Shown in pieces: positions 1-64,000 of a stretch of DNA of 64,000 nucleotides. The notes under the pieces were generated by a model. The model did no database searches. It was not told where the DNA came from and saw only the letters and a list, made by a program, of their open reading frames with translations. Position numbers and translations under genes: made by a program. This stretch comes from Clostridium sp. (GTDB lineage Bacteria; Bacillota; Clostridia; Clostridiales; Clostridiaceae). The stretch lies in contig JARLHR010000241.1 of the NCBI GenBank assembly GCA_031292145.1, positions 106,601 to 170,600 on the forward strand. The letters run 5' to 3'. Position 1 is the stretch's first letter. Each line of letters starts with the position of its first letter.

Positions 1-375
1 AGTCCATTGAATAGCTGGAGTAGTATACTTTACATTGTTTAATATTCCTGACTTTGCTAAAAATACTGTTCCAGCACCACATATGGCACTAATTAATTTT
101 CCTTTTGAATTTAATGTATTAATCAATTCCATTAGTTTAGGTTTAGTATCTCCGTACCATCCGCCTGGTATTATTAATGCTTCTACATCTTCGTTTAATA
201 CATCAGAAACTAACTTTGACGGCTTGCATAAAATTCCCGAGCGGCCCTTAATAATTTTATCTTCATATGCTATTGTAATTATTTCTTTATTAGCACTTGT
301 ATTTAATAAATGAGTAATAAATGTTATCTCATAATCTGTCATATCATCAAAAATAAATACTAGTATTTTTCCCAT
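1..375 (-). CDS. DJ-1/PfpI family protein, C-terminus cut by window edge
   Basis: The reading frame starts at an ATG preceded by a GGGGGGAGT ribosome binding site and runs off the left edge, so about 125 residues are visible. The N-terminal strand (MGKILVFIFDDM) and the nucleophile elbow SAICGAGTVFLAKSG, with a cysteine near residue 99, are typical of the DJ-1/PfpI/ThiJ superfamily. Members include glyoxalases, chaperone-like deglycases and amidases, so the reaction cannot be assigned. LIIPGGWYGD near residue 70 is the usual oxyanion-loop region. It is probably a single gene, with the serine hydrolase lying upstream on the same strand. Confidence 0.85.
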   Translation of the reverse strand, partial: MGKILVFIFDDMTDYEITFITHLLNTSANKEIITIAYEDKIIKGRSGILCKPSKLVSDVLNEDVEALIIPGGWYGDTKPKLMELINTLNSKGKLISAICGAGTVFLAKSGILNNVKYTTPAIQWT

Positions 376-548
376 TTGACTCCCCCCATTTCATCTATGC
401 AAATTTTTGGTCTTGAAACAATATTTATAATCCACATTCCATATAAATTTCATTAATACATGGACTTTTTGCCTCTATGTATTAATCAATAATAATTCAT
501 TAATTATTTTACTATTTAATTTCCATACATTACAACCAAAGTTACTTA

Positions 549-1475
549 CTAATACAATACATGTTTTTTTTCCATATCAAACGATGTGAAAAAACTAACT
601 CCTGGGTCGCAACCTTGAAAATATGGAATTAACTTATCCTTTTCATTCTTTTTTAACCAAATTCCATAACCATAACATTGTTCCTCTACTTGTGGCGCTA
701 ACATTTTCATTGCCATTTCTTTAGAAATTAACTTACCATTCAAAATATTATTCCAAAAGTTTTCTATATCTAATACTGTAGTAAATGCGCCACCAGCTCC
801 TGTCCCTTTTACATCTACACTATAGATGTTACTATAAAATTCTTTTCTTTGTTCATCGTAAATATATGCATTTGCGCATTTAGCAGGTAATCTATCAAGC
901 TCGTAATAACCTGTATTTAACATATTACAAGGCTTAAATATAACTTCATCTAAATATTTATCAAATGGAATTCCTGTAATTTTTTCAATTATAAGACCTA
1001 AAACTACATATCCTGTATTATTATATTGAAATTTTTCACCTCTAGTATACATCATTGGCTTATTGATAAAAAGTGGTACTATATCCGAAGAAGTTCTAAT
1101 TTTATAATTGGGGTAATCCTTCCACAATTCATCATATTCTTTCATAACAGATTCATCAAAATAATCTGGAATCCCAGAAGTATGATTTAATAATTGATGA
1201 ACTGTAATCTTGGGATCAATTGCTTTTAAATCGATATCTAAAATATCACCAATAAAATCATCAAAAGTTAACTTTCCTTCTTCTATTAATTTTAAAATTG
1301 CTACTGCTACAAATACCTTTCCACCTGAAGCTGTAGCAAACTTCGTATAAATTTCATTTGGTATGCAGTTAGTCAAATCTGCATATCCAAAAGCTTTTTT
1401 AAAAATTGTATCTTCACCTTTTTTAACAAGTACTGCCCCACTAAAATCTTTATCTATTATATTTTCTATACTCAA
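549..1475 (-). CDS. Serine beta-lactamase-like hydrolase, probably frameshifted near the C-terminus
   Basis: The 308-residue frame belongs to the class C beta-lactamase/penicillin-binding-protein-like family. The SxxK motif is SGGK at residues 50-53 and the YxN motif is YNN at 151-153, within a typical GEKFQYNNTGYVVLG context; the family HTSG block lies near 98-101. The frame stops just after FTSFDMEKKHVLY, right behind a run of eight A residues (564-571). Reading one base out of phase gives KKTCIVLVSNFG and continues to a stop at 475-477, which is the family's normal C-terminal strand and helix. The intact protein would be about 333 residues. There is no signal peptide, so it is probably a cytoplasmic esterase or peptidase-like enzyme. 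The SxxK serine lies in the unusual context FATASGGKVF. Confidence 0.8.
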   Translation of the reverse strand: MSIENIIDKDFSGAVLVKKGEDTIFKKAFGYADLTNCIPNEIYTKFATASGGKVFVAVAILKLIEEGKLTFDDFIGDILDIDLKAIDPKITVHQLLNHTSGIPDYFDESVMKEYDELWKDYPNYKIRTSSDIVPLFINKPMMYTRGEKFQYNNTGYVVLGLIIEKITGIPFDKYLDEVIFKPCNMLNTGYYELDRLPAKCANAYIYDEQRKEFYSNIYSVDVKGTGAGGAFTTVLDIENFWNNILNGKLISKEMAMKMLAPQVEEQCYGYGIWLKKNEKDKLIPYFQGCDPGVSFFTSFDMEKKHVLY

Positions 1476-1504
1476 TTCACATTTCCCCTCGCCTTAAGCA
1501 TATT

Positions 1505-1552
1505 TATATAAGTTCCAATTAACAATGTGCAATTTTAATTAGAACTTATATA
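1505..1552 (-). terminator. Long stem-loop between acetyltransferase and serine hydrolase
   Basis: Arms at 1505-1522 and 1535-1552 are inverted repeats of 18 bases with one mismatch. It follows the acetyltransferase stop on the minus strand and precedes the hydrolase. The U-tract is weak, so it may be an attenuating or RNA-stabilising stem rather than a strong terminator. Confidence 0.5.
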
Positions 1553-1590
1553 TATTTAACATACCTACAGGATTTAAACGAGCTGTGTGA

Positions 1591-2481
1591 TTACTTTTTC
1601 CTCCATATTGTTGAGGTTCTATATGGACGTAATCCAATACTATAATAGAACTGTTGCATAGATCCTACTATAGCAGTCTTTGCTCCGAGCTTTCCAACAC
1701 GCCTGATTCCCTCTAAAACTGCAGCCTTTCCAAGTCCCATCTTCCGATAATCTGGATCGGCTGCTACTGGTTCTATTACTGCATACCCAGCCTCTGGATC
1801 ATACCACATTCCACAATACGCTGCAAAATTTCCATCAGGTGCAACCACAGCAACCTTTAGATTTAAGTCAACATTAGGACGAATCATCTCTTCGTTACCT
1901 AACTTTTCTTTTTCTTCTGAAGCTTTGAATTCTCCTTCACCATTTAATTCATGGTTAAATCCTTTCCATAATACACGGCCATATTGATATAGGTCATAAG
2001 TGTCTTTCATGGTAGTAATATGAAAGCCTTCAGGCAATTCGTATTCCATAGATGTCTTATCTAAATAAAAAATAGCATCGTTTTCTTTCTGTTCAGTAGC
2101 TCTAAATCCTAGATTTGCTGCAATATCTTGAAATTTCAAATCAGTATCCGCAATAACAACAGCAAATTCTCCATCCATAGAAAGATTATCTTTTGCATAT
2201 AGCAGCATCTCTTTTTTCAAGAAAGCATATTCTGGCAAAGCTACACAAAATGCCTTTCCTAATTGGCAGTCAAAAGTTGCTACCCCTACGATTTGTTCAT
2301 CCTCTTCCCATACACCAATTTTGCCCACAGCATGCTTATCCAAATATCCATGGGTTGCCATCCAATCCCATCTTGTATATGTGAATTCTGCATACCCTAA
2401 TTTTATAAAAAAATTCCTAACTTTATGGTAATCCTCTGTAATACCTGCTTGTTTTGTATAATTTCTAAATCTTATTGACAT
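1591..2481 (-). CDS. GNAT family N-acetyltransferase
   Basis: This is a 296-residue protein starting at MSIRFRNYTKQAG. That ATG has an AAAGGGGG ribosome binding site 8 bases upstream, whereas the ATG 57 bases further upstream has none. The C-terminal half carries the GNAT acetyl-CoA motif A, DPDYRKMGLGKAAVLEG (R/Q-x-x-G-x-G/A pattern), after a strand typical of the fold. The N-terminal half may be a degenerate second GNAT domain, as in other two-domain members of about 300 residues. The substrate is unknown. It is probably cytoplasmic and monocistronic. Confidence 0.85.
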   Translation of the reverse strand: MSIRFRNYTKQAGITEDYHKVRNFFIKLGYAEFTYTRWDWMATHGYLDKHAVGKIGVWEEDEQIVGVATFDCQLGKAFCVALPEYAFLKKEMLLYAKDNLSMDGEFAVVIADTDLKFQDIAANLGFRATEQKENDAIFYLDKTSMEYELPEGFHITTMKDTYDLYQYGRVLWKGFNHELNGEGEFKASEEKEKLGNEEMIRPNVDLNLKVAVVAPDGNFAAYCGMWYDPEAGYAVIEPVAADPDYRKMGLGKAAVLEGIRRVGKLGAKTAIVGSMQQFYYSIGLRPYRTSTIWRKK

Positions 2482-2603
2482 AAATATGCCCCCTTTCGCT
2501 ACTATTATATATTTATATGAATATGATATATATTCCAACTTTATATATAATCATTCTATACCTATAACGAAAAGGGCCTTGAAATATTCAAGACCTTGTC
2601 CTT

Positions 2604-2864
2604 TTATTTTTTATATAAAATTTTACGCACCGTATCATATGCTAATCCATATTTATGAGATATTTGTTCTAAACTATAACCATTTCCATATTGCTGTTTA
2701 ATCTCTTTATTTCTATTTTCAAAATAACTTCTAGAACCATTTTTTTCTCCCCATCGTATATGTTCATCACCACTTGGTATATATAAAACTTCACCTTTTA
2801 TGTGCTTTTGAATTTCCATTAGCAAATCCTTTGGTAATACTTCTGCCGCATTTAAATATTTCAC
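2604..2864 (-). CDS. CD3324-family small HTH-like protein
   Basis: This 86-residue protein starts at a GTG with an AAGGAG site 9 bases upstream. MKYLNAAEVLPKDLLMEIQK at the N-terminus and SLEQISHKYGLAYDTVRKIL at the C-terminus resemble clostridial proteins annotated CD3324 family, with the helix-turn-helix seen in Mor/resolvase-like regulators. The last 30 residues look like a DNA-recognition helix pair. I infer a small transcription factor. No partner gene or target is evident. Confidence 0.7.
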   Translation of the reverse strand: MKYLNAAEVLPKDLLMEIQKHIKGEVLYIPSGDEHIRWGEKNGSRSYFENRNKEIKQQYGNGYSLEQISHKYGLAYDTVRKILYKK

Positions 2865-2881
2865 AATATCCCACTCCTTGT

Positions 2882-3160
2882 TTATTTTTTTATAAACAAA
2901 GTGCAGAGCATGACAGATAGTAAATTCTATTACCCATACAGAAATAGTATTACTACACCTTACTCTGCATGGGATACATCCGTATCTAGACTATTTCTTA
3001 ATATAATTCTTCTTAGCATAGAATATTCACCTGCCTTAAACACTAATAAATATATTCAATTATACCATATAATTACAATGTGTATCACAAAAAATAAGGA
3101 GAATCTTTTAAATTCTCCTTATTTTTTGTGATACTTTACTTTTTATTAAAATATTAAATA
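2882..3160. other. Intergenic region next to the insertion sequence
   Basis: No convincing gene is visible. The stretch contains an imperfect inverted repeat at about 2902-2968 (GCAGAG versus CTCTGC ends with internal pairing) and a weak minus-strand frame of 19 codons at about 2970-3030 behind an AGGTG site (MLRRIILRNSLDTDVSHAE). The latter could be a gene remnant. The strong hairpin at 3083-3133 is listed separately. Confidence 0.4.
3083..3133. terminator. Perfect 22-base-arm hairpin
   Basis: TATCACAAAAAATAAGGAGA and the following bases pair perfectly with the arm ending at 3133 across a 7-base loop. The A-rich and T-rich flanks would let it work in both directions. It lies about 30 bases outside the left end of the insertion sequence, so it may be a target-site terminator into which the element moved. 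IS elements often insert beside such hairpins. Confidence 0.55.
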
Positions 3161-3197
3161 TTATGATTAAACCACAAAAACTATAAAATATTGTGAT

Positions 3198-4877
3198 TTA
3201 GTTTGCTAGAACTATTTCAAATTCTAAAAAATAGAATTTGAAATAGTTAATTATTACAGTAAATATGACTAAAATCACATTGAATAAATAGTCAATGCCA
3301 CTTTCAAGGACCTGTTTTAACAGTTTCTTGAAATTATATGCTGCGATTTTAAATCCAACCCATAATTTTGAGCGCAGTAATCCACGGATAGGCATCGTAT
3401 CTATTTTATACCTTCTTCTCAATACTGATGGAATTCCTTCTATACCTGCTCTTTTATTTGCATTTTCTATATATTCATGTGTTTTCATTTTATCTCTTTG
3501 AGTAGCTGTATTATAAGCTTTTTCACTAAATCTTATGGTATTAAATTTCTTTGATGCTTTTTTGGGACACTGTGAATTTAAAGGACAATTTTCACAAGTA
3601 TCTGGATTAAACTTAGCAGTATAAGACTTTGAACTATAATAAGACTCTACAGGTTCGACTCCGTTAGGACAGCTACTGATTATATTTTTTTCATTATCCA
3701 CAATGAATTTTGCATAGCTTAGTTTATCGGTTGATGCTTTTCTACCAACAAGTTCACTTGGTATTATTTCAACCCCTTGTTTTAAAGCATTTTGAGCTTT
3801 TTCTTGCTCATAATATGCACCATCAACTAGTAGTTTACAATTTGAATCGTTCTTTTTTGAAACCAAATTAGAAATAACATCATCAGCAAATTTTGAGTCA
3901 CTGTGAATATTCTGCTTAAGATCATATCCTGTTATAACACTGTTTTCATCGTTAAATGATTCTTGTATATTCACAACATAACCTATGTTATCTCCATATT
4001 TTTTCCTGTATGTTGCATCTTTATCAGTTGGATTTTGTAAACTAGTTGAAGATATATTTTTTGAATCTTTAGGTACTAAATTATTGGCACCATCTTCTAC
4101 CGTTTGGTCTTCGATAAGTCTTTTTAAAAGTTGAAATTCTTCTGTTGAAGTAACAATCTCTCCAGCTTTTAAAGAAATATCGTATAATAATTTGGATTGG
4201 TTAATTAAAATTGAAAGTTTTGAATCAGCCTGTAAATCTCTAGTTCTATATATAGTGTCATTTTTATGTCCTTTTTCAAGGTACGGTTTAAGTTCTTCAT
4301 CTATAAAAACTGGATTGATTTTATTTATAATCTTGATAAGTCTGATGTTCACAGAATATACTAATTCAATTCTACTTAATTTTCTACATGATGAACTAAC
4401 CATTAAAGAGTCTACCCTAACTTTTTTATTATCAACATCTAAATATTTAGCGATGCTTTCAGCTAAAGCTTCAACTTCTGCTTTTATCAAATCTTCGCCA
4501 GTGGAATTTTCATATTCAACTAGCTTATTTCTGAAATTTGTTAGAGTATTTATCGATACTGGTTGGGTTTCATAATTAGTTGTATTTAAAGCATATTGAT
4601 ATCTTATATCGAAATGGATAGAGCCTATAAGTTCTTCATCAGTCTGCTGAAATATTTCTTTTATTATTAGTAATCCAATAATGACATTAATAGGTGAATT
4701 AGGTCTTGAGGCTTTATCACTATATAAAACCGAAAAACGTTCCTCATTTATTTTTGAAAAGATATACTCGTTAAATGCTTTAGCCCAACTTTTACTCAAA
4801 ATATCTTGCAGATATTTTGGCATTTGGTTTATTGGATCAAATAATGAAGTTTGTTGACGGTTATTTTTACAAAACAT
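3198..4877 (-). CDS. IS1182 family transposase
   Basis: This 559-residue transposase starts at MFCKNNRQQ, preceded by GAGGCG. The N-terminal DUF772-type region includes FSVLYSDKASRPNSPINVII. The DDE region includes LLVDGAYYEQEKAQNAL (catalytic Asp) and a cysteine-rich block CENCPLNSQCP near residue 450. GIPSVLRRRYKIDTMPIRGL near the C-terminus is typical of IS1182/IS1272 transposases. The frame is complete and undisrupted, so the element could be active. The final codons overlap a hairpin (3210-3248). Confidence 0.92.
   Translation of the reverse strand: MFCKNNRQQTSLFDPINQMPKYLQDILSKSWAKAFNEYIFSKINEERFSVLYSDKASRPNSPINVIIGLLIIKEIFQQTDEELIGSIHFDIRYQYALNTTNYETQPVSINTLTNFRNKLVEYENSTGEDLIKAEVEALAESIAKYLDVDNKKVRVDSLMVSSSCRKLSRIELVYSVNIRLIKIINKINPVFIDEELKPYLEKGHKNDTIYRTRDLQADSKLSILINQSKLLYDISLKAGEIVTSTEEFQLLKRLIEDQTVEDGANNLVPKDSKNISSTSLQNPTDKDATYRKKYGDNIGYVVNIQESFNDENSVITGYDLKQNIHSDSKFADDVISNLVSKKNDSNCKLLVDGAYYEQEKAQNALKQGVEIIPSELVGRKASTDKLSYAKFIVDNEKNIISSCPNGVEPVESYYSSKSYTAKFNPDTCENCPLNSQCPKKASKKFNTIRFSEKAYNTATQRDKMKTHEYIENANKRAGIEGIPSVLRRRYKIDTMPIRGLLRSKLWVGFKIAAYNFKKLLKQVLESGIDYLFNVILVIFTVIINYFKFYFLEFEIVLAN
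3210..3248 (-). terminator. Hairpin overlapping the 3' end of the transposase gene
   Basis: AACTATTTCAAATTCTA pairs perfectly with its inverted copy (17-base arms, 5-base loop). It encodes the last residues of the transposase and would also insulate it from outside transcription, a common IS arrangement. Confidence 0.6.
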
Positions 4878-5013
4878 AGTAATTCGCCTCATTCGTTTAA
4901 ATTTATAATGCTATTATATCATGAAATTCTAATTGGATAATATTTGTCAGCTTTTTGTAGGCTAATCATTCATATCAAAATAAAAATTTATTTTTCTATC
5001 TTTATACAACTCA

Positions 5014-5649
5014 TTATTTACTCTCTTCATAAACACCAAACTTCAAAATCTCCAGATATTTATTGAAATCTTCCATAATTTCTTCAACATTTTTCAAAAT
5101 CTCCTCCATTGAAATGCCTTTATACTTTTGAGTGTACTTACTTGAAAGTCCATCCATACATATCATTACTACCTCTATAGCTTTTTGTGAATCAATTTCC
5201 TTTCTAAATTTTGATGTATCTAAATTTTCAAAAACTTCTTTTAGGTATTTTGAACTATAACTGCTGTATCTTTCTGTAATCTCATTCTTTAAAGATTCAG
5301 GCATATTGGTAATTGCTGAATATACTAGTTCATTCATTAATGGTTCCTCTTGAACAATTTTCATTTTTCTTATGCTAATCCTTATGAATCTTTCAAATAA
5401 ATCCTCCGGCTCATTATCTTTTGACAAATAATATTTATCAGCCAAATTAGTAATGCAGTAATCAAATAAATATAAAAATAGATTTTTTTTACTTCCAAAA
5501 TAGTGAAATAATATTCCCTTAGAAATTCCTGCCCTTTTCACTATAGAATTCGTAGAAGCCTTATCATATCCATTTATAGCAAACTCCTCAATGGCAGCAT
5601 CCAATATTCTTTTCTTTTTTTCATCTTGTAAACTTTCAAACTTCTCCAT
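5014..5649 (-). CDS. TetR/AcrR family regulator, likely repressor of the adjacent efflux operon
   Basis: This is a 211-residue protein if it starts at MEKFESLQDEKKKRILDAA. An upstream in-frame ATG would add 14 residues, and neither start has an ideal ribosome site. The N-terminal TetR HTH is clear (AGISKGILFHYFGSKKNLF near residues 35-53). It lies downstream of, and on the same strand as, the adaptor, permease and ATPase genes. The efflux promoter has two TTGAC-N6-GTCAA sites of the kind TetR proteins bind, so I infer that it controls that operon. A family A repeat separates it from the adaptor gene. Confidence 0.85.
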   Translation of the reverse strand: MEKFESLQDEKKKRILDAAIEEFAINGYDKASTNSIVKRAGISKGILFHYFGSKKNLFLYLFDYCITNLADKYYLSKDNEPEDLFERFIRISIRKMKIVQEEPLMNELVYSAITNMPESLKNEITERYSSYSSKYLKEVFENLDTSKFRKEIDSQKAIEVVMICMDGLSSKYTQKYKGISMEEILKNVEEIMEDFNKYLEILKFGVYEESK

Positions 5650-5726
5650 CGCAATTATATTTTTCACACCTTTCATAATATAAATTAGCAATTTATATAC
5701 TCGATTTATAATTAAATTAACATATT

Positions 5727-5950
5727 AAGTGAATCACTATACTAGAAATAAGTAACATATTGTGTGTAGTGTTTCATTTGAATTTTAATGGTAATGATTC
5801 TTGATTAGAAGTTGTTCCAAAATGCTTGTTCAAAGCTCGACTCTGAAGCAAGCATTTTGGGTACAACTTCTAATCTTAGAATCATCCATCAAAACTTATG
5901 GAAACCGAAACACAATATGTTACTTATTTCGGTTAGCTACCACATAAGTC
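5727..5950. repeat. Family A hairpin element, copy 1
   Basis: A long hairpin has a perfect outer stem of 21 bases (5745-5765 with 5910-5930), a middle stem ATTAGAAGTTGT/ACAACTTCTAAT and an inner stem CCAAAATGCTTG/CAAGCATTTTGG. The end GACTTATGTGGTAGCTAACC (minus strand) and the block AGAAGTTGTACC are shared with copies at 10545 and 27051. It lies between the TetR gene and the efflux adaptor gene and contains no credible gene. Confidence 0.8.
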
Positions 5951-5962
5951 TAGATATGACTC

Positions 5963-7195
5963 CTACTCCTTAATTTTCATTCCTTCTTTTGTGTCATTAT
6001 TAGGCTTTGATAATATTTTTTCGCCTTCTTTCAAACCATCTAATACTTCTATTTCATTTTCACTTTCTATCCCTTTATTAATTTGCCTTATAACAGCTTT
6101 TCCATTCTCCACAACAAATACACAAGAGTTTCCTTGATAATCAAATACAGCGCTATCAGGTATTACTAAAGTATCACTTTTAACTTCAGTTATAACTTTA
6201 ACGTCCAAATCATAACCTGGTTTTAATAAATCTGTATCATCACTGATTTCAATTGTAATTGGTACTCTCTTCTGATTAACTCCTAAAGAAGACGTTATAT
6301 TTTTTGCTTCTGGTGCTATTTTTACAACTTTCCCATTTAAAATTGAATCCCCTATAGCTTTTCCACTTATTTCAACGTCATTACCTATTTTAATCCTATA
6401 AATATCATCAGACAATATATCAGATTCTAATTCCAAACTCTTAGTATCCCCTACTAAAAATGCCGCTGTTCCAGGTGTCCCCATAGAATTCTCTTCTACT
6501 AATTTCTCAATAATAACACCATCTATCGGTGCTAAAACTTGTTGTTTATCAATTTCACTCATTATACTATCTTTTAGAATCATGGCTTGCTCCAATCCAG
6601 CCATATATCCCTCCTTTACATAACTAGGAGTTCCTTTTTTTATATCCTCTAATTGATTATTTGAAGACCTTAAATCAGCTTCTGCGCTTTTATATGCATC
6701 CTCAGAATTATCAAATTCTTGTTTACTTATAGCTCCAGTTTCATATAGTATCTTCGAATTATTAAAATTTCTTTCTGCTGATTCATATGAAATTTTAGCT
6801 TTATCAACCTCTGCTTGAGCAACTTCAATTTTATTCGCATAATTAGAAATATCCGCGCTTTCAAGCTGAGCCTTTGCTGCGTCAATCTTTGAGTCAGCAT
6901 CTTTAAGTTTCAATTCCATATCTTTTTTATCCATTGTAAGTAGAATATCATTTTTCTTTACCGAATCTCCTACGTTAACATTTATACCAGTTATTTTTCC
7001 CGAACCTTCAATGTATACTGTCTGCTTATTATTACTTTGAACTACAGCTGTATCATCAACATAGTGCTTTATTTCACCTTTTTCTACTATCGAAGTTTCA
7101 GCAGCTTGTCCTTGTTGCATTATTATATATCCTGATATTCCTGTCACGCATATTATCACTATAATTACTGACCAAAATAATTTTTTATTTTTCAT
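5963..7195 (-). CDS. HlyD/MacA-type efflux periplasmic adaptor subunit
   Basis: This 410-residue protein has one N-terminal membrane anchor (residues 7-25) and GGGGAGATG upstream. It has the membrane-fusion architecture: a biotinyl-lipoyl half (IEGSGKITGINVNVGDSVKK), a long coiled coil around residues 85-190, the return lipoyl half (QQVLAPIDGVIIEKLVEENS) and beta-barrel and membrane-proximal domains (ILSKPNNDTKEGMKIKE at the end). In Gram-positives, such proteins couple with MacB-type ABC exporters. The permease and ATPase genes directly upstream complete the set. Substrate unknown; antimicrobial peptides or lipophilic drugs are typical. Confidence 0.9.
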   Translation of the reverse strand: MKNKKLFWSVIIVIICVTGISGYIIMQQGQAAETSIVEKGEIKHYVDDTAVVQSNNKQTVYIEGSGKITGINVNVGDSVKKNDILLTMDKKDMELKLKDADSKIDAAKAQLESADISNYANKIEVAQAEVDKAKISYESAERNFNNSKILYETGAISKQEFDNSEDAYKSAEADLRSSNNQLEDIKKGTPSYVKEGYMAGLEQAMILKDSIMSEIDKQQVLAPIDGVIIEKLVEENSMGTPGTAAFLVGDTKSLELESDILSDDIYRIKIGNDVEISGKAIGDSILNGKVVKIAPEAKNITSSLGVNQKRVPITIEISDDTDLLKPGYDLDVKVITEVKSDTLVIPDSAVFDYQGNSCVFVVENGKAVIRQINKGIESENEIEVLDGLKEGEKILSKPNNDTKEGMKIKE

Positions 7196-7283
7196 TTATA
7201 GCTCATCTCCCCTACAATGCATTGCATTTCAATATTTATATAATTTAAACCTTATCCAGCTAACCAACAAATATTGAGTTTTT

Positions 7284-9647
7284 TTATTCCTTATTCTTTA
7301 AAACCTCCAGCATGTCTATTGATTTAATTTTTCTCATTAAAACCAAATTTGTTATTACTGTAAAAGTAAGAGTGAGTATTATTGTTATAACATAGCTCTT
7401 AACTTCCACCACATATGGAATGCTATAAGAATCTGTACTGCTAGCTGAAATTAAATAACCACCAAGACATACGCCAAAAGGCAATCCTATAATAATTCCC
7501 AATATAGAAATAATGTAATTTTCATTAAAAATCAGCTTTTTAATTTCTTTATTATTAAAACCTAATACTTTCAAAGTTGCTAATTCTCTTTGCCTTTCAA
7601 AAATATTAATGGTAGCAATGTTATACAAAACAGCTATAAGAAGTATTGCTGAAAGCATGATTAACATTCCTATGGTAGATTTCATTGCCTCCATATTTTT
7701 AGTTAGGGCATTACTAGAATCTGCTTTTGATTCTACTGAACTTACTCCTGGTATATCTTTTAGTTTATTTTTAACTTCATTTTCAAAAGCACTGTTTTCT
7801 AATTTCAATACAGCTGAATTTGCAATCATTCCCTCACTTAATATGCTGTTTAAATTATTCATTGAAGTATAAGTACTTGCCCCTAAGTACTGAACTACAA
7901 TCCCTTTAACAACCATTTTCTTTTCATTTTTTCCTGGGAAAAAAAATTTTACATTTACACTGTCATTTACTTTTATCCCTAAAGTACTTGCAAGTTTTTC
8001 AGATATAAGTAAACCGTTTTGTGGCAAAGTTACTGCATTACCACTTTTATCTTCAACTTTATACATTTTAGGGTCTTGAATAAGTGCTGTAAAACCTACT
8101 TCTTTGCTTTTCCATCCATTGGATAATTCAATTCCAGTTTCTAGTACCGGTTCAAATTCTGTAACATGTTGAATGTTTTTAATAATATTTAAATCGTCAA
8201 CACTAACTAACTTTGAAAACGTTACTTTTATATCATAGTTTTGAATACTTCCATATTGCTGCTTTATCATAAAATTAACAGAGTCATTCATACTTAAAGC
8301 AACTAAAAGTATTGATGAAGAAAATATAATTCCAAGTGAGGTAAGTAATGCTCTTCTCTTATATCTAAATAAATTTCTAACTATAATTCTGTCTAGTTTG
8401 CTAATTCTCTTCCATATAAACTCTAATTTTTCAATAGCTATTTTTTTACCGCTTATTGGTGATTTTTCTCTCATGGCTTCACTAGGCATGATTTTAAATA
8501 TAACTTTACACGAATGATATCCAGCAAATAAGCAAAATATTAGCGTCAACAAAGAAGCTGGAATTACAAATTCTCCATATATTTTTGTATTAGAAAGTGG
8601 TAAATTAAAATATTGATTAAGCAATTTTGTAATACTGAAGCCCATGTAAGTACCTAGTACAGAACCTATTAAACTTCCACTTACAGCAATAATTGTAGAA
8701 TAACTCATATAGTATGCGAGCACCTGCATGTTAGTAAATCCAAGTGCCTTCATTACTCCAATTTGTATTCTTTGATTTTCAACCATTCTTCCCATCATAA
8801 TGTATATAATAACTGAGGCGACCATGAAAAATATAACTGGAAAACTGCCTCCCATGGATTGAAGTTTTTTTATTTCCTCATCTACCATCATAGTGCTTGT
8901 TTGCTGTTTTCTATCCAGAGAACTCGTTACACCATAATTTTTTAATAATCTCTTTGCATCATCCTTAACAGCATCAACATCGCTTCCTCCCGTAACTTTA
9001 ATAGAAATATTATTCACAGAACCTTTAAAATCAAATATTGCTTCTCCAAAGGATTGTTTAATGTATATTATTCCAAACCTTTTGTTATCTGGCACCAATT
9101 CACTAGAATCCTTTAACGTATATATAAATTCTGGACTTTTAACTACTCCTATAACCTTAAGCTTAACTTGATTTCCATTTATGATTGGATAAATATATTC
9201 TCCTAACTTTAAATCATTTGCTTTAAAAAAATCTTCATCTAAAAGGCACTGATTACTATCTTCACCTGAAAAATATCTTCCTGATTCTATGTTTATATCG
9301 TTTACTACATTGTTTTTAATATCTGGAAGAGTTATAAATCTTAGGGTTGCATTTTCTCCTGAAATATTTATGCTGGCATCCTTAACAATTCTCCCTGTAA
9401 CCATCTCCACATTGGGTAACTTCTCTACTTTTTCTTTTATACTTGCTGGTGCTTTATCAAGATCTATCCAAAGATCAGCTAGCCTATATTCTTCATAATA
9501 CTTAGCACTTGAGTTAGAAAGATTCTTAAATGCAGAATTTAGTGCTGTATAAAATGTAACTCCTAAAATAATAATTATCAAAATAGATATAAATTGTCCC
9601 TTAGACTTTTTTATATCCCTTAATAAATTCTTAAGCAAAATATTCAT
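7284..9647 (-). CDS. FtsX/MacB-type ABC transporter permease
   Basis: This 787-residue membrane protein has an N-terminal transmembrane helix (KGQFISILIIIILGVTFYTA), a large extracellular MacB-like domain, a three-helix FtsX module around residues 270-390, then a second extracellular domain and a second FtsX module at the C-terminus (residues 650-785). This two-module plan is that of large Gram-positive exporters. The ATG overlaps the ATPase stop codon (TAATG), so the two are translationally coupled; a GTG two codons upstream is possible but less likely. Confidence 0.9.
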   Translation of the reverse strand: MNILLKNLLRDIKKSKGQFISILIIIILGVTFYTALNSAFKNLSNSSAKYYEEYRLADLWIDLDKAPASIKEKVEKLPNVEMVTGRIVKDASINISGENATLRFITLPDIKNNVVNDINIESGRYFSGEDSNQCLLDEDFFKANDLKLGEYIYPIINGNQVKLKVIGVVKSPEFIYTLKDSSELVPDNKRFGIIYIKQSFGEAIFDFKGSVNNISIKVTGGSDVDAVKDDAKRLLKNYGVTSSLDRKQQTSTMMVDEEIKKLQSMGGSFPVIFFMVASVIIYIMMGRMVENQRIQIGVMKALGFTNMQVLAYYMSYSTIIAVSGSLIGSVLGTYMGFSITKLLNQYFNLPLSNTKIYGEFVIPASLLTLIFCLFAGYHSCKVIFKIMPSEAMREKSPISGKKIAIEKLEFIWKRISKLDRIIVRNLFRYKRRALLTSLGIIFSSSILLVALSMNDSVNFMIKQQYGSIQNYDIKVTFSKLVSVDDLNIIKNIQHVTEFEPVLETGIELSNGWKSKEVGFTALIQDPKMYKVEDKSGNAVTLPQNGLLISEKLASTLGIKVNDSVNVKFFFPGKNEKKMVVKGIVVQYLGASTYTSMNNLNSILSEGMIANSAVLKLENSAFENEVKNKLKDIPGVSSVESKADSSNALTKNMEAMKSTIGMLIMLSAILLIAVLYNIATINIFERQRELATLKVLGFNNKEIKKLIFNENYIISILGIIIGLPFGVCLGGYLISASSTDSYSIPYVVEVKSYVITIILTLTFTVITNLVLMRKIKSIDMLEVLKNKE

Positions 9648-10354
9648 TACCACTCAATCCTTTCCGGTGACTCAGGATTTTCATTAATGGTTATAGATTC
9701 TACTGCTCCACTTTTTACTGTAATAACCCTATCCGCCATTGCCGCTATAGCAGCGTTGTGTGTAATGATTATTATTGTCTTATTCATAGTCTTATTAATA
9801 TCATAAAGCAACTTCAAAATTAGCTTTCCAGTCTTGTAATCTAGCGCTCCTGTGGGTTCATCACATAAAAGTAATAATGGATTTTTAACTAGTGCCCTTG
9901 CTATTGCCACCCTCTGTTGTTCTCCCCCTGAAAGCTGCGCTGGAAAATTTAAAGCTCTTTCACTTAAACCTACATCTTTTATAATATCCTTAGCTTTTAA
10001 TGGATTATCACTAAGTGGAATAACTAATTCAACATTTTCAACCGCTGTTAAGTTTGACATTAAATTATAAAATTGAAATACAAACCCTATCTTTTTTCGT
10101 CTATAAATAGTTAATTCATTATCAGAATACTTTGTTATATTTTTTCCATCTACAATTACTTCTCCAGACGTTGGCCTGTCCATTCCTCCAATCATATTAA
10201 GCACTGTGCTTTTTCCGGATCCACTAGGCCCCAGCACAACAACAAATTCCCCTTCAAAAATTTCAAAGCTCATGTTATCAGAAGCTTTCACTGTTACTTC
10301 TCCCATAACATATTCTTTTATAACATCTTTAACTATAATAATAGGCTCTTTCAT
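9647..10354 (-). CDS. ABC transporter ATP-binding protein, MacB/LolD type
   Basis: This 235-residue ATPase has Walker [10 protein letters not shown] (42-50), Q-loop QFYNL near 94, signature LSGGEQQR (141-148), Walker B LLLLCDE (160-166) and H-loop His199. The sequence is closest in style to LolD/MacB exporters. A GAGGTG site precedes the ATG. It is the first gene of the operon and lies directly behind the two-operator promoter. Confidence 0.93.
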
Positions 10355-10378
10355 TTAAAATCACCTCACTTAATTCAG

Positions 10379-10432
10379 CTGACCACATAGTCAATATATT
10401 ATCATTATGATGCCTTTTGACCACATAGTCAA
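10379..10432 (-). promoter_or_regulatory. Efflux operon promoter with two TetR-type operators
   Basis: Two near-identical palindromes, CTGACCACATAGTCAA (10379-10394) and TTGACCACATAGTCAA (10417-10432), lie 38 bases apart. On the minus strand the distal palindrome supplies the -35 TTGACT (10427-10432). After 17 bases comes the -10 CATAAT (10404-10409), and the proximal palindrome covers the start-site region. This arrangement would let a TetR dimer block both RNA polymerase entry and clearance. The link to the TetR gene at 5014 is an inference from position. Confidence 0.75.
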
Positions 10433-10544
10433 TACATTGCCAAAAAAATCAAACCATAAGAAACAGGTATATACTTGCTTATGGTCTAATTTAAATTATA
10501 TTGTTTAATGTAATTTAATCTACAGATATCCAAATTAGAATTTG

Positions 10545-10775
10545 GACTTATGTGATAGCTAACAGAAATAAGTAACATATTGTGTTTCGGTTTTTAAGGA
10601 ATTTAGCTGGGTGATTCTAAGAACAGAAGTTGTGCCCAATTTAGCTTGCTCCAACTTTCAGTTTGACAAGCTAAATTGGAACAACCTACAAATAAGAACC
10701 TTTAACAGCTCATTTTTAAATGCTTTCTTCACAAGAATACTTCTAATTTCTAGTAGAGATACCACATTAAAGTCT
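10545..10775. repeat. Family A hairpin element, copy 2
   Basis: It shares GACTTATGTGATAGCTAAC, the next roughly 30 bases including AAGTAACATATTGTG, and AGAAGTTGTGCCCAA with the reverse complement of copy 1. The inner stem CAATTTAGCTTG/CAAGCTAAATTG pairs well but differs from copy 1. The right arm of the outer stem has decayed. The right end is TACCACATTAAAGTCTA, an inverted copy of the left end. It lies between the efflux promoter and the chemoreceptor gene. Confidence 0.7.
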
Positions 10776-10889
10776 AGTAAATGTATATATTCCACAAACA
10801 TGTATCCAATTTCTCTGTTTCATATACACTTAAGTATGGTAAATTCCGAATATAATACCAAGCATAAGTATAGATTCCGTTGTGTGGAT

Positions 10890-12602
10890 CTATATCTTAA
10901 AAGTTAATACTAATTGAGTCAACTTTTCTGCTGTTGCTGCCTGCTCTTGTGCTACTATAGCTACTTGTTCCATTGCTTTGTTTGTTTCTCCTATACCTAT
11001 TAGAATTTCTTCAGAATTATGTTTAGTATTGTTCATATTTTCTGCAATAGTTTGTACAACTGCAGAAATCTCCTCTGTTGATGCATTTAATTCTTCAGAC
11101 ATTGATGCAATATTTTGAGATAAATCACTAATAAAAGCTGCATCATTTTCATATTTTTCTCCTGTATCAATCAATAAATCATAATCTTTTCTTACACTAT
11201 TATCAATATAATACAATATTTCCTTTGAATTACCTGATAAATTATCAAAGGCAGCTTGGACATTTGAAACTACATTTTGAATATTCTTCACATAATCTGC
11301 TGATTGTTCAGCAAGTACTTTTACTTCATTTGCAACAACCGCAAAACCTTTGCCGTGCTCTCCGGCTCTTGCTGCTTCAATATTTGCATTTAAAGCAAGT
11401 AAATTTGTTTGATCTGCTATTGATGCAATAGATTTAGCAATCATACTAATTTCGTTGACTACCTTTCCTTGTTCAATAGCCTCAAGTATATTGCGTTGTT
11501 TTTCTTCATATAACTTTTCAGCAGTCTGTATAGAATTATAGCCATTTTCCTTTATATCAGTAGCTCTTTCTTTAATCTCAATAGATTGTTGGCTACTTTC
11601 AGTTGAATTAGTAGCTAATTGAGTTATTCCTGAATTAACTTCTTCCATAGTTGAAGATAACTCTTCCGTAATTGTATTTACTCCTAATATATTTTTCACT
11701 ATACCTGATGTATTCAAATCTATATTTTGAAAATTACTTGACATCTCTTCCAATGTAGCAGATAATTCTTCACTAGATGCGGTTACCCCTTGCGCTTGAA
11801 TTAAAATACTTTCAACTACTACTTTTATTTTTTCTTTTGCTTGATTTAATCCTATAATAAGTTTTCCAAGTTCATCATTGCTTTTACTTTCTAGAGAATA
11901 TGTTAAATCTCCTTCCCCTAAAGCCTCTGCAAATAATAGCACCTTTTTTACTGTCTTTGATATGTTCAATGATAAAATTAGACCTATAGTAATTGCTAAA
12001 ATAATACCTACCGCTAAAATTACATGCATTATATTAACTGTAATTTTATAATTTTCAGCATTACTTTCATTTGCTTCTTTTGCTAAATTTTGATTTATAT
12101 CAATCAGTTCATTAAGTTTTTCAAACATATCATCTCTAGCCTTAATCAATTCAGTTGTTTTATTACTTGCTTCAGTATAATTCTCATTTTTAAGCAAATC
12201 AAAAATACTACTTTGTACAGTCCCATACGTTTCTGCTGAGGAAGTAAAGTCATTAAACATTTTTTTTGCATCATCTGACATAGGTTTTTCCCCATACTGA
12301 GTAGAATACTCCATATTTTGAGATTTAATTGTATCAATTATTTGTAAAGCTTCGTTCGTTTTAGTAAGGTTCTTATCAATAATTGCACCCTGAACTATTG
12401 ATATTTCATCCAATAGATTCTCCTTAATTAAATGTATTTCATTAATGCTTTGCAAATTGTTGGAATATATATTCTCTGCATTTTTTTCAATATTTCCCAT
12501 TCCAAACTTTCCAAAAAAGCCTGTTATTGCTATTAATACAGCAATAGCAACAAAGCCCGTTAATAATTTTGTTCTAATAGATAAATTTCTTATGATTTTC
12601 AT
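10890..12602 (-). CDS. Methyl-accepting chemotaxis protein (four-helix-bundle sensor)
   Basis: This is a 570-residue chemoreceptor. Helix TM1 is at about 12-32, a four-helix-bundle extracellular domain at about 35-185, TM2 at about 190-212 and HAMP immediately after. The signalling hairpin contains the conserved tip [20 protein letters not shown]. It ends in TQLVLTFKI without a CheR-tether pentapeptide. GGGGGAAGAGG precedes the ATG. It senses an unknown ligand and signals to CheA. A family A repeat follows its stop codon and I see no obvious terminator. Confidence 0.93.
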
Positions 12603-12850
12603 GCCTCTTCCCCCTATAAATTTATATATTTTTTTAAACCAATTATATTTTTATATATTTATTTGATATTTTTAAGAAAAAATTTTGCCCAAAATACTCC
12701 AAAATAATACTTCCCACTCCTTTTAGACATAAATTTTCTAACTATGACATAATTATTATATAAAATATTCTTTACCTTCCTGTCACAAAAATATAAACAA
12801 AACATAAACTTTTATTAAATTTATATTAATAGCCTAATTAATAATATAAT

Positions 12851-12883
12851 AAAAAACTGCAAGAAGAAGTTCTTCCTACAGTT
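12851..12883 (-). terminator. Intrinsic terminator of the downstream TetR gene
   Basis: On the minus strand an AACTG...CAGTT hairpin with an AAGAAGAA/TTCTTC stem is followed by a run of six T. It lies 84 bases past the TetR stop codon. The remaining AT-rich DNA between 12603 and 12850, upstream of the chemoreceptor start, contains no gene I can support. Confidence 0.7.
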
Positions 12884-12966
12884 AAAATTTAAAGCTATAT
12901 GCTAATTGTTTAGTAAACATAAAGTGCATTTATATTCTCAAATTCATAACTTTTGAAGTTAGTTCA

Positions 12967-13560
12967 TTAAAAGTTAAGATTTTTTCTTAATATATTTTCA
13001 ACTAATTCAATATAGTCCCCTTTATATATAAATGTCTTATACGATAACATAGTTGCAAGACCATGCACCATTGACCACATAGCAACTATATCCTGCGCAT
13101 ACTCCTCTTCTTTAACATTTATGCTTTTTAAGAAATCAAGGGCACAAATTTTAAATATATTAAAAGAGCCATATTCTGCACTTCTTAATTTGCTTTCTTC
13201 TATAACTATTTCCGACTCAGAATTTTGTAAAAAAGCAAATTTTAAATAGTCTGGATTTTCAACCATGAACCAAACATATTTTTTCCCTAATTCTATAATT
13301 TTTTCATATGGGTCATCTTTATATGTTTCAGCTATTTCATTCAAAGAATTTTCAAAGCAACTAAATACATACTCTGATATTGCATTAATCAACTCATCCT
13401 TGCTTTTAAAATGCTTATATGGAGCTGCATGACTAACATTGCATAAAGCTGCTACTTTTCTAATTGAAAATTTTTCTGCTCCTTCTTCATTATATAACTT
13501 TAATCCAATCTTTATTAGACATTCTCTTAAATCACCATGGTGATATTTATCAGTTTGCAT
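12967..13560 (-). CDS. TetR/AcrR family regulator of the divergent flavin-oxidoreductase genes
   Basis: This 197-residue protein starts at MQTDKYHHGDLRECL behind GGAAAGAGG. The HTH includes FSIRKVAALCNVSHAAPYKHF (residues about 32-52). YHHGDLR and the C-terminal WSMVHGLATML match TetR members with the WHG-type ligand domain. It is divergent from a flavodoxin pseudogene and two oxidoreductase genes. The 300-base gap holds two 15-base palindromes inside face-to-face promoters, so it probably represses itself and the oxidoreductase operon. The inducer is unknown. Confidence 0.88.
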   Translation of the reverse strand: MQTDKYHHGDLRECLIKIGLKLYNEEGAEKFSIRKVAALCNVSHAAPYKHFKSKDELINAISEYVFSCFENSLNEIAETYKDDPYEKIIELGKKYVWFMVENPDYLKFAFLQNSESEIVIEESKLRSAEYGSFNIFKICALDFLKSINVKEEEYAQDIVAMWSMVHGLATMLSYKTFIYKGDYIELVENILRKNLNF

Positions 13561-13688
13561 ATAAAACCTCTTTCCTAAATATATATTAAAAAGCTAGGCA
13601 CTCTAAACTTGCCCATGCTTTGTTAATTGTAAACACTGTTTCCTCCATAATTGCGACTTCCTTAATTATAGCATTCATAATCAAAAAT

Positions 13689-13756
13689 ATAATATCATAC
13701 AATGTTGACACTGTAAACTTTCAGTGTTATTCTATCATTAAGTTTACAGTGTAAAC
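13689..13756. promoter_or_regulatory. Divergent promoters with two TetR-type palindromes
   Basis: The palindrome GTTTACAGTGTAAAC (13742-13756) is perfect around its centre, and GTTGACACTGTAAAC (13704-13718) is a one-mismatch version. Plus-strand promoter: TTGACA (13705-13710), 17 bases, TATTCT (13728-13733). Minus-strand promoter: TTTACA (complement of 13712-13717), 17 bases, TATTAT (complement of 13689-13694). One operator overlaps both -35 boxes and the other sits just downstream of the rightward start. Confidence 0.75.
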
Positions 13757-13859
13757 ATGTATCTATTACCACGCTTATAGAATTATTGAATAATTCAAAA
13801 AATTATTAGATATATTCCTTAAGATATTACGCAAATTGTATTTGTATTAGGAGGGAGAA

Positions 13860-14153
13860 ATGAACGAGAAAGTTTTAATCATATGCGAGTCAATGTACCA
13901 TGGCAATACACAAAAATTAGCCGTTGCTATGGCAAGAAAACTAAATTGTCGTCTTATAACTTGTGCTGAAGCTATATCAGAAAATATTCAACAATATGAA
14001 GCAATTGGGCTCGGATCAGGTATCTATTTTACCTAACATCATCCCAAGCTTTTTGATATTGTAACAAGAATGAAAAATACACAATGGTGTACAATCCCAC
14101 TTACAATTTTTTTAAGTTATTTTCTAATATTGTACCAAAACATAGCCAAATAA
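13860..14153 (+). pseudogene. Flavodoxin-like gene with an in-frame stop and truncation
   Basis: ATG follows TAGGAGGGAG. The frame reads MNEKVLIICESMYHGNTQKL, a flavodoxin FMN-loop start, and reaches GSGIYFT before TAA (14034-14036). The same frame then continues HHPKLFDIVTRMKNTQW, which is the expected next segment of flavodoxin-family proteins (GIYF-x-x-HH-x-x-L). The break is therefore a nonsense change rather than a gene end. Downstream similarity fades after about 14090 and the frame closes at 14151-14153, so the C-terminal half is missing. Its excellent ribosome site and position directly behind the regulated promoter suggest recent inactivation. Confidence 0.7.
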
Positions 14154-14175
14154 TTATATCAAAAGGAGATTTTTT

Positions 14176-14688
14176 ATGTTATTAATTCACGATTTAAATT
14201 CCGAAGATTCAAATGAAATTATACCTCTATTGCCTTCAAGCTCTAAAATCCTTTCAAAAGAAATAGACAATATTAAAGGATGCTTAGGATGCTTTAATTG
14301 TTGGATCAAAACTCCTGGCAGATGCATTATTGAAGATTCTTATACTGAAATGCCTAAATATATCTTAGAAAGAGGTACTTTTATAATTATTACTCAAATC
14401 AAATATGGCTGTTATACATCTTATGTAAAAAATGTTATAGATAGATCTATAGGCATTTTATTGCCATTTTTTCAAACCGTGAATGGCGAACTTCACCATC
14501 TTCCTCGTTATAATAATGATAATCTTAAACTTATAGCTATAGGATATGGTGAAAATATTACTCCTGATGAAGAACAATCTTTTAAAGATTTAGTCAAGGG
14601 TAATGCAATTAATTTATGTATTCCTAATCATAAAACCTATGTAATTAAAGATATATCAGAAGCTAAAAAAATAATAGAAACTTTATAG
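14176..14688 (+). CDS. NAD(P)H-dependent FMN reductase/flavodoxin-family oxidoreductase
   Basis: This 170-residue protein has AAAAGGAG upstream. It contains the GCLGCFNCWIKTPGRCIIED block (residues about 36-55) typical of iron-sulfur-flavoprotein and NADPH-dependent FMN reductase relatives, followed by the flavin-contact segment FIIITQIKYGCYTSYVKNVI. It probably transfers electrons from NAD(P)H to a flavin or quinone-like compound in the cytoplasm. It is in an operon with the next gene (13-base gap) and is probably controlled by the TetR protein at 12967. Confidence 0.82.
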   Translation: MLLIHDLNSEDSNEIIPLLPSSSKILSKEIDNIKGCLGCFNCWIKTPGRCIIEDSYTEMPKYILERGTFIIITQIKYGCYTSYVKNVIDRSIGILLPFFQTVNGELHHLPRYNNDNLKLIAIGYGENITPDEEQSFKDLVKGNAINLCIPNHKTYVIKDISEAKKIIETL

Positions 14689-14701
14689 GAGGCATTATTT
14701 T

Positions 14702-15349
14702 ATGAGTAATTTATGTTTTATTAATGGAAGTCCAAGCAAAGAAAAAAGTGGTTCTAGTTACTTAATAGGCGAGTTAATTAATTTATTAGATAAAAATGTT
14801 AAAACAAAAGAATATTATATTAGCAATCTTATGAAAGATAAATCTTTACTTGAAGAAGTTATTTCATATGATAAAATCTTATTTGCTTCACCCTTATATG
14901 CAGATTGTTTTCCAGGCACAATGCTAGAATTCATGGCTGAATTTGAAAATTTTATTAAAGAAAAGGACACCAAAAAAATTGATATGTATTGTATTGTTAA
15001 TTGTGGTTTCTTAGAAGGTACTCAAAATAAAACAGCCATTAAAATTATGAAAAATTATTGCAATAGATTGAACTTTAATTGGCGTTTCGGAATTGGAGTT
15101 GGCGGCGGGGAGTTTATGGCTGGCTCTAAAGATATGCCTTTAAACTCTCGAATGAAAAAACCTGTATATAATGCTTTCCTAACTCTAAAAGAAGATATTG
15201 AAAATAATTCTAATGTTCCTTTAGATAATATACTTGTTAATCCAAGAATGCCTAAATTCATATATAAATTAGCCGGAAATATGGGTTGGAAGTCCATGGC
15301 CAAGAAAAATAATTTAAAACCAAAAGATCTTTATAAACAAATATATTAA
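14702..15349 (+). CDS. Flavodoxin-fold NAD(P)H-dependent oxidoreductase
   Basis: This 215-residue protein starts behind AGGAGG. Its N-terminus CFINGSPSKEKSGSSYLI is the flavodoxin-fold phosphate-binding loop (NGSP), and ILFASPLYADCFPGTMLEFM is the second flavin loop. The C-terminal 30 residues are basic. It likely works with the preceding reductase, perhaps on quinones or nitro compounds; the specificity is not visible in the sequence. Last gene of the operon. Confidence 0.82.
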   Translation: MSNLCFINGSPSKEKSGSSYLIGELINLLDKNVKTKEYYISNLMKDKSLLEEVISYDKILFASPLYADCFPGTMLEFMAEFENFIKEKDTKKIDMYCIVNCGFLEGTQNKTAIKIMKNYCNRLNFNWRFGIGVGGGEFMAGSKDMPLNSRMKKPVYNAFLTLKEDIENNSNVPLDNILVNPRMPKFIYKLAGNMGWKSMAKKNNLKPKDLYKQIY

Positions 15350-15370
15350 CCTATACAAATGTACAACCTT

Positions 15371-15424
15371 ATAAAATAATCCACATGTAGAATAAACTTT
15401 TTATCTACATGTGGATTATTTTAT
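15371..15424. terminator. Bidirectional intrinsic terminator
   Basis: ATAAAATAATCCACATGTAG and the next bases pair perfectly with the arm ending at 15424 across a short loop. It has A/T tracts on both sides, between the converging oxidoreductase and fucA genes. Confidence 0.85.
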
Positions 15425-15472
15425 AATTTTCTACTTACATATTAGTAGTTGTACTATATTCTTATCAACTAT

Positions 15473-16159
15473 TTATTTTTCTTTTCTATAACGCTTAAAT
15501 CCAGGATGTTTTCCTGTAACTCCATAGCCTTTTCTCATATTAACTAGTCTGTCAATATTATCTCTAGAAATTTCTTTTTCCCCTCCAAGTAAATGTGCTG
15601 TTAAACTAATCTTTGCATATAACTCTAAGGTTTCCATTCTATAATATGCAGTAATTAAATCTGACCCTACAGTTAGCGCGCCATGATTGGCTAATAACAA
15701 TACATCATGTTCTGTAAGATATGGCGCTATAGCATCAGGAACTTCATAAGTAGATGGAGTTCCATATGGCGTTACAGGTATTGAACCAATAGCTATAACA
15801 GTTTCAATCATAGTATAACGATCTAAATCTACATGGGCTACTGCATAGCCTGTGGCTGTAGGTGGATGTGCATGTACAACGGCACCCACATCTTCTCTTT
15901 CCTCGTAACAACGTAAATGCATTTTAATTTCTGAAGATGGTCTATAACCTTCTAATCCATCTAATACTTCACCATTTTTATCTATATGAACTAATTTATC
16001 CGGAGTAATAAAGCTTTTACTAATTCCAGTTGGTGTTGCTAAGAATGTACCATCTTCAAGTTTTACTGATACATTTCCATCATTAGCTGCCACCCATCCT
16101 AGTTGCCACATTTTGTGACAGACGTCACATATTTGTTCTCTTATTTCCATATATTCCAT
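15473..16159 (-). CDS. fucA: L-fuculose-1-phosphate aldolase (class II)
   Basis: This 228-residue protein is of the class II aldolase/adducin family. The zinc ligands and catalytic glutamate of E. coli FucA (E73, H92, H94, H155) line up as E77 (RPSSEIKMH), H96 and H98 (HAHPP) and H159 (LANHGAL). It cleaves L-fuculose 1-phosphate to dihydroxyacetone phosphate and L-lactaldehyde. A TAGGAGG site precedes the ATG. It follows the kinase and isomerase on the same strand, which favours fuculose over rhamnulose phosphate as substrate. No lactaldehyde reductase or microcompartment gene is visible nearby. Confidence 0.88.
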   Translation of the reverse strand: MEYMEIREQICDVCHKMWQLGWVAANDGNVSVKLEDGTFLATPTGISKSFITPDKLVHIDKNGEVLDGLEGYRPSSEIKMHLRCYEEREDVGAVVHAHPPTATGYAVAHVDLDRYTMIETVIAIGSIPVTPYGTPSTYEVPDAIAPYLTEHDVLLLANHGALTVGSDLITAYYRMETLELYAKISLTAHLLGGEKEISRDNIDRLVNMRKGYGVTGKHPGFKRYRKEK

Positions 16160-16200
16160 GCTGTGTATCCTCCTACATTTTCATCTTTAATTTTTATCTA

Positions 16201-16239
16201 TAATATTCAGCTACGACACCTTTTTGTAGCTGAATATTA
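16201..16239 (-). terminator. Stem-loop between the kinase and fucA genes
   Basis: TAATATTCAGCTAC (16201-16214) pairs perfectly with GTAGCTGAATATTA (16226-16239). It starts 8 bases after the kinase stop on the minus strand, with only a broken T-tract after it. It could be a partial terminator or mRNA-processing stem that lowers fucA expression relative to the upstream genes. Confidence 0.6.
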
Positions 16240-16246
16240 GCGTAAC

Positions 16247-17722
16247 TTAACACTTTATTATCTCCTTAAATCTTTCATACGCTTCATTCCAAAGTGATAT
16301 ACTTTCGGGTTCATAATGCTTAATATCTGGCGAGTTTGCAATGATCTTTTTAGCCTCATCTAACCCTACAATTGCTCCCGATGCTATTAACTGCAATACT
16401 ATATTTCCAAATACCGTTGCCTCTACTGGTCCTGCTGTGACCTTACAATTACATGAACTTGAAGTCATTTGACAAAGTAATTTACTTTGAGTACCTCCAC
16501 CTACTATATAGATATCTTTATATTCTTTTCCAGTACATTCTTTTATTTTTTCAAGCTCATATCTATATTTCAAAGCAAGACTCTCATTAATGCATCTTAC
16601 AAATTGTCCTTCTGTTTCTGGTGCTTTCTGTCCTGTGCGACTGCAAAATTCACGAATGCGCTTTGGAATATCTCCAGCTGGTACAAATTCAGGTGCATCT
16701 GGATCAATAAAACATTTAAAAGACTCAGCAGCATCTGCCATTTTTTCTAAATCTCCAAAACCATACTCTTTTCCTTCTTTTATCCATTGCCTACGGCTCT
16801 CTTGAATTAACCATAAACCAATAATATTCTTTAGGAAAGAGATCTTTCCTTCATATCCACCTTCATTAGTTATGTTATATTTGCTAGATTTTTCATTAAT
16901 TAATGGTTTCTCTAACTCTGTTCCAAACAATGACCATGTACCACAGCTAATAAATATAAAATCATCTTCTTTATTAGGTACAGAAACAAGTGCACTCTGA
17001 GTATCATGGCCTGCCACTGCAATTACATCACATTCTTCTATTCCTAGCTCCTCACAAAGCTGATCTGAAATTCTTCCAATTTTTGTTCCTGTAGGAATAA
17101 TTTCGGCAAACAAATTTTTAGGTATATTGAGAGCTTCTAGTACTCTATCAGACCATACTCTATTTCTTGCATCTAATAATTGAGTAGTTGATGCAATAGA
17201 ATATTCAGTTGTTTTTATTCCTGTCAACATATAATTTAATAAATCAGGAATTAATAAAATTTTATTAGCTTTTTCTAATATATAAGGTCTTTTTTCAACT
17301 AAGGATAATAACTGAAATGCTGTATTAATTTCCATAAATTGATTTCCTGTGATATTATAAAATTCATCTTTGGAAAGCTTCTCAAAGCTTTTTTCTAACA
17401 TTCCTTTTGTTCTATCATCCCTATAATGAACCGGATTTTCTACTAAATCTCCATATTCATCTATAATTCCAAAATCAACCCCCCAGGTATCAATACCAAT
17501 ACTATCAAAACCACCACAATGTTTTGCCTTTATAAGACCTTGCTTAATTTCATGAAGTAATCTCAATATATCCCAATACATAGTACCATTTACGATAACT
17601 GGGTCATTAGAAAATCTATGAATTTCCTCTATTTTAATCGTACTTTCATCATATATTCCAAGCATTGCTCTTCCACTAGATGCCCCAAAATCAAATGCTA
17701 GCACTCGTTTTTCTTTTTTCAT
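16247..17722 (-). CDS. Rhamnulokinase/L-fuculokinase, FGGY family (RhaB type)
   Basis: This 491-residue kinase starts at MKKEKRVLAFDFGASSGRAM behind AGGTGG; a longer upstream frame has no ribosome site and overlaps fucI. The RhaB-like features are DFGASSGR (phosphate-1 loop), GIDTWGVDFGIID (residues about 75-87), the middle block VAVAGHDTQSA and IVGGGTQSKLLCQ (adenosine region). Its sequence type is rhamnulokinase, but it lies between fucI and fucA. I infer that it phosphorylates L-fuculose, perhaps also L-rhamnulose; I see no rhaA or rhaD here. The gap to fucI is 19 bases. Confidence 0.85.
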   Translation of the reverse strand: MKKEKRVLAFDFGASSGRAMLGIYDESTIKIEEIHRFSNDPVIVNGTMYWDILRLLHEIKQGLIKAKHCGGFDSIGIDTWGVDFGIIDEYGDLVENPVHYRDDRTKGMLEKSFEKLSKDEFYNITGNQFMEINTAFQLLSLVEKRPYILEKANKILLIPDLLNYMLTGIKTTEYSIASTTQLLDARNRVWSDRVLEALNIPKNLFAEIIPTGTKIGRISDQLCEELGIEECDVIAVAGHDTQSALVSVPNKEDDFIFISCGTWSLFGTELEKPLINEKSSKYNITNEGGYEGKISFLKNIIGLWLIQESRRQWIKEGKEYGFGDLEKMADAAESFKCFIDPDAPEFVPAGDIPKRIREFCSRTGQKAPETEGQFVRCINESLALKYRYELEKIKECTGKEYKDIYIVGGGTQSKLLCQMTSSSCNCKVTAGPVEATVFGNIVLQLIASGAIVGLDEAKKIIANSPDIKHYEPESISLWNEAYERFKEIIKC

Positions 17723-17741
17723 ATTTCCACCTGCTAAATTT

Positions 17742-19538
17742 TTATTTATATAGTGGTCCATAAGCAGCACAAGCTCTGTAATCTTGTCCTTCTTTATCTT
17801 GCCCAAATGCATTCCAAGCTGCTGGTCTAAATATTTTTTCTTCTGGAACGTTATGCATACAAACTGGGATTCTTAAAATAGAAGCTAATGTTATTAGATC
17901 AGCACCTATATGGCCATAACTAATTGCTCCATGATTAGCTCCCCAATTATTCATAACATCATATGCTGATTTACATGGACCAACTTCTGTTACCCTTGGT
18001 GCAAACCAAGTACAAGGCCATGTGTAATCTGTTCTCTTCCATAGGATTTCATTTACATCATCCGGAAGTGCTACTGTCCAACCTTCTACTAATTGAAGTA
18101 CAGGTCCTAATCCTTTAACAAGGTTAAGCCTAGCCATAGTACAAGGCATAACATTTTTTGTTAAAAATCTTGATGAGTATCCTCCACCTCTAAAATATCC
18201 TTGATCTGCTGGATTCCATGTAGTAGCCTCAAGTATTCTTTTTTGATCTTCTTCTGTTATTTCCCAGAATGGTTTAATAACTGCATTTCCATCTGCATCC
18301 TTCGCTTCGCCGTTAGCATCTAAACATGCTGCTCCTGAATTAATTAAATGTATGAAACCACCTGCTTCTTTTGAAGCTCCTTCAATATCATATCCAGTTG
18401 CTTTTTTTACTGCATCTGCACTCCAATAGGTACGAACATCTGCAAATATTTGTGCTGTATTTGTTAATAATTTACTAAACAACATTGTTGCACCATTCAA
18501 TGTATCATTTTCTGTTGCCAATATATAAGGTTCCCTAGATCCATTCCAGTCAAAAGATGTATTTAGAAAAGCTTCTGGGTAATCGCAATTTGGATAAAAA
18601 TCTGTCCATTGCCTTTGCCCTTGGAATCCTGCTGCAATTGCATTATGTCCAAGTTTTTCTTCTTCACAACCTTCTGGGAGATTTTCATTCCCGTTCATTA
18701 AATCCTTAATAATACACATCATTTTAACAACGAATTCCCAATCAGAGTCTTTTTGCTCCCTCGTTTTTTGGGCTTCTACTGGATTTTTATCAAAACCTTC
18801 TTTGCAATATTCCTTTGTCCATGCAAGAGCTTTTTGATATTCACCTTTGTCATATATTCCTTCTGTCATTCTTCTTATGATTTCTACTTCATCTACTGAT
18901 TCAACTCTCATTCCAAGATATTCTTCAAAGAATTCTGGGCTTATTATTGATCCACCAATCCCCATACAGATTGAACCAATTTGCAAATAAGATTTTCCTC
19001 TCATTGTTGCTGCTGCCACTGCTGCTCTTCCAAATCTTAATAATTTTTCTTTCACATCTTCAGGAATTTCTGAATCATCTGCATTTTGAACATCATGCCC
19101 ATATATTCCAAAGGCAGGTAGACCCTTTTGAGCATGTGTTGCAAGTACTGATGCTAAATATACAGCCCCTGGTCTTTCTGTCCCATTAAATCCCCAAACA
19201 CCTTTTATTGTCATTGGATCCATGTCCATGGTTTCTGCTCCATAACACCAACAAGGAGTTACTATAAGAGTAATATCCACTCCTTCTTTTTTAAATTTCG
19301 CTGCACAAGCTGCTGATTCACCAACTCTTCCTATTGTGGTGTCTGCTATGACAACCTTTACAGGACCACCATTTGAATATCTGATATTTGATGTAAGAAG
19401 ATCAGCTGCTGCCTTTGCCATTGACATAGTTTGCTCTTCAAGAGAACCCCTTACATCTAATAATGTTCCTCTTCTTCCATCAATAGTTGGCCTTATACCA
19501 ATAACTGGATAATCCCCTATTAATCTGCTTTTTGACAT
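17742..19538 (-). CDS. fucI: L-fucose isomerase
   Basis: This 598-residue protein is close to the usual 591-600 of FucI. The N-terminus [16 protein letters not shown] and the blocks [20 protein letters not shown] and [14 protein letters not shown] are typical. [20 protein letters not shown] near the C-terminus includes the family's metal-binding/catalytic histidine region. It converts L-fucose (and D-arabinose) to the ketose with Mn2+. It is the first gene of an isomerase-kinase-aldolase operon and divergent from an AraC regulator. Confidence 0.95.
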
Positions 19539-19727
19539 ATTAATATCCCCCTTAAAATTTAATTATTATTTTATTCAAGTTTCTTCAATTGCAAATAGGT
19601 AAATACCATTTCTATTTTTGATTTTTACTTAATTATGATTTTATTATACAATTGTAACTCGATACATACTTGTGTTATAATAGCAAAAAATATAACAATA
19701 TTCACATTTTTTAAGGAGTTTTATAAA

Positions 19728-20615
19728 GTGAGATATTCAGATTATAATGAAATAAAACAAAGGGGTACTTTCAATTTTCCAATAGAATTCCATTATGTAG
19801 ATAATATGCATCCTAGATATATGATGTCATATCACTGGCATGTAGAATATGAAATAATTCTCGTTTTAAAAGGCACACTTATTATTTATTTAAATCAAAA
19901 GGAAATTATAGCAAAAGAAGGGGATATTGTTTTTATAGCAGATGGTATTCTACACTCCGCAATTCCTAATGAATGCATATATGAATGTATTGTATTTAAT
20001 ATGAATATGTTATTAAAGGAAAATTTTTTTGGAACAAAATATATTCAAAAGATAATCGATCATACAATAATTATTAACGATTACTTTCCAATATCTAATT
20101 TAAGACTTAACACTGTTTTATTTACCTTATTTGAAACATTAAAAGAAAAGGAGAATGGATATGAATTAATGACATTAGGAACCTTATATAGATTTTTAGG
20201 TCTGGTTTATAATGCTGATCTATATTCAACAGATTATTTACAAAGTCAGAAAGACAGCAAGAAAACCAAGCAATTAAAGAAGGTATTAGAAGTTATAGAG
20301 GCGTCGTATTCTTCTGCAATAACTTTAAATGATTTATCTAAAGTTGTTGGTATGTCCCCAAAATACTTCTGCAAGTTTTTTTATGAAATGACTCATCGAA
20401 CCCCTATAAATTATTTAAATTACTATAGGATAGAATGCGCTAGTTATCAATTAGCAACTACAAATCTTTCCATAACTGATATTGCATACAATTGTGGATT
20501 TAATGACTTAAGCTATTTTATTAAATCCTTTAAAAAATATAAAGGATTTACTCCAAGCAAATATTCAAAAGTTGAAAAATCTTATAATAAAAAGCTACGG
20601 CAAATAATGCAATAA
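19728..20615 (+). CDS. AraC family regulator, probable fucose operon activator
   Basis: This 295-residue regulator starts at a GTG with AAGGAG 9 bases upstream. An earlier ATG at 19635 would add 31 non-family residues and has no ribosome site. The N-terminal cupin (HWHVEYEIILVLKGTLII, with metal- or sugar-contact histidines) is followed by two HTH motifs in the last 100 residues (SKVVGMSPKYFCKFFYEMTH and IAYNCGFNDLSYFIKSFKKY). It is divergent from fucI with a 190-base AT-rich spacer, so it likely responds to L-fucose or a pathway intermediate. The TATAAT-like box TTATAATAGC at about 19675 could be its own promoter. Confidence 0.88.
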   Translation: MRYSDYNEIKQRGTFNFPIEFHYVDNMHPRYMMSYHWHVEYEIILVLKGTLIIYLNQKEIIAKEGDIVFIADGILHSAIPNECIYECIVFNMNMLLKENFFGTKYIQKIIDHTIIINDYFPISNLRLNTVLFTLFETLKEKENGYELMTLGTLYRFLGLVYNADLYSTDYLQSQKDSKKTKQLKKVLEVIEASYSSAITLNDLSKVVGMSPKYFCKFFYEMTHRTPINYLNYYRIECASYQLATTNLSITDIAYNCGFNDLSYFIKSFKKYKGFTPSKYSKVEKSYNKKLRQIMQ

Positions 20616-20664
20616 ACTAGATATCATTTAATTCAGATAATCTTAATTAAATGATATCTAGTTT
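20614..20664. terminator. Bidirectional terminator between AraC and eda genes
   Basis: AAACTAGATATCATTTAATT pairs perfectly (20-base arms) with its inverted copy ending at 20664. The genes on either side converge. It overlaps the last bases of the AraC coding sequence. Confidence 0.85.
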
Positions 20665-20728
20665 ACATATTAATAATAGACTAGTATTCTTGTCTATTTG
20701 ATCTATTATTTTCTTTCATGTGCCTAAA

Positions 20729-21355
20729 TTATAAATTTTTAACCTTGTCTATAACTTCTGCACAGTATTCTGCTACCCCTGCAGCACCATTACTCTTATA
20801 TACTTTATTTAAGTCACTTCCAATTCCACTGCAATCTGCTCCACCTTGTATCCATTCATTTATATTATCTTTATTTACTCCACCAGTAGGCATTATGCTA
20901 AGGTCTGGGAATATTGATTTTGCTGCACCTATCAATCCTTTACCAACAACATTTCCTGGGAATATTTTTATAAATCTTAAACCTAACTTATAAGCTTTAT
21001 TTATTTCTGACATTGTCATTAATCCTGGTATCATTAATGCTTTTCTTTGAATTGCATAAGCTAATACTTCTTCATCTAAGCAAGGAGAAACAATAAAATC
21101 AGCATTATTTTCAATACATGCATCTACAGCATCTTTAGTTAATACAGTTCCAGCTCCAACGCAAGCATCCTTATATTCTTCTTTTAATTCTTTTATTAAC
21201 TTAGGTGCATTTGGTACACTCATAGTTACTTCTATGATTTTCATTCCACCTTGAATAGCTGCAACACTTATTTCTTTTGCTTCTTCATAAGTACTTGTTC
21301 TAATAACAGCTACCGCTTTCTCTTCTTTTAATGTATTATAAATTTTTTCAAACAT
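20729..21355 (-). CDS. eda: 2-dehydro-3-deoxy-phosphogluconate (KDPG) aldolase
   Basis: This 208-residue class I aldolase has the Schiff-base lysine K130 in FIKIFPG and the base E42 in GMKIIEVTM, matching K133/E45 of E. coli Eda; VGAGTVLT and MPTGGV form the phosphate-binding side. It splits KDPG to pyruvate and glyceraldehyde 3-phosphate. The KDG kinase gene lies 46 bases upstream in the same operon. It is the last step for uronates processed by KduD or the RpiB/SDR pair. Confidence 0.93.
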   Translation of the reverse strand: MFEKIYNTLKEEKAVAVIRTSTYEEAKEISVAAIQGGMKIIEVTMSVPNAPKLIKELKEEYKDACVGAGTVLTKDAVDACIENNADFIVSPCLDEEVLAYAIQRKALMIPGLMTMSEINKAYKLGLRFIKIFPGNVVGKGLIGAAKSIFPDLSIMPTGGVNKDNINEWIQGGADCSGIGSDLNKVYKSNGAAGVAEYCAEVIDKVKNL

Positions 21356-21401
21356 TGTTACACCTCATCTTATTTTACTTTTATATTTTTAATTATTAAT
21401 T

Positions 21402-22349
21402 TTATCTCTCTATTTTTTTTGCTTGTCCTAAATGTACTAAAACATCATCATAAGAAGGTAATCCTTCATTGTCACCTTCAACACCTACTACTAAAGATCC
21501 AACTGCATTTGCAAATTTAACGCATTCTTCTAATGTTTTACCTTTAATTACTGATGTTAAGAATCCTGCAGCAAAACCATCTCCTGCTCCTACTGTATCT
21601 ACTAAAGCTTTTGGCTTAATAGCTTCTACCTCATAAACATTTTTGCCATCTGAACCTAATGCTCCTTTAGCTCCTTTTTTAACAATAACCTTTTCTATTC
21701 CATATTCATGGAAGGTTTTTATTGCATCTTCTATAGTTGTATCGCCTAATAAGATTTCTATTTCTTCATCACCTATTAAAAGAATATCTACATGGGGTAA
21801 TAATTTTTCTATATAAACTTTTGCTTCTTCTTTTGTCCACATTTTTAATCTAATGTTAGGATCAAAAGATACAGTTAAGTTGTGTTTCTTTGCTAATCTT
21901 ACTGATTCTAAAATAATCTCTTGATTATTCTTAGTAATTGAAGGAAAAACTCCTGTAATATGAAGAATTTTTGCTTGTTTAAAATATTCTTCATTTAATT
22001 CTTCACTTTTCATTGTACTTGTTGGAGATTTTTCTCTATAATAAAATGATCTGCTAGATCCATCAGCTAAGACTTCTCTAAAATATACTGATGTTGGATA
22101 TTGATCCACAAGTTTAACCTCAGAAATATCAACACCTTCTCCTCTTACAGTCTTTAGTATGTATTTACCAAAATCATCATTTCCAAGTCTGCTTATCCAT
22201 CCTGATTGAATTCCTAATCTTGCACAACCTATTGCAACATTTAATTCAGCTCCGCCCAGTTTTCTTTCGAAAGTATTGCAAAATATTATTGGTCCTTTTT
22301 GTTTTGGACACATTGCAATCATTGCATCTCCTATAGTTATTACGTCCAT
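21402..22349 (-). CDS. kdgK: 2-dehydro-3-deoxygluconate (KDG) kinase, PfkB family
   Basis: This 315-residue ribokinase-fold kinase has the N-terminal GGAELNVAIGCARLG motif and the C-terminal signature DTVGAGDGFAAGF (251-263) with catalytic D257. Length and REVLADGSSRSFYYREKSP near residue 91 fit KdgK, whose sugar-acid site reads aromatic and arginine residues there. It phosphorylates KDG to KDPG for the adjacent aldolase. AGAGGTG precedes the ATG. A repeat-filled gap separates it from kduD. Confidence 0.92.
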   Translation of the reverse strand: MDVITIGDAMIAMCPKQKGPIIFCNTFERKLGGAELNVAIGCARLGIQSGWISRLGNDDFGKYILKTVRGEGVDISEVKLVDQYPTSVYFREVLADGSSRSFYYREKSPTSTMKSEELNEEYFKQAKILHITGVFPSITKNNQEIILESVRLAKKHNLTVSFDPNIRLKMWTKEEAKVYIEKLLPHVDILLIGDEEIEILLGDTTIEDAIKTFHEYGIEKVIVKKGAKGALGSDGKNVYEVEAIKPKALVDTVGAGDGFAAGFLTSVIKGKTLEECVKFANAVGSLVVGVEGDNEGLPSYDDVLVHLGQAKKIER

Positions 22350-22389
22350 GAATAATACACCTCTTTCAATATATATAAATTTCTAGATA

Positions 22390-22518
22390 AGAAGTAAGAG
22401 TTCAGAGGTAAGAGTTTAGGATGAAATAGCAAAGCTATTTCTAAAAATAAATAATTAATGGAAATGCTACGCATTTCTTACCTCGCTTATTACTTCTTAC
22501 CTTTTATCTCTTACTTCT
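22390..22518. repeat. Family C repeat with imperfect terminal inverted repeats
   Basis: AGAAGTAAGAG (22390-22400) is inverted at 22508-22518. Further AAGTAAGAG/GGTAAGAG-type units and two small hairpins (AAATAGCAAAGCTATTT and GAAATGCTACGCATTTC) lie inside. There is one copy in the window. It lies between kdgK and kduD and contains no coding frame. It resembles dispersed intergenic repeats seen in clostridia, but that is recollection rather than a search result. Confidence 0.6.
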
Positions 22519-22551
22519 CTCTATAAATCGGAATTTGTCTATTGTCATTCA

Positions 22552-23334
22552 CTATCTTACTAACCATCCACCATCAACTGCTAGTACATGACCATTAACA
22601 TAATCTGATGCTCTACTTGCTAGGAATACTACTGCTCCCATTAAATCAAATGGTTCAGCCCATTTGTCTGCTGGTATTCTTCCTTGTATTTCTGCATTTC
22701 TTTCTTTATCAGCTCTTATTGGTTCAGTATTTGCTGTTTTTATGTATCCTGGTGCTATTGCATTTATTTGAATGTTTTTACATGCTAACTCATTTGCAAA
22801 TGCTTTTGTTATACCAGCAACTCCATGTTTACTTGCTGTGTACGGCGGTACAAATTTTCCACCCTGGAATGTTAACATTGATGCTATATTAATTATTTTT
22901 CCTGAACCTTGCTCAGCCATTATTTTAGCTACTTCTTGACTTAAGAAATATACAGCATTTAAGTTAATATCCATTACTGCATCCCAGTCTTCTTCTTTAT
23001 ATTCTAGGAGTGGTGCTCTTCTTATAGTTCCAGCATTATTTACCAATATGTCTATCTTATCAAAATTCTCCATGGTAGTTTTAACTACATTTAGTCTATC
23101 TTCTTTTTTAGTCAAATCAGCTTGAACAAATACAACTTTTCTTCCTTCTTTTTCTATCACTTCCGCTGTTTCAGCCCAATTTCTGCTGTGAGTTGTTATT
23201 ACTAAGTCTGCCCCTGCCTTCGCCAAAGCTACTGCATATGCTTGCCCAAGACCTGTATTTCCACCTGTAACTATTGCTACTTTTCCGTCTAATCTGAAGA
23301 AATCCATTGAAAATTGATTTAAAACATTTGACAT
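22552..23334 (-). CDS. kduD: 2-dehydro-3-deoxy-D-gluconate 5-dehydrogenase (KduD)
   Basis: This 260-residue short-chain dehydrogenase has the coenzyme loop TGGNTGLG (23-30), NNAG (99-102) and catalytic S152, Y165 and K169 (YTASK). The MSNVLNQFSMDFFRLDGKVA start and GRIPADKWAEPFDLMGAVVF are typical of KduD. It interconverts 2,5-diketo-3-deoxygluconate and KDG with NAD(H), after lyase-generated unsaturated uronate has isomerised. TAGGAGC precedes the ATG. It is divergent from the IclR gene, with a palindrome in its promoter. Confidence 0.92.
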   Translation of the reverse strand: MSNVLNQFSMDFFRLDGKVAIVTGGNTGLGQAYAVALAKAGADLVITTHSRNWAETAEVIEKEGRKVVFVQADLTKKEDRLNVVKTTMENFDKIDILVNNAGTIRRAPLLEYKEEDWDAVMDINLNAVYFLSQEVAKIMAEQGSGKIINIASMLTFQGGKFVPPYTASKHGVAGITKAFANELACKNIQINAIAPGYIKTANTEPIRADKERNAEIQGRIPADKWAEPFDLMGAVVFLASRASDYVNGHVLAVDGGWLVR

Positions 23335-23391
23335 CTTACTTGCTCCTATCTTATTTTTAATAGTTTGTATTTTTAATTACTATGTGGTAAT

Positions 23392-23416
23392 ATTATATAG
23401 TTCCGCATTGTGGAAC
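23392..23416 (-). promoter_or_regulatory. kduD -10 box with an overlapping IclR-type palindrome
   Basis: GTTCC-N7-GGAAC at 23400-23416 lies immediately upstream of a perfect TATAAT (complement of 23392-23397) in the minus-strand promoter of kduD. The palindrome would occupy the -35/-10 spacer, so a bound protein should repress. Spaced TTCC/GGAA arms are common in IclR-family sites. The divergent IclR gene is the obvious candidate. Confidence 0.6.
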
Positions 23417-23562
23417 ATCGTTTCATTTTCTTAATTTTATTTTAGTCTTATCGTTAACTATTGTCAATGATATAATCATAAAAACTTTATTTTTCATTTG
23501 TTAAAACTTAAATTAAATATTACAATGTAGTATAAAGATATTAATTGTACAGGAGGCTTAAT

Positions 23563-24360
23563 ATGGCTGAAGATTTAAACACTTCTAATCTAGTCCAATC
23601 AGTAGATCGTGCTCTAGATATACTAGATTGTTTAGCTCAATATCCTAAAGGTTGCGGAATTATTGAATTATCTAAAAATCTAAACTTAAGCAAAAGCACT
23701 ATCCATAGAATAATAACAACATTAAAATATAAAGGATATGTTACTCAAAATATTGAAACTGATAAATATCAACTTGGGATCAAGGTACTTAACTTATCTG
23801 CTTCCATAATAAGTAACATGGATTTAATAAATGTTGCCAGACCATATATACATGAATTTGCAACTAAATTTGATGAAGTTATACATCTTTGCATTCCAGA
23901 TGAAACTTTTTCTAATATAATTTATGTAGACAAAGTATCTTCTGAAAATACCACTAGAAATATAACTATGTCGTCAAGCATAGGTAAAAAGGCTCCAATT
24001 TATTGTACTGCTTCTGGAAAGCTAATTTTATCTCAGTATTCTGACGAAGAAATAAGAAACATACTGAAAGATACTAAATTTATTAAATACGCAGAAAATA
24101 CTATAACTGATATGGACATCTTTTTAGAAGAAATTCATGATATTAAAAAAAACTCATATGCACTTGATAATATTGAGTATGACACCGGCGTTATCTGTAT
24201 TGCTGTTCCAATTTATGATAGGACCAAAAAAATTATTGCAGCAACCAGCCTTTCATCAGTTACTCTTTTTAATACCATGGAAGATTTGCTCAAATACAAA
24301 GACGAATTTATGAATGTTTCTAAGAATATAAGCAGATTAATGGGCTATATGCCATCTTAA
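23563..24360 (+). CDS. IclR family regulator (KdgR-like)
   Basis: This 265-residue protein starts at MAEDLNTSNLVQSVDRALDI behind CAGGAGG. The N-terminal winged HTH includes LSKNLNLSKSTIHRIITTL (residues about 37-55). The C-terminal IclR effector domain contains GKKAPIYCTASGKLILSQY. It is divergent from kduD and probably represses the KDG pathway until KDG or a related uronate breakdown product binds, as KdgR does in enterobacteria. It ends at a strong shared terminator. Confidence 0.88.
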   Translation: MAEDLNTSNLVQSVDRALDILDCLAQYPKGCGIIELSKNLNLSKSTIHRIITTLKYKGYVTQNIETDKYQLGIKVLNLSASIISNMDLINVARPYIHEFATKFDEVIHLCIPDETFSNIIYVDKVSSENTTRNITMSSSIGKKAPIYCTASGKLILSQYSDEEIRNILKDTKFIKYAENTITDMDIFLEEIHDIKKNSYALDNIEYDTGVICIAVPIYDRTKKIIAATSLSSVTLFNTMEDLLKYKDEFMNVSKNISRLMGYMPS

Positions 24361-24460
24361 TATTCTTCATTCAGTCTAAGAATATTCTTATATAAGATAA
24401 CACTTTATAATTGAAGATTAATTGTTAATTTTCATCTTTTTCTTAATATTATAAGATGTA

Positions 24461-24502
24461 AAAAAACTAGAAGAAAAGCTGAACTTTTCTTCTAGTTTTT
24501 TT
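24461..24502. terminator. Bidirectional terminator between IclR and RpiB-family genes
   Basis: AAAAAACTAGAAGAAAAG and CTTTTCTTCTAGTTTTTTT form a perfect hairpin with a five-base loop and U-tracts on both strands. Confidence 0.88.
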
Positions 24503-24534
24503 ATACTTAAAGTATATTATTTTCCATCAATGTA

Positions 24535-25170
24535 TTATAATATGATTTTAATATAAGATGCTATTTCTTCGCATTTGCAATTAGCAAAGAAATATTCTTG
24601 AAACTTTTCTCCGGATACTGCTCCCTTTAGTAACTCTTGGTCTATTTCTTTAAGAATTGTTACCATATCTTTATGTGTTACTTTTTTAACTTCGTCCAAA
24701 ATCTTTTTATTTCTTTGTTCTGGAATAACTCTATCCTTTGGATACCCTTGTCCACTTTCACCTTGGAATAACTTTTCAAAGATATATTCTAGGTTTAATT
24801 CTGCTCCCCATCCAAATCCTTTTGCAAACGGTAATGCTATCGCATTTCCATCATTAATTTGTGCAAACATATAAGCATCTGAAGGATCCACTACATGACC
24901 GCATAATACGCCTGGAAATGAGTTTGCTGCAAGCATTGCTCCTTCTCCTGTTCCGCATCCAGTTATTACATAATCAGCTGCTCCTGAATTTAATAGGATA
25001 GCTGCTAAAATACCATTTTGAACATATGTTAATTGCGCTTCACCTTCTGTACCATACATTCCATAATTAAATACTTCATATCCTTTTGGCTCAACTACTT
25101 TTTTTAATGTTCCATATATCATTTCATTTTTAGCTGCTTGGCTGTTTTCATTTATTAACGCTATTTTCAT
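24535..25170 (-). CDS. RpiB/LacA/LacB-family sugar isomerase, candidate uronate ketol-isomerase (DhuI-like)
   Basis: This 211-residue RpiB-fold protein has the signature TGCGTGEGAML (70-80) with the catalytic-type Cys72 and an extra C-terminal arm of about 60 residues. Ribose-5-phosphate isomerase B itself is about 150 residues, so this is a variant subfamily. An RpiB-family enzyme (DhuI) paired with an SDR (DhuD) was described in streptococci for 4-deoxy-5-hexosulose-uronate, the product of unsaturated uronic acids. The same gene pair occurs here next to KDG genes, so I favour that role over pentose or galactose isomerisation. GGGAGG precedes the ATG. Confidence 0.8.
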   Translation of the reverse strand: MKIALINENSQAAKNEMIYGTLKKVVEPKGYEVFNYGMYGTEGEAQLTYVQNGILAAILLNSGAADYVITGCGTGEGAMLAANSFPGVLCGHVVDPSDAYMFAQINDGNAIALPFAKGFGWGAELNLEYIFEKLFQGESGQGYPKDRVIPEQRNKKILDEVKKVTHKDMVTILKEIDQELLKGAVSGEKFQEYFFANCKCEEIASYIKIIL

Positions 25171-25208
25171 TATACTGTCCTCCCAACTATTTTTATTGCT
25201 TTCAATTA

Positions 25209-26009
25209 TTATTTAGGTTGCTTTCCAATGTAAGCTAAAATTCCACCATCTACATATAAAATATGACCATTTACAAAATCTGAAGCATCAGATGCTAAGA
25301 ATACAGCTGGTCCAGCTAAATCTTCTGGAGTTCCCCAACGTGCAGCTGGAGTTTTTGCAACTATAAATTGGTCAAATGGATGCTTTGAACCATCTGCTTG
25401 AACTTCCCTAAGTGGTGCTGTTTGTGGTGTAGCTATGTATCCAGGTCCGATACAATTACATTGAATATTGAATTCACCATATTCAGATGCAATATTCTTT
25501 GTTAACATCTTAAGTCCACCTTTAGCAGCTGCATAAGCTGAAACAGTTTCTCTTCCTAATTCACTCATCATAGAACATATGTTGATTATTTTTCCATGTC
25601 CTTTTTTAATCATTCCAGGTATTACTGCCTTAGAAACTATAAATGGAGCATTTAAATCTACATCTATAACTTGTCTAAATTCTGCTGCTTTCATTTCAAG
25701 CATTGGAATTCTCTTAATTATTCCTGCATTATTTACTAAAATGTCAATTACTCCAACTTCATTTTCTATCTTTGCAACTAATTCAGTTACAGCTTCTTCG
25801 TCTGTAACGTCACATACATAACCTGTAGCCTTTATTCCTAATTCTTCATATGCTTTTAAACCTCTGTCAACCAATTCTTGTTTAATGTCATTAAATACTA
25901 TTGTTGCTCCTGCTTGTGCATAGGATTTTGCAAGTTCAAATCCAATACCATATGCTGCACCTGTTATTAATGCTATTTTACCTTCTAATGAAAATTTCTT
26001 TATATCCAC
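25209..26009 (-). CDS. Short-chain dehydrogenase, gluconate 5-dehydrogenase/DhuD-like
   Basis: This 266-residue SDR starts at a GTG behind GAGGAGG. It has TGAAYGIG (16-23), NNAG (93-96) and catalytic S146, Y159 and K163. It falls in the gluconate 5-dehydrogenase type, to which streptococcal DhuD also belongs. It is co-transcribed with the RpiB-family gene (38-base gap). I infer that it reduces the diketo acid made by that isomerase to KDG, in parallel with KduD at 22552. A gluconate/5-ketogluconate role is the alternative. Confidence 0.85.
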   Translation of the reverse strand: MDIKKFSLEGKIALITGAAYGIGFELAKSYAQAGATIVFNDIKQELVDRGLKAYEELGIKATGYVCDVTDEEAVTELVAKIENEVGVIDILVNNAGIIKRIPMLEMKAAEFRQVIDVDLNAPFIVSKAVIPGMIKKGHGKIINICSMMSELGRETVSAYAAAKGGLKMLTKNIASEYGEFNIQCNCIGPGYIATPQTAPLREVQADGSKHPFDQFIVAKTPAARWGTPEDLAGPAVFLASDASDFVNGHILYVDGGILAYIGKQPK

Positions 26010-26167
26010 GAAATATTCCTCCTCGAAATTTATACTATTTATTTAATAAGTTAATTATACTATGATAATTTAACCGTTTCTTGTTATATTTTCATCAAAA
26101 TATTGCAAATCTTGAAGTAACAAGTATAATAAAAATTAATAGGCCATTCTTTAATGAGGTGACGTTA

Positions 26168-27022
26168 ATGAAAGAATTTACATCCTGCAAAAAATCTATT
26201 AATAATTGTATAGAAAATAAATCTTTCTCAATTGCACATTTACATAGTGAAGAAGAAACTATGTCTATTCATATTCATGACTGCTATGAAGTTTATTATT
26301 CTCTTTCCGGTGGAAAGCAATTTTTAATAGATAATAAACTATATGATATTAATCCTAGGGACTTATTTGTTATAAATCAATTTGAAAGTCACTATGTTTC
26401 TCAAATAAGTAAAATGGTTCATGAAAGAATAGTGATTTCTATTCATCCTGACTTTTTAAAATCCATTTCTACAGATAAAACAGATTTAAGCTATTGTTTT
26501 ACCCATCGTGATGAAACCTTTAGCCATAAAATTCAATTAGATAAAGAACAGCAAAACAGATTTATGTATTTTATAAATAAGATTATAAGCGCAGAAGGTT
26601 TTGGCGCTGATAGAATTGAGTATTCTAGTTTCATAGAACTTATGACTTATTTCACTAAATTATTTGTCGATAATGAAGACGCCTTGTTATCATATTATAA
26701 ATATAATAATCAAATTCAAGAAATAATTCGCTATATAAATGATAATGTTATAGAAAACATTACTGTTAAACATTTAGCAGACCATTTCTTTTTAAGTGAA
26801 TCATACATTTGTAGAATTTTCAAATTGGCTACCGGCACTACTATTAATAAATATATTACTGCAAGAAGAATATCTATAGCTAAATCTATGCTTTCAAATG
26901 GTTTGAGCATTAATGATGTATATGCTCAATGTGGATTTAATGATTATAGTAACTTTTTGAAGTCCTTTAAAAAAGCTGTTGGAGTATCTCCTAAAAAGTA
27001 CTCAACTTTCAGCATGAACTAA
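26168..27022 (+). CDS. AraC family regulator
   Basis: This 284-residue protein starts at MKEFTSCKKSINN behind GAGGTG; an earlier ATG lacks a ribosome site. The N-terminal cupin contains SIHIHDCYEVYYSLSGGKQF. The C-terminal double HTH contains LADHFFLSESYICRIFKLAT and YAQCGFNDYSNFLKSFKKAV. It is divergent from the SDR-RpiB pair across about 160 bases and probably activates that pair in response to a uronate-derived signal. A family A hairpin follows the gene. Confidence 0.88.
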   Translation: MKEFTSCKKSINNCIENKSFSIAHLHSEEETMSIHIHDCYEVYYSLSGGKQFLIDNKLYDINPRDLFVINQFESHYVSQISKMVHERIVISIHPDFLKSISTDKTDLSYCFTHRDETFSHKIQLDKEQQNRFMYFINKIISAEGFGADRIEYSSFIELMTYFTKLFVDNEDALLSYYKYNNQIQEIIRYINDNVIENITVKHLADHFFLSESYICRIFKLATGTTINKYITARRISIAKSMLSNGLSINDVYAQCGFNDYSNFLKSFKKAVGVSPKKYSTFSMN

Positions 27023-27050
27023 TTTCTATAGATAAACAACGTAAAATTTA

Positions 27051-27224
27051 GACTTATGTGATAACCTACCGAAAGAACTGGTAGTCTTTTTGCTCGGTTG
27101 CTAGATAATATGGCTGTGGATTTCTAACAGTAGAAGTTGTACCTACAGCCATATTATCAATGCAACACTGCGCAATAGACTACCAGTTCTTTCTAGTACG
27201 GTATATCTTTCAAAGTGTAAATCT
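27051..27224. repeat. Family A hairpin element, copy 3
   Basis: It begins GACTTATGTGATAACCTACC like the other copies and keeps the block GTAGAAGTTGTACC. The outer stem is a perfect 17-base pair, GAAAGAACTGGTAGTCT (27071-27087) with 27177-27193. The inner stem GATAATATGGCTGT (27104-27117) pairs with 27145-27158. Both stem sequences are unrelated to copies 1 and 2. An additional TATAGATAAACAA inverted repeat (27027-27039 with about 27235-27247) encloses it. Confidence 0.75.
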
Positions 27225-27295
27225 AGTTCATGGTTTGTTTATCTATAATTAATTCAATTTATATTTTCTTTTGTTCTAGTTCTAACATATTTATA

Positions 27296-28105
27296 TCATA
27301 ATAAAACATACTTTTTTAATGCCTCTGCAACACCATCTTCATCATTTGTTAAAGTTACATAGTCTGCATGTTTTTTCACATCTTCTGGAGCATTGCCCAT
27401 AGCTATTCCAAGTCCTGCATATTCTATCATATCTATGTCATTATAATTATCACCCATAGCTATTATTTGAGATTTATCTTCTATATTAAATTCTTTTTGC
27501 AAACAGTTAATTGCAGATGTTTTGGATGCCTTGTTTGGCATAATTTCTAGATATGTTGGCTTCGATGGATATATATTCAAATCACCATCATTAATATTTT
27601 CCTTTAAAATCTTTATTTCTTCTGGCTTCGCCATACATAAAATCTTATTAGGCCCTGTACCTTCTTGTTTCCATTGCTCCATCAATTCCTTAAAATTTGT
27701 TATTTTAGGAATAATATTTGTTATCTCACTTTCCTGTTTAGCCCAATAATCCATTTCTTCGATATACCATTCATTATCCTTATATAAACTCATGTGTATG
27801 TTATTGCTCTTTGTTAGTTTATACACTTCATTAAGATTAATAACATTAATAAATTCCTTTGATAACACATTATTATCTTTATCTAATATTAAAGCTCCGC
27901 TATAGCAAATAATTGGCTGTTCTATTTCAAGCTCCCTTTGTAAAAATGTTATCCCTTTAGGCATTCTAGCAGAAACCAATATTACAGGTATCTTCTTTTC
28001 ATTTGCAACTACGTTAATTGCACTTTTAACTCTTTTTGTAATTTGATGATTGGAATTTAGTAAAGTCCCATCAATATCTAAGCATATCATTTTAAAATTA
28101 TTCAT
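27296..28105 (-). CDS. Cof-type HAD family phosphatase
   Basis: This 269-residue HAD phosphatase has motif I CLDIDGTLLNS (residues 8-18), motif II VSARMPKG near 43, a C2B cap, and motif IV MGDNYNDIDMI near 217. These enzymes dephosphorylate sugar phosphates or flavin intermediates in the cytoplasm. It sits 21 bases behind a DeoR regulator gene, suggesting sugar-phosphate detoxification or recycling in that operon. Exact substrate unknown. Confidence 0.9.
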   Translation of the reverse strand: MNNFKMICLDIDGTLLNSNHQITKRVKSAINVVANEKKIPVILVSARMPKGITFLQRELEIEQPIICYSGALILDKDNNVLSKEFINVINLNEVYKLTKSNNIHMSLYKDNEWYIEEMDYWAKQESEITNIIPKITNFKELMEQWKQEGTGPNKILCMAKPEEIKILKENINDGDLNIYPSKPTYLEIMPNKASKTSAINCLQKEFNIEDKSQIIAMGDNYNDIDMIEYAGLGIAMGNAPEDVKKHADYVTLTNDEDGVAEALKKYVLL

Positions 28106-28126
28106 AAACTCAACCCCTTTAATATT

Positions 28127-28879
28127 TTAATTAACTACCAATTTAATATCATTAGACTCTATTATATCTACAAAGGCAGAAGGTGGCATTTTATTAGTAA
28201 TAATAACATCGATTTGTTCCCAATTTACTCCCTTATAATAACTTAATGATTTAAATTTCTCATATTCAGCAAGGATAATTACAAAATTAGATTTCTTAAT
28301 AGCTGCTTGTTTAATTGAAGCATCTTCTTCATCAACATAGTAAATCCCATCTTCTGTTATAGATGCTGCACCTAAAATTGCAGTATCAAATCGTATATTT
28401 TCAAAACAATTTGCGCCATCTGCTTTATAAAAGAATCTATTCCTTTTATTAAGACATCCTCCGATAGACCGTACATCAACGTCTTTTTTCTCAGAAAGTA
28501 TTTCAATATTATCCAATGAATGTGTAAGTACCCAAATAGATTTATTTATTTCTTGCGCAAGAAAGCTAACTGTTGTAGAAACATCAAAAAAATAATGTTT
28601 ACCTTCCTTAATAAATTCCATTGCTTTTTGAGCAATAATTTTTTTTTCTTCTGAATAGGCTTCAATTCTCTCTCTATATTCTTTAATGGTATTTTGTAAA
28701 ATTGGTAGGCTGATTCCCCCATGAGTTCTAACGGCTGTCCCTTCATTTATAAGTTTTACTATATCACGACGTGCCGTATCTCTAGATACATTAAACATTT
28801 TACAAATTTCATGAATAGACATATGGTTATGTTCATTTAAATACTCTAATACGTTTAAAATTCTTTCCTCTTGATGCAT
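28127..28879 (-). CDS. DeoR/GlpR family transcriptional regulator
   Basis: This 250-residue regulator has the N-terminal DeoR HTH (ILNVLEYLNEHNHMSIHEIC to SRDTARRDIVKL, residues 7-42) and a C-terminal sugar-phosphate-sensing DeoRC domain (FFDVSTTVSFLAQEI, LGAASITEDGIYYVDEEDA, ILAEYEKF). CAGGTG precedes the ATG. It lies between an HTH-less paralogue (44-base gap) and the HAD phosphatase. The effector is presumably a phosphorylated sugar. Confidence 0.9.
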   Translation of the reverse strand: MHQEERILNVLEYLNEHNHMSIHEICKMFNVSRDTARRDIVKLINEGTAVRTHGGISLPILQNTIKEYRERIEAYSEEKKIIAQKAMEFIKEGKHYFFDVSTTVSFLAQEINKSIWVLTHSLDNIEILSEKKDVDVRSIGGCLNKRNRFFYKADGANCFENIRFDTAILGAASITEDGIYYVDEEDASIKQAAIKKSNFVIILAEYEKFKSLSYYKGVNWEQIDVIITNKMPPSAFVDIIESNDIKLVVN

Positions 28880-28923
28880 TAAATCACCTGTTCCTTAATT
28901 TATAGATTTCAATATGATTTCTA

Positions 28924-29541
28924 CTATATGATAACTAAACTATTAGGATTAATTTTAATATTTTGTGATTCTATAATCTCTCCAAATAATGAAATTGATA
29001 TCGGATCAACAATGATAATGTTTGCCTGTTCTAATCCTAATCCTTTATATTCAGCGGTTTTTTCATATTTCTGATGTTCCGCAAGTAAAATTACTTTTTT
29101 AGATCTTTTCACAACTTCCCTCTTAATAAAAGCATCTTCTTCATTTTCATAATAAATTCCATCGCTTCTTATAGCTCCAGCACCTAAAAATGCTGCATCA
29201 AATTCCACTTCTTCAAAACATTTTTCATAATTTGTTCTATAGAAGAAACGATTTTTATTATTAAATTCTCCAGATATTAAATTTACTAATACATTTTCTT
29301 TTTCAGAAAGTATATTAAAATTATCCAATGAATGAGTAAATATAGTGACCTGTTTGTTTAAATCTGCTGCAAGAAATTGAACACTAGTAGACACATCAAA
29401 AAAGTATCTTTTGTTTTTATGAATAAAATTTATAGCTTTCCCAACTATACTTCTTTTCTCATTAACATTTAAATTTAATCTTTCTTTATATGAATATATA
29501 GTATTTCTGATTAAATCCTTACGCATTTTTTCACTAATCAT
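28924..29541 (-). CDS. DeoR C-terminal sensor-domain protein lacking the HTH
   Basis: This 205-residue protein starts at MISEKMRKDLIRNT behind GAGGGGTG. From residue about 50 it aligns with the neighbouring DeoR regulator (FFDVSTSVQFLAADL, THSLDNFNILSEKE, FLGAGAIRSDGIYYENEEDA, LLAEHQKYE), but the winged helix of about 55 residues is replaced by a short helix with no recognition motif. It is therefore a tandem paralogue that kept the sugar-sensing fold only. It may be a ligand-dependent partner or decoy of the DeoR regulator, or a sugar-phosphate enzyme of the same ISOCOT fold. Confidence 0.8.
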   Translation of the reverse strand: MISEKMRKDLIRNTIYSYKERLNLNVNEKRSIVGKAINFIHKNKRYFFDVSTSVQFLAADLNKQVTIFTHSLDNFNILSEKENVLVNLISGEFNNKNRFFYRTNYEKCFEEVEFDAAFLGAGAIRSDGIYYENEEDAFIKREVVKRSKKVILLAEHQKYEKTAEYKGLGLEQANIIIVDPISISLFGEIIESQNIKINPNSLVII

Positions 29542-29670
29542 ATAATCACCCCTCATAATAATAATAAGTACTTTTAAGCATTTAGTCAATATTTTTAAGT
29601 TGTTTTAAGTATATTTTTCTTTAGCTTTTTATAACGAGAAGTTTTTCAAGAAATTTCTCCATATAAGAAA

Positions 29671-29711
29671 AAAAATCAAATTTTAACCCTATATGGTTAA
29701 AACTTGATTTT
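29671..29711 (-). terminator. Intrinsic terminator of nfo
   Basis: AAAATCAAATTTTAACC pairs with GGTTAAAACTTGATTTT around a short loop, followed on the minus strand by a T-rich tract. It lies 45 bases past the nfo stop codon. Confidence 0.8.
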
Positions 29712-29755
29712 AATTTATAATATAATTTGTACTATCCTTACAATTTATAGGCGGA

Positions 29756-30589
29756 TTAACTCTTGTAAAGATTTTTTAATAATGCTATCTCCTTCGCATA
29801 ACCCTCAAGCTCATTTGGTGTTTCAAGGAAAAATGGTAAGTTGCATAACTTTGGATGATTAATAATATTTGTAATTGCTTCTAAACCAATAGATCCTTCT
29901 CCTATTTTAGCGTGCCTATCTTTATGACTTTCAAATATGTTCATGCTATCATTTAAATGTATTGCTCGTAATTTATTTAATCCAATTATCTTATCAAACT
30001 TTTCTAATACACCATCTAAATCATTGACAATATCATATCCTGCATCATGCACATGACAAGTATCAAGACATACTCCCATCTTATCAGATAATTCCACGCG
30101 ATTTAAAATTTCTTTTAACTCCTCAAATGTACGCCCAATTTCACTTCCTTTTCCTGCCATTGTTTCAAGCAATACAGTAGTTGTTCGCTCCGGTTTTAGT
30201 ACTTCATTTAACATATCAGAAATATATTTAATTCCAACTTCTAATCCTTGTTTTACATGACTTCCAGGATGAAAATTATAAAAATTGCCTGGTATATACT
30301 CCATTCTTTTTAAATCATCTTCCATTACCTCTTTTGCAAAAATTCTTATATTCTCATCTGCCGAACAAGCATTTAATGTATAAGGTGCATGCGCTAATAT
30401 TGTAGCAAAATTATTTTGTTTTGCTAATTTTAGAAATTCTGCTATATCCTCTTCATCAATTGCCTTTGCCTTGCCACCTCGAGGATTGCGGGTAAAAAAT
30501 TGAAATGTGTTTCCTCCTATCTTAATAGCTTCCTTTCCCATATTTTCAAATCCTTTTGAATTTGATAAATGACATCCTATCTTTAACAT
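29756..30589 (-). CDS. nfo: Endonuclease IV (apurinic/apyrimidinic DNA repair)
   Basis: This 277-residue TIM-barrel nuclease has AGGGAGG upstream. The start [18 protein letters not shown] and the metal-site blocks NFHPGSH (residues about 103-109), [14 protein letters not shown] (about 176-189) and [20 protein letters not shown] (about 213-232) are the family's trinuclear-zinc signatures. It cuts DNA at abasic sites. It is adjacent to another repair gene (ogt) in the same direction. Confidence 0.95.
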
Positions 30590-30647
30590 TCTACTTCCTC
30601 CCTAACTTATGTAATGTATAAGTCTACTTAAATTTTTTCAAAACATT

Positions 30648-31124
30648 CTAAGTATGCTGCTTCTCTTTCTCTAATTGAAGAAGTTTTTGTTTTAAATCAA
30701 GTCCTCCTGCATAGCCAACTAACTTACCATTAGCTCCAATAACCCTATGACATGGAATTATGATAGGAATAGGATTTTTATTATTTGCCATTCCAACAGC
30801 TCGTGATGCCTTTTCATTTCCAATTACTTTTGCAACCTCACCATAACTTTTTGTTTGCCCATAAGGAATTTCTATTAAAGCGTTCCAAACCTTCTTTTGA
30901 AACTCTGTACCTTTTGGCTCCAGTGGCAAATCAAAAAAATCACGTTTTCCTTCAAAGTATTCTCCTAGTTGTTTCATAGTTTCTTTTAGTAATTCTGTTT
31001 CATTTTTTTTTACTAATTCCTCTTCAATATCTTTGCCTATAAATTGTATTTTTGTAATTGCTGTGCCATTTTCTTCTATTTTAATTCTTCCAATCTTAGT
31101 ATCGTAATAAAATATATTTGTCAT
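30648..31124 (-). CDS. ogt: Methylated-DNA--[protein]-cysteine S-methyltransferase
   Basis: This 158-residue alkyltransferase starts at MTNIFYYD behind GGAGAG. The acceptor cysteine C125 is in IIPCHRVIG, with the helix-turn-helix ASRAVGMANNKNP just before it. It removes alkyl groups from O6-alkylguanine by suicide transfer. There is no Ada-type regulatory domain. It precedes nfo with a 58-base gap, so a small DNA-repair pair is likely. Confidence 0.95.
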   Translation of the reverse strand: MTNIFYYDTKIGRIKIEENGTAITKIQFIGKDIEEELVKKNETELLKETMKQLGEYFEGKRDFFDLPLEPKGTEFQKKVWNALIEIPYGQTKSYGEVAKVIGNEKASRAVGMANNKNPIPIIIPCHRVIGANGKLVGYAGGLDLKQKLLQLEKEKQHT

Positions 31125-31233
31125 TATACTCTCCATTCAAATATTATATATATATATTAACTATTATATAACAAAGGGGAATTCTATGAAATCAAAAAAA
31201 TGCAAACCTTCTATGAGATAAAAAATAACAAAT

Positions 31234-31268
31234 AAAATACCGCAATATTCAAAATTTGCGGTATTTTT
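31234..31268 (-). terminator. Terminator downstream of the chemoreceptor gene
   Basis: AAAATACCGCAA pairs with TTTGCGGTATTTT in a GC-cored hairpin with a T-tract on the minus strand, 60 bases beyond the chemoreceptor stop. Confidence 0.82.
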
Positions 31269-31328
31269 ATAATTAATATTCAATTTTATTTTAAAATGGC
31301 TCTGCAAAATTTAAGCCTACAAGGTATT

Positions 31329-33455
31329 TTAATTTACTCTAAATTGAGATATTGCACTGTTTAGATTCTCAACTAATTCATTTAATTCTTGAGCAAACTC
31401 AGCTACTTTTTGACTTCCAGTAATTTGTTCTTGTGTTGCATCTGATACCTGTTCTGTAGTTGCAGCTGTTTCCTCTGAAACAGAAGAAATGCTCTCCATT
31501 GACATTTTAGTCTTATCTTTAGAACTAACGATTTCATTAATTGATGCAACCATTTCCTTCAATTGATTATCTATTTGATCCATACCATCAAATATTGTTC
31601 TAAACGCAGCATCTGTCTTTTCAACTGCATCCATCTGATCCTTTATTATAATACTAGAACTTGTTGCTTCTTTTACTACAACTTCAGTTTTATGCTGAAT
31701 TTCATTTATAATTCTATTAATTTGAATAGATGATTCTTTTGATTTATCTGCTAATTTTCTAACTTCATCTGCAACAACTGCAAACCCCTTTCCTGACTCA
31801 CCAGCTCTTGCAGCCTCAATTGCAGCATTTAATGATAATAAATTAGTTTGTTCTGCTATATCAACAATTAATTCGACAATTGCTTTTATATCTTTAATAT
31901 TTGAATTTAAAACATTTACATCTTCAACAATTTTGGCTGAAGCTTTATTCGTTTCTTCTGCTTTATTATTTAATGTTCCAACTGAGACAATTGCATCTTG
32001 CTTCATTTGTTTGGTTTTCTCTAATACTAATGATACATTTTGCGTCTTACTGTTTACCATGTTTATTTCATGTGACAATCTATTCATACAATCTAATCCT
32101 TCAGTAACACTAATAGCTTGATCTGAAGCACCTTTTGTAATTCCGCTCATTGTTGCTGCAATCTCCTCCGAAGATGCATACGAATTTTCTGAAACCTCTC
32201 TAATTACTTTTGTATTATTAGATACATTTTCAGCTAGATTTTTAACATCGCCAATTAAAGTATTTATTTTTCTTACCATATCATTAAATGCACTTATCAC
32301 TTCACTAATTTCATCTTGACTTTCATCTATTATATGTAAGTCTAGATTTCCTTCTTTAGCCTTTTTCATAAGTTCAACTAATTTTCCTAGAGGATTTGAA
32401 ATACTTCTTGATATTATTAAAGCAACTAGCATTGCAATAATAAATGAAATTAAACCAATTACTAAAGTATTATTTCTTAAAATAGTTGATTCTGAATTTA
32501 AATAACTATAAGGAATAACTCCTACTACATACCAATCTGAACCACTTAAAGGCGCATAGGATACTAGTGCTTCACCATTACCTGTTGAAAAACACCGATT
32601 TTGAGATTTTGTTGAATCATCATTACTAGCTATGTTATTTTCTGTACCTATAACTTTTTCAATAATACTCTTATCTTTATAATCTGTTCCAATTAAATCT
32701 CCATCGGCACATGCTATAACAATCCCATTTGAATCTACAATAGATATATCTGAGTTAGTACCTAAATTTACATTTTTAAAAAAATCAACAAATACTTTTG
32801 GATCTAATTCTTCAAATGCAACTCCCAAATTTTTACTTGTAGTTAAAGAATTAACTTGGGCAGAAGTATATATACTATATCCTGATGAATTTTTCTGCAA
32901 TGTCCATACAAATTTTCCCTTTGCTTTTTCAGACAAAGCTGATATATTTTTTCTTATGTCATCTGAAAATTTAGTTGAGAAACTGCCTATCCTTGTATTA
33001 TCAGTACTTATAATCCCTAAACTCGCGATGTCATTTCTTGTACTTGCTTTACTTATTACTGATTTAGCTAAATTATTAACTTTATAATAATCTAAAAAAG
33101 AATCAGTGGCTTGATTATTATTCAAATAATCTTGCAACTGTGGATCTGTTATTATTGTTTTTGTCAAATTTGAATTATCACTCATTTCATTTGAAATATT
33201 AACTCCAATTTGTGACATAATCTGAGATGAAAAATTTGAAATTTTATTGTTCATTGCATTTTTAGATTGCAATACTGATGTAACTCCTATTATTAATAAT
33301 GGAATTAAAACTAGCAGTCCATAAGAAATGATTAATCTAATTTTTATTTTTGAACCCCTTATAGCACGTTCGCACTTAAATAAAACATTATTTTTTTTCT
33401 TATCACTTGGATTTTTATTTGTTTTTCTCTTACTTCTCTTTAAAAATTTACCCAT
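31329..33455 (-). CDS. Methyl-accepting chemotaxis protein with Cache sensor
   Basis: This 708-residue chemoreceptor starts at [15 protein letters not shown] behind TTGGAGGT; a longer upstream frame lacks a ribosome site. A basic N-terminus is followed by TM1 (residues about 42-62), a double-Cache extracellular domain (about 65-320, with [20 protein letters not shown] and [13 protein letters not shown]), TM2, HAMP and the signalling tip [20 protein letters not shown]. Cache domains usually bind amino acids, organic acids or sugars. The location before the glycan island suggests that it may sense its products. Confidence 0.93.
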
Positions 33456-33698
33456 TCTGTATACCTCCAAATGTCTCTTATTCATCCAATAATCGTTTAC
33501 ACTTAAATATAAAAAATTTTCTTTCATGCAATATTGCATATTAATATTATACAATATTATATATACCAATACTACAACATATTTACATTTTATGATAATT
33601 TAAATTGTATATCAATATTTTTTCAGAGGATTATTGGGGCCGTTTTCAAAAGTCGAGTGTTTTTTGAAAAAACTAAAAATAAGGCACACGAATTTTCT

Positions 33699-34832
33699 TT
33701 ACCAAAATAATAGTTTTTTACCCTTTAATACTGAAATACCCTCTACAAAGAAATAATCACCATAAATTATTGGCACATCCAAATTCTTTTGCTCTGGGAA
33801 ATGACCTGTACCATGTTTTAGCAATCCTTCTTCCTCCAAATCATCCATTGTTCCACATTCAAAATATAAATTTTTTAATATGCTTTCTCCTGCATTAAAA
33901 TATAAACCTTTTTCTACCTCCTCCACCTGTTCTGACAGAAGCAATAAACCACATGCAGCTATTGCACCTGCAGAGGAATCTGGATATTTATATTTTTTAG
34001 CCTCTGTATCCTCTGGTACTCTAAAATCCCATACTGGACATTTATCCCATTTAACATTAGCTATAAAATAATGTGCTGTCTTTTTAGCTGCATTTAATAT
34101 ATCTTCATTTTTAGTATATTTATAAGAAAGGGTAAGTCCATAAATTGCCCATGAACAACCTCTTGCCCATGCACTATTTGCAGCAAAGCCTTGTCCCCCA
34201 CATTTTTCTACTAATTCTCCTGTTTCTGAATTAAATATAACCATATGTTGTACAGATCCATCTACTCTTATAAAATAATTTAATACCATTTCTACATGTT
34301 TAACAGCAACATGCTTAAATCTAGGATCTCCAGTTTCTTCTGTGGCCCAATATAATATAGGTAAATTCATTAAACAATCAATAATTGCTACTCCACTATT
34401 ATCTTCACCATCACTCCATGCATTCCATGCTCTAATATAATTTCCATTTGAATTAAACCTTGCCATTAGTAAATTTGCTGCAAGTAGCGCTCTTTTCCTG
34501 GCCTGCTTATTTTTTGTTATTTTATAATTAGCTAAGCTTGATAAAGTCCACATAAAACCTAAATCATGATCTATTTCTTCTGTATCGCTAAGTAAATGAT
34601 TCATTTTATCTTCACAAGCCTCTGCAGTAGCTCTTAATTTTTCATCTTTATTTTCAAGATAAACTCTCCACAATATTCCTGGCCAAAATCCAGCTGTCCA
34701 CCATTTTTCATTTTCTAATTGATAATGTTTATCTTTAACTGAATGAGGAAAGTTACTTCCTATTCTCTCATTATTTAATCTAGTTTTCTCTTCAATAAAT
34801 TCCCAGGCTTCTTCTTTCCAATTGTTATTCAT
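33699..34832 (-). CDS. GH88 unsaturated glucuronyl hydrolase
   Basis: This 377-residue (alpha/alpha)6-barrel protein has the catalytic-type aspartates of UGL in IDHDLGFMW (D90, equivalent to D88 of Bacillus UGL) and AIIDCLMNLP (D152, equivalent to D149). WWTAGFWPGILW near residue 44 and WARGCSWAIYGL near 222 line the substrate pocket. It hydrates the 4,5-double bond left by a polysaccharide lyase and frees 5-dehydro-4-deoxyuronate. There is no signal peptide, so it acts inside the cell. The lyase-like gene is directly upstream, with repeat B1 in between. Confidence 0.9.
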   Translation of the reverse strand: MNNNWKEEAWEFIEEKTRLNNERIGSNFPHSVKDKHYQLENEKWWTAGFWPGILWRVYLENKDEKLRATAEACEDKMNHLLSDTEEIDHDLGFMWTLSSLANYKITKNKQARKRALLAANLLMARFNSNGNYIRAWNAWSDGEDNSGVAIIDCLMNLPILYWATEETGDPRFKHVAVKHVEMVLNYFIRVDGSVQHMVIFNSETGELVEKCGGQGFAANSAWARGCSWAIYGLTLSYKYTKNEDILNAAKKTAHYFIANVKWDKCPVWDFRVPEDTEAKKYKYPDSSAGAIAACGLLLLSEQVEEVEKGLYFNAGESILKNLYFECGTMDDLEEEGLLKHGTGHFPEQKNLDVPIIYGDYFFVEGISVLKGKKLLFW

Positions 34833-34903
34833 CTTAAAATACGCCTCCTCGATATTTTGGTAAACATAAATTTTTCAATTATAATTTTAACTTTTAATCT
34901 TTA

Positions 34904-35061
34904 GGCACATGAAAATAAATAACAAGTCCGATTTGCTGTGGATATTTTTCATCAGGCAAGAAGGTAAATTGGCCTCATAGTGGGCCTATTAGGCCAATTT
35001 TCCGCCGTAGCATGATGGAAAATAGGCCAGCAAATGGACTTGTTATTTTTTTGATTGTGCC
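34904..35061. repeat. Family B element, copy 1 (158 bp, TTA flanks)
   Basis: The ends GGCACATGAAAATAAATAAC and its near inverted copy (GTTATTT...GATTGTGCC) bracket a folded core with ATTTTTCATCAGGCAAGAAG, CATAGTGGGCCTATTA and GCATGATGGAAAATAGG. Internal stems are ATTTGCTG/CAGCAAAT and AATTGGCC/GGCCAATT. TTA flanks both ends (34901-34903, 35062-35064), and the right TTA is the stop codon of the lyase-like gene on the minus strand. Confidence 0.85.
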
Positions 35062-36771
35062 TTATGTTATTTCATAATAAAATTTGAATTCCATTATAAC
35101 TTCCTTATTTTCCTTATGAGTTACTAATCCAAGCCTATATATACTTACCACTTCATTGTAGTGATTAGTTACTTCTTCTTTTTCTATAAAGTAATCAAAC
35201 ATGTTACAATCATATGCTAAAATGATATTTCCTTTTCTTCCCCTCCAAATAATCTCTCCATTTTTAATTCCTTCTGGTTTTATATAGCTTATAAATCCTT
35301 CATTTACTTGAGCAATATCTTCACTTAAAACCGAATCTTCTATAGTCAGTATAGATTTATGATTTTCAAACTTTGCTTTTCTATAAAAATTCTTTATTTT
35401 TACTGAAGGATAAACTGGAGATAATTCTAAATTAAATTCTATATAATCACTATTAATCTCATGCTTAATAATGGTACTTCTTATGTCTCCTTCTTCTTGC
35501 TCACAATTATTTACAAATGGAACAGAATGCCAATATGATCTTGTATGATTATAAGTATATCTCTCGCATCCAAAGTATCCTTTTGTATATGCTCCTGCAC
35601 CTAAATCTGTTAAAATTATTTCTCCATCTATAGCTGCAACAAAGCTTCCAACATCATTATGATTATGAGGTTCATTGTTGCTGCCTCCCTTTATAGCAAA
35701 AAATAACTTATCCTTCCTATGAACCGCCCATTTAGCATCTTGAAAGTAACACGAATCATTTGTTAATTCCTTGTTTAATATTTCTTCGCTTGTCCACCAT
35801 AAATTTCTACTTACATGTGCCCATCTATAACAATGATCAAAATCAAAAGAACTAATTTCTTTTATCAATGGCACCTTTATGTTGTACTTGTTATACAAAT
35901 ATGACAATAATCCTGATGGTAAAGTCATATTAGGAGGCACATCAGAAAAAGGTAAAAATACTTTTTCTGAAATTTGAATACTTTGCGGAAAATTAGCTAT
36001 AGCTGTAATTTTATCATTGTGTTCCTGATTATCTTCTGGATACATTTCATTTTTCAAAGCCTTATAATACATATAATATCCAAATCCATAAGACCAGTAT
36101 CCTATCCCCTCTAAAGTTGCTCCATCATCACCAAATCCGCTAATATAACATTCTAATGCTTTTTCAACCTTATTTAATACTAATTTTTGCTTTTCTTCCT
36201 TTTCTATCAGCAGAGCTGTTATTCCAATACATCCACCACAAACTGCACTCCAATTATGAGTAGCTGTTTCCCAATCCCACTTTTTATTTATAAAAGGATT
36301 TATAACTCTGTCCTCAATTTGTTTCTTAATATTATTGAATAATAATAAATCTATCTTGTCTTTATGAATTATAATAATTTCACTTAAAGTTTGTGCTGTT
36401 TCTGCTGAAAAAAGATCTACTACCTTTGCTGGCTCACTTCCAAAATCATCTTCCCCATATGACAAATGTGCTGCTAAACACCAGCTAAATTCATTAGATA
36501 TTGTCCATAATAGTTCTTGAAAATAATCTATAGCTTCTTTTGAACTGTTCCATTGCAGATATAACCCTAAGGCAGTTAATTGTTTTCTTCTTTCAAAATA
36601 TACCGTTTCAAACTCCTTTCGACTTCCATTCTTACAAAAATTCACATAAGAACTATAAGGTATTTGTGGTATATTTTCCTTTAGTATAACCTTTACATAA
36701 TCCTCAATTTGATTCATCAATGGTGATCTAACCGTATTCCATCCTATTGTCTTATGAAAATATTCTTTCAT
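35062..36771 (-). CDS. Heparinase II/III-like polysaccharide lyase
   Basis: This 569-residue protein has an N-terminal alpha-toroid of about 330 residues (WETATHNWSAVCGGCIGITA) and a C-terminal beta-sandwich of the heparinase II/III type (NEPHNHNDVGSFVAAIDGE, then LTDLGAGAYTKGYFGCERY). HNHND supplies the family's catalytic or metal-binding histidine region. Such enzymes cleave uronate-containing polysaccharides by beta-elimination. No signal peptide is visible, suggesting action on imported oligosaccharides. GGGGGAG precedes the ATG. It is paired with GH88 downstream. Its stop codon lies inside the flank duplication of repeat B1. Confidence 0.85.
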   Translation of the reverse strand: MKEYFHKTIGWNTVRSPLMNQIEDYVKVILKENIPQIPYSSYVNFCKNGSRKEFETVYFERRKQLTALGLYLQWNSSKEAIDYFQELLWTISNEFSWCLAAHLSYGEDDFGSEPAKVVDLFSAETAQTLSEIIIIHKDKIDLLLFNNIKKQIEDRVINPFINKKWDWETATHNWSAVCGGCIGITALLIEKEEKQKLVLNKVEKALECYISGFGDDGATLEGIGYWSYGFGYYMYYKALKNEMYPEDNQEHNDKITAIANFPQSIQISEKVFLPFSDVPPNMTLPSGLLSYLYNKYNIKVPLIKEISSFDFDHCYRWAHVSRNLWWTSEEILNKELTNDSCYFQDAKWAVHRKDKLFFAIKGGSNNEPHNHNDVGSFVAAIDGEIILTDLGAGAYTKGYFGCERYTYNHTRSYWHSVPFVNNCEQEEGDIRSTIIKHEINSDYIEFNLELSPVYPSVKIKNFYRKAKFENHKSILTIEDSVLSEDIAQVNEGFISYIKPEGIKNGEIIWRGRKGNIILAYDCNMFDYFIEKEEVTNHYNEVVSIYRLGLVTHKENKEVIMEFKFYYEIT

Positions 36772-36967
36772 GTTTAAATATTTCTCCCCCGTAAATCTTT
36801 AGGAATATATAAGTCTTTAACTTGTATAACCATTTTCATTTAATATCTCTACCATCTCATTAGCTATTAATTGACATTGTATTTTTTTATATTTGTTCAT
36901 ACTATTAAAACTCCGATACTATATGATTTTAATTCAAATGTTAAATTTTTTCAATTTTTATTGAATT

Positions 36968-37006
36968 TAGCCTTATCAAATATATGAAATATACTTGATA
37001 AGGCTA
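36968..37006 (-). terminator. Terminator of the GH51-DUF6171 operon
   Basis: TAGCCTTATCAA (36968-36979) pairs with TTGATAAGGCTA (36995-37006), 9 bases past the DUF6171 stop. The rest of the gap to 36772 holds no gene I can support. Confidence 0.75.
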
Positions 37007-37014
37007 CAGCTAAT

Positions 37015-37269
37015 CTACCAAAATTTTTCTATATTAGGACAATAATTTTTCTTAACAGCTGCCCGCATTTCAACAAAGCAACCACAAATTTTGCACATAC
37101 CATTAATTAAATTATTGCACTCTCTACATATATCCAGTCTTTTTTTATATTCTTCATCTTCTGTTTTAATGTGCTTATCTAAATTTTCAATATATTCTTG
37201 TAAATGCTTATATTCTTTTTCTTCAAATAGTTCATCTAATAAACATCGTCTACAAAATCTTTGACTCAT
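37015..37269 (-). CDS. DUF6171 cysteine-rich small protein
   Basis: This 84-residue protein has eight cysteines in zinc-ribbon-like spacing (C6 and C9; C48 and C51; C59, C62 and C64; C77), separated by a charged helix (residues 15-45). It resembles the DUF6171 family known from clostridia. Its ATG is one base after the GH51 stop (TAATATG), so translation is coupled. Function unknown: metal binding is likely, and a nucleic-acid or protein-binding role is possible. Confidence 0.75.
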   Translation of the reverse strand: MSQRFCRRCLLDELFEEKEYKHLQEYIENLDKHIKTEDEEYKKRLDICRECNNLINGMCKICGCFVEMRAAVKKNYCPNIEKFW

Positions 37270-37270
37270 A

Positions 37271-38749
37271 TTATTCTATAACAAAGTGAATTACACTACA
37301 TTTAGGAATCTTAAAGTCAATTCCTTTATTTGTAATTGTGAATTCTTTAAATTCTTCTGGTTTTACTACTTCTGGTTCATCAAAAGTATTATAAGCACCC
37401 ATTTCGCTTGTTAAAATAGTAGCTTTCACAGCTTTAATTTCTTTTTCTACGAAGATTCCTTCAATATCATAAGCATCAGAAATAGATAAGTTATTTATGG
37501 TAACATTAATTCTGCCTTCTTTATCTACAGATACTGATTCATGTAAATTAGGAACTTTATTTTCTTCTTCAATTCCAATATTTTCAGTATCTATATGACT
37601 TTCAACAAGCGTTGCATCTTGGTGGTTTTTATACATATTAAATACATGATAAGTTGGAGTTAATACCATTTTTTCTCCTTCTGTTAAAATAACAGATTGA
37701 AGTACATTTACAATTTGGGCAATATTGGCCATCTTAACTCTATCACAATTTTTATTGAAGATATTTAAGTTAATACCTGCAACTAATGCATCTCTCATAG
37801 TGTTTTGTTGATATAAGAATCCTGGGTTAGTTCCAACTTCAACATCAAACCAAGTTCCCCATTCATCAACTATTAATCCAACTTTCTTTTCTGGGTCATA
37901 TTGATTCATTATAGCACTGTGTCTATAAATTAATTCTTCCATTTTTAATGTCTTCTTAAGAGTTGTATACCAATCTTTTTCAGTAAATACAGTTGCAGCT
38001 CCTTTTTCTTCCCAGCAAGGTCCTGTAACTGTATAATAATGAAGAGATAATCCATCCATAAAGTTACCTGCAACCTTCATTACCTCCTCAGTCCAATTAT
38101 AATCATCTGAATTTGATCCACAAGCTATTTTATAAAGTTTATTATCAGCATAATTTCTGCAGAACGTTTGATATCTTCTATATTCATTAGCGTAATATTC
38201 TGGTGTCATATTACCACCACAACCCCAGTTTTCATTACCAACACCAAAATATTTTACTTTCCAAGCTTCTTCATGACCATTCTTCTTTCTAATGTCAGCC
38301 ATTGGAGAAACTCCTTCAAATGTTAGGTATTCAACCCATTCAGACATTTCTTGAACAGTTCCACTTCCTACATTCCCATTAATGTATGGTTCACATTCAA
38401 GTTGTCTACACAATTCCATAAATTCGTGAGTACCAAAACTATTATCCTCTACTACTCCACCCCAGTTAGTATTAATCATTTTTTTACGATTTTCATTTTC
38501 TCCAATTCCATCTTTCCAATGATATTCATCAGCAAAGCATCCACCTGGCCAACGAAGCACTGGTATCTTTATTTCTTTTAATGCTTGTACTACATCGTTT
38601 CTCATGCCATTAGTGTTAGGAATTTTTGAGTTTTCACCTACATATAATCCTTCATATATACATCTTCCTAAATGTTCTGAAAAATGCCCATAGATTTCCT
38701 TATTAATTTTATCTTTTTTATTATGCACATTCACAAATAACTTGCTCAT
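37271..38749 (-). CDS. GH51 alpha-L-arabinofuranosidase (AbfA type)
   Basis: This 492-residue enzyme is the length of intracellular bacterial AbfA. The acid/base E173 is in GVGNENWG and the nucleophile E296 in LIVDEWGTW (E175/E294 in Geobacillus AbfA). [19 protein letters not shown] near residue 65 is the substrate loop. There is no signal peptide. It releases arabinose from arabinan or arabinogalactan oligosaccharides in the cytoplasm. AAGGGAGG precedes the ATG, and a strong promoter lies upstream at 38811-38839. Confidence 0.93.
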
Positions 38750-38810
38750 AATATCCTCCCTTTATTTAAGTAAATACTTTAATATTTAAGTTTTTATTTA
38801 ATTTATTCAT

Positions 38811-38839
38811 AATATAACATTTTACTTTACTACAGTCAA
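38811..38839 (-). promoter_or_regulatory. Consensus-like promoter of the GH51 gene
   Basis: On the minus strand TTGACT (complement of 38834-38839), a 17-base spacer and TATATT (complement of 38811-38816) lie about 60 bases before the GH51 start codon. No clear operator overlaps it. Confidence 0.65.
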
Positions 38840-38987
38840 ACGTTTTCTTAAAAATTGTAAAAGGTTCCAAATGATAATTTTTTCTCTATAATTTTAATAT
38901 TAATTTTTGCTTTTCTTTAAACTTTAGGTATATAATTACTATTAAATATAAGCAGAATATTTCGCTTAAAACATAGGAGGATTTTCA

Positions 38988-39632
38988 ATGGATCGTACCA
39001 TATCCCTGCGTGAAAGACTAGAAAATAAAACTTTTAAAGAAAAATTAGATTATATATGGACTTACTATAAACTTCATATATTAGGCACTTTAATACTTAT
39101 CTTTTTTGTAGGTTCTTACATATCTGCTCAAATAAATAGGCAAGATGTATATTGTAATATCACATATGTTGGTAATACAATTAATGTCGAAGACTTAACT
39201 CCTGCAAAAGACAAACTTAATGATATCTTGTTACATAATAATAAAAAGTTGGTTATTAATTTTGATTCTATATTTACTGATGATAAGTCAAATGCAGGTC
39301 TCGCTATGACAGAAAAATTACAGGTAAATATTGCAGCGCAGCAAATAGATATTGCAATTGTAAATAAGGAGTTTTTTAATCAAAACTTTTCTTCTGATAT
39401 GTTTTTAAATTTAGAATCACTTAATGGATTTTCTGAACTTCCAATATCAACCCATGAATTGATAAAAAATACTGATAGCAATGGTATTAACGGAACTTAT
39501 GGCATATCTGTTAAGAATTTAAATCTTTTAAATAATATACAATTTGCTAATGACGATGATATTCTTGTAGTAATTTCTAATACCAAACATAGTGATGCTG
39601 TAGTTAATGTATTAAAAACATTCTTAGCTTAA
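38988..39632 (+). CDS. Membrane-anchored protein of unknown function
   Basis: This 214-residue protein sits behind ATAGGAGG. A cytoplasmic stretch (RERLENKTFKEKLDYIWTYY) precedes one transmembrane helix (residues about 28-48). A soluble extracellular domain of about 160 residues follows, rich in alpha/beta alternation. The TFKEKLDYIWTYYKLHI pattern recurs in clostridial hypothetical proteins, and the extracellular half resembles substrate-binding-like folds in its layout only. It is divergent from GH51 and upstream of the ArsR gene. I cannot assign a function. Confidence 0.7.
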   Translation: MDRTISLRERLENKTFKEKLDYIWTYYKLHILGTLILIFFVGSYISAQINRQDVYCNITYVGNTINVEDLTPAKDKLNDILLHNNKKLVINFDSIFTDDKSNAGLAMTEKLQVNIAAQQIDIAIVNKEFFNQNFSSDMFLNLESLNGFSELPISTHELIKNTDSNGINGTYGISVKNLNLLNNIQFANDDDILVVISNTKHSDAVVNVLKTFLA

Positions 39633-39675
39633 AAAAGCTTAACTATATTTTCTGCTATGATACATTTATTATTTA

Positions 39676-39834
39676 GGCACATGAAAATAAATAACAAGTC
39701 CAAAGTTGCCATGAATATTTTTCATCAGGCAAGAAGGTGAATTGCCCTCATAGCGGGCCTATTAGGTAAATTTGCCGACGTAGGATGATGGAAAATAGTC
39801 TGGCAAATGGACTTGTTATTTATTTGATTGTGCC
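39676..39834. repeat. Family B element, copy 2 (159 bp, TTA flanks)
   Basis: It has the same ends and core as copy 1 (GGCACATGAAAATAAATAAC, ATTTTTCATCAGGCAAGAAG, CATAGCGGGCCTATTA, GGATGATGGAAAATAG). Internal stems are changed on both sides: TTGCCA/TGGCAA, and AATTGCCC against GGTAAATT. TTA flanks both ends (39673-39675, 39835-39837). It ends about 20 bases before the ArsR start, so it lies in that gene's leader. Confidence 0.85.
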
Positions 39835-39855
39835 TTACATGGAAAGGATAAATTT

Positions 39856-40779
39856 ATGCTACATTTTGAATCAATGAAAGATGCTAGTGAAATGTTTAAA
39901 GCGCTAAGCGCCCCTATGCGTCTAAGAATAATGGAAATTTTATATGACGATGGTGATAAAAACTTAAATGACTTAGCTAATATGCTTGATTTAACTAACA
40001 GTGCCATCTCACTTCATATAAAAAAGTTAGAGGAAGTTGGTTTAATAGAAATTCATACAATGTCTGGAAAACGTGGCTCTATGAAGATTTGTAAGCCACT
40101 TCATGATATGATGATAATTGACTTACTTCCTAAAAAAATAGATATTTCTTCATATCAAGATGAAATTGGAATAGGTTATTATTCTAATTGTCAAATAACA
40201 GCTACTTGTGGTATATCAACTAAAGATAATATTATTGGTGAATTTGATGATCCGCGTTATTTTTTATTTCCAGAGCACTTCGGAGCATCTGTTCTTTGGT
40301 TTACTACTGGATTTATAGAGTATAATTTGCCAAATCGTTTAACTGCTGGGCAAAAATTAACAGAGCTTCAACTTTCTTTTGAAATTTCATCTGAAAGTCC
40401 TGGTTACAATGAAGATTATCCATCTGATATTCATTTTTCTATTAATAATATTGACTTGGGATATTGGGTAAGTCCTGGAGATTTTGGTGCTAGACGTGGA
40501 CGATTGACTCCTGCTTGGTGGCCTGAAATGTGTAATCAATATGGAAGACTTAAGACTTTGTCAATTAACAAAAATGGAACATTTATTGATGGTGGATATC
40601 AAATTTCTGAAACTACAATTGATGACCTTAACTTAGATTACACCAGCACTATTTCCTTCCGTTTCTCTGTTCCTAAGGACACCAAAAATGTTGGCGGCTT
40701 CACCTTGTTTGGAGAAGGATTTGGAGATTATAATCAATCTATTAAAATGCAGGCCTTCTATGAAATGAAAAAATCATAA
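39856..40779 (+). CDS. ArsR family regulator with a large C-terminal domain
   Basis: This 307-residue protein has GGAAAGG upstream. Residues 8-85 form an ArsR winged helix (MFKALSAPMRLRIMEIL, then DLTNSAISLHIKKLEEVGLI). Ordinary ArsR proteins are about 100-120 residues and bind metals. Here the remaining 200 residues form a separate aromatic-rich, beta-type domain (PGDFGARRGRLTPAWWPEM) with no CxC metal site. Such fused regulators sit next to glycosidase genes, so a carbohydrate-type ligand is plausible. It faces the GH31 gene; the promoter overlaps or follows repeat B2. Confidence 0.8.
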   Translation: MLHFESMKDASEMFKALSAPMRLRIMEILYDDGDKNLNDLANMLDLTNSAISLHIKKLEEVGLIEIHTMSGKRGSMKICKPLHDMMIIDLLPKKIDISSYQDEIGIGYYSNCQITATCGISTKDNIIGEFDDPRYFLFPEHFGASVLWFTTGFIEYNLPNRLTAGQKLTELQLSFEISSESPGYNEDYPSDIHFSINNIDLGYWVSPGDFGARRGRLTPAWWPEMCNQYGRLKTLSINKNGTFIDGGYQISETTIDDLNLDYTSTISFRFSVPKDTKNVGGFTLFGEGFGDYNQSIKMQAFYEMKKS

Positions 40780-40789
40780 CTATTCAATA

Positions 40790-40809
40790 TAAGGCACAAT
40801 CAAATAAAA
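40790..40809. repeat. Solo family B end
   Basis: TAAGGCACAATCAAATAAAA is the inverted right end of the family B elements, including the TAA flank, with no partner end nearby. It is probably the remnant of a lost copy. Confidence 0.6.
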
Positions 40810-40810
40810 T

Positions 40811-40846
40811 ATGTAGTATATTTTAAATGTGAAATATATACTACAT
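40811..40846. terminator. Terminator between ArsR and GH31 genes
   Basis: ATGTAGTATAT pairs with ATATACTACAT, followed by GTTTTAC on the plus strand. The flanking genes converge. Confidence 0.65.
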
Positions 40847-40880
40847 GTTTTACTAGCGTTAATATTTAATTCTTATCACT

Positions 40881-42890
40881 TTAAATTTTACTAATAAGAT
40901 ATTCTTGCTTTCCATCCCTTAAAAATACTGGAATAACTTCTATAGGCGCTTCCGTTGTAATTGTTTGACCACCATTATATATCTTTCCAGTATGTGCGTC
41001 AGTCCAATCAGAGCCTTTAGGAAGATATACATCTCTTGATGTAGCCCCTTCATATATTATTGGAGCAATTAATATATCTGCTCCATATAAATATTCATCA
41101 TTAATATCCCAAACATTTTCGTCATTTGGGAATTCAAAGAAAAGTGGCCTCATAATTGGGGCACCATTTTCATGAGCTTCTTTCATTAATTCTCTCGTAT
41201 AATCTCTTAACGTTTCACGCAATTCCATATATTTAACTAATATCTTATAAGCTTCATCTCCAAAACTCCATACCTCATTATTTCCACCAGTAAATAATGC
41301 ATTGCTGCCATCTTTTCTAATAACTTCAGCACCTGGTGCACGATCTCCATGTAATCTCATTACTGGACAAAACGCCCCCCATTGAAACCATCTGATTAAT
41401 AATTCTCGGAATTTAGGATCATCAGGATTTCCTCCCGAAAAACCGCCAATATCTGTTGTCCACCAAGGAATTCCTGCAATACCCATATGTAAGCCGGCAA
41501 CAATTTGCTTTCTGAAATCCTCATAAGAAGAATGAATATCTCCTGACCATACTAATGCACCATACCTTTGGCTTCCTGCCCATGCACATCGAACTAAATT
41601 TACAATATTTTCTTGGCCTTCTTCCTTCATTCCTTCATAAAAGGTTTTTGAATAATGTTGTGGATAAACATTCCCTATTTGAGCATTTGGTCCTAATGCA
41701 TATCTATAGTTTTCAAAATCATATACATCATATTCTGGTTCAGCTTCATCTAGCCAAAATATCTTAATTCCATAATCATAGTAGTTCTTTTTACATTTTG
41801 ACCATACATACTTTCTTGCTTTAGGATTTGTTGCATCATAAAAAATACTAGCTGGGAGCCAACCCATCATTGCAACATCAACCCCCTTTTCAACTTTAAT
41901 CAAGTATCCTTTTTGCTGCATTTCTTCATAATTTTCGCTATGACGATCAATTTGCGGCCATACAGATACCATTAATTCAATCCCTAATTCTTTTAATTCA
42001 TCTACCATTGCTTTTGGATCTGGAAAAAATTCTTCTTCAAATCTAAAATCCCCTTGTTTGGGCCAATGGAAAAAATCAATTACAATCACATCTATTGGAA
42101 GCTTTCTTTTCTTATATTCTCTTGCTACATTTAACAGCTGCTCTTGATTATAATATCTCAATTTACATTGCCAGAAGCCTAGACCATATTCAGGCATCAT
42201 TGGAACTGTACCTACAGCTTTTCCATAAGCCATTTCTATTTCTGCTGGTGAGTCTCCTGCTGTAATCCAATAATCTAATTGTTTAGTACTTTCAGCAAAC
42301 CATTCTGTTATGTTTTTAGCAAAATTAACTTTTCCAATAGCTGGATTATGCCATAAGAAGCCATATCCTTTACTTGAAAATAAAAATGGAACACTAGCTT
42401 GAGAATTACGATGAGCTAATTCTAAAGTTGAACCTTTCAAATCAAAGGTTTCTTGTTGATATTGACCCATTCCATATATTTTTTCATTGTCATTTCCTTC
42501 AAAAGAAACTATTAACTTGTGATCTCCTCCAATAATAGGCTTAAATGCTCTTGCTTGAAGTTTTAAAGCTCCACCACGGCTAATTTCTTTTAATAATAAT
42601 TCACCTTTTTCATTATAAAAGGAAATCCTTCCTGGAGTTTCCCATCTTGAATGATTTATAATTGCAGTTATTTTACCATTTTCAATTGTGGCAGTTTGTG
42701 TTTCCTTATCAATTTCTATTTTAGCTTTTACATCACTGCTGTTAGGTAATAATGCGTAATCAGTATCTATTATTTCTCCCATCATTCTAGATCTAACACG
42801 TAAACTGTTTTCTCCCCATGCTTCAATTTGTAAAGTTTCACCGTTATTTTCAAAAATCAACTTACCCTCTTCTATGAAATAAAAATCCAT
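40881..42890 (-). CDS. GH31 family alpha-glycosidase (alpha-xylosidase/alpha-glucosidase type)
   Basis: This 669-residue enzyme has an N-terminal beta-sandwich (1-220), a TIM barrel with the nucleophile D381 in IFWLDEAEPEYD and the acid/base D451 in LVWSGDIHSSY, and C-terminal sandwich domains. GIAGIPWWTTDIGGFSGG is a conserved subsite block. It is cytoplasmic, with no signal peptide. GH31 covers alpha-glucosidases, alpha-xylosidases and some alpha-galactosidases, so the exact sugar is open. GAAGGGAG precedes the ATG. Confidence 0.9.
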   Translation of the reverse strand: MDFYFIEEGKLIFENNGETLQIEAWGENSLRVRSRMMGEIIDTDYALLPNSSDVKAKIEIDKETQTATIENGKITAIINHSRWETPGRISFYNEKGELLLKEISRGGALKLQARAFKPIIGGDHKLIVSFEGNDNEKIYGMGQYQQETFDLKGSTLELAHRNSQASVPFLFSSKGYGFLWHNPAIGKVNFAKNITEWFAESTKQLDYWITAGDSPAEIEMAYGKAVGTVPMMPEYGLGFWQCKLRYYNQEQLLNVAREYKKRKLPIDVIVIDFFHWPKQGDFRFEEEFFPDPKAMVDELKELGIELMVSVWPQIDRHSENYEEMQQKGYLIKVEKGVDVAMMGWLPASIFYDATNPKARKYVWSKCKKNYYDYGIKIFWLDEAEPEYDVYDFENYRYALGPNAQIGNVYPQHYSKTFYEGMKEEGQENIVNLVRCAWAGSQRYGALVWSGDIHSSYEDFRKQIVAGLHMGIAGIPWWTTDIGGFSGGNPDDPKFRELLIRWFQWGAFCPVMRLHGDRAPGAEVIRKDGSNALFTGGNNEVWSFGDEAYKILVKYMELRETLRDYTRELMKEAHENGAPIMRPLFFEFPNDENVWDINDEYLYGADILIAPIIYEGATSRDVYLPKGSDWTDAHTGKIYNGGQTITTEAPIEVIPVFLRDGKQEYLISKI

Positions 42891-43035
42891 TCCAAATTAA
42901 TCTCCCTTCAAAATATATTATTTATATATAATTATAGTGCCTTGTAAACTGTATGATATAATTATAATTGCATAATACTATTAAAATAATGTCATGAAAT
43001 TATTTTAAATATGTTTAACATAAGGAGAAATGAAA

Positions 43036-43944
43036 ATGGCTATCACTAATGAATTAAATAATTCTAATAATCTAAAAGAAATAATCCCACATGGAAATCT
43101 TTTATTTAATCTAGCTGTACACTTAACGGAGCATAAAATTGCAACAGACATAATGTTATATTCACATTGGCATGAAGAATTAGAAATATTATATATAATC
43201 GAAGGAAGCATGTTGCTCCAAATTGATCTACAATCATTTATTGTGAATAAAGGAGATATTATTATAATTCCACCAAATCTAATCCATGGAGCATCACGCT
43301 GCAACAATTCTCCTTGTGAATTTTATGCAATAGTATTTCATCCGTCATTGATCTCTAGCGTTTTTAATGATACTATTCAGCAAAACTATTTAGATCCTTT
43401 TTTTATAAAAACAAGCAAGAACTTTCACTACATTAATAAAAAATCTGAAGAATATGATAACACACTCCAATATGTAACTTCGATAATTGAAACATATTCT
43501 TTAAAATCTTTTGGTTTTGAACTTCTTATTAAAGCTTACATTCTGCAAATGTTTTATAACATAATTCAATTCCATTCAATTGAAAATAATGAATTGAAAA
43601 AGGATGACGTTTTAACCACTGTTCGAATCAAAAAGATTCTTGCTTTTCTAGATGATAATTATCAACAACCATTTTCTTTATCAGATTGGGCCTTAAGTAT
43701 TTCTTTAAGTAAAGAACAATTTTGTAGAATTTTTAAAAAGCATTTATTAAATACGCCTATTGAATATTTAATAAATTATCGAATCTCCAAAGCAGCAGAT
43801 TTGCTTACACACTCTAATCTTCCAATTATAGATATTGCATTTGAAACTGGTTTTGAAAGTGCAAATTATTTTACCATAACATTTAAAAATAAAATGCATG
43901 TCACTCCTAGAGAATATAGAAATAATAATACAAAACTGCAGTAA
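43036..43944 (+). CDS. AraC family regulator
   Basis: This 302-residue protein starts at MAITNELNNSNN. The ATG two codons upstream is too close to AAGGAG, and the chosen one is 8 bases away. The cupin domain has YSHWHEELEILYIIEGSMLL. The double HTH has WALSISLSKEQFCRIFKKHL and IAFETGFESANYFTITFKNK. It is divergent from GH31, which it probably activates. The gene tail forms part of a terminator. Confidence 0.88.
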   Translation: MAITNELNNSNNLKEIIPHGNLLFNLAVHLTEHKIATDIMLYSHWHEELEILYIIEGSMLLQIDLQSFIVNKGDIIIIPPNLIHGASRCNNSPCEFYAIVFHPSLISSVFNDTIQQNYLDPFFIKTSKNFHYINKKSEEYDNTLQYVTSIIETYSLKSFGFELLIKAYILQMFYNIIQFHSIENNELKKDDVLTTVRIKKILAFLDDNYQQPFSLSDWALSISLSKEQFCRIFKKHLLNTPIEYLINYRISKAADLLTHSNLPIIDIAFETGFESANYFTITFKNKMHVTPREYRNNNTKLQ

Positions 43945-43975
43945 TTAAGCTTTTTAATCTGACCTGCAGTTTTTT
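43932..43975. terminator. Terminator between two converging AraC genes
   Basis: AAAACTGCAG pairs with CTGCAGTTTTTT. The left arm covers the last codons and stop of the upstream regulator. Confidence 0.72.
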
Positions 43976-44002
43976 CGTTTTTTTATTTTTATACATGCGC
44001 AG

Positions 44003-44845
44003 TTAATTTCTTTCGTTTCGAAATTGATATGGTGTAAGTTGTGTATTTTTCTTAAATGACTTACTAAAATAGTTTCCACAGGAAAAACCACACTTTAAAG
44101 CAATTTCATTTATAGATAGTTCTGTATTTTGAAGCAGATGCATTGCATGCTGCATCCTAATGTTTGTAAGATATTTTATTGGATTCATCCCAGTTTCCTT
44201 AGTAAATTCTCTAGTAAAATGGCTCAGTGAAATTCCAAATTCTTCTGCCAAGATATTAACACCCTCAAGTTTAGAAAATTCACTTTCCATTTTTTCAATA
44301 GCAAGTCTTGTTCTAGTGGAATAATTCTCTTGATTATATGCCACTTTACTACACAATAAACATAAAAAGTGGAACACCATTTCACTTCCTACAAAAGGCT
44401 GAATAAACATCCCGTTGCTTAAATTTTCATGAAACTTTAATAAATATTGTATAACACTGCTACTTTCTGAAAGTGTAATAATCTTTCCCATCTTACGTAT
44501 TATCTTATCATAATAGGGCTTTACAACAGATCCTTCAAAATGAATATATAAAATTTGCCATCCATCTTCATCTAAATCATCAGGACAATAATATTTTTCA
44601 TCGTCAGGAATTTCAACAAAAAATGCCTGCCCCGGTTCAATTCGATATACTTGATTATTTGTTTCAAATATTCCATGGCCCTTTAATGTATATTGAAACA
44701 AATATCCTTTTATATCTCTAGAATTATTATCAAAATAATAATCCGGAGTCCTTCGTTTTTCTATCCCAATATCTTTTAGTTCAAATGGTGGATTAGGAAT
44801 TTCATCAAAAAAAACAAAACCGTAAGTTCCAAATTCATACGACAT
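44003..44845 (-). CDS. AraC family regulator
   Basis: This 280-residue protein starts at the ATG after GGGTGAATTTTTG; a TTG one codon earlier is possible. It has the cupin part FLFQYTLKGHGIFETNNQ-like (KGYLFQYTLKGHGIFETN) and the C-terminal double HTH (LAEEFGISLSHFTREFTKET and IALKCGFSCGNYFSKSFKKN). It is divergent from the GH27-like gene across 170 bases and probably controls it. Confidence 0.88.
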   Translation of the reverse strand: MSYEFGTYGFVFFDEIPNPPFELKDIGIEKRRTPDYYFDNNSRDIKGYLFQYTLKGHGIFETNNQVYRIEPGQAFFVEIPDDEKYYCPDDLDEDGWQILYIHFEGSVVKPYYDKIIRKMGKIITLSESSSVIQYLLKFHENLSNGMFIQPFVGSEMVFHFLCLLCSKVAYNQENYSTRTRLAIEKMESEFSKLEGVNILAEEFGISLSHFTREFTKETGMNPIKYLTNIRMQHAMHLLQNTELSINEIALKCGFSCGNYFSKSFKKNTQLTPYQFRNERN

Positions 44846-45016
44846 CAAAAATTCACCCTTTATATCAATTTATCACTCTTGTATCACATCTAAATACTGT
44901 AATATACTTAATATAAAGTATCATATCGCTATAATTTTGTACAGTATAACCACATCAAAAAACTGCTTTAAATTTATTAATTTATAAAAATTTTTATTAA
45001 GAAGGGATTTTATAAT

Positions 45017-46324
45017 ATGTTATTAAAAAACACATTTGCAAAAACTCCACCAATGGGATGGAACAGTTATGATTATTATGATACTACCGTAAATGAAGCC
45101 GAGGTTAGAGCCAATGCTGAATATATGGCAAAACACTTGAAACCTCATGGATATCACTATATAGTTGTAGATATCCAATGGTCTGATCCTGATGCTGGTA
45201 CTGACAGAGAAAATTGTCAATACATAAATTTTAGTCATTTTAATATAGATGAATATTCCAGACAGCTTCCTGCTGAAAACCGCTTCCCCACTTCAAAAAA
45301 TAGTGCTGGCTTCCGTCCCCTTGCAGATTATATCCACAGCTTAGGCTTAAAATTTGGTATTCATATTATGAGAGGTATTCCAAGGTATGCTGCACACATG
45401 CATTTGAAAATTAAAGGTTCTGATGTAACTGCTGATAAAATTGCAAATCCATATTCTGTATCTAAGTGGAATCCAGATATGTATGGTGTTGATTATCAAA
45501 AACCTGGCGCTCAAGCATACTACAATTCAATTTTTGAATTATATGCTGAGTGGGGTGTTGATTTTGTAAAGGTTGATGATATATGCAATACTAATTTCTA
45601 TATTGACAATCCATATTCAGCTGAAAAAGAAATTGAAATGATTCATAAGGCTATTTTAAATTCCGGACGAGATATGGTTTTAAGTCTTTCACCTGGTCCT
45701 GCTGTAATAGAAAAAGCTTGGCACTTAGAAAAATATGCAAATATGTGGCGTATTACCGATGATTTCTGGGATAACTGGGATTTACTTAAGAATATGTTTG
45801 AACGCTGTGAAGTTTGGCAAAATCATGTGTCAATAGGCTGCTATCCTGACTGTGATATGATTCCAGTTGGCTACCTAGGTAACGGCTTTGGTGAGGAGCG
45901 TTATACTAACTTTACCCTTGATGAGCAAATTACCTTAATGACACTTTGGTGTATTTTCCGTTCTCCTTTAATGATTGGAGCTGAATTACCAAAACTGGAT
46001 GAGCAAACTTTAGAACTATTAACAAATGATGAAGTGCTTCATTTAGTAAGTAATTCATATGGCGCAATTCAAATAGAACGGGATGATAACCATGCTATAT
46101 GGCTCAGCAAAGACAATAATGATAATAGCAGTTATGTAGCTATGTTTAATTTATCTGATGAAAGCCAAAATTTAAGTATTTCTTTAGATGAACTTGAAAT
46201 TAATTCTAAGGTATCTGTACGTGATTTATGGAATCATAAGGATTTAGCTACAACTGATACTATAATCACTACCAAGGTATCTGCACATGGTGCTGTAATG
46301 TATAAATTGAGTAATATTTTATAA
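45017..46324 (+). CDS. GH27-like glycosidase with divergent substrate pocket
   Basis: This 435-residue protein has AAGGGA upstream. The GH27 barrel start TPPMGWNSYDYY, the nucleophile D187 in VDFVKVDDIC and the acid/base D248/D249 in WRITDDFWDNW are present, with FRSPLMIGAELP near 325 typical of the clan. The usual galactose-reading pair of aspartates in DDCW is replaced by VDIQWSDP (51-58), and the family's cysteine-bearing loop after GIY is replaced by GIHIMRGIPRYAAH. It is therefore GH27-related, but alpha-galactosidase activity should not be assumed. It is intracellular, with no signal peptide. Confidence 0.82.
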   Translation: MLLKNTFAKTPPMGWNSYDYYDTTVNEAEVRANAEYMAKHLKPHGYHYIVVDIQWSDPDAGTDRENCQYINFSHFNIDEYSRQLPAENRFPTSKNSAGFRPLADYIHSLGLKFGIHIMRGIPRYAAHMHLKIKGSDVTADKIANPYSVSKWNPDMYGVDYQKPGAQAYYNSIFELYAEWGVDFVKVDDICNTNFYIDNPYSAEKEIEMIHKAILNSGRDMVLSLSPGPAVIEKAWHLEKYANMWRITDDFWDNWDLLKNMFERCEVWQNHVSIGCYPDCDMIPVGYLGNGFGEERYTNFTLDEQITLMTLWCIFRSPLMIGAELPKLDEQTLELLTNDEVLHLVSNSYGAIQIERDDNHAIWLSKDNNDNSSYVAMFNLSDESQNLSISLDELEINSKVSVRDLWNHKDLATTDTIITTKVSAHGAVMYKLSNIL

Positions 46325-46347
46325 ATCTTTCTTCCAAAAACAGATAA

Positions 46348-46506
46348 GGCACATCAAAATAAATAACAAGTCCAAAGCTGCCACGGATATTTTTCATCAG
46401 GCAAGGAAGTAAAATGCCATCATAGCGGGCCTATTATGGTATTTTGCTGACGAAGGATGATGGAAAATAGGCTGGCAGATGGACTTGTTATTTATTTGAT
46501 TGTGCC
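46348..46506. repeat. Family B element, copy 3 (159 bp, TAA flanks)
   Basis: Same ends and core. Stems are now CTGCCA/TGGCAG and AAATGCCAT/ATGGTATTT. The flanks are TAA on both sides (46345-46347, 46507-46509) where copies 1, 2 and 4 have TTA. It lies between GH27 and the convergent GH51. Confidence 0.85.
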
Positions 46507-46544
46507 TAATATTATATAGATATATTTACAATAAATTAATTTGC

Positions 46545-46590
46545 ACCCAAGAAGGTATCGTCAGTTTTATTTGATTCTACCTTCTTGGGT
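46545..46590. terminator. Bidirectional hairpin between GH27 and GH51
   Basis: ACCCAAGAAGGTA pairs perfectly with TACCTTCTTGGGT. It lies between convergent genes. T-tracts are weak. Confidence 0.65.
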
Positions 46591-46652
46591 ACTTTACTTA
46601 TTACTTACATTACATTTAATCTTTTATAAATAACACTTCCTTCAAAAGATTT

Positions 46653-48611
46653 TTATTTAACCCGCAATCTTAATGCTGTTACTCCATATCCCTGAAATTC
46701 ATAAGTAAATTCTTCATTTACGTCTTCTATAATTTTTGTAACAGGTGAAATTTTCATTGGCGCTTCATAAGAATTTTCATCTGTTAATTCCTTTGATGAA
46801 AGTTCAATTGCAGTTGCCATAGATGAAAGTTCTTTTATTTCATTTATTTTTATTGTTGCTCTTTTAGATTCGTAAGATAAATTTACTACCTTTATTATTA
46901 TTTCACTATTTTTCTTATCAAAACTTGAAACAACATATAAATCTGTTGTAGCTCCATCTGAAATTTCAGTTTTAATAATTCTATCACCAACATTAGTACT
47001 AAAAATTTGTTGTACATAATAACTTGGAGTACCATAAACTTCACTGTTATTAAACCAAATTAAATTAGGCTGCCACTGACAATAACCTGTTTTTCCGAAT
47101 AATGGTGCATAACTAGCCATCAAGACATGATCCGAATTTTTTTCTATACCTGTTAAAAATGCTGCCTCTGAAAGTGCTGCTTCCCAGTTATTTCTTCTTT
47201 CAGGTATTACAGTTGAAGTATGAGCTGCATACTCACCTGCAAAAACCTTTGGAAGGTTCCTATCATAATTATCATATCTATTAACGCTTTCAATAAACCA
47301 AGTTGGTTCCTTATAAAAATGTTCATCTACAAGTTCAGCTTTTTGCTCAGTTATTTTCATCCATTCATAGGCTTTATCAAATTCTTTACCATCTGATGTC
47401 CATCCTGCACTAGTTATAAGGTTTATACCAGGATATCTGCTCTTAATAACTTTATGAAATATTTCATATCTTTTAAAATATTGCTCGTCCCATTGTTCAT
47501 TACCAATGCCTATATATTTCAAGTTAAAAGGTTCTGAATGTCCTGCTTCTATTCTCTTTTTACCCCAAGTTGTGGTTTCATCTCCATTGGCATATTCAAT
47601 TAAATCCAATACATCTTGAATGTATTCATCTAGTTCATCAACTTCTACTAATAAACCTTCATGCCATTGACAGGTCATACCTACATTTAGTATTGGAACT
47701 GCTTCAGCTCCAATATCTTCACATAATAGAAAGTATTCATAAAAACCTAATCCATATGATTGAAAGTATTCGTCAGAATTTTGATTAGGTAATTGATATT
47801 CTTGCAATTGCCAGCGATTCCAATTTATTTTTCTTTCCGAAATCTCACCAATAGTTTCCTTCCATCTGTACATATTTTCAAAGCTTCTTCCTTCAACTAT
47901 ACACCCTCCAGGAAATCTTAAAAACGATGGTTTTATATCTTTTAACATTTGTACCAAATCAGCTCTCAAACCATTTTTTCTGTTGTTAAAAGTCTTTTGT
48001 GGAAATAAAGAAAGCATATCTATATCAAGGCTGACAGCATCTTTAAAGAGTAAAACAAAAATAGCATTTGCAAAAGTAGCATTAGAGACAATTTCCATTT
48101 CATACTTTTTCCACTTATCACCTACTATTTCAAAAGAAGTTTCTCCATAAATTTCTCCTGTATCAGCATTTTGTATTGCTGCAATAACAGTTGTAGTTTT
48201 ATCACCATTTAAACTTCTTGCAAACATAGAAAAGTCATACTTTTCATCTCTTATAATTGAAAAACCTATATCATTAAATCCTAAGTTTTTAATCCCAACT
48301 CTATCATCTGCTTTTTTTACATCTATATGAAGATAATTAGTATTATTTATATTAAGAGGTTTATCTGTAAGAACTTCAATTTCTAATTCACCATTTTTAC
48401 TCTCAAGCTTTTCCCATCCCATGAGTCTTTTATCCAAAACCCCATTAATATCAAAATATTCAAAAGAACGATTTTTAATCAATTCTCCATAAATTCCTCC
48501 ATCACCTGCAAAGTTAATATCTTCAAAGAATAGTCCATATAACATAGGACTAATCTCAATACCTTCCGACTCCATATTTAGTGTTATGGTACATGTATTT
48601 TTTTCTTCCAT
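46653..48611 (-). CDS. GH51 alpha-L-arabinofuranosidase, long form
   Basis: This 652-residue enzyme has an N-terminal region with a carbohydrate-binding-like insert (residues about 65-205), then the GH51 barrel with the acid/base E372 in GIGNEQWDEQ and the nucleophile E460 in VFAGEYAAHT, and a C-terminal beta-sandwich. LRFPGGCIVEG near 231 is the substrate loop. It differs from the short GH51 at 37271 and likely prefers other linkages, such as arabinoxylan or arabinogalactan side chains. No signal peptide. AGAGGTAA precedes the ATG. Confidence 0.9.
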   Translation of the reverse strand: MEEKNTCTITLNMESEGIEISPMLYGLFFEDINFAGDGGIYGELIKNRSFEYFDINGVLDKRLMGWEKLESKNGELEIEVLTDKPLNINNTNYLHIDVKKADDRVGIKNLGFNDIGFSIIRDEKYDFSMFARSLNGDKTTTVIAAIQNADTGEIYGETSFEIVGDKWKKYEMEIVSNATFANAIFVLLFKDAVSLDIDMLSLFPQKTFNNRKNGLRADLVQMLKDIKPSFLRFPGGCIVEGRSFENMYRWKETIGEISERKINWNRWQLQEYQLPNQNSDEYFQSYGLGFYEYFLLCEDIGAEAVPILNVGMTCQWHEGLLVEVDELDEYIQDVLDLIEYANGDETTTWGKKRIEAGHSEPFNLKYIGIGNEQWDEQYFKRYEIFHKVIKSRYPGINLITSAGWTSDGKEFDKAYEWMKITEQKAELVDEHFYKEPTWFIESVNRYDNYDRNLPKVFAGEYAAHTSTVIPERRNNWEAALSEAAFLTGIEKNSDHVLMASYAPLFGKTGYCQWQPNLIWFNNSEVYGTPSYYVQQIFSTNVGDRIIKTEISDGATTDLYVVSSFDKKNSEIIIKVVNLSYESKRATIKINEIKELSSMATAIELSSKELTDENSYEAPMKISPVTKIIEDVNEEFTYEFQGYGVTALRLRVK

Positions 48612-48735
48612 AGTAATATTACCTCTTTCTATAATTCTTAGATCTTCAAAAAATCTTACTATATCCTATACCTATGATATTCTATCGTTCATAATTTTCT
48701 TTTAAATTGTTGTATTTTTCTATATTAATGTTTCA

Positions 48736-50589
48736 CTAACCTCCATAGTTATAGATTGATATTTCTTTTTCATTGAATATTATCTTTACAAAATCTCCAT
48801 CTATTTTTACAATAGGAGCCTCTTCTATTTTAAAGTTCTCTTTAACAGCTACTGCTCCTAGAACCGCAGAAATTAAAACATGCTTTCCCTGATTAAGTCT
48901 AGATGTTAATGTTGGTATAACTGTACGTGGATATATAAGATTAGTATTGGGTTCAGGTGTAATCATTTCAGCTTTTTGATTTCCACTACAATCTACAATA
49001 CCAATAATACAATCATCAAATTTATAAAACACCTTATCTTCTGAGAACTTTTGTGTTCCTATACTAGCTGGTGCTGCAAAAGCTCCTTCTGCAGCATCTA
49101 ACATACGTTCAGTATCAATAACATGTATTCTCACATGCCATGGAGTTAGTGGAATAATAAAACTCTTTATTTTAACATCATTCCAAGGCTTCCAACTGGA
49201 TTCAATATAGTTCTCTTTTATATAATAACTTTCACATCCATAACGAGTTCTAAAATATCCATCCCCTTCTGATAACGCTAGACAGCTATCAAACGCTCCT
49301 TGTTTTAGTAATAATCTACCTTTAGGTACACTAAATCCAAAAGTTGTTGAATATACAAATTTCTCATACTTGGCATCAGCATGAGCATGCTCATGTGAAT
49401 GTTGTCCAGATGTAAATGCTTGAACTTCTTTACCTGTTTTATCATGGCAAACTATCATTCTAGAACTTTTCTGTACACTCTTTTCTGAAAAAGGTAAATC
49501 TTGTTCTTCAGATGTCCAAAATGGATGATCCTCTGACACAGCTAATACCAAAAATGTTTTCAATGCCCAATAAGGAGATCCAGGTGCATTATATCCCTCT
49601 GCCATATTTAAATTTTGATAAGCATACCCTATATTTAACAAACCATCTGCTGAGAATATATTTTTATTAAACCAATATCTTAAATTTTTCATTACAATAC
49701 CTTTTATAACGCCCCAAGGTAATGCCTCTACATTTGCATAAGCTAAGGCAGACCAAAAACAGGCTTGCGCAAATCTATAAGTTAAGCTTCTTCCAAAAGG
49801 TATAGCTGATCCATCCACCGAAAACCACTCTTTATAAGTTTGAGCAAAAACCCTAGCACGTTCTTTATATTCCTTTGATCGTTTTGGATCTTCCACCTCC
49901 ATTACTTTTGCATAAATTAATCCATAATAATGCATTCCAAAAGGAATGTAATAATCAATTTGTTTTTCATATCCATCAAAGTACCAGCCATCATTTAAAT
50001 AAAATGAATCTATCTTATCTAAATCATTTGAAATTATTTTTTCAGACCATTCTCTTCCACACTTTTTCATTGCAATATTAACTAATACTCTAAAAAATAG
50101 CCAATTTGTACTAGGAATTGTGTGAGCATTCACTTGTATTAACCAATTGTATAGATTATCTTGCTCTTCACTCGTTAAAGCATCCCAAAATATATCTTTT
50201 GATAATATCAATGATAAAGAAATTGATGCCATTTCAACTATAAGTTGATCATAGTCATTAACCTTTCCAAAGTATGATTCACTTTTAGGATTAGTTCCTG
50301 CTATTAATCCTTTTACAAAATGTTCAGTTAGTTCTAAATTTTCTTGGGATTTTGTAGTAGACAGTGGTCCTATTCCCCATAACGGTCGTAAAAAAGCTTC
50401 CACTTCTCTTGCATTTTCACAATAAACCGATCCACTACTTCCTAATGCTAAATGTCCAGATTTTTGCTCTTTTAGAAATGGTATTAAGGGTGTTACTATT
50501 TGAAATAATGCTTCTCTTAAATCATCTTTAGTTTTAAGTGAATTATTCTTAATATTTACATTGTATAAATTTGCATCGTTTTTAAACAT
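48736..50589 (-). CDS. DUF2264 protein, candidate glycosidase
   Basis: This 617-residue protein is helical in its first 400 residues (LRPLWGIGPLSTTKS near 67, YIPFGMHYYGLIYAKV near 218) with a beta-rich C-terminal third. This is the layout of DUF2264 proteins, which have an alpha-toroid like GH88/GH105 enzymes. I recall that a Bacteroides DUF2264 member is a beta-glucuronidase acting on arabinogalactan, but I cannot confirm this here. HSHEHAHADAKYEKF near 396 is a striking histidine-rich loop. GAGGTG precedes the ATG. It is divergent from GH2. Confidence 0.75.
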   Translation of the reverse strand: MFKNDANLYNVNIKNNSLKTKDDLREALFQIVTPLIPFLKEQKSGHLALGSSGSVYCENAREVEAFLRPLWGIGPLSTTKSQENLELTEHFVKGLIAGTNPKSESYFGKVNDYDQLIVEMASISLSLILSKDIFWDALTSEEQDNLYNWLIQVNAHTIPSTNWLFFRVLVNIAMKKCGREWSEKIISNDLDKIDSFYLNDGWYFDGYEKQIDYYIPFGMHYYGLIYAKVMEVEDPKRSKEYKERARVFAQTYKEWFSVDGSAIPFGRSLTYRFAQACFWSALAYANVEALPWGVIKGIVMKNLRYWFNKNIFSADGLLNIGYAYQNLNMAEGYNAPGSPYWALKTFLVLAVSEDHPFWTSEEQDLPFSEKSVQKSSRMIVCHDKTGKEVQAFTSGQHSHEHAHADAKYEKFVYSTTFGFSVPKGRLLLKQGAFDSCLALSEGDGYFRTRYGCESYYIKENYIESSWKPWNDVKIKSFIIPLTPWHVRIHVIDTERMLDAAEGAFAAPASIGTQKFSEDKVFYKFDDCIIGIVDCSGNQKAEMITPEPNTNLIYPRTVIPTLTSRLNQGKHVLISAVLGAVAVKENFKIEEAPIVKIDGDFVKIIFNEKEISIYNYGG

Positions 50590-50830
50590 ATATACACCTC
50601 ATTTTCAATTATTATATCTAAGTCTAATTTCTATTTAATTAATTTAATCTTCCATGCCATTATAAAAAACACCATTTTTATGTCTCTATTTTACAAGTAC
50701 ACTCTCCAATTTCCATTGTATCTATTATATAAAAGACTATACTAAAATTATCTTACAAGTCTTATGATGAACTAGTGATTTATAAAAATTAATAATAACT
50801 TAATTTTAATAAAGTGGAGGTAATTTAACT

Positions 50831-53239
50831 ATGGATACAACATATATAAGTCTAAACGAAAATTGGAGATTTCATTTAGGTGATTGTCCAAATGCTTGGG
50901 AAAAGGGTTATGACTCTTCTGACTGGGAAAGAATAACCTTACCTCATGATTGGTCAGTAAAGCAGCCTTTTAATAAAAAATACTCAAGCGGAACAGGTTA
51001 TCTTGCTGGTGGAATAGGCTGGTACCATAAAACCTTTACCCTTCCTGAAGCTTTTCGTGGTAAAAAAATATGGATTGTTTTTGATGGTATTTATAAAAAT
51101 AGTCAAGTTTGGTGTAACAGTTATTATAATGGCAAGCGGCCTTATGGGTATACAACTTTTCGTTATGATATTACTGATCAAGTTTGTTTTGGTGACACTG
51201 AAAACCTTATAAGTGTAAAAGTAGATCATAGTGATATTTCTGATTCTAGATGGTTTACAGGTTCAGGCATTACAAGGAAGATTCAGCTTATAGTAGAAGA
51301 TTTAGTACATCCCACACCTGATGGTATCTTTTTTACGACACCTTTTGTCAACTCAGATGAAGCGCAAATTTCCATCAGCAATGAGATTTCAAATGATAGT
51401 GCTTTTGATGCACTTGTAACTATTAAGAGCATTCTTCTTAATGCTGCTGGAAATGAAGTTGCTTGCTTTTCTAGCACTTCATCAATTTTAAAAGGTGAAA
51501 CAAAAACACTTTTAACAGAAGGCTCTATTAATTCGCCTTTATTATGGTCACCAGAACAACCTAACCGCTACAAATTAATAACAAAACTTAAAGTCGAACA
51601 AAATACTGTTGAAAATAGCAATTCTATTAAAAATTTAGAATCATGGAATATTGTAAAAACTGATCTAGTCGGAATTCGAAGTTTTTCTTTTGATGCGGAT
51701 AAAGGTTTCTTCCTAAATGGAATTTCCACAAAATTCAAAGGAGTCTGTGTGCATCATGACGCAGGCTGTTTAGGTGCTGCTGTTCTTCCTCAAGTCTGGA
51801 TACGTCGACTTATGAAATTAAAGGAAATGGGTTGCAATGCCATTAGAATGAGCCATAATCCACATATGCCAGAACTTTATGATTTATGCGATGAAATTGG
51901 TTTCCTAGTTATGGACGAAGCTTTTGATGAATGGGAAGGACCTAAAAACAAATGGTGGAATGGGCATAATGTATATCCGCCAAGACACCAAGGCTACTAT
52001 GAAGATTTTCCCGAATGGCACGAACGAGATTTAAAATCTCTCATCAAAAGAGATCGTAATCATCCAAGTATAGTAATGTGGAGCATTGGTAATGAGATTG
52101 ATTATCCAAACGATCCTTATTGTCATCCACTGTTCTCTGATATGACTGGTAACAATGATGCTAATAAACCTGCTGAAGAAAGAAAATTTAATTCAAACAG
52201 ACCAAATGCTGAGCGTTTATCAACACTTGCATCCATGCTTACAAAAATAGTCAAAGAAGTTGATACTACTCGTCCTGTTACAGCTGCTGTAGCCTTTCCT
52301 GAATTATCTACACAAATTGGCTTTATCGATTCTTTAGATATAGTTGGCTATAATTATAAAGAACATTTATACAAGCAAGACCATTCTCGTTTTCCTCAAA
52401 AACCTTTCCTCGGAAGTGAGAATAGCCATAGTTTTGAAGCTTGGAAAGCAGTATTTGAAAATAAATATATTTCAGGACAATTTTTGTGGACAGGTATTGA
52501 CTATTTAGGTGAAGCTCATGGCTGGCCAATTCACGGCTCTGGAGCTGGAGTTTTAAATTTAGCTGGATTTGAAAAAACTTCTTATTATTTCAGACAAAGC
52601 CTATGGTCTACAAAACCTGTATTAAAAATTGTAACTGCAATTTCAGATGATAATGATGAAAACGAATGGAAACCCATGCATAATTCTTGGAATTACATTC
52701 CTGGCGAGCTTATTTTAGTACGCTGCTATACAAACTCTACAAAAGCTGAATTATTCTGTAACAGAAAAAGTATTGGTGTTAAAGCCATAGATTATAAAAC
52801 TGGATATATTTCATGGATTCTACCTTTCGAAGAAGGAAAATTAGAGGTTGTTGCAACTTATATTGATGAAGCAAAACAAATAAAGGATACACTAGAAACA
52901 ACAAATTCTTCCTGTAAAATTGAACTTTCTATATGGAAAAATCAACCTTCTACTTTGATTTCCAATGAAAATATTATCCAAATAGAAACTACTATCACTG
53001 ATGCCAGAGGACGCCACATTATAAATGACAGTACAATGCTTCATGTAGAAATCCAAGGCCCTGGAGAATTACTAGGATTAGAAAATGGTGATCTTTCCGA
53101 CGTAACAGAATATGGAGTTCATTACCGTAGAGCTTATGGCGGACGCTTGCTTTTATATATCCGCAAGACTTCTCGAGAAGTTCCAATTCATCTACGTGTT
53201 CATGGAGATAATTTAAAATTAGCAGAAATCACTTTGTAA
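50831..53239 (+). CDS. GH2 family beta-galactosidase/beta-glucuronidase-like enzyme
   Basis: This 802-residue protein has a jelly-roll domain (about 1-160), an immunoglobulin-like domain (about 160-285), a TIM barrel with the acid/base E422 in SIGNEIDYP and the nucleophile E530 in LGSENSHSFEAW, and C-terminal domains (DUF4982-like LRVHGDNLKLAEITL end). There is no signal peptide. Beta-galactosidase is the likeliest activity but GH2 also covers glucuronidases and mannosidases. GTGGAGG precedes the ATG. It overlaps the convergent AraC gene by 21 bases. Confidence 0.9.
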   Translation: MDTTYISLNENWRFHLGDCPNAWEKGYDSSDWERITLPHDWSVKQPFNKKYSSGTGYLAGGIGWYHKTFTLPEAFRGKKIWIVFDGIYKNSQVWCNSYYNGKRPYGYTTFRYDITDQVCFGDTENLISVKVDHSDISDSRWFTGSGITRKIQLIVEDLVHPTPDGIFFTTPFVNSDEAQISISNEISNDSAFDALVTIKSILLNAAGNEVACFSSTSSILKGETKTLLTEGSINSPLLWSPEQPNRYKLITKLKVEQNTVENSNSIKNLESWNIVKTDLVGIRSFSFDADKGFFLNGISTKFKGVCVHHDAGCLGAAVLPQVWIRRLMKLKEMGCNAIRMSHNPHMPELYDLCDEIGFLVMDEAFDEWEGPKNKWWNGHNVYPPRHQGYYEDFPEWHERDLKSLIKRDRNHPSIVMWSIGNEIDYPNDPYCHPLFSDMTGNNDANKPAEERKFNSNRPNAERLSTLASMLTKIVKEVDTTRPVTAAVAFPELSTQIGFIDSLDIVGYNYKEHLYKQDHSRFPQKPFLGSENSHSFEAWKAVFENKYISGQFLWTGIDYLGEAHGWPIHGSGAGVLNLAGFEKTSYYFRQSLWSTKPVLKIVTAISDDNDENEWKPMHNSWNYIPGELILVRCYTNSTKAELFCNRKSIGVKAIDYKTGYISWILPFEEGKLEVVATYIDEAKQIKDTLETTNSSCKIELSIWKNQPSTLISNENIIQIETTITDARGRHIINDSTMLHVEIQGPGELLGLENGDLSDVTEYGVHYRRAYGGRLLLYIRKTSREVPIHLRVHGDNLKLAEITL

Positions 53240-54157
53240 AATTCTATTTTTTAGTATTCCTCTTGCATATATTGTAGGAGGAATACCTGTATATTTTTTA
53301 AATACCTTACTAAAATAATACTCATCATTAAAACCTACTTCCATACTAATCTCCGACAACTTTAAGGAAGTAGTAGAAATTAGCTCCTTAGCATGATTTA
53401 TGCGAATTGTATTTAGATATGCAAAAATAGTTTTTTGAGTTAATTGCTTAAAAAGCCTATTCATATAATCAAAATTACAAGCAAATTGTTTTTCAATTGT
53501 AACACTGGTAATTTTATTGGCATATTCTGTATTTAAGTATTTTAATAATTCCTGTACTTTTTTATATGATTTAGGTACTTTTGAATATAACTTTTCTATC
53601 TCTGAAAAAACAAAGCTTCTTGCCACTTCTATAAATGCTTCTAGTACTTTACATGAACAAAGTATTTTATAGTTCTCAATTTGATTTCTATTTTGCTCAA
53701 TTGCCTCATTTAACAAGCATATAGTCTTAGTAAAACTGCTATAATTAAAGAATTTATATTTCTTAGGAATGAATAAATTCTCCCTTTCATATATTTCATA
53801 GGAAAAGGAATTACTTTGAAGACACCCAACGCGATTTTTTACAATCCTTTCCATAATCTGAGCTTCCAAAGATTTCTCTATCCTATGAATATCTGCATGT
53901 TTAAAATGAATATAATAATATTCGCAATAAGACGCTTTATATCCTTTATGTGTATATGATGGCTCAAGTAAAAAGAAGTCTCCTTCTTTTAAAACATATT
54001 TTTCTCCATTCTCCATAAGATACATTGTTCCTTTTCGTATAATATATAAAATATATTCATCTGCTTTTCGCTTTTGATGTATATATGGTATTTCAATAGT
54101 TACACAATTCATTAGTCTTATTTGTGGTAATGTGTTTGGATTTAAAGAAAAAAACAT
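53219..54157 (-). CDS. AraC family regulator
   Basis: This 312-residue protein has AGGAGG before the ATG. The N-terminal cupin contains YILYIIRKGTMYLMENGEKY. The double HTH is at the C-terminus (FACNFDYMNRLFKQLTQKT and ISMEVGFNDEYYFSKVFKKY). The last 21 bases overlap the GH2 gene tail to tail. It likely regulates GH2 or the sugar importer. The first 17 residues are not conserved in appearance but have the only ribosome site. Confidence 0.87.
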   Translation of the reverse strand: MFFSLNPNTLPQIRLMNCVTIEIPYIHQKRKADEYILYIIRKGTMYLMENGEKYVLKEGDFFLLEPSYTHKGYKASYCEYYYIHFKHADIHRIEKSLEAQIMERIVKNRVGCLQSNSFSYEIYERENLFIPKKYKFFNYSSFTKTICLLNEAIEQNRNQIENYKILCSCKVLEAFIEVARSFVFSEIEKLYSKVPKSYKKVQELLKYLNTEYANKITSVTIEKQFACNFDYMNRLFKQLTQKTIFAYLNTIRINHAKELISTTSLKLSEISMEVGFNDEYYFSKVFKKYTGIPPTIYARGILKNRILQSDFC

Positions 54158-54298
54158 ATGAACCTCCTGTGTAGATTTAGAAAACTTACTATTATTGTAC
54201 CTAATATTTCATCATTTTCTAATACGTTACGGCTTTCATCAACACAATTTACATAATACAATAAATGTGAAGTATCCATGCTATACTCTAATTAAAAA

Positions 54299-54346
54299 AG
54301 ATTGTTACAAAATTATTCATATATATACGATATTTTGTAGCAACCT
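54299..54346 (-). terminator. Terminator of the sugar ABC transporter operon
   Basis: On the minus strand GTTGCTACAAAAT pairs with ATTTTGTAACAAT and is followed by TCTTTTTT. It lies 50-100 bases after the binding-protein stop. Confidence 0.78.
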
Positions 54347-54398
54347 TCTTTATTCTGTTATTTTACATTTTAACTATGCTATTTATTTAATTAATGTC

Positions 54399-55988
54399 TT
54401 ATTTTTTTAAAGCTTTTAATTGTTCTTGAACATCATTAAATACATCTTGGTATCCAGCTGCCATCATTTCTTGTTTGAAAGCTGCAACTTCTGCCTTTGG
54501 ATCACTTACTTTACCAAATGCAATTTTAGGAATATATTTTGCACATACATCAGCCATAGCAGCGATCTTTGTTGAACTCTTAGAATTATCAAATATAAAT
54601 TTACCATAAGGGTACTCAATTGCATAACTATTATAGTTTTTAATCATATCAGCAGTCCCAGCATATAGTGTAGAATCAGGAATCTCTAATTTATCATTAC
54701 GTCCACACCAGAAATTTATATCCAAGGAATCTTTTGTCTTATCCCAACCGTCTGGTCTTCCTAATTTATTATCTTTTGTAATAACATAGTCTTTACCTTC
54801 AATACCATAGTTATATAATGCATAGATTTCTTTATCATTACGAAGTAAATCATATACCATCAAAGCACGTTCAGGATTTTTAGAATTTGCACCAATAGCT
54901 AATGCACCATGAGTAATAAGCATTTTTGTAAGATTTTTGCTAGGTTCTGAAAATGGGAACATTTGCAAATCAGAACCAGGTTGTTTTATATCCATAGTAG
55001 GTCTTGCTTCTGAATAATATGTTTGACTATGATGTTGATCTGCACCAGATTGACCTGCATACATTAAATCACGAGTCGTTCCATCATAATTTAATACATC
55101 TTCTCTCCAATATTTAGCATCTGCCCAAGATTTCATTAATGTTGCAAAGTCTTCTAATGTATTACCTTCCATATATGGACTAGTTAATGTATATGGATCA
55201 TCCTTAGATTTTCCATAGAATATTGAAGATAAACCAACTGGAATTCCATCAATCTCTATATTTGGAGTATTAGATTCCATATATCCACCAGCAAATTGAT
55301 TAGCATTTGCAGCTGTTCCAGATACATCCCAAGGAATAACACCATTTTTATGATCTTTAACATATTGGAAGTACTTTCCTAAATCTTGAAAATTATTAAT
55401 TTGGCCTAGACCTGCCTCTTTAGCCCAGTCTCCTCTATAAAACATTCCATGGTTTGTGTATTGAGTATAATTATCTTCTGGAATCAAATAGATTTGATTG
55501 TTATATTTACATTGATCCCAATGTCCTGCTGGTACACTTTTCCATGTTTCAGGTGCATATGTTTTTAACATATCTTCTGTCAATGGCAAGAAGGACCCCT
55601 TCTTGATATTTGGCCATGCATCTAACCAGTCTGTAGCAGTAGTAATTAAATCAATTGAACTATCACCACTAGCTAATAATAGATTATATTGTGTTTGCCA
55701 GTCAGCCCATTCAACATATTGAAGTTCTAATTCTGCATTTATTTTTTTATTTAATTTTTCATTTACTTGCTTTAGTGCCTCTTCCATTCTACCGTTAGTT
55801 GGCTTATTTCCTAAAACAACAAATTTCACTTTAACATGTTCAGACGTATCAATTGTACCATCTGATTTTACAGTAGTAGCAGCTTTGCCAGATGTTTGCT
55901 TGCTGGCACTTCCACCACACCCTACTAAGCTAAAAGTCATAGCCCCAGCTAATAAAGTAGTTAGAATCATTCTTCCTATTTTACTCAT
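54399..55988 (-). CDS. Extracellular sugar-binding lipoprotein of ABC importer (YtcQ/LipO type)
   Basis: This 529-residue protein has a lipoprotein signal with lipobox LVGC (21-24), so Cys24 anchors it to the membrane. It is larger than maltose-binding proteins, as is usual for the YtcQ/LipO group that binds complex oligosaccharides. The start codon follows GGGAGG. It is last in the permease-permease-binding protein operon, 73 bases after the second permease. No ATPase gene accompanies it. Ligand unknown; rhamnogalacturonan-type oligosaccharides are handled by this group in Bacillus. Confidence 0.9.
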   Translation of the reverse strand: MSKIGRMILTTLLAGAMTFSLVGCGGSASKQTSGKAATTVKSDGTIDTSEHVKVKFVVLGNKPTNGRMEEALKQVNEKLNKKINAELELQYVEWADWQTQYNLLLASGDSSIDLITTATDWLDAWPNIKKGSFLPLTEDMLKTYAPETWKSVPAGHWDQCKYNNQIYLIPEDNYTQYTNHGMFYRGDWAKEAGLGQINNFQDLGKYFQYVKDHKNGVIPWDVSGTAANANQFAGGYMESNTPNIEIDGIPVGLSSIFYGKSKDDPYTLTSPYMEGNTLEDFATLMKSWADAKYWREDVLNYDGTTRDLMYAGQSGADQHHSQTYYSEARPTMDIKQPGSDLQMFPFSEPSKNLTKMLITHGALAIGANSKNPERALMVYDLLRNDKEIYALYNYGIEGKDYVITKDNKLGRPDGWDKTKDSLDINFWCGRNDKLEIPDSTLYAGTADMIKNYNSYAIEYPYGKFIFDNSKSSTKIAAMADVCAKYIPKIAFGKVSDPKAEVAAFKQEMMAAGYQDVFNDVQEQLKALKK

Positions 55989-56061
55989 TATAATTGCCTC
56001 CCTAAATAATATAAATTTATATAAGTCCCAAAATGGGAAATATTATCATACTCTTTTTAAA

Positions 56062-56991
56062 TTAACCCTTTACAGCTCCTACAGTAATACCTGCTATAAA
56101 ATATTTTTGTACAAATGGATATAAAAAAATAATTGGTCCTGTTGCAAGAACTGCTGTAGCCATTTTTAAAGTTTGAGTAGGAATCGCGCCTACTGGTACA
56201 TTTGCTCCTGCTACAGAATTCTTTAACGCTTGTGCTTGATTAATAATTCCATACAAGTAATTTTGTAAAGGTTTATATTCTACTGATGAAGACAGATATA
56301 ACATTGAATTATACCATTCATTCCAATATCCTAAAGCAATAAATAATCCTATTGTTGCTAAAGCCGGCTTTAGCATGGGTAAAATTAATGAGACAAAAAT
56401 TCTAAAATCTCCTGCACCATCCATTTTCCCTGACTCTGTAATTTCATATGGAATAGATTTTACAAAGTTCTTCATTAATATGATTAACCATGGGCTCATT
56501 AAAAGTGGGATAAATACTGCTAAATAACTATCCTTTAAATTTAAATATTGTGTCACCCATAAGTAAGTAGGTGCCAATCCTGCTGAAAATAATGTTGTGA
56601 AATAAATGAAAAATAAAATTTTGTTAGCAAACGGAAAATCCTTACGTTGAAGCGCATACCCTGTCATGGCTACAATAAATAACCCCAAAAAAGTTCCGCA
56701 GACTGTCATAATTATTGTTACACAATACGATCCAATCAGAACCCTTGGGCTCTTAAAGATTAGGTCGTAAGCCGCTACTGTAAATCCTTTTGGTAATATT
56801 CCAAATCCAGTTTTAGCAATTACTGTTTCTGTACTAAATGAAGCAGAAATCATAAGCACAAAAGGAATTAAGCATGCTAATGCAAAAAGCACTATGAATA
56901 CATAAGCAAATCCATGTACAGCTTTAGTCATTGTATCTCTTTTTATAGTAGCTCTCTGCTTTTCTATAGAATTATTTAATTTAATCTCCAT
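56062..56991 (-). CDS. Carbohydrate ABC transporter permease (YtcP/LplC type)
   Basis: This 309-residue protein has six transmembrane helices and the EAA-loop ESGKMDGAGDFRIFVSLILP (residues about 199-218), which contacts a shared ATPase. GAGGGAGG overlaps the end of the preceding permease gene, so the two are coupled (12-base gap). Confidence 0.92.
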   Translation of the reverse strand: MEIKLNNSIEKQRATIKRDTMTKAVHGFAYVFIVLFALACLIPFVLMISASFSTETVIAKTGFGILPKGFTVAAYDLIFKSPRVLIGSYCVTIIMTVCGTFLGLFIVAMTGYALQRKDFPFANKILFFIYFTTLFSAGLAPTYLWVTQYLNLKDSYLAVFIPLLMSPWLIILMKNFVKSIPYEITESGKMDGAGDFRIFVSLILPMLKPALATIGLFIALGYWNEWYNSMLYLSSSVEYKPLQNYLYGIINQAQALKNSVAGANVPVGAIPTQTLKMATAVLATGPIIFLYPFVQKYFIAGITVGAVKG

Positions 56992-57003
56992 ATTAACCTC
57001 CCT

Positions 57004-57972
57004 CTAGAATAACGCATATTCTTCATCAACTTTTTTAACAAGCCAATTGCATACCATAACGATTACAAAACCAAAAACTGATTGATATAAACCTACTGCT
57101 GTAGAGTTTGCAAAATTAAAATTATTCATTAGAGTTCTATATACATAAGTTTCAATAATATCTGTTGTTGGAAATAGGAGTGAATTTGATGAGCCAACTA
57201 AGTTGTAAAATAATCCAAAATTACCTTTCATTATTCCGCCGATTGCAAATAAGAATAATATGATTGCTGTTGGCTTTAAACTAGGCAAAATAATATAACG
57301 TATTCTTTGTAGTATGTTTGCTCCATCAACTTCTGCTGCTTCAATAATACTTGAATCAATACCACAGATAGAAGCAAAATATACAATCGAACCATATCCT
57401 GTTTGCTGCCACAAATTTACTAGCACGATAATAATCGGCCATGCATTTGGCATTGAATAAACTTTTATTGGATCTCCTCCAAAGAATTTGATTACTACAT
57501 TCATAAATCCAAAATCATAATTTAAAATATTAAATGCTAATAATCCTACTAATACTGCTGAAATGAAATATGGTAAAAACATGACTGTTTGGGATACCTT
57601 CTTAAATAGTTTATTCTTTACTTCATTTAATAGTATTGCTACAAAAATTTGTAACGCATTACCTAATACAATAAAAGCTAAATTATATAAAATTGTATTT
57701 TTGGTTAATAACCATAAGCTTCCAGATTGAACTAAAAACTTAAAATTGTCAAATCCAACAAATTTACTTGCAAAAATACCACTTTTATAATTAAAATCTG
57801 TAAATGCAATATACGCACCTGGCATAGGACAGTAAGCAAAAACTATGAAAAATAGAATAGCTGGTACACACATTAAAATTAACGTTCTGCTATCCTTTAC
57901 CTTTTTCCAAAAAGTTTTCTTTTTTATTGTTATTGCTTGTACATCATTTCTTTGTGTCAACTTCTTTTTCAC
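57004..57972 (-). CDS. Carbohydrate ABC transporter permease (YteP/LplB type)
   Basis: This 322-residue protein starts at a GTG behind ATGGAGG. Six transmembrane helices, YCPMPGAYIAFTDFNYKSG after TM1 and the EAA-loop EAAEVDGANILQRIRYIILP (about 222-241) place it in the LplB group. It is the first gene of the importer operon, with an operator-like palindrome between its promoter region and ribosome site. Confidence 0.92.
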   Translation of the reverse strand: MKKKLTQRNDVQAITIKKKTFWKKVKDSRTLILMCVPAILFFIVFAYCPMPGAYIAFTDFNYKSGIFASKFVGFDNFKFLVQSGSLWLLTKNTILYNLAFIVLGNALQIFVAILLNEVKNKLFKKVSQTVMFLPYFISAVLVGLLAFNILNYDFGFMNVVIKFFGGDPIKVYSMPNAWPIIIVLVNLWQQTGYGSIVYFASICGIDSSIIEAAEVDGANILQRIRYIILPSLKPTAIILFLFAIGGIMKGNFGLFYNLVGSSNSLLFPTTDIIETYVYRTLMNNFNFANSTAVGLYQSVFGFVIVMVCNWLVKKVDEEYALF

Positions 57973-57994
57973 ACTAATATTCCTCCATTCAAGT

Positions 57995-58016
57995 ATTTTG
58001 AAACTGGTTTCAAAAT
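57995..58016 (-). promoter_or_regulatory. LacI-type operator upstream of the importer operon
   Basis: ATTTTGAAAC-TG-GTTTCAAAAT has 10-base perfectly inverted arms, 23 bases before the first permease start codon. A similar weaker site, TTTGAAACCCATTTCACA, lies at 58178-58195. A TTGACA box (complement of 58089-58094) lies between them as a candidate -35. Two spaced sites would permit looping. The adjacent LacI gene at 58451 is the natural binder. Confidence 0.65.
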
Positions 58017-58450
58017 ATGCTAAAAAAATATATTATTTTCAAACTATATTTATAATATCAAAATTGAATATCACTTTTATTGATATTTTGTCAACACTTG
58101 TACTAACAAGTTTAAAAATCAACAAGCTACATTCTTAATATTATAAATTTTGTACATATATTTTCTATATATTAATCTTTGAAACCCATTTCACAATTTT
58201 ATTATAGTACTTACTTCAATATTATGTCAATGCATTTCCATTTTTTCTTTATTTTCCATTTTTAACATTGTAACACTTATACAACAATCTTTAGAATGTA
58301 TTTTTAAGGGCATACATTTTGAACTTTTTAATTAATTTATTTTCAAATACTCATTTGTATAAATTTTTCTAAACTCTTCTTTAGCTGTCTTTTAAAATGC
58401 ATTGTAGAAATTTTCCTCCAATTACTTATAATTCTTTAAAATAATTTTTA

Positions 58451-59497
58451 CTATCTATTGTATTCGGATATTTGCCTGCAAGACTCTCGAATTACAAGTT
58501 CAGATTTAATTAATTGAATTCTTGGCAGCTCCTTTTTCTGTATAGCACTAATAGCAACATCTATTAATGTCTCTCCAATCAGTTTATAATCATATCCAAT
58601 AGTTGTCAGTTTTGGAGTTGCAACTTCAGAGACAAACGTGTTATCAAAACTTGTTACAGATATATCTCTTGGAATTTCAAGTCCATGTTCTCTTATAGAA
58701 CGCATAATACCAATTGCTGTAAAATCATTAATAGCAATTAATGCTGATGGTAACTTTTTCTTTAAATTAAATAATCGATTCATGCATTCATAACCACCTT
58801 CAATATCATAAGTGTCTCCTTCAACAATCCAATTCTTGTTGAATTTAATAGCATGTTCCCTAAGTATTTTTTTATAACGTAACTGCTTATCATAAGTAGA
58901 TCTCGCATTTTTTGTTCCACCAACCAAGGCTATTTCTCGATGTCCTAATTCTATTAGATATTCCATTAAAATTTCTATAGCATAGTCGTGATCAATTTTT
59001 ACTTGATAACATTCAGCGCCTTCTAATTTACCTGCTATTATAACAGGAATAGAATTAGCTATTCTATTTACATGCTCTACATATTCTTTATCTGAAATTA
59101 ATTGATCTATTCTTCCGCCGGTCTGAATAATAGCATCTACCCTTTGCTCAAATAAACCTTCCAAATGTGAATCCTCTAATTCATTTTTTCCTAAGGAATT
59201 ACACAACAAAACAGTATAGCCTCTTGCATTAGCAGCTTTTTCACATTCTACAAATAAAGCTGCAAAATATGGATTACGTATGTCTGGTGACAAGATTCCT
59301 AGCGTTTTAGATTCCGTATTACTAAGTCTTCTTGCCAATATATTAGGTTTAAAATTATATTTGTCAATCAGCGCCTGCACTTTATCTCTTTTTTCCTTAC
59401 TAACTCGTGCACTTTTAGTTAATACTCTAGATACAGTAGCTGGCGAAACCCCTGCTTCCTTTGCAATTGCATAAATATTTATACTGTTTTTGCCCAC
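58451..59497 (-). CDS. LacI family transcriptional regulator
   Basis: This 348-residue protein starts at a GTG behind AAGGTG. The N-terminal LacI HTH and hinge helix (INIYAIAKEAGVSPATVSRV, residues 6-25; ILARRLSNTESKTLG near 53) are followed by a periplasmic-binding-like effector domain (GILSPDIRNPYFAALF). It lies upstream of the importer operon in the same direction, with LacI-type palindromes in the 480-base gap between them. It probably represses the importer until an oligosaccharide binds. Confidence 0.92.
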   Translation of the reverse strand: MGKNSINIYAIAKEAGVSPATVSRVLTKSARVSKEKRDKVQALIDKYNFKPNILARRLSNTESKTLGILSPDIRNPYFAALFVECEKAANARGYTVLLCNSLGKNELEDSHLEGLFEQRVDAIIQTGGRIDQLISDKEYVEHVNRIANSIPVIIAGKLEGAECYQVKIDHDYAIEILMEYLIELGHREIALVGGTKNARSTYDKQLRYKKILREHAIKFNKNWIVEGDTYDIEGGYECMNRLFNLKKKLPSALIAINDFTAIGIMRSIREHGLEIPRDISVTSFDNTFVSEVATPKLTTIGYDYKLIGETLIDVAISAIQKKELPRIQLIKSELVIRESCRQISEYNR

Positions 59498-59633
59498 TAT
59501 TTATCACCTTCATTATGTTTTGCTAAATTCAAAAACTAATATATAGATATATACTCATTTTGAATTAGTGTTTATCAAAATCATTTTTCCGCTTTAATTA
59601 TACATGTTTTACAAATTTGAAGCAATTACTTTA

Positions 59634-59792
59634 GGCACATTCAAAAAAATAACAAGTCCATCTGCCAAGCCTATTCTCCATCATGCTACGTCAGCAGATT
59701 TCCCTAATAGGCCTGCTATGAGACCAATCTGCTTCCTTGCCTGATGAAAAATAATCATGGCATTTTGGACTTGTTATTTTCTTTCATGTTCA
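59634..59792. repeat. Family B element, copy 4 (159 bp, TTA flanks, inverted orientation)
   Basis: In reverse complement it reads like the other copies (TTTTTCATCAGGCAAGGAAG, CATAGCAGGCCTATTA, GCATGATGGAGAATAGG). The inner stem is GCAGATT/AATCTGC and the outer TGCCA/TGGCA. TTA flanks both ends (59631-59633, 59793-59795). One terminus is eroded (GGCACA to TGAACA). It lies between LacI and the YesL-like gene. Confidence 0.82.
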
Positions 59793-59836
59793 TTAAATAT
59801 TTTTTAAAATCAATTTCAATAATTCATCTATTCTTA

Positions 59837-59886
59837 AAAATAATATTTTAGTAAAAATATAATAGATTTTACTAAAATATTATTTT
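59837..59886. other. Perfect 20-base-arm hairpin upstream of the YesL-like gene
   Basis: AAAATAATATTTTAGTAAAA (59837-59856) pairs perfectly with 59867-59886 around a 10-base AT loop. It is all A/T apart from one GC pair. It lies 76 bases before the start codon and could be a terminator blocking transcription from the left, or an operator or leader structure. Confidence 0.55.
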
Positions 59887-59962
59887 ATTCTTATTAATTT
59901 CGATGTATACTATTATTGTAAAAGTTTACTTAACATATTATCTATATAATACAGGAGGCATT

Positions 59963-60664
59963 ATGAAAAAAGAATTTTATGATAAACAACTTTATACAAT
60001 ATCAAATTACATTTTTGGCTTTATTCAAAGTAGTCTTTATTTTGCTGTTTGTAATATATTACTTATATTATTTTTTATTTTCACAACAATTGTTCCAAAC
60101 CAATTTAATTTGTTGATATTGTTTATTTGTCTAATTCCTTTAGGACCTTCTTTAGGTGCTTTATACTCTACAATTGGTAAAATAATATGTGAAAAGGATA
60201 TATTTTTTTCATCACATTTTTGGAATTTCTATAAAGATAATTTTGTTTCATACTTAAAATTGTGGCTAGCCCAATTAATTATTATTACTGTATTATTTAT
60301 TGATTTTCAATATTTTTATTTAAATGTTCCAGAAAAGGGAATCCATATAATCTTTGCTATATTGATAATAATAACCTTATTAATAAACTTATATTCTTTT
60401 CCTATAAATTCTAAATTTGAACTTAGGTTTAAAGATTTACTTATCTTATCAATTCACTATATGATTAAAAAATTTCCTATAACAATATTAAAGTCTGGTG
60501 CTATTGTCTTATCATATTATTTATCAAATAATGTTTCAATTACATTTTTAATCTTTATGCCTAGTGTACTTTGCCTTATCTTCTTCTACTATGATAGGCA
60601 TATTTTGATGGAAATTGAAAATAAATTTGGTTCGTCTAATGAAACTACTCTTAAATCTTTTTAA
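59963..60664 (+). CDS. YesL/DUF624-like membrane protein
   Basis: This 233-residue protein starts at MKKEFYDKQLYTISNYIFGF behind CAGGAGG; an upstream ATG lacks a ribosome site. Five to six transmembrane helices and PLGPSLGALYSTIGKII (residues about 58-74) match the DUF624 family, whose YesL member sits in the Bacillus rhamnogalacturonan gene cluster beside transport genes. The role is unknown; help in sugar uptake is a common guess. It is divergent from LacI and convergent with a chemoreceptor. Confidence 0.8.
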   Translation: MKKEFYDKQLYTISNYIFGFIQSSLYFAVCNILLILFFIFTTIVPNQFNLLILFICLIPLGPSLGALYSTIGKIICEKDIFFSSHFWNFYKDNFVSYLKLWLAQLIIITVLFIDFQYFYLNVPEKGIHIIFAILIIITLLINLYSFPINSKFELRFKDLLILSIHYMIKKFPITILKSGAIVLSYYLSNNVSITFLIFMPSVLCLIFFYYDRHILMEIENKFGSSNETTLKSF

Positions 60665-60670
60665 AATATA

Positions 60671-60710
60671 AATGACTGTTTCAAAATTTAAGTTTTGAAA
60701 CAGTCATTTT
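60671..60710. terminator. Bidirectional terminator
   Basis: AAATGACTGTTTCAAAA pairs perfectly with TTTTGAAACAGTCATTT around a six-base loop, between converging genes. Confidence 0.88.
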
Positions 60711-60732
60711 CTTTAATATTGTTTTAATTATA

Positions 60733-62424
60733 TTAACTTCTAAGCTTAAACTTTCCTATCATTTTATTCAATGTTTCTACTTGCACAGTTAATTCTTCAC
60801 TAGCTGCTGCACTTTCCTCTGCTATTGCTGAGTTTGATTGGACAACATCTGAAATTTGCATTATACCACCATTTATTTGTTTAATAGCTTGTGCTTGTTC
60901 CTCAGATGCAAAAGCGATATCATGAATTAAATCAGTAGTTTTATTTACATTGTTTGCTACTTGAAATAAATTTGATGCTGTATTATCTGCTAACAATCTA
61001 CCTTTGGATACTGCTTGCATGCATGTCTTAATAAGAATATGAGTTTTTTTTGCAGCTTCTGCACTTTGAGCTGATAGCTTTCTCACTTCATCTGCTACAA
61101 CAGCAAAACCTCTTCCAACCTCACCAGCTCTTGCTGCTTCTATTGCTGCATTTAGCGCAAGTAAATCCGTTTGTGCCGCTATTTCATCAATTGTTCCAAT
61201 TATATTACTAATATCTTTAGAAGCTTTTTCAATCTCATTAATTGCATTTACCATTTCTTTCATTTGACCTGTACTTTCTTCAACATCCTGAACTAATTTA
61301 TCTGCAATTTCATTAGTATTACTAGCATTTTCAGCATTTCGCTCTATCTTTTCACTTATTTCTTGCATTGATGCAGAAAGTTCTTCAACTACACTAGCTT
61401 GTTCTGTCGCTCCTTGAGATAAAACTTGAGATGTACTTGCTACTTGTTCAGAACCAACATTTACTTGATCTGATGCTTCATTCAATTCATTAAAAACTTC
61501 ATTTAAAGAGTTTAAAATAGTATCAAGTGAACTTTTTACTTCTACGAAATCACCTTCATACTCTACCTTAGTAGATATATTTATATCTCCCCTTGAAATA
61601 CCTCCTAAAATATCTGATATTTCATATATGTAACTTCTAAGACTGGTAATCATTAAAGAGAAGGAATTTGCCAATTCTCCAATTTCATCTTCTGAATTTA
61701 TTTCTATAGAAACATCTAAATTTCCCTTTGATATTTTTTCTGAAATTCTAGCTATTTCTTTTATAGGATCTCCTATCATTTTAGAAAGGTACATTGCGGA
61801 TAATACAGTAAATATACATGCTATAATAATTGACAATATAATAATAGCACTTGCTATTATTTGTAGCATTTTCAGTCTACCTACAACATCATTACCCATA
61901 TTTATGCTTTCTTTCATAAGTGCAGAAACATCATCAGTAATTTGATTCATTAAAGGTGTTCCTTTTTCTCTAAGTAAATTTAATGCTTCATCATTTTTCT
62001 TTGCCATGCTTAAATTTATAACTTCAATTTTTACCACTTCATACTGAGCTATATCATAAGAAATTTTATTATATAATGTTTTATCGCCTTTTGATGCACT
62101 AGATTCTTCAATATTTGTTATTAATTCTTGAATTTTTGCAATACACGTATCAAGTTCATTTTTAGCATCTGTTACCTGGCTGCTATCTTTTAACATTATA
62201 ATATCTCTTATAATCGACTTAGAATTTTGAACTTCCATACCAAGATTTCCAATTACACCTTGTGAGAAACCATAATTTTTTAATGCATATTCATAATCAC
62301 TATTAGTTTTTTGTAAAAAAATTAAACTTAATCCTCCACATATAACTGTAAGAATTGCTATAACCATAAATGCCGTTAATAATTTCTTCTTAATAGGTAA
62401 TTTTTTGTATCTTGTAAATTTCAT
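60733..62424 (-). CDS. Methyl-accepting chemotaxis protein (four-helix-bundle sensor)
   Basis: This 563-residue chemoreceptor starts at [15 protein letters not shown] behind GAGGTGAG; a start three codons upstream is possible. TM1 is at about 15-35, the four-helix-bundle sensor to about 185, TM2 at about 190-212, then HAMP and the signalling tip [21 protein letters not shown] second HAMP-like stretch (residues about 265-315) may precede the methylation helices. It lies downstream of the GH42 gene on the same strand. Confidence 0.92.
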
Positions 62425-62459
62425 AAATCTCACCTCTATACTTTTATCCTCCTTAGCAT

Positions 62460-62482
62460 TAAGGCATATTCAAAAAAATAAT
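62460..62482. repeat. Degraded solo family B end
   Basis: TAAGGCATATTCAAAAAAAT matches the left end of family B copy 4 (TTAGGCACATTCAAAAAAAT) with two differences, then diverges. It lies 4 bases past the GH42 stop codon. Confidence 0.5.
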
Positions 62483-62485
62483 AAT

Positions 62486-64000
62486 TTATTGCTTTAAAAT
62501 TTTTATTCCGTATTTATCTAAATGAATTTCTTTACTCACCGCTTCACCCGAAATCATGTCTACATATTCTTCTTTTCCTAAAGTTACTGTCTTTTCTTTT
62601 TCAGTAAAATTCATCACAAAAGTATACTTATTATCTTTATTGCAACGCATTTGTGCTGTAACTCCATTAGGTAATTTACCATCGATAACACTCTTAATAT
62701 TTAAGTCGTTAATAAGTTTTGAGTAAAAATCATCATTAAAGTCTTCTCCTGTTCTTGCTGCTATATAATATGCTTTTCCTTTTCCATAATTATTAACTGT
62801 TAACGCAGGCATATCAGCATAAAAATCATTTTTATATACACCAAGAACCTCCGCAGTTTCAGCATGAATTAAATCACAATAATCTTTTACTTCATAGCTA
62901 TCTTTTAGCCCATCTATTTTTGTATCCTTGAATTCTATATAATTTACTTCATTATCATATAAAGAATCTATTTCTTCTGCCCAGATTCCAGTAACTTCTC
63001 TGAGTGGTCCTGGAAAACCGCCTAAGAAACAGAGATCATTTTCATCTACAATCCCACTAAAATAAGTAGTTACAAATGTTCCACCATTTTTTACAAATTC
63101 ATTAATTCTCTCTGCAACCTTTGGGCGAACCATATAAAGCATTGGCGCTACAACAAGTTCATATTTTGATATGTCACAATCCATGTTAATAACATCTACT
63201 GAAATTCCATTTTCCCAAAATACCTTATAGGTTTCTTGGCAGCTTTCTGCATAGCCTTTTTTATATTTCTTTAAGCCCTGTGCATCATCAATAGCCCATC
63301 TATTTTCCACATCATATATTATTGCTACTTTTGATTCTGCTGTAGTACCTTGAATTTCTTTTAGTTTATTTAAAACTTCTCCAACTTCTGATACTTCTTT
63401 AAATACCCTAGTATTTTCATGTCCACAGTGATCTACTACAGCACCATGGAATTTTTCTGAAGCTCCTCTTCCTTTTCTCCATTGGAAATATAAAACTGAA
63501 TCTGCTCCATGAGCTAATCCCTGTATTGATGATAATAAGTGCATTCCTGGGCGTTTTAATTTATTGGTATCATGCCAGTTTACTAAGCTTGGAGTACTTT
63601 CCATAACTAAAAATGGCTGTCCACCTTTTAATGATCTATATATATCATGAACGAAGCCAACATTTGCAGCCAACTCTTCAGTGGTTTCAAAATCGTTATG
63701 CCATGCAGGATAATTATCCCAAGATGCTATATCTACTTCTTTCGCAAATTTCCAATAATCTAACCCTAAAAATAATTCCATATGCGGATAGGCACCCATG
63801 AAATTAGCTGTTACAGGTACATTAGGTGTTATTTCTCTTATCGGTGCAATTTCATTTTTGTAAAAATCTATCGTTTGATCTGTAACAAATCTCTTCCAAT
63901 CTAAATTATGTCCATGGACATATATTTCACCTTTTTCAGATGGACTCTCTATTTGCGACCAGCTAGTAAATTTATGACTCCAAAAACCTGTCCACCATGC
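62486..64000 (-). CDS. GH42 beta-galactosidase, 5' part outside the window
   Basis: 504 C-terminal residues of a GH42 enzyme are visible; family members have about 650-700. The frame is open through the right edge and begins AWWTGFWSHKFTSWSQIESP, a conserved barrel region. DWKRFVTDQTIDFYKNEI and the nucleophile region FLVMESTPSLVNWH (Glu) follow. Next come the flavodoxin-like trimerisation domain (residues 150-360 of the visible part) and the C-terminal sandwich. It removes beta-galactosyl residues from imported galactan or arabinogalactan oligosaccharides. The 3' end abuts a family B remnant. Confidence 0.92.
   Translation of the reverse strand, partial: AWWTGFWSHKFTSWSQIESPSEKGEIYVHGHNLDWKRFVTDQTIDFYKNEIAPIREITPNVPVTANFMGAYPHMELFLGLDYWKFAKEVDIASWDNYPAWHNDFETTEELAANVGFVHDIYRSLKGGQPFLVMESTPSLVNWHDTNKLKRPGMHLLSSIQGLAHGADSVLYFQWRKGRGASEKFHGAVVDHCGHENTRVFKEVSEVGEVLNKLKEIQGTTAESKVAIIYDVENRWAIDDAQGLKKYKKGYAESCQETYKVFWENGISVDVINMDCDISKYELVVAPMLYMVRPKVAERINEFVKNGGTFVTTYFSGIVDENDLCFLGGFPGPLREVTGIWAEEIDSLYDNEVNYIEFKDTKIDGLKDSYEVKDYCDLIHAETAEVLGVYKNDFYADMPALTVNNYGKGKAYYIAARTGEDFNDDFYSKLINDLNIKSVIDGKLPNGVTAQMRCNKDNKYTFVMNFTEKEKTVTLGKEEYVDMISGEAVSKEIHLDKYGIKILKQ

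Follow-up and report, generated by a model that had tools for sequence, protein, structure and literature searches.

Among the described systems closest to the repeat studied here is bcr1 of the Bacillus cereus group, together with bcr2 and bcr3. In the available text of their descriptions these are intergenic, multicopy repeats of ~150-170 bp with mobile-element features and a common fold (PMC2267715, PMC3446304, PMC6542083), and the present element is likewise built. The mobility of bcr elements has been tied in these accounts to repeats of a TTTAT motif, whereas the present element duplicates TWA, a comparison made by description only. ERIC/IRU, RUP and the other MITEs of the Delihas review are, in its available text, short repeats of palindromic sequence, capable of folding when transcribed, and ERIC is reported there to influence mRNA stability (PMC2229807). 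The same text gives TA as the target of RUP (PMC2229807); by these descriptions the TWA target, covarying subfamilies and inserted modules of the present element set it apart. Clop-1, Clot-1 and Clot-3 of C. perfringens and C. tetani are also clostridial stem-loop repeats, of 74-93 bp in the available text (PMC2267715), and differ from the present element in species and size, again as compared by description only.

Here we describe family B, a repeat found in a 64-kb stretch of Clostridium DNA (the window) and in related genomes. Bacterial MITEs are usually held to require their ends alone, and classical DDE transposases likewise require the ends alone. A TWA/TNA 3-bp target duplication is made by PIF/Harbinger and IS5-group elements, while IS200/IS605-type single-strand elements, to our knowledge, insert without target duplication.

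Results

Four family-B copies of ~160 bp each lie in the window, three of them inside 34904..46506, the range covered by the preliminary description:

34903..35062, plus strand: copy 1, full length; R1 169.3 bits; flanks TTA (34901-34903) and TTA (35062-35064)
39675..39835, plus strand: copy 2, full length; 175.9 bits; flanks TTA and TTA
46347..46507, plus strand: copy 3, full length; 173.4 bits; flanks TAA and TAA
59633..59793, minus strand: copy 4, full length; 161.7 bits; outside that range

The left end of copy 4 is degenerate, with TGAACA in place of GGCACA, and no window copy contains an ORF of 100 aa. The right-hand TTA of copy 1 also encodes, on the minus strand, the stop codon of an ORF (35062-36771).

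The blocks initially described as constant are so: all four copies carry CATCAGGCAAG unaltered, and CATAGCGGGCCTATTA and ATGATGGAAAATAG each have at most one mismatch in all four. The first is no proof by itself, because with 2 mismatches allowed it has 12 matches against 12.1 expected; for CATAGCGGGCCTATTA 0.2 matches are expected at up to 3 mismatches, and ATGATGGAAAATAG at up to 2 mismatches has 5 against 2.5 expected. The outer stems TTTGCTG/CAGCAAA, TTGCCA/TGGCAA, CTGCCA/TGGCAG and TGCCA/TGGCA are all perfectly paired. Clean inner stems had been proposed as well, and these are present in copy 1 (perfect), copy 3 (one G-T) and copy 4 (GCAGATT/AATCTGC, beyond the range above), whereas AATTGCC/GGTAAATT of copy 2 is interrupted by a 2x2 internal loop and hence forms no clean stem.

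At least 150 model matches occur in the element's own genome, and matches were found in 23 of 68 same-genus genomes, the own genome counted. Phage, plasmid and IMG/VR sequences searched for carriage of the repeat gave no match. None of 126 copies examined falls within an ORF, and the median distance is 53 bp to stop codons and 135 bp to starts. In a comparison of the window region with 20 relatives, one gene region and short pieces matched besides the repeat, and for that reason no empty site was obtained there.

Copies carry the inverted ends GGCACA..TGTGCC, and the terminal inverted repeat AGGCACA/TGTGCCT (pairs 1-7) shows standard pairs in 98.8% of cells. Among 227 distinct full copies, counted from 267 fetched records that include repeats, the 3-bp flanks are identical in 196, being TTA in 108, TAA in 86, CTA in one and TTG in one (TTA or TAA in 194/196). 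Five joined-flank alignments from other genomes were inspected out of 61 spanning alignments, a set that contains self-matches and repeated sequence; four of these are empty sites holding TWA once, and the fifth carries CTA. With terminal inverted repeats, a 3-bp duplication with empty sites, short length, many copies and no gene, the family is a MITE, a non-autonomous DNA transposon of Clostridium, and we class it as a structured MITE, a variant of an already known kind. The clear 3-bp duplication does not fit an IS200/IS605-type element. Palindromic ends with a 3-bp TWA duplication presumably indicate a DDE-type DNA transposase. The duplication resembles that of PIF/Harbinger and IS5-group elements, but a search for such a transposase (PF13359) in the own genome gave no match; 30 fetched PF01609 loci, from 63 places in 7 genomes, included none with matching ends.

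The interior of the element forms a rod of stems P2-P5 with an asymmetric internal loop and a capped apex. Copy 2 folds at -71.6 kcal/mol (z = -11 against dinucleotide shuffles), a value to be read with the fact that any palindrome folds. Its elements are as follows:

39675..39702, plus strand: P1 left arm (terminal inverted repeat and subterminal stem), predicted to pair with 39808-39835
39808..39835, plus strand: P1 right arm, from the predicted fold
39716..39727, plus strand: P3 5' arm, a covarying stem with partner 39786-39797, from fold and covariation
39728..39735, plus strand: asymmetric internal loop, 5' strand, GRCAAGRA type, from fold and rate table
39777-39785, plus strand: asymmetric internal loop, 3' strand, GACGYAG type, from fold and rate table
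39736..39743, plus strand: P4 5' arm, the inner covarying stem with partner 39769-39776, from fold and covariation
39750..39762, plus strand: apical hairpin ATAG-CGGGC-CTAT, from constant block and fold

Of the two strands, the annotated one gives the better fold in 94 of 97 own copies, and a T-run follows the P1 stem on its 3' side in the window copies. Two modules were also seen: M1 is present in both arms as reverse complements, and M2 is common to the element and a second, larger structured repeat.

Covariation was assessed on several sets. All rows of alignment A1 were found by an apical pattern; of 87 copies, the 39 above 165 bp in length were left out, as was one copy, L080, which is absent from the resulting 145-copy set and present among the 97 own copies, to which 120 simple own copies were reduced on the basis of their flanks. 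For alignment A3, a length or identity filter removed 4 of 106 distinct places, and reverse-strand duplicates were dropped too. In 47 own-genome copies, standard pairs fill 98.0% of pair cells, against 89.7% when shuffled and 39-45% in slid structures, and both-sided cells number 213, against 66.8 and 12-23, respectively. On the tree, both-sided changes that keep pairing number 116, compared with 2-5 in slid structures. A home-made, R-scape-like test, in which substitutions were re-placed randomly on a FastTree tree and scored by APC-corrected G, placed all of the ten strongest covarying pairs within the fold; the E<0.05 line of that run is a top-70 list and was excluded from significance claims, as were runs with a single null replicate (4 to 6 pairs, one outside the fold). 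Three runs gave 2, 3 and 2 individually significant pairs (E<0.05), every one in the fold. The proposed compensatory change is thus present outside the terminal repeats and above all of these controls, and it may fairly be called unusual for a plain MITE.

Double changes are distributed unevenly over the tree. The ratio of double to single changes in core pairs on internal and terminal branches, respectively, is 0.54 and 0.21 in the 145 copies, 0.56 and 0.21 in 98 copies from relatives, and 0.48 and 0.11 in the 97 own copies (p<0.001 in each), and pairing is less well kept on terminal branches. The ratio of terminal to internal rates is 3.0-3.6 for P1 and 2.3-2.9 for the internal loop, compared with 1.4-1.7 for other unpaired columns and 1.5-1.7 for core paired columns. 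For the apical loop it is 3.4 in the own genome (constrained, though partly ascertained by the search pattern) and 1.7 in relatives (hardly constrained); apical conservation in A1 is ascertained because every row was found by the apical pattern. G-U outnumbers A-C in the core on internal branches by 42:14, but as a strand test this excess was mostly removed by the slid-pair control (p 0.10, 0.035, 0.32), and being weak it is not relied on.

Discussion

We give about an even chance to the explanation that the interior fold is required for continued spreading of this MITE, with the folded core strand likely read by the mobilising machinery. As flanks and empty sites show, elements with the ends GGCACA..TGTGCC enter TWA sites and duplicate them, and copies that spread would also have to retain the rod of P2-P5, asymmetric internal loop and capped apex. 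The branch statistics suggest that lineages with descendants keep pairing through double changes and have a slowly changing internal loop, while single insertions decay. The likeliest reason would be that the mobilising machinery reads the core as part of its substrate once this has been extruded, single-stranded and folded, while the element is replicated or transposed, with P1 perhaps serving as the double-stranded end. The proposal that a transposition enzyme reads the hairpin fits best, although no enzyme was found in the PF13359 and PF01609 searches. It is unlikely that the mobilising machinery recognises the folded core strand directly, whether as fork-extruded DNA or as an RNA copy, in an element that combines DDE-like ends, mobility dependent on the covarying internal hairpin and modules exchanged with the larger M2-sharing structured repeat.

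Several points weigh against a fold needed for spreading. The PF13359 and PF01609 searches gave no partner transposase, classical DDE transposases require the ends alone, the strand-specific G-U excess is weak and the apical loop is hardly constrained in relatives. Terminal branches nonetheless carry 61 of the 116 double changes, and short copies that have lost the core might still be mobile: in one genome (G012) there are three matches of 87 bp and eight of 147-148 bp, and in another (G066) some of 17 short copies are mutually similar (best pairs 0.78-0.84). A screen for an amplified core-less form found 11 short derivatives that pass a strict pattern, none clustered.

It had been argued that compensatory change means selection. 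The covariation stands, but that inference goes too far: double changes can also arise when one arm serves as template for the other. Template switching is able to create and maintain hairpins and is a reported source of hairpins and double changes, in the available text (PMC8794818). We consider it unlikely that the covariation is mostly mutational, in an ordinary MITE whose fold need not be under selection and whose arms correct one another through template switching or repair templated by the hairpin. Copying is clear in one instance, L080, where 22 of 23 bases of the 5' internal-loop strand match the reverse-complemented 3' strand, and the reverse-complementary M1 arms fit the same process. 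Copying should also erase the internal loop, yet a near-perfect arm bridging it occurs in 0 of the 145 aligned copies, among which the longest arm is 18 bp (P4-apex or P3 edge) compared with 23 in L080, outside that set; these lengths come from an arm-length search, used instead of an alignment-column screen for loop closure that was insensitive and missed L080. Only 8 of the 116 double changes have an adjacent double on the same branch. The relative depletion of doubles on terminal branches also speaks against copying, although correction during transposition could mimic it. Within the explanation by spreading, some double changes probably stem from such copying and would then be sorted by selection.

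A host function is improbable. Copies in UTRs could have been exapted as structured RNAs with a role in termination, stability or regulation, a role also suggested for ERIC or bcr elements, and their proximity to stop codons, the T-run after P1 and the better folding of the annotated strand favour this. Orientation does not: copies at 3' ends are 66 same and 67 opposite, and relative to tandem neighbours 45 same and 46 opposite. Pairing is less well kept on terminal branches, and core-deleted relics persist. A scan of the whole window with Rfam 15 at the gathering score gave 0 matches; with the threshold relaxed to E<=1 on 7 loci, a miRNA family was the sole match on the element, scoring 31.6 of 144 bits, and a known RNA family was rejected. 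Promoter-like matches across the region of copies 1-3 number 63 against 73 by chance, and a terminator scan (loops of 3-8) flagged none of these copies. With none of the 126 copies examined inside an ORF, these results do not bear out the host regulatory RNA initially suggested. Selection on spreading is more likely than selection on such an RNA because doubles are relatively commoner on internal branches, there is no orientation bias and no credible Rfam match was found.

Movement through a folded RNA copy, by SINE-like retrotransposition with the fold recognised by a reverse transcriptase, is very improbable: the strand asymmetry of folding, the weak G-U excess on internal branches and the link between fold constraint and spreading agree with it, but the palindromic ends and TWA duplication point, we assume, to a DDE-type transposase, and core-deleted copies retain both ends.

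Conclusions

Covariation in mobile repeats is not, by itself, proof of a regulatory RNA. Copies across the genus suggest that the interior fold of this MITE is best kept in lineages that spread and is relaxed afterwards. The family offers one system in which to test whether transposition machinery reads a folded strand within an inverted-repeat element, and the same system can set template switching against selection as the source of stem covariation in palindromic DNA.

Genomic copies and insertion sites

Family B, a mobile repeat with GGCACA..TGTGCC ends and internal stems, is a transposon. Four copies lie in the window:

34903-35062, + strand, family-B copy, ~160 bp
39675-39835, + strand, family-B copy, ~160 bp
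46347-46507, + strand, family-B copy, ~160 bp
59633-59793, - strand, family-B copy, ~160 bp

In the window's own genome (6.34 Mb in 282 contigs), the family-B covariance model gave at least 150 matches, including a few contig-end pieces in which the same copy may be counted twice, and the apical motif (up to two mismatches) matched 166 times versus 0 for the backwards control. Matches were found in 23 of 68 genomes of the genus, the own genome counted; among those listed were Clostridium beijerinckii HUN142, C. puniceum, C. chromiireducens, C. uliginosum, C. neonatale, Clostridium sp. LS and two MAGs. One copy used as query found no match in phages and plasmids, and the apical motif had none in IMG/VR.

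Identical 3-bp flanks border 78 of the 87 own-genome copies first collected (45 TTA, 32 TAA, 1 CTA) and 196 of 227 distinct full copies from all fetched loci (108 TTA, 86 TAA, 1 CTA, 1 TTG). When flanks were joined, alignments ran through the junction onto uninterrupted sequence elsewhere, as for loci L394 and L099 (93% over 201 bp). Five such junctions were inspected: at four, the empty site has a single TWA against two in the filled site, and at the fifth it has CTA. Joined flanks at L149/L014, L320 and L068 match other repeats, including loci L358/L361, which contain the larger element described below, so either of these two repeats may insert into the other.

None of 126 copies with ORFs on both flanks lies inside an ORF, a count that insertion-broken genes would escape; the median distance to a stop codon is 53 bp. 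At window copy 34903-35062 the target duplication falls on the stop codon of ORF 35062-36771. Between tandem gene pairs there is no orientation bias (45 same, 46 opposite). Neighbors of individual copies include an M-box riboswitch (L025:610-776, - strand, 141.8 bits) and a glycine-riboswitch-like match (L189:1733-1920, + strand, 80.4 bits, under its gathering score).

In the complete genome G012, 80 of 107 copies oppose replication and the main gene direction (13+/37- in the first half, 43+/14- in the second; p=3e-7), with GC skew changing sign near 3.0 Mb. The bias did not reach significance among the 51 copies of G029 or in partial lists of G013 and G022; scored by local skew, orientation was 35:20 for own-genome copies and 57:41 for copies at other loci. 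G012 also holds equal-length matches (C1: 2592857-2592943, 5305384-5305470, 4393634-4393720) and a further eight of 147-148 bp, possibly amplified shortened or altered subfamilies. Genome G066 (L180, L193, L204, L402-L416) has 17 copies of 51-78 bp that have lost the core, beside a single full copy; by eye, the breakpoints of the short copies are mostly unlike, with some pairs similar (up to 0.84). We regard G066 as a "graveyard genome" of family B, where a short amplified form could also exist.

Fold and covariation

Stem P1 comprises the terminal inverted repeat and a subterminal stem. The internal stems are P2, P3 and P4, with an asymmetric internal loop (strands of GRCAAGRA and GACGYAG types) between P3 and P4. 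The apex, ATAG-YGGG(C)-CTAT, is variable in distant copies. The annotated strand outfolds its complement in 94 of 97 own-genome copies and 139 of 145 mixed copies; a G-U versus A-C strand test was weak once controlled (p 0.10, 0.035, 0.32).

The preliminary description held that the stems covary between copies, and this was confirmed. Among 47 own-genome copies, 213 cells changed on both sides, versus 66.8 in shuffles and 12-23 with the pairing slid along the alignment, and 23 of 53 fold pairs showed such change. A sequence-only alignment of 145 copies (98 from relatives and 47 own-genome copies, window copies included; mean identity 0.74) placed the ten best-ranked covarying column pairs, and 20 of the top 46, within the fold; 116 both-sided, pair-keeping changes fell on single branches, versus 2-5 with slid partners. 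Pair by pair, a tree-based null gave E<0.05 for only 3 of 10153 pairs, each in the fold, and for 2 of 5671, both fold pairs, among 97 own copies. We take the small number of singly significant pairs to mean that most variation is carried by a few deep lineages.

Timing of constraint and possible template switching

In core pairs, the ratio of double to single changes was 0.54 on internal versus 0.21 on terminal branches (145 copies; Fisher p 0.0003), 0.56 versus 0.21 in relatives alone (p 0.0005) and 0.48 versus 0.11 in 97 own copies (p 0.0008). P1 and the internal loop change slowly along internal branches and faster along terminal ones (terminal/internal rate ratios 3.0-3.6 and 2.3-2.9), with a weaker rise in other unpaired columns (1.4-1.7) and core paired columns (1.5-1.7); the apical region gave 2.2, 1.7 and 3.4 in the 145 copies, relatives and 97 own copies, respectively. 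Constraint therefore acts mainly in lineages that spread and relaxes after insertion, a contrast rather than a clean split, since part of the time on terminal branches precedes insertion and 61 of the 116 double changes still fall there.

Template switching, described in a published study (PMC8794818), can produce patterns of arm copying like the following. At L080 the 5' loop strand is now the reverse complement of the 3' strand (22/23). M1, a hairpin module of ~41 bp at the P2-P3 junction, occurs in the 3' arm in 23 distinct contexts and reversed in the 5' arm in 19, with another 5 lacking a core nearby; several copies (e.g. L003, L037, L066) carry it in both arms, mutually reversed, giving a longer rod (-118 kcal/mol for the L037 region). 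Template switching leaves unexplained the absence of any near-perfect arm bridging the internal loop (0 of 145 copies), and also the internal/terminal contrast, unless correction occurs in transposition itself.

Module M2 and classification

A structured module of ~70 nt, M2, takes the place of the 3' internal-loop strand in some family-B copies. The same module forms one domain of a larger, apparently structured repeated element of roughly 330-430 nt (boundaries by eye) with outer stem CTAGACTT/AAGTCTAG. M2 or the larger element occurs at L036, L008, L019, L020, L029, L072, L082, L085, L088, L357, L358, L359 and L361; the pattern matched 38 times in the own genome, and Rfam gave no credible match.

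A transposase gene at window 3198-4892 (- strand; DUF772, DDE_Tnp_1_6, DDE_Tnp_1) has an IS1182-like make-up; its fetched locus, L438, lacks GGCACA..TGTGCC ends. IS200/IS605-like membership, marked by absence of target duplication, was rejected for family B. Among open-access papers on MITEs, repeats or RNA of Clostridium and C. beijerinckii, none was found whose title or abstract describes family B, and a word search of a C. beijerinckii RNA-seq paper (PMC3271303) found repeats mentioned nowhere.

Family B has the anatomy of a MITE: defined ends, target duplication, empty sites and no large gene. Like bcr1 (PMC3446304, PMC6542083, PMC2267715) and ERIC (PMC2229807), it is a bacterial MITE with a foldable interior. 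Our reading is that family B is a structured MITE and that its fold matters when it spreads.
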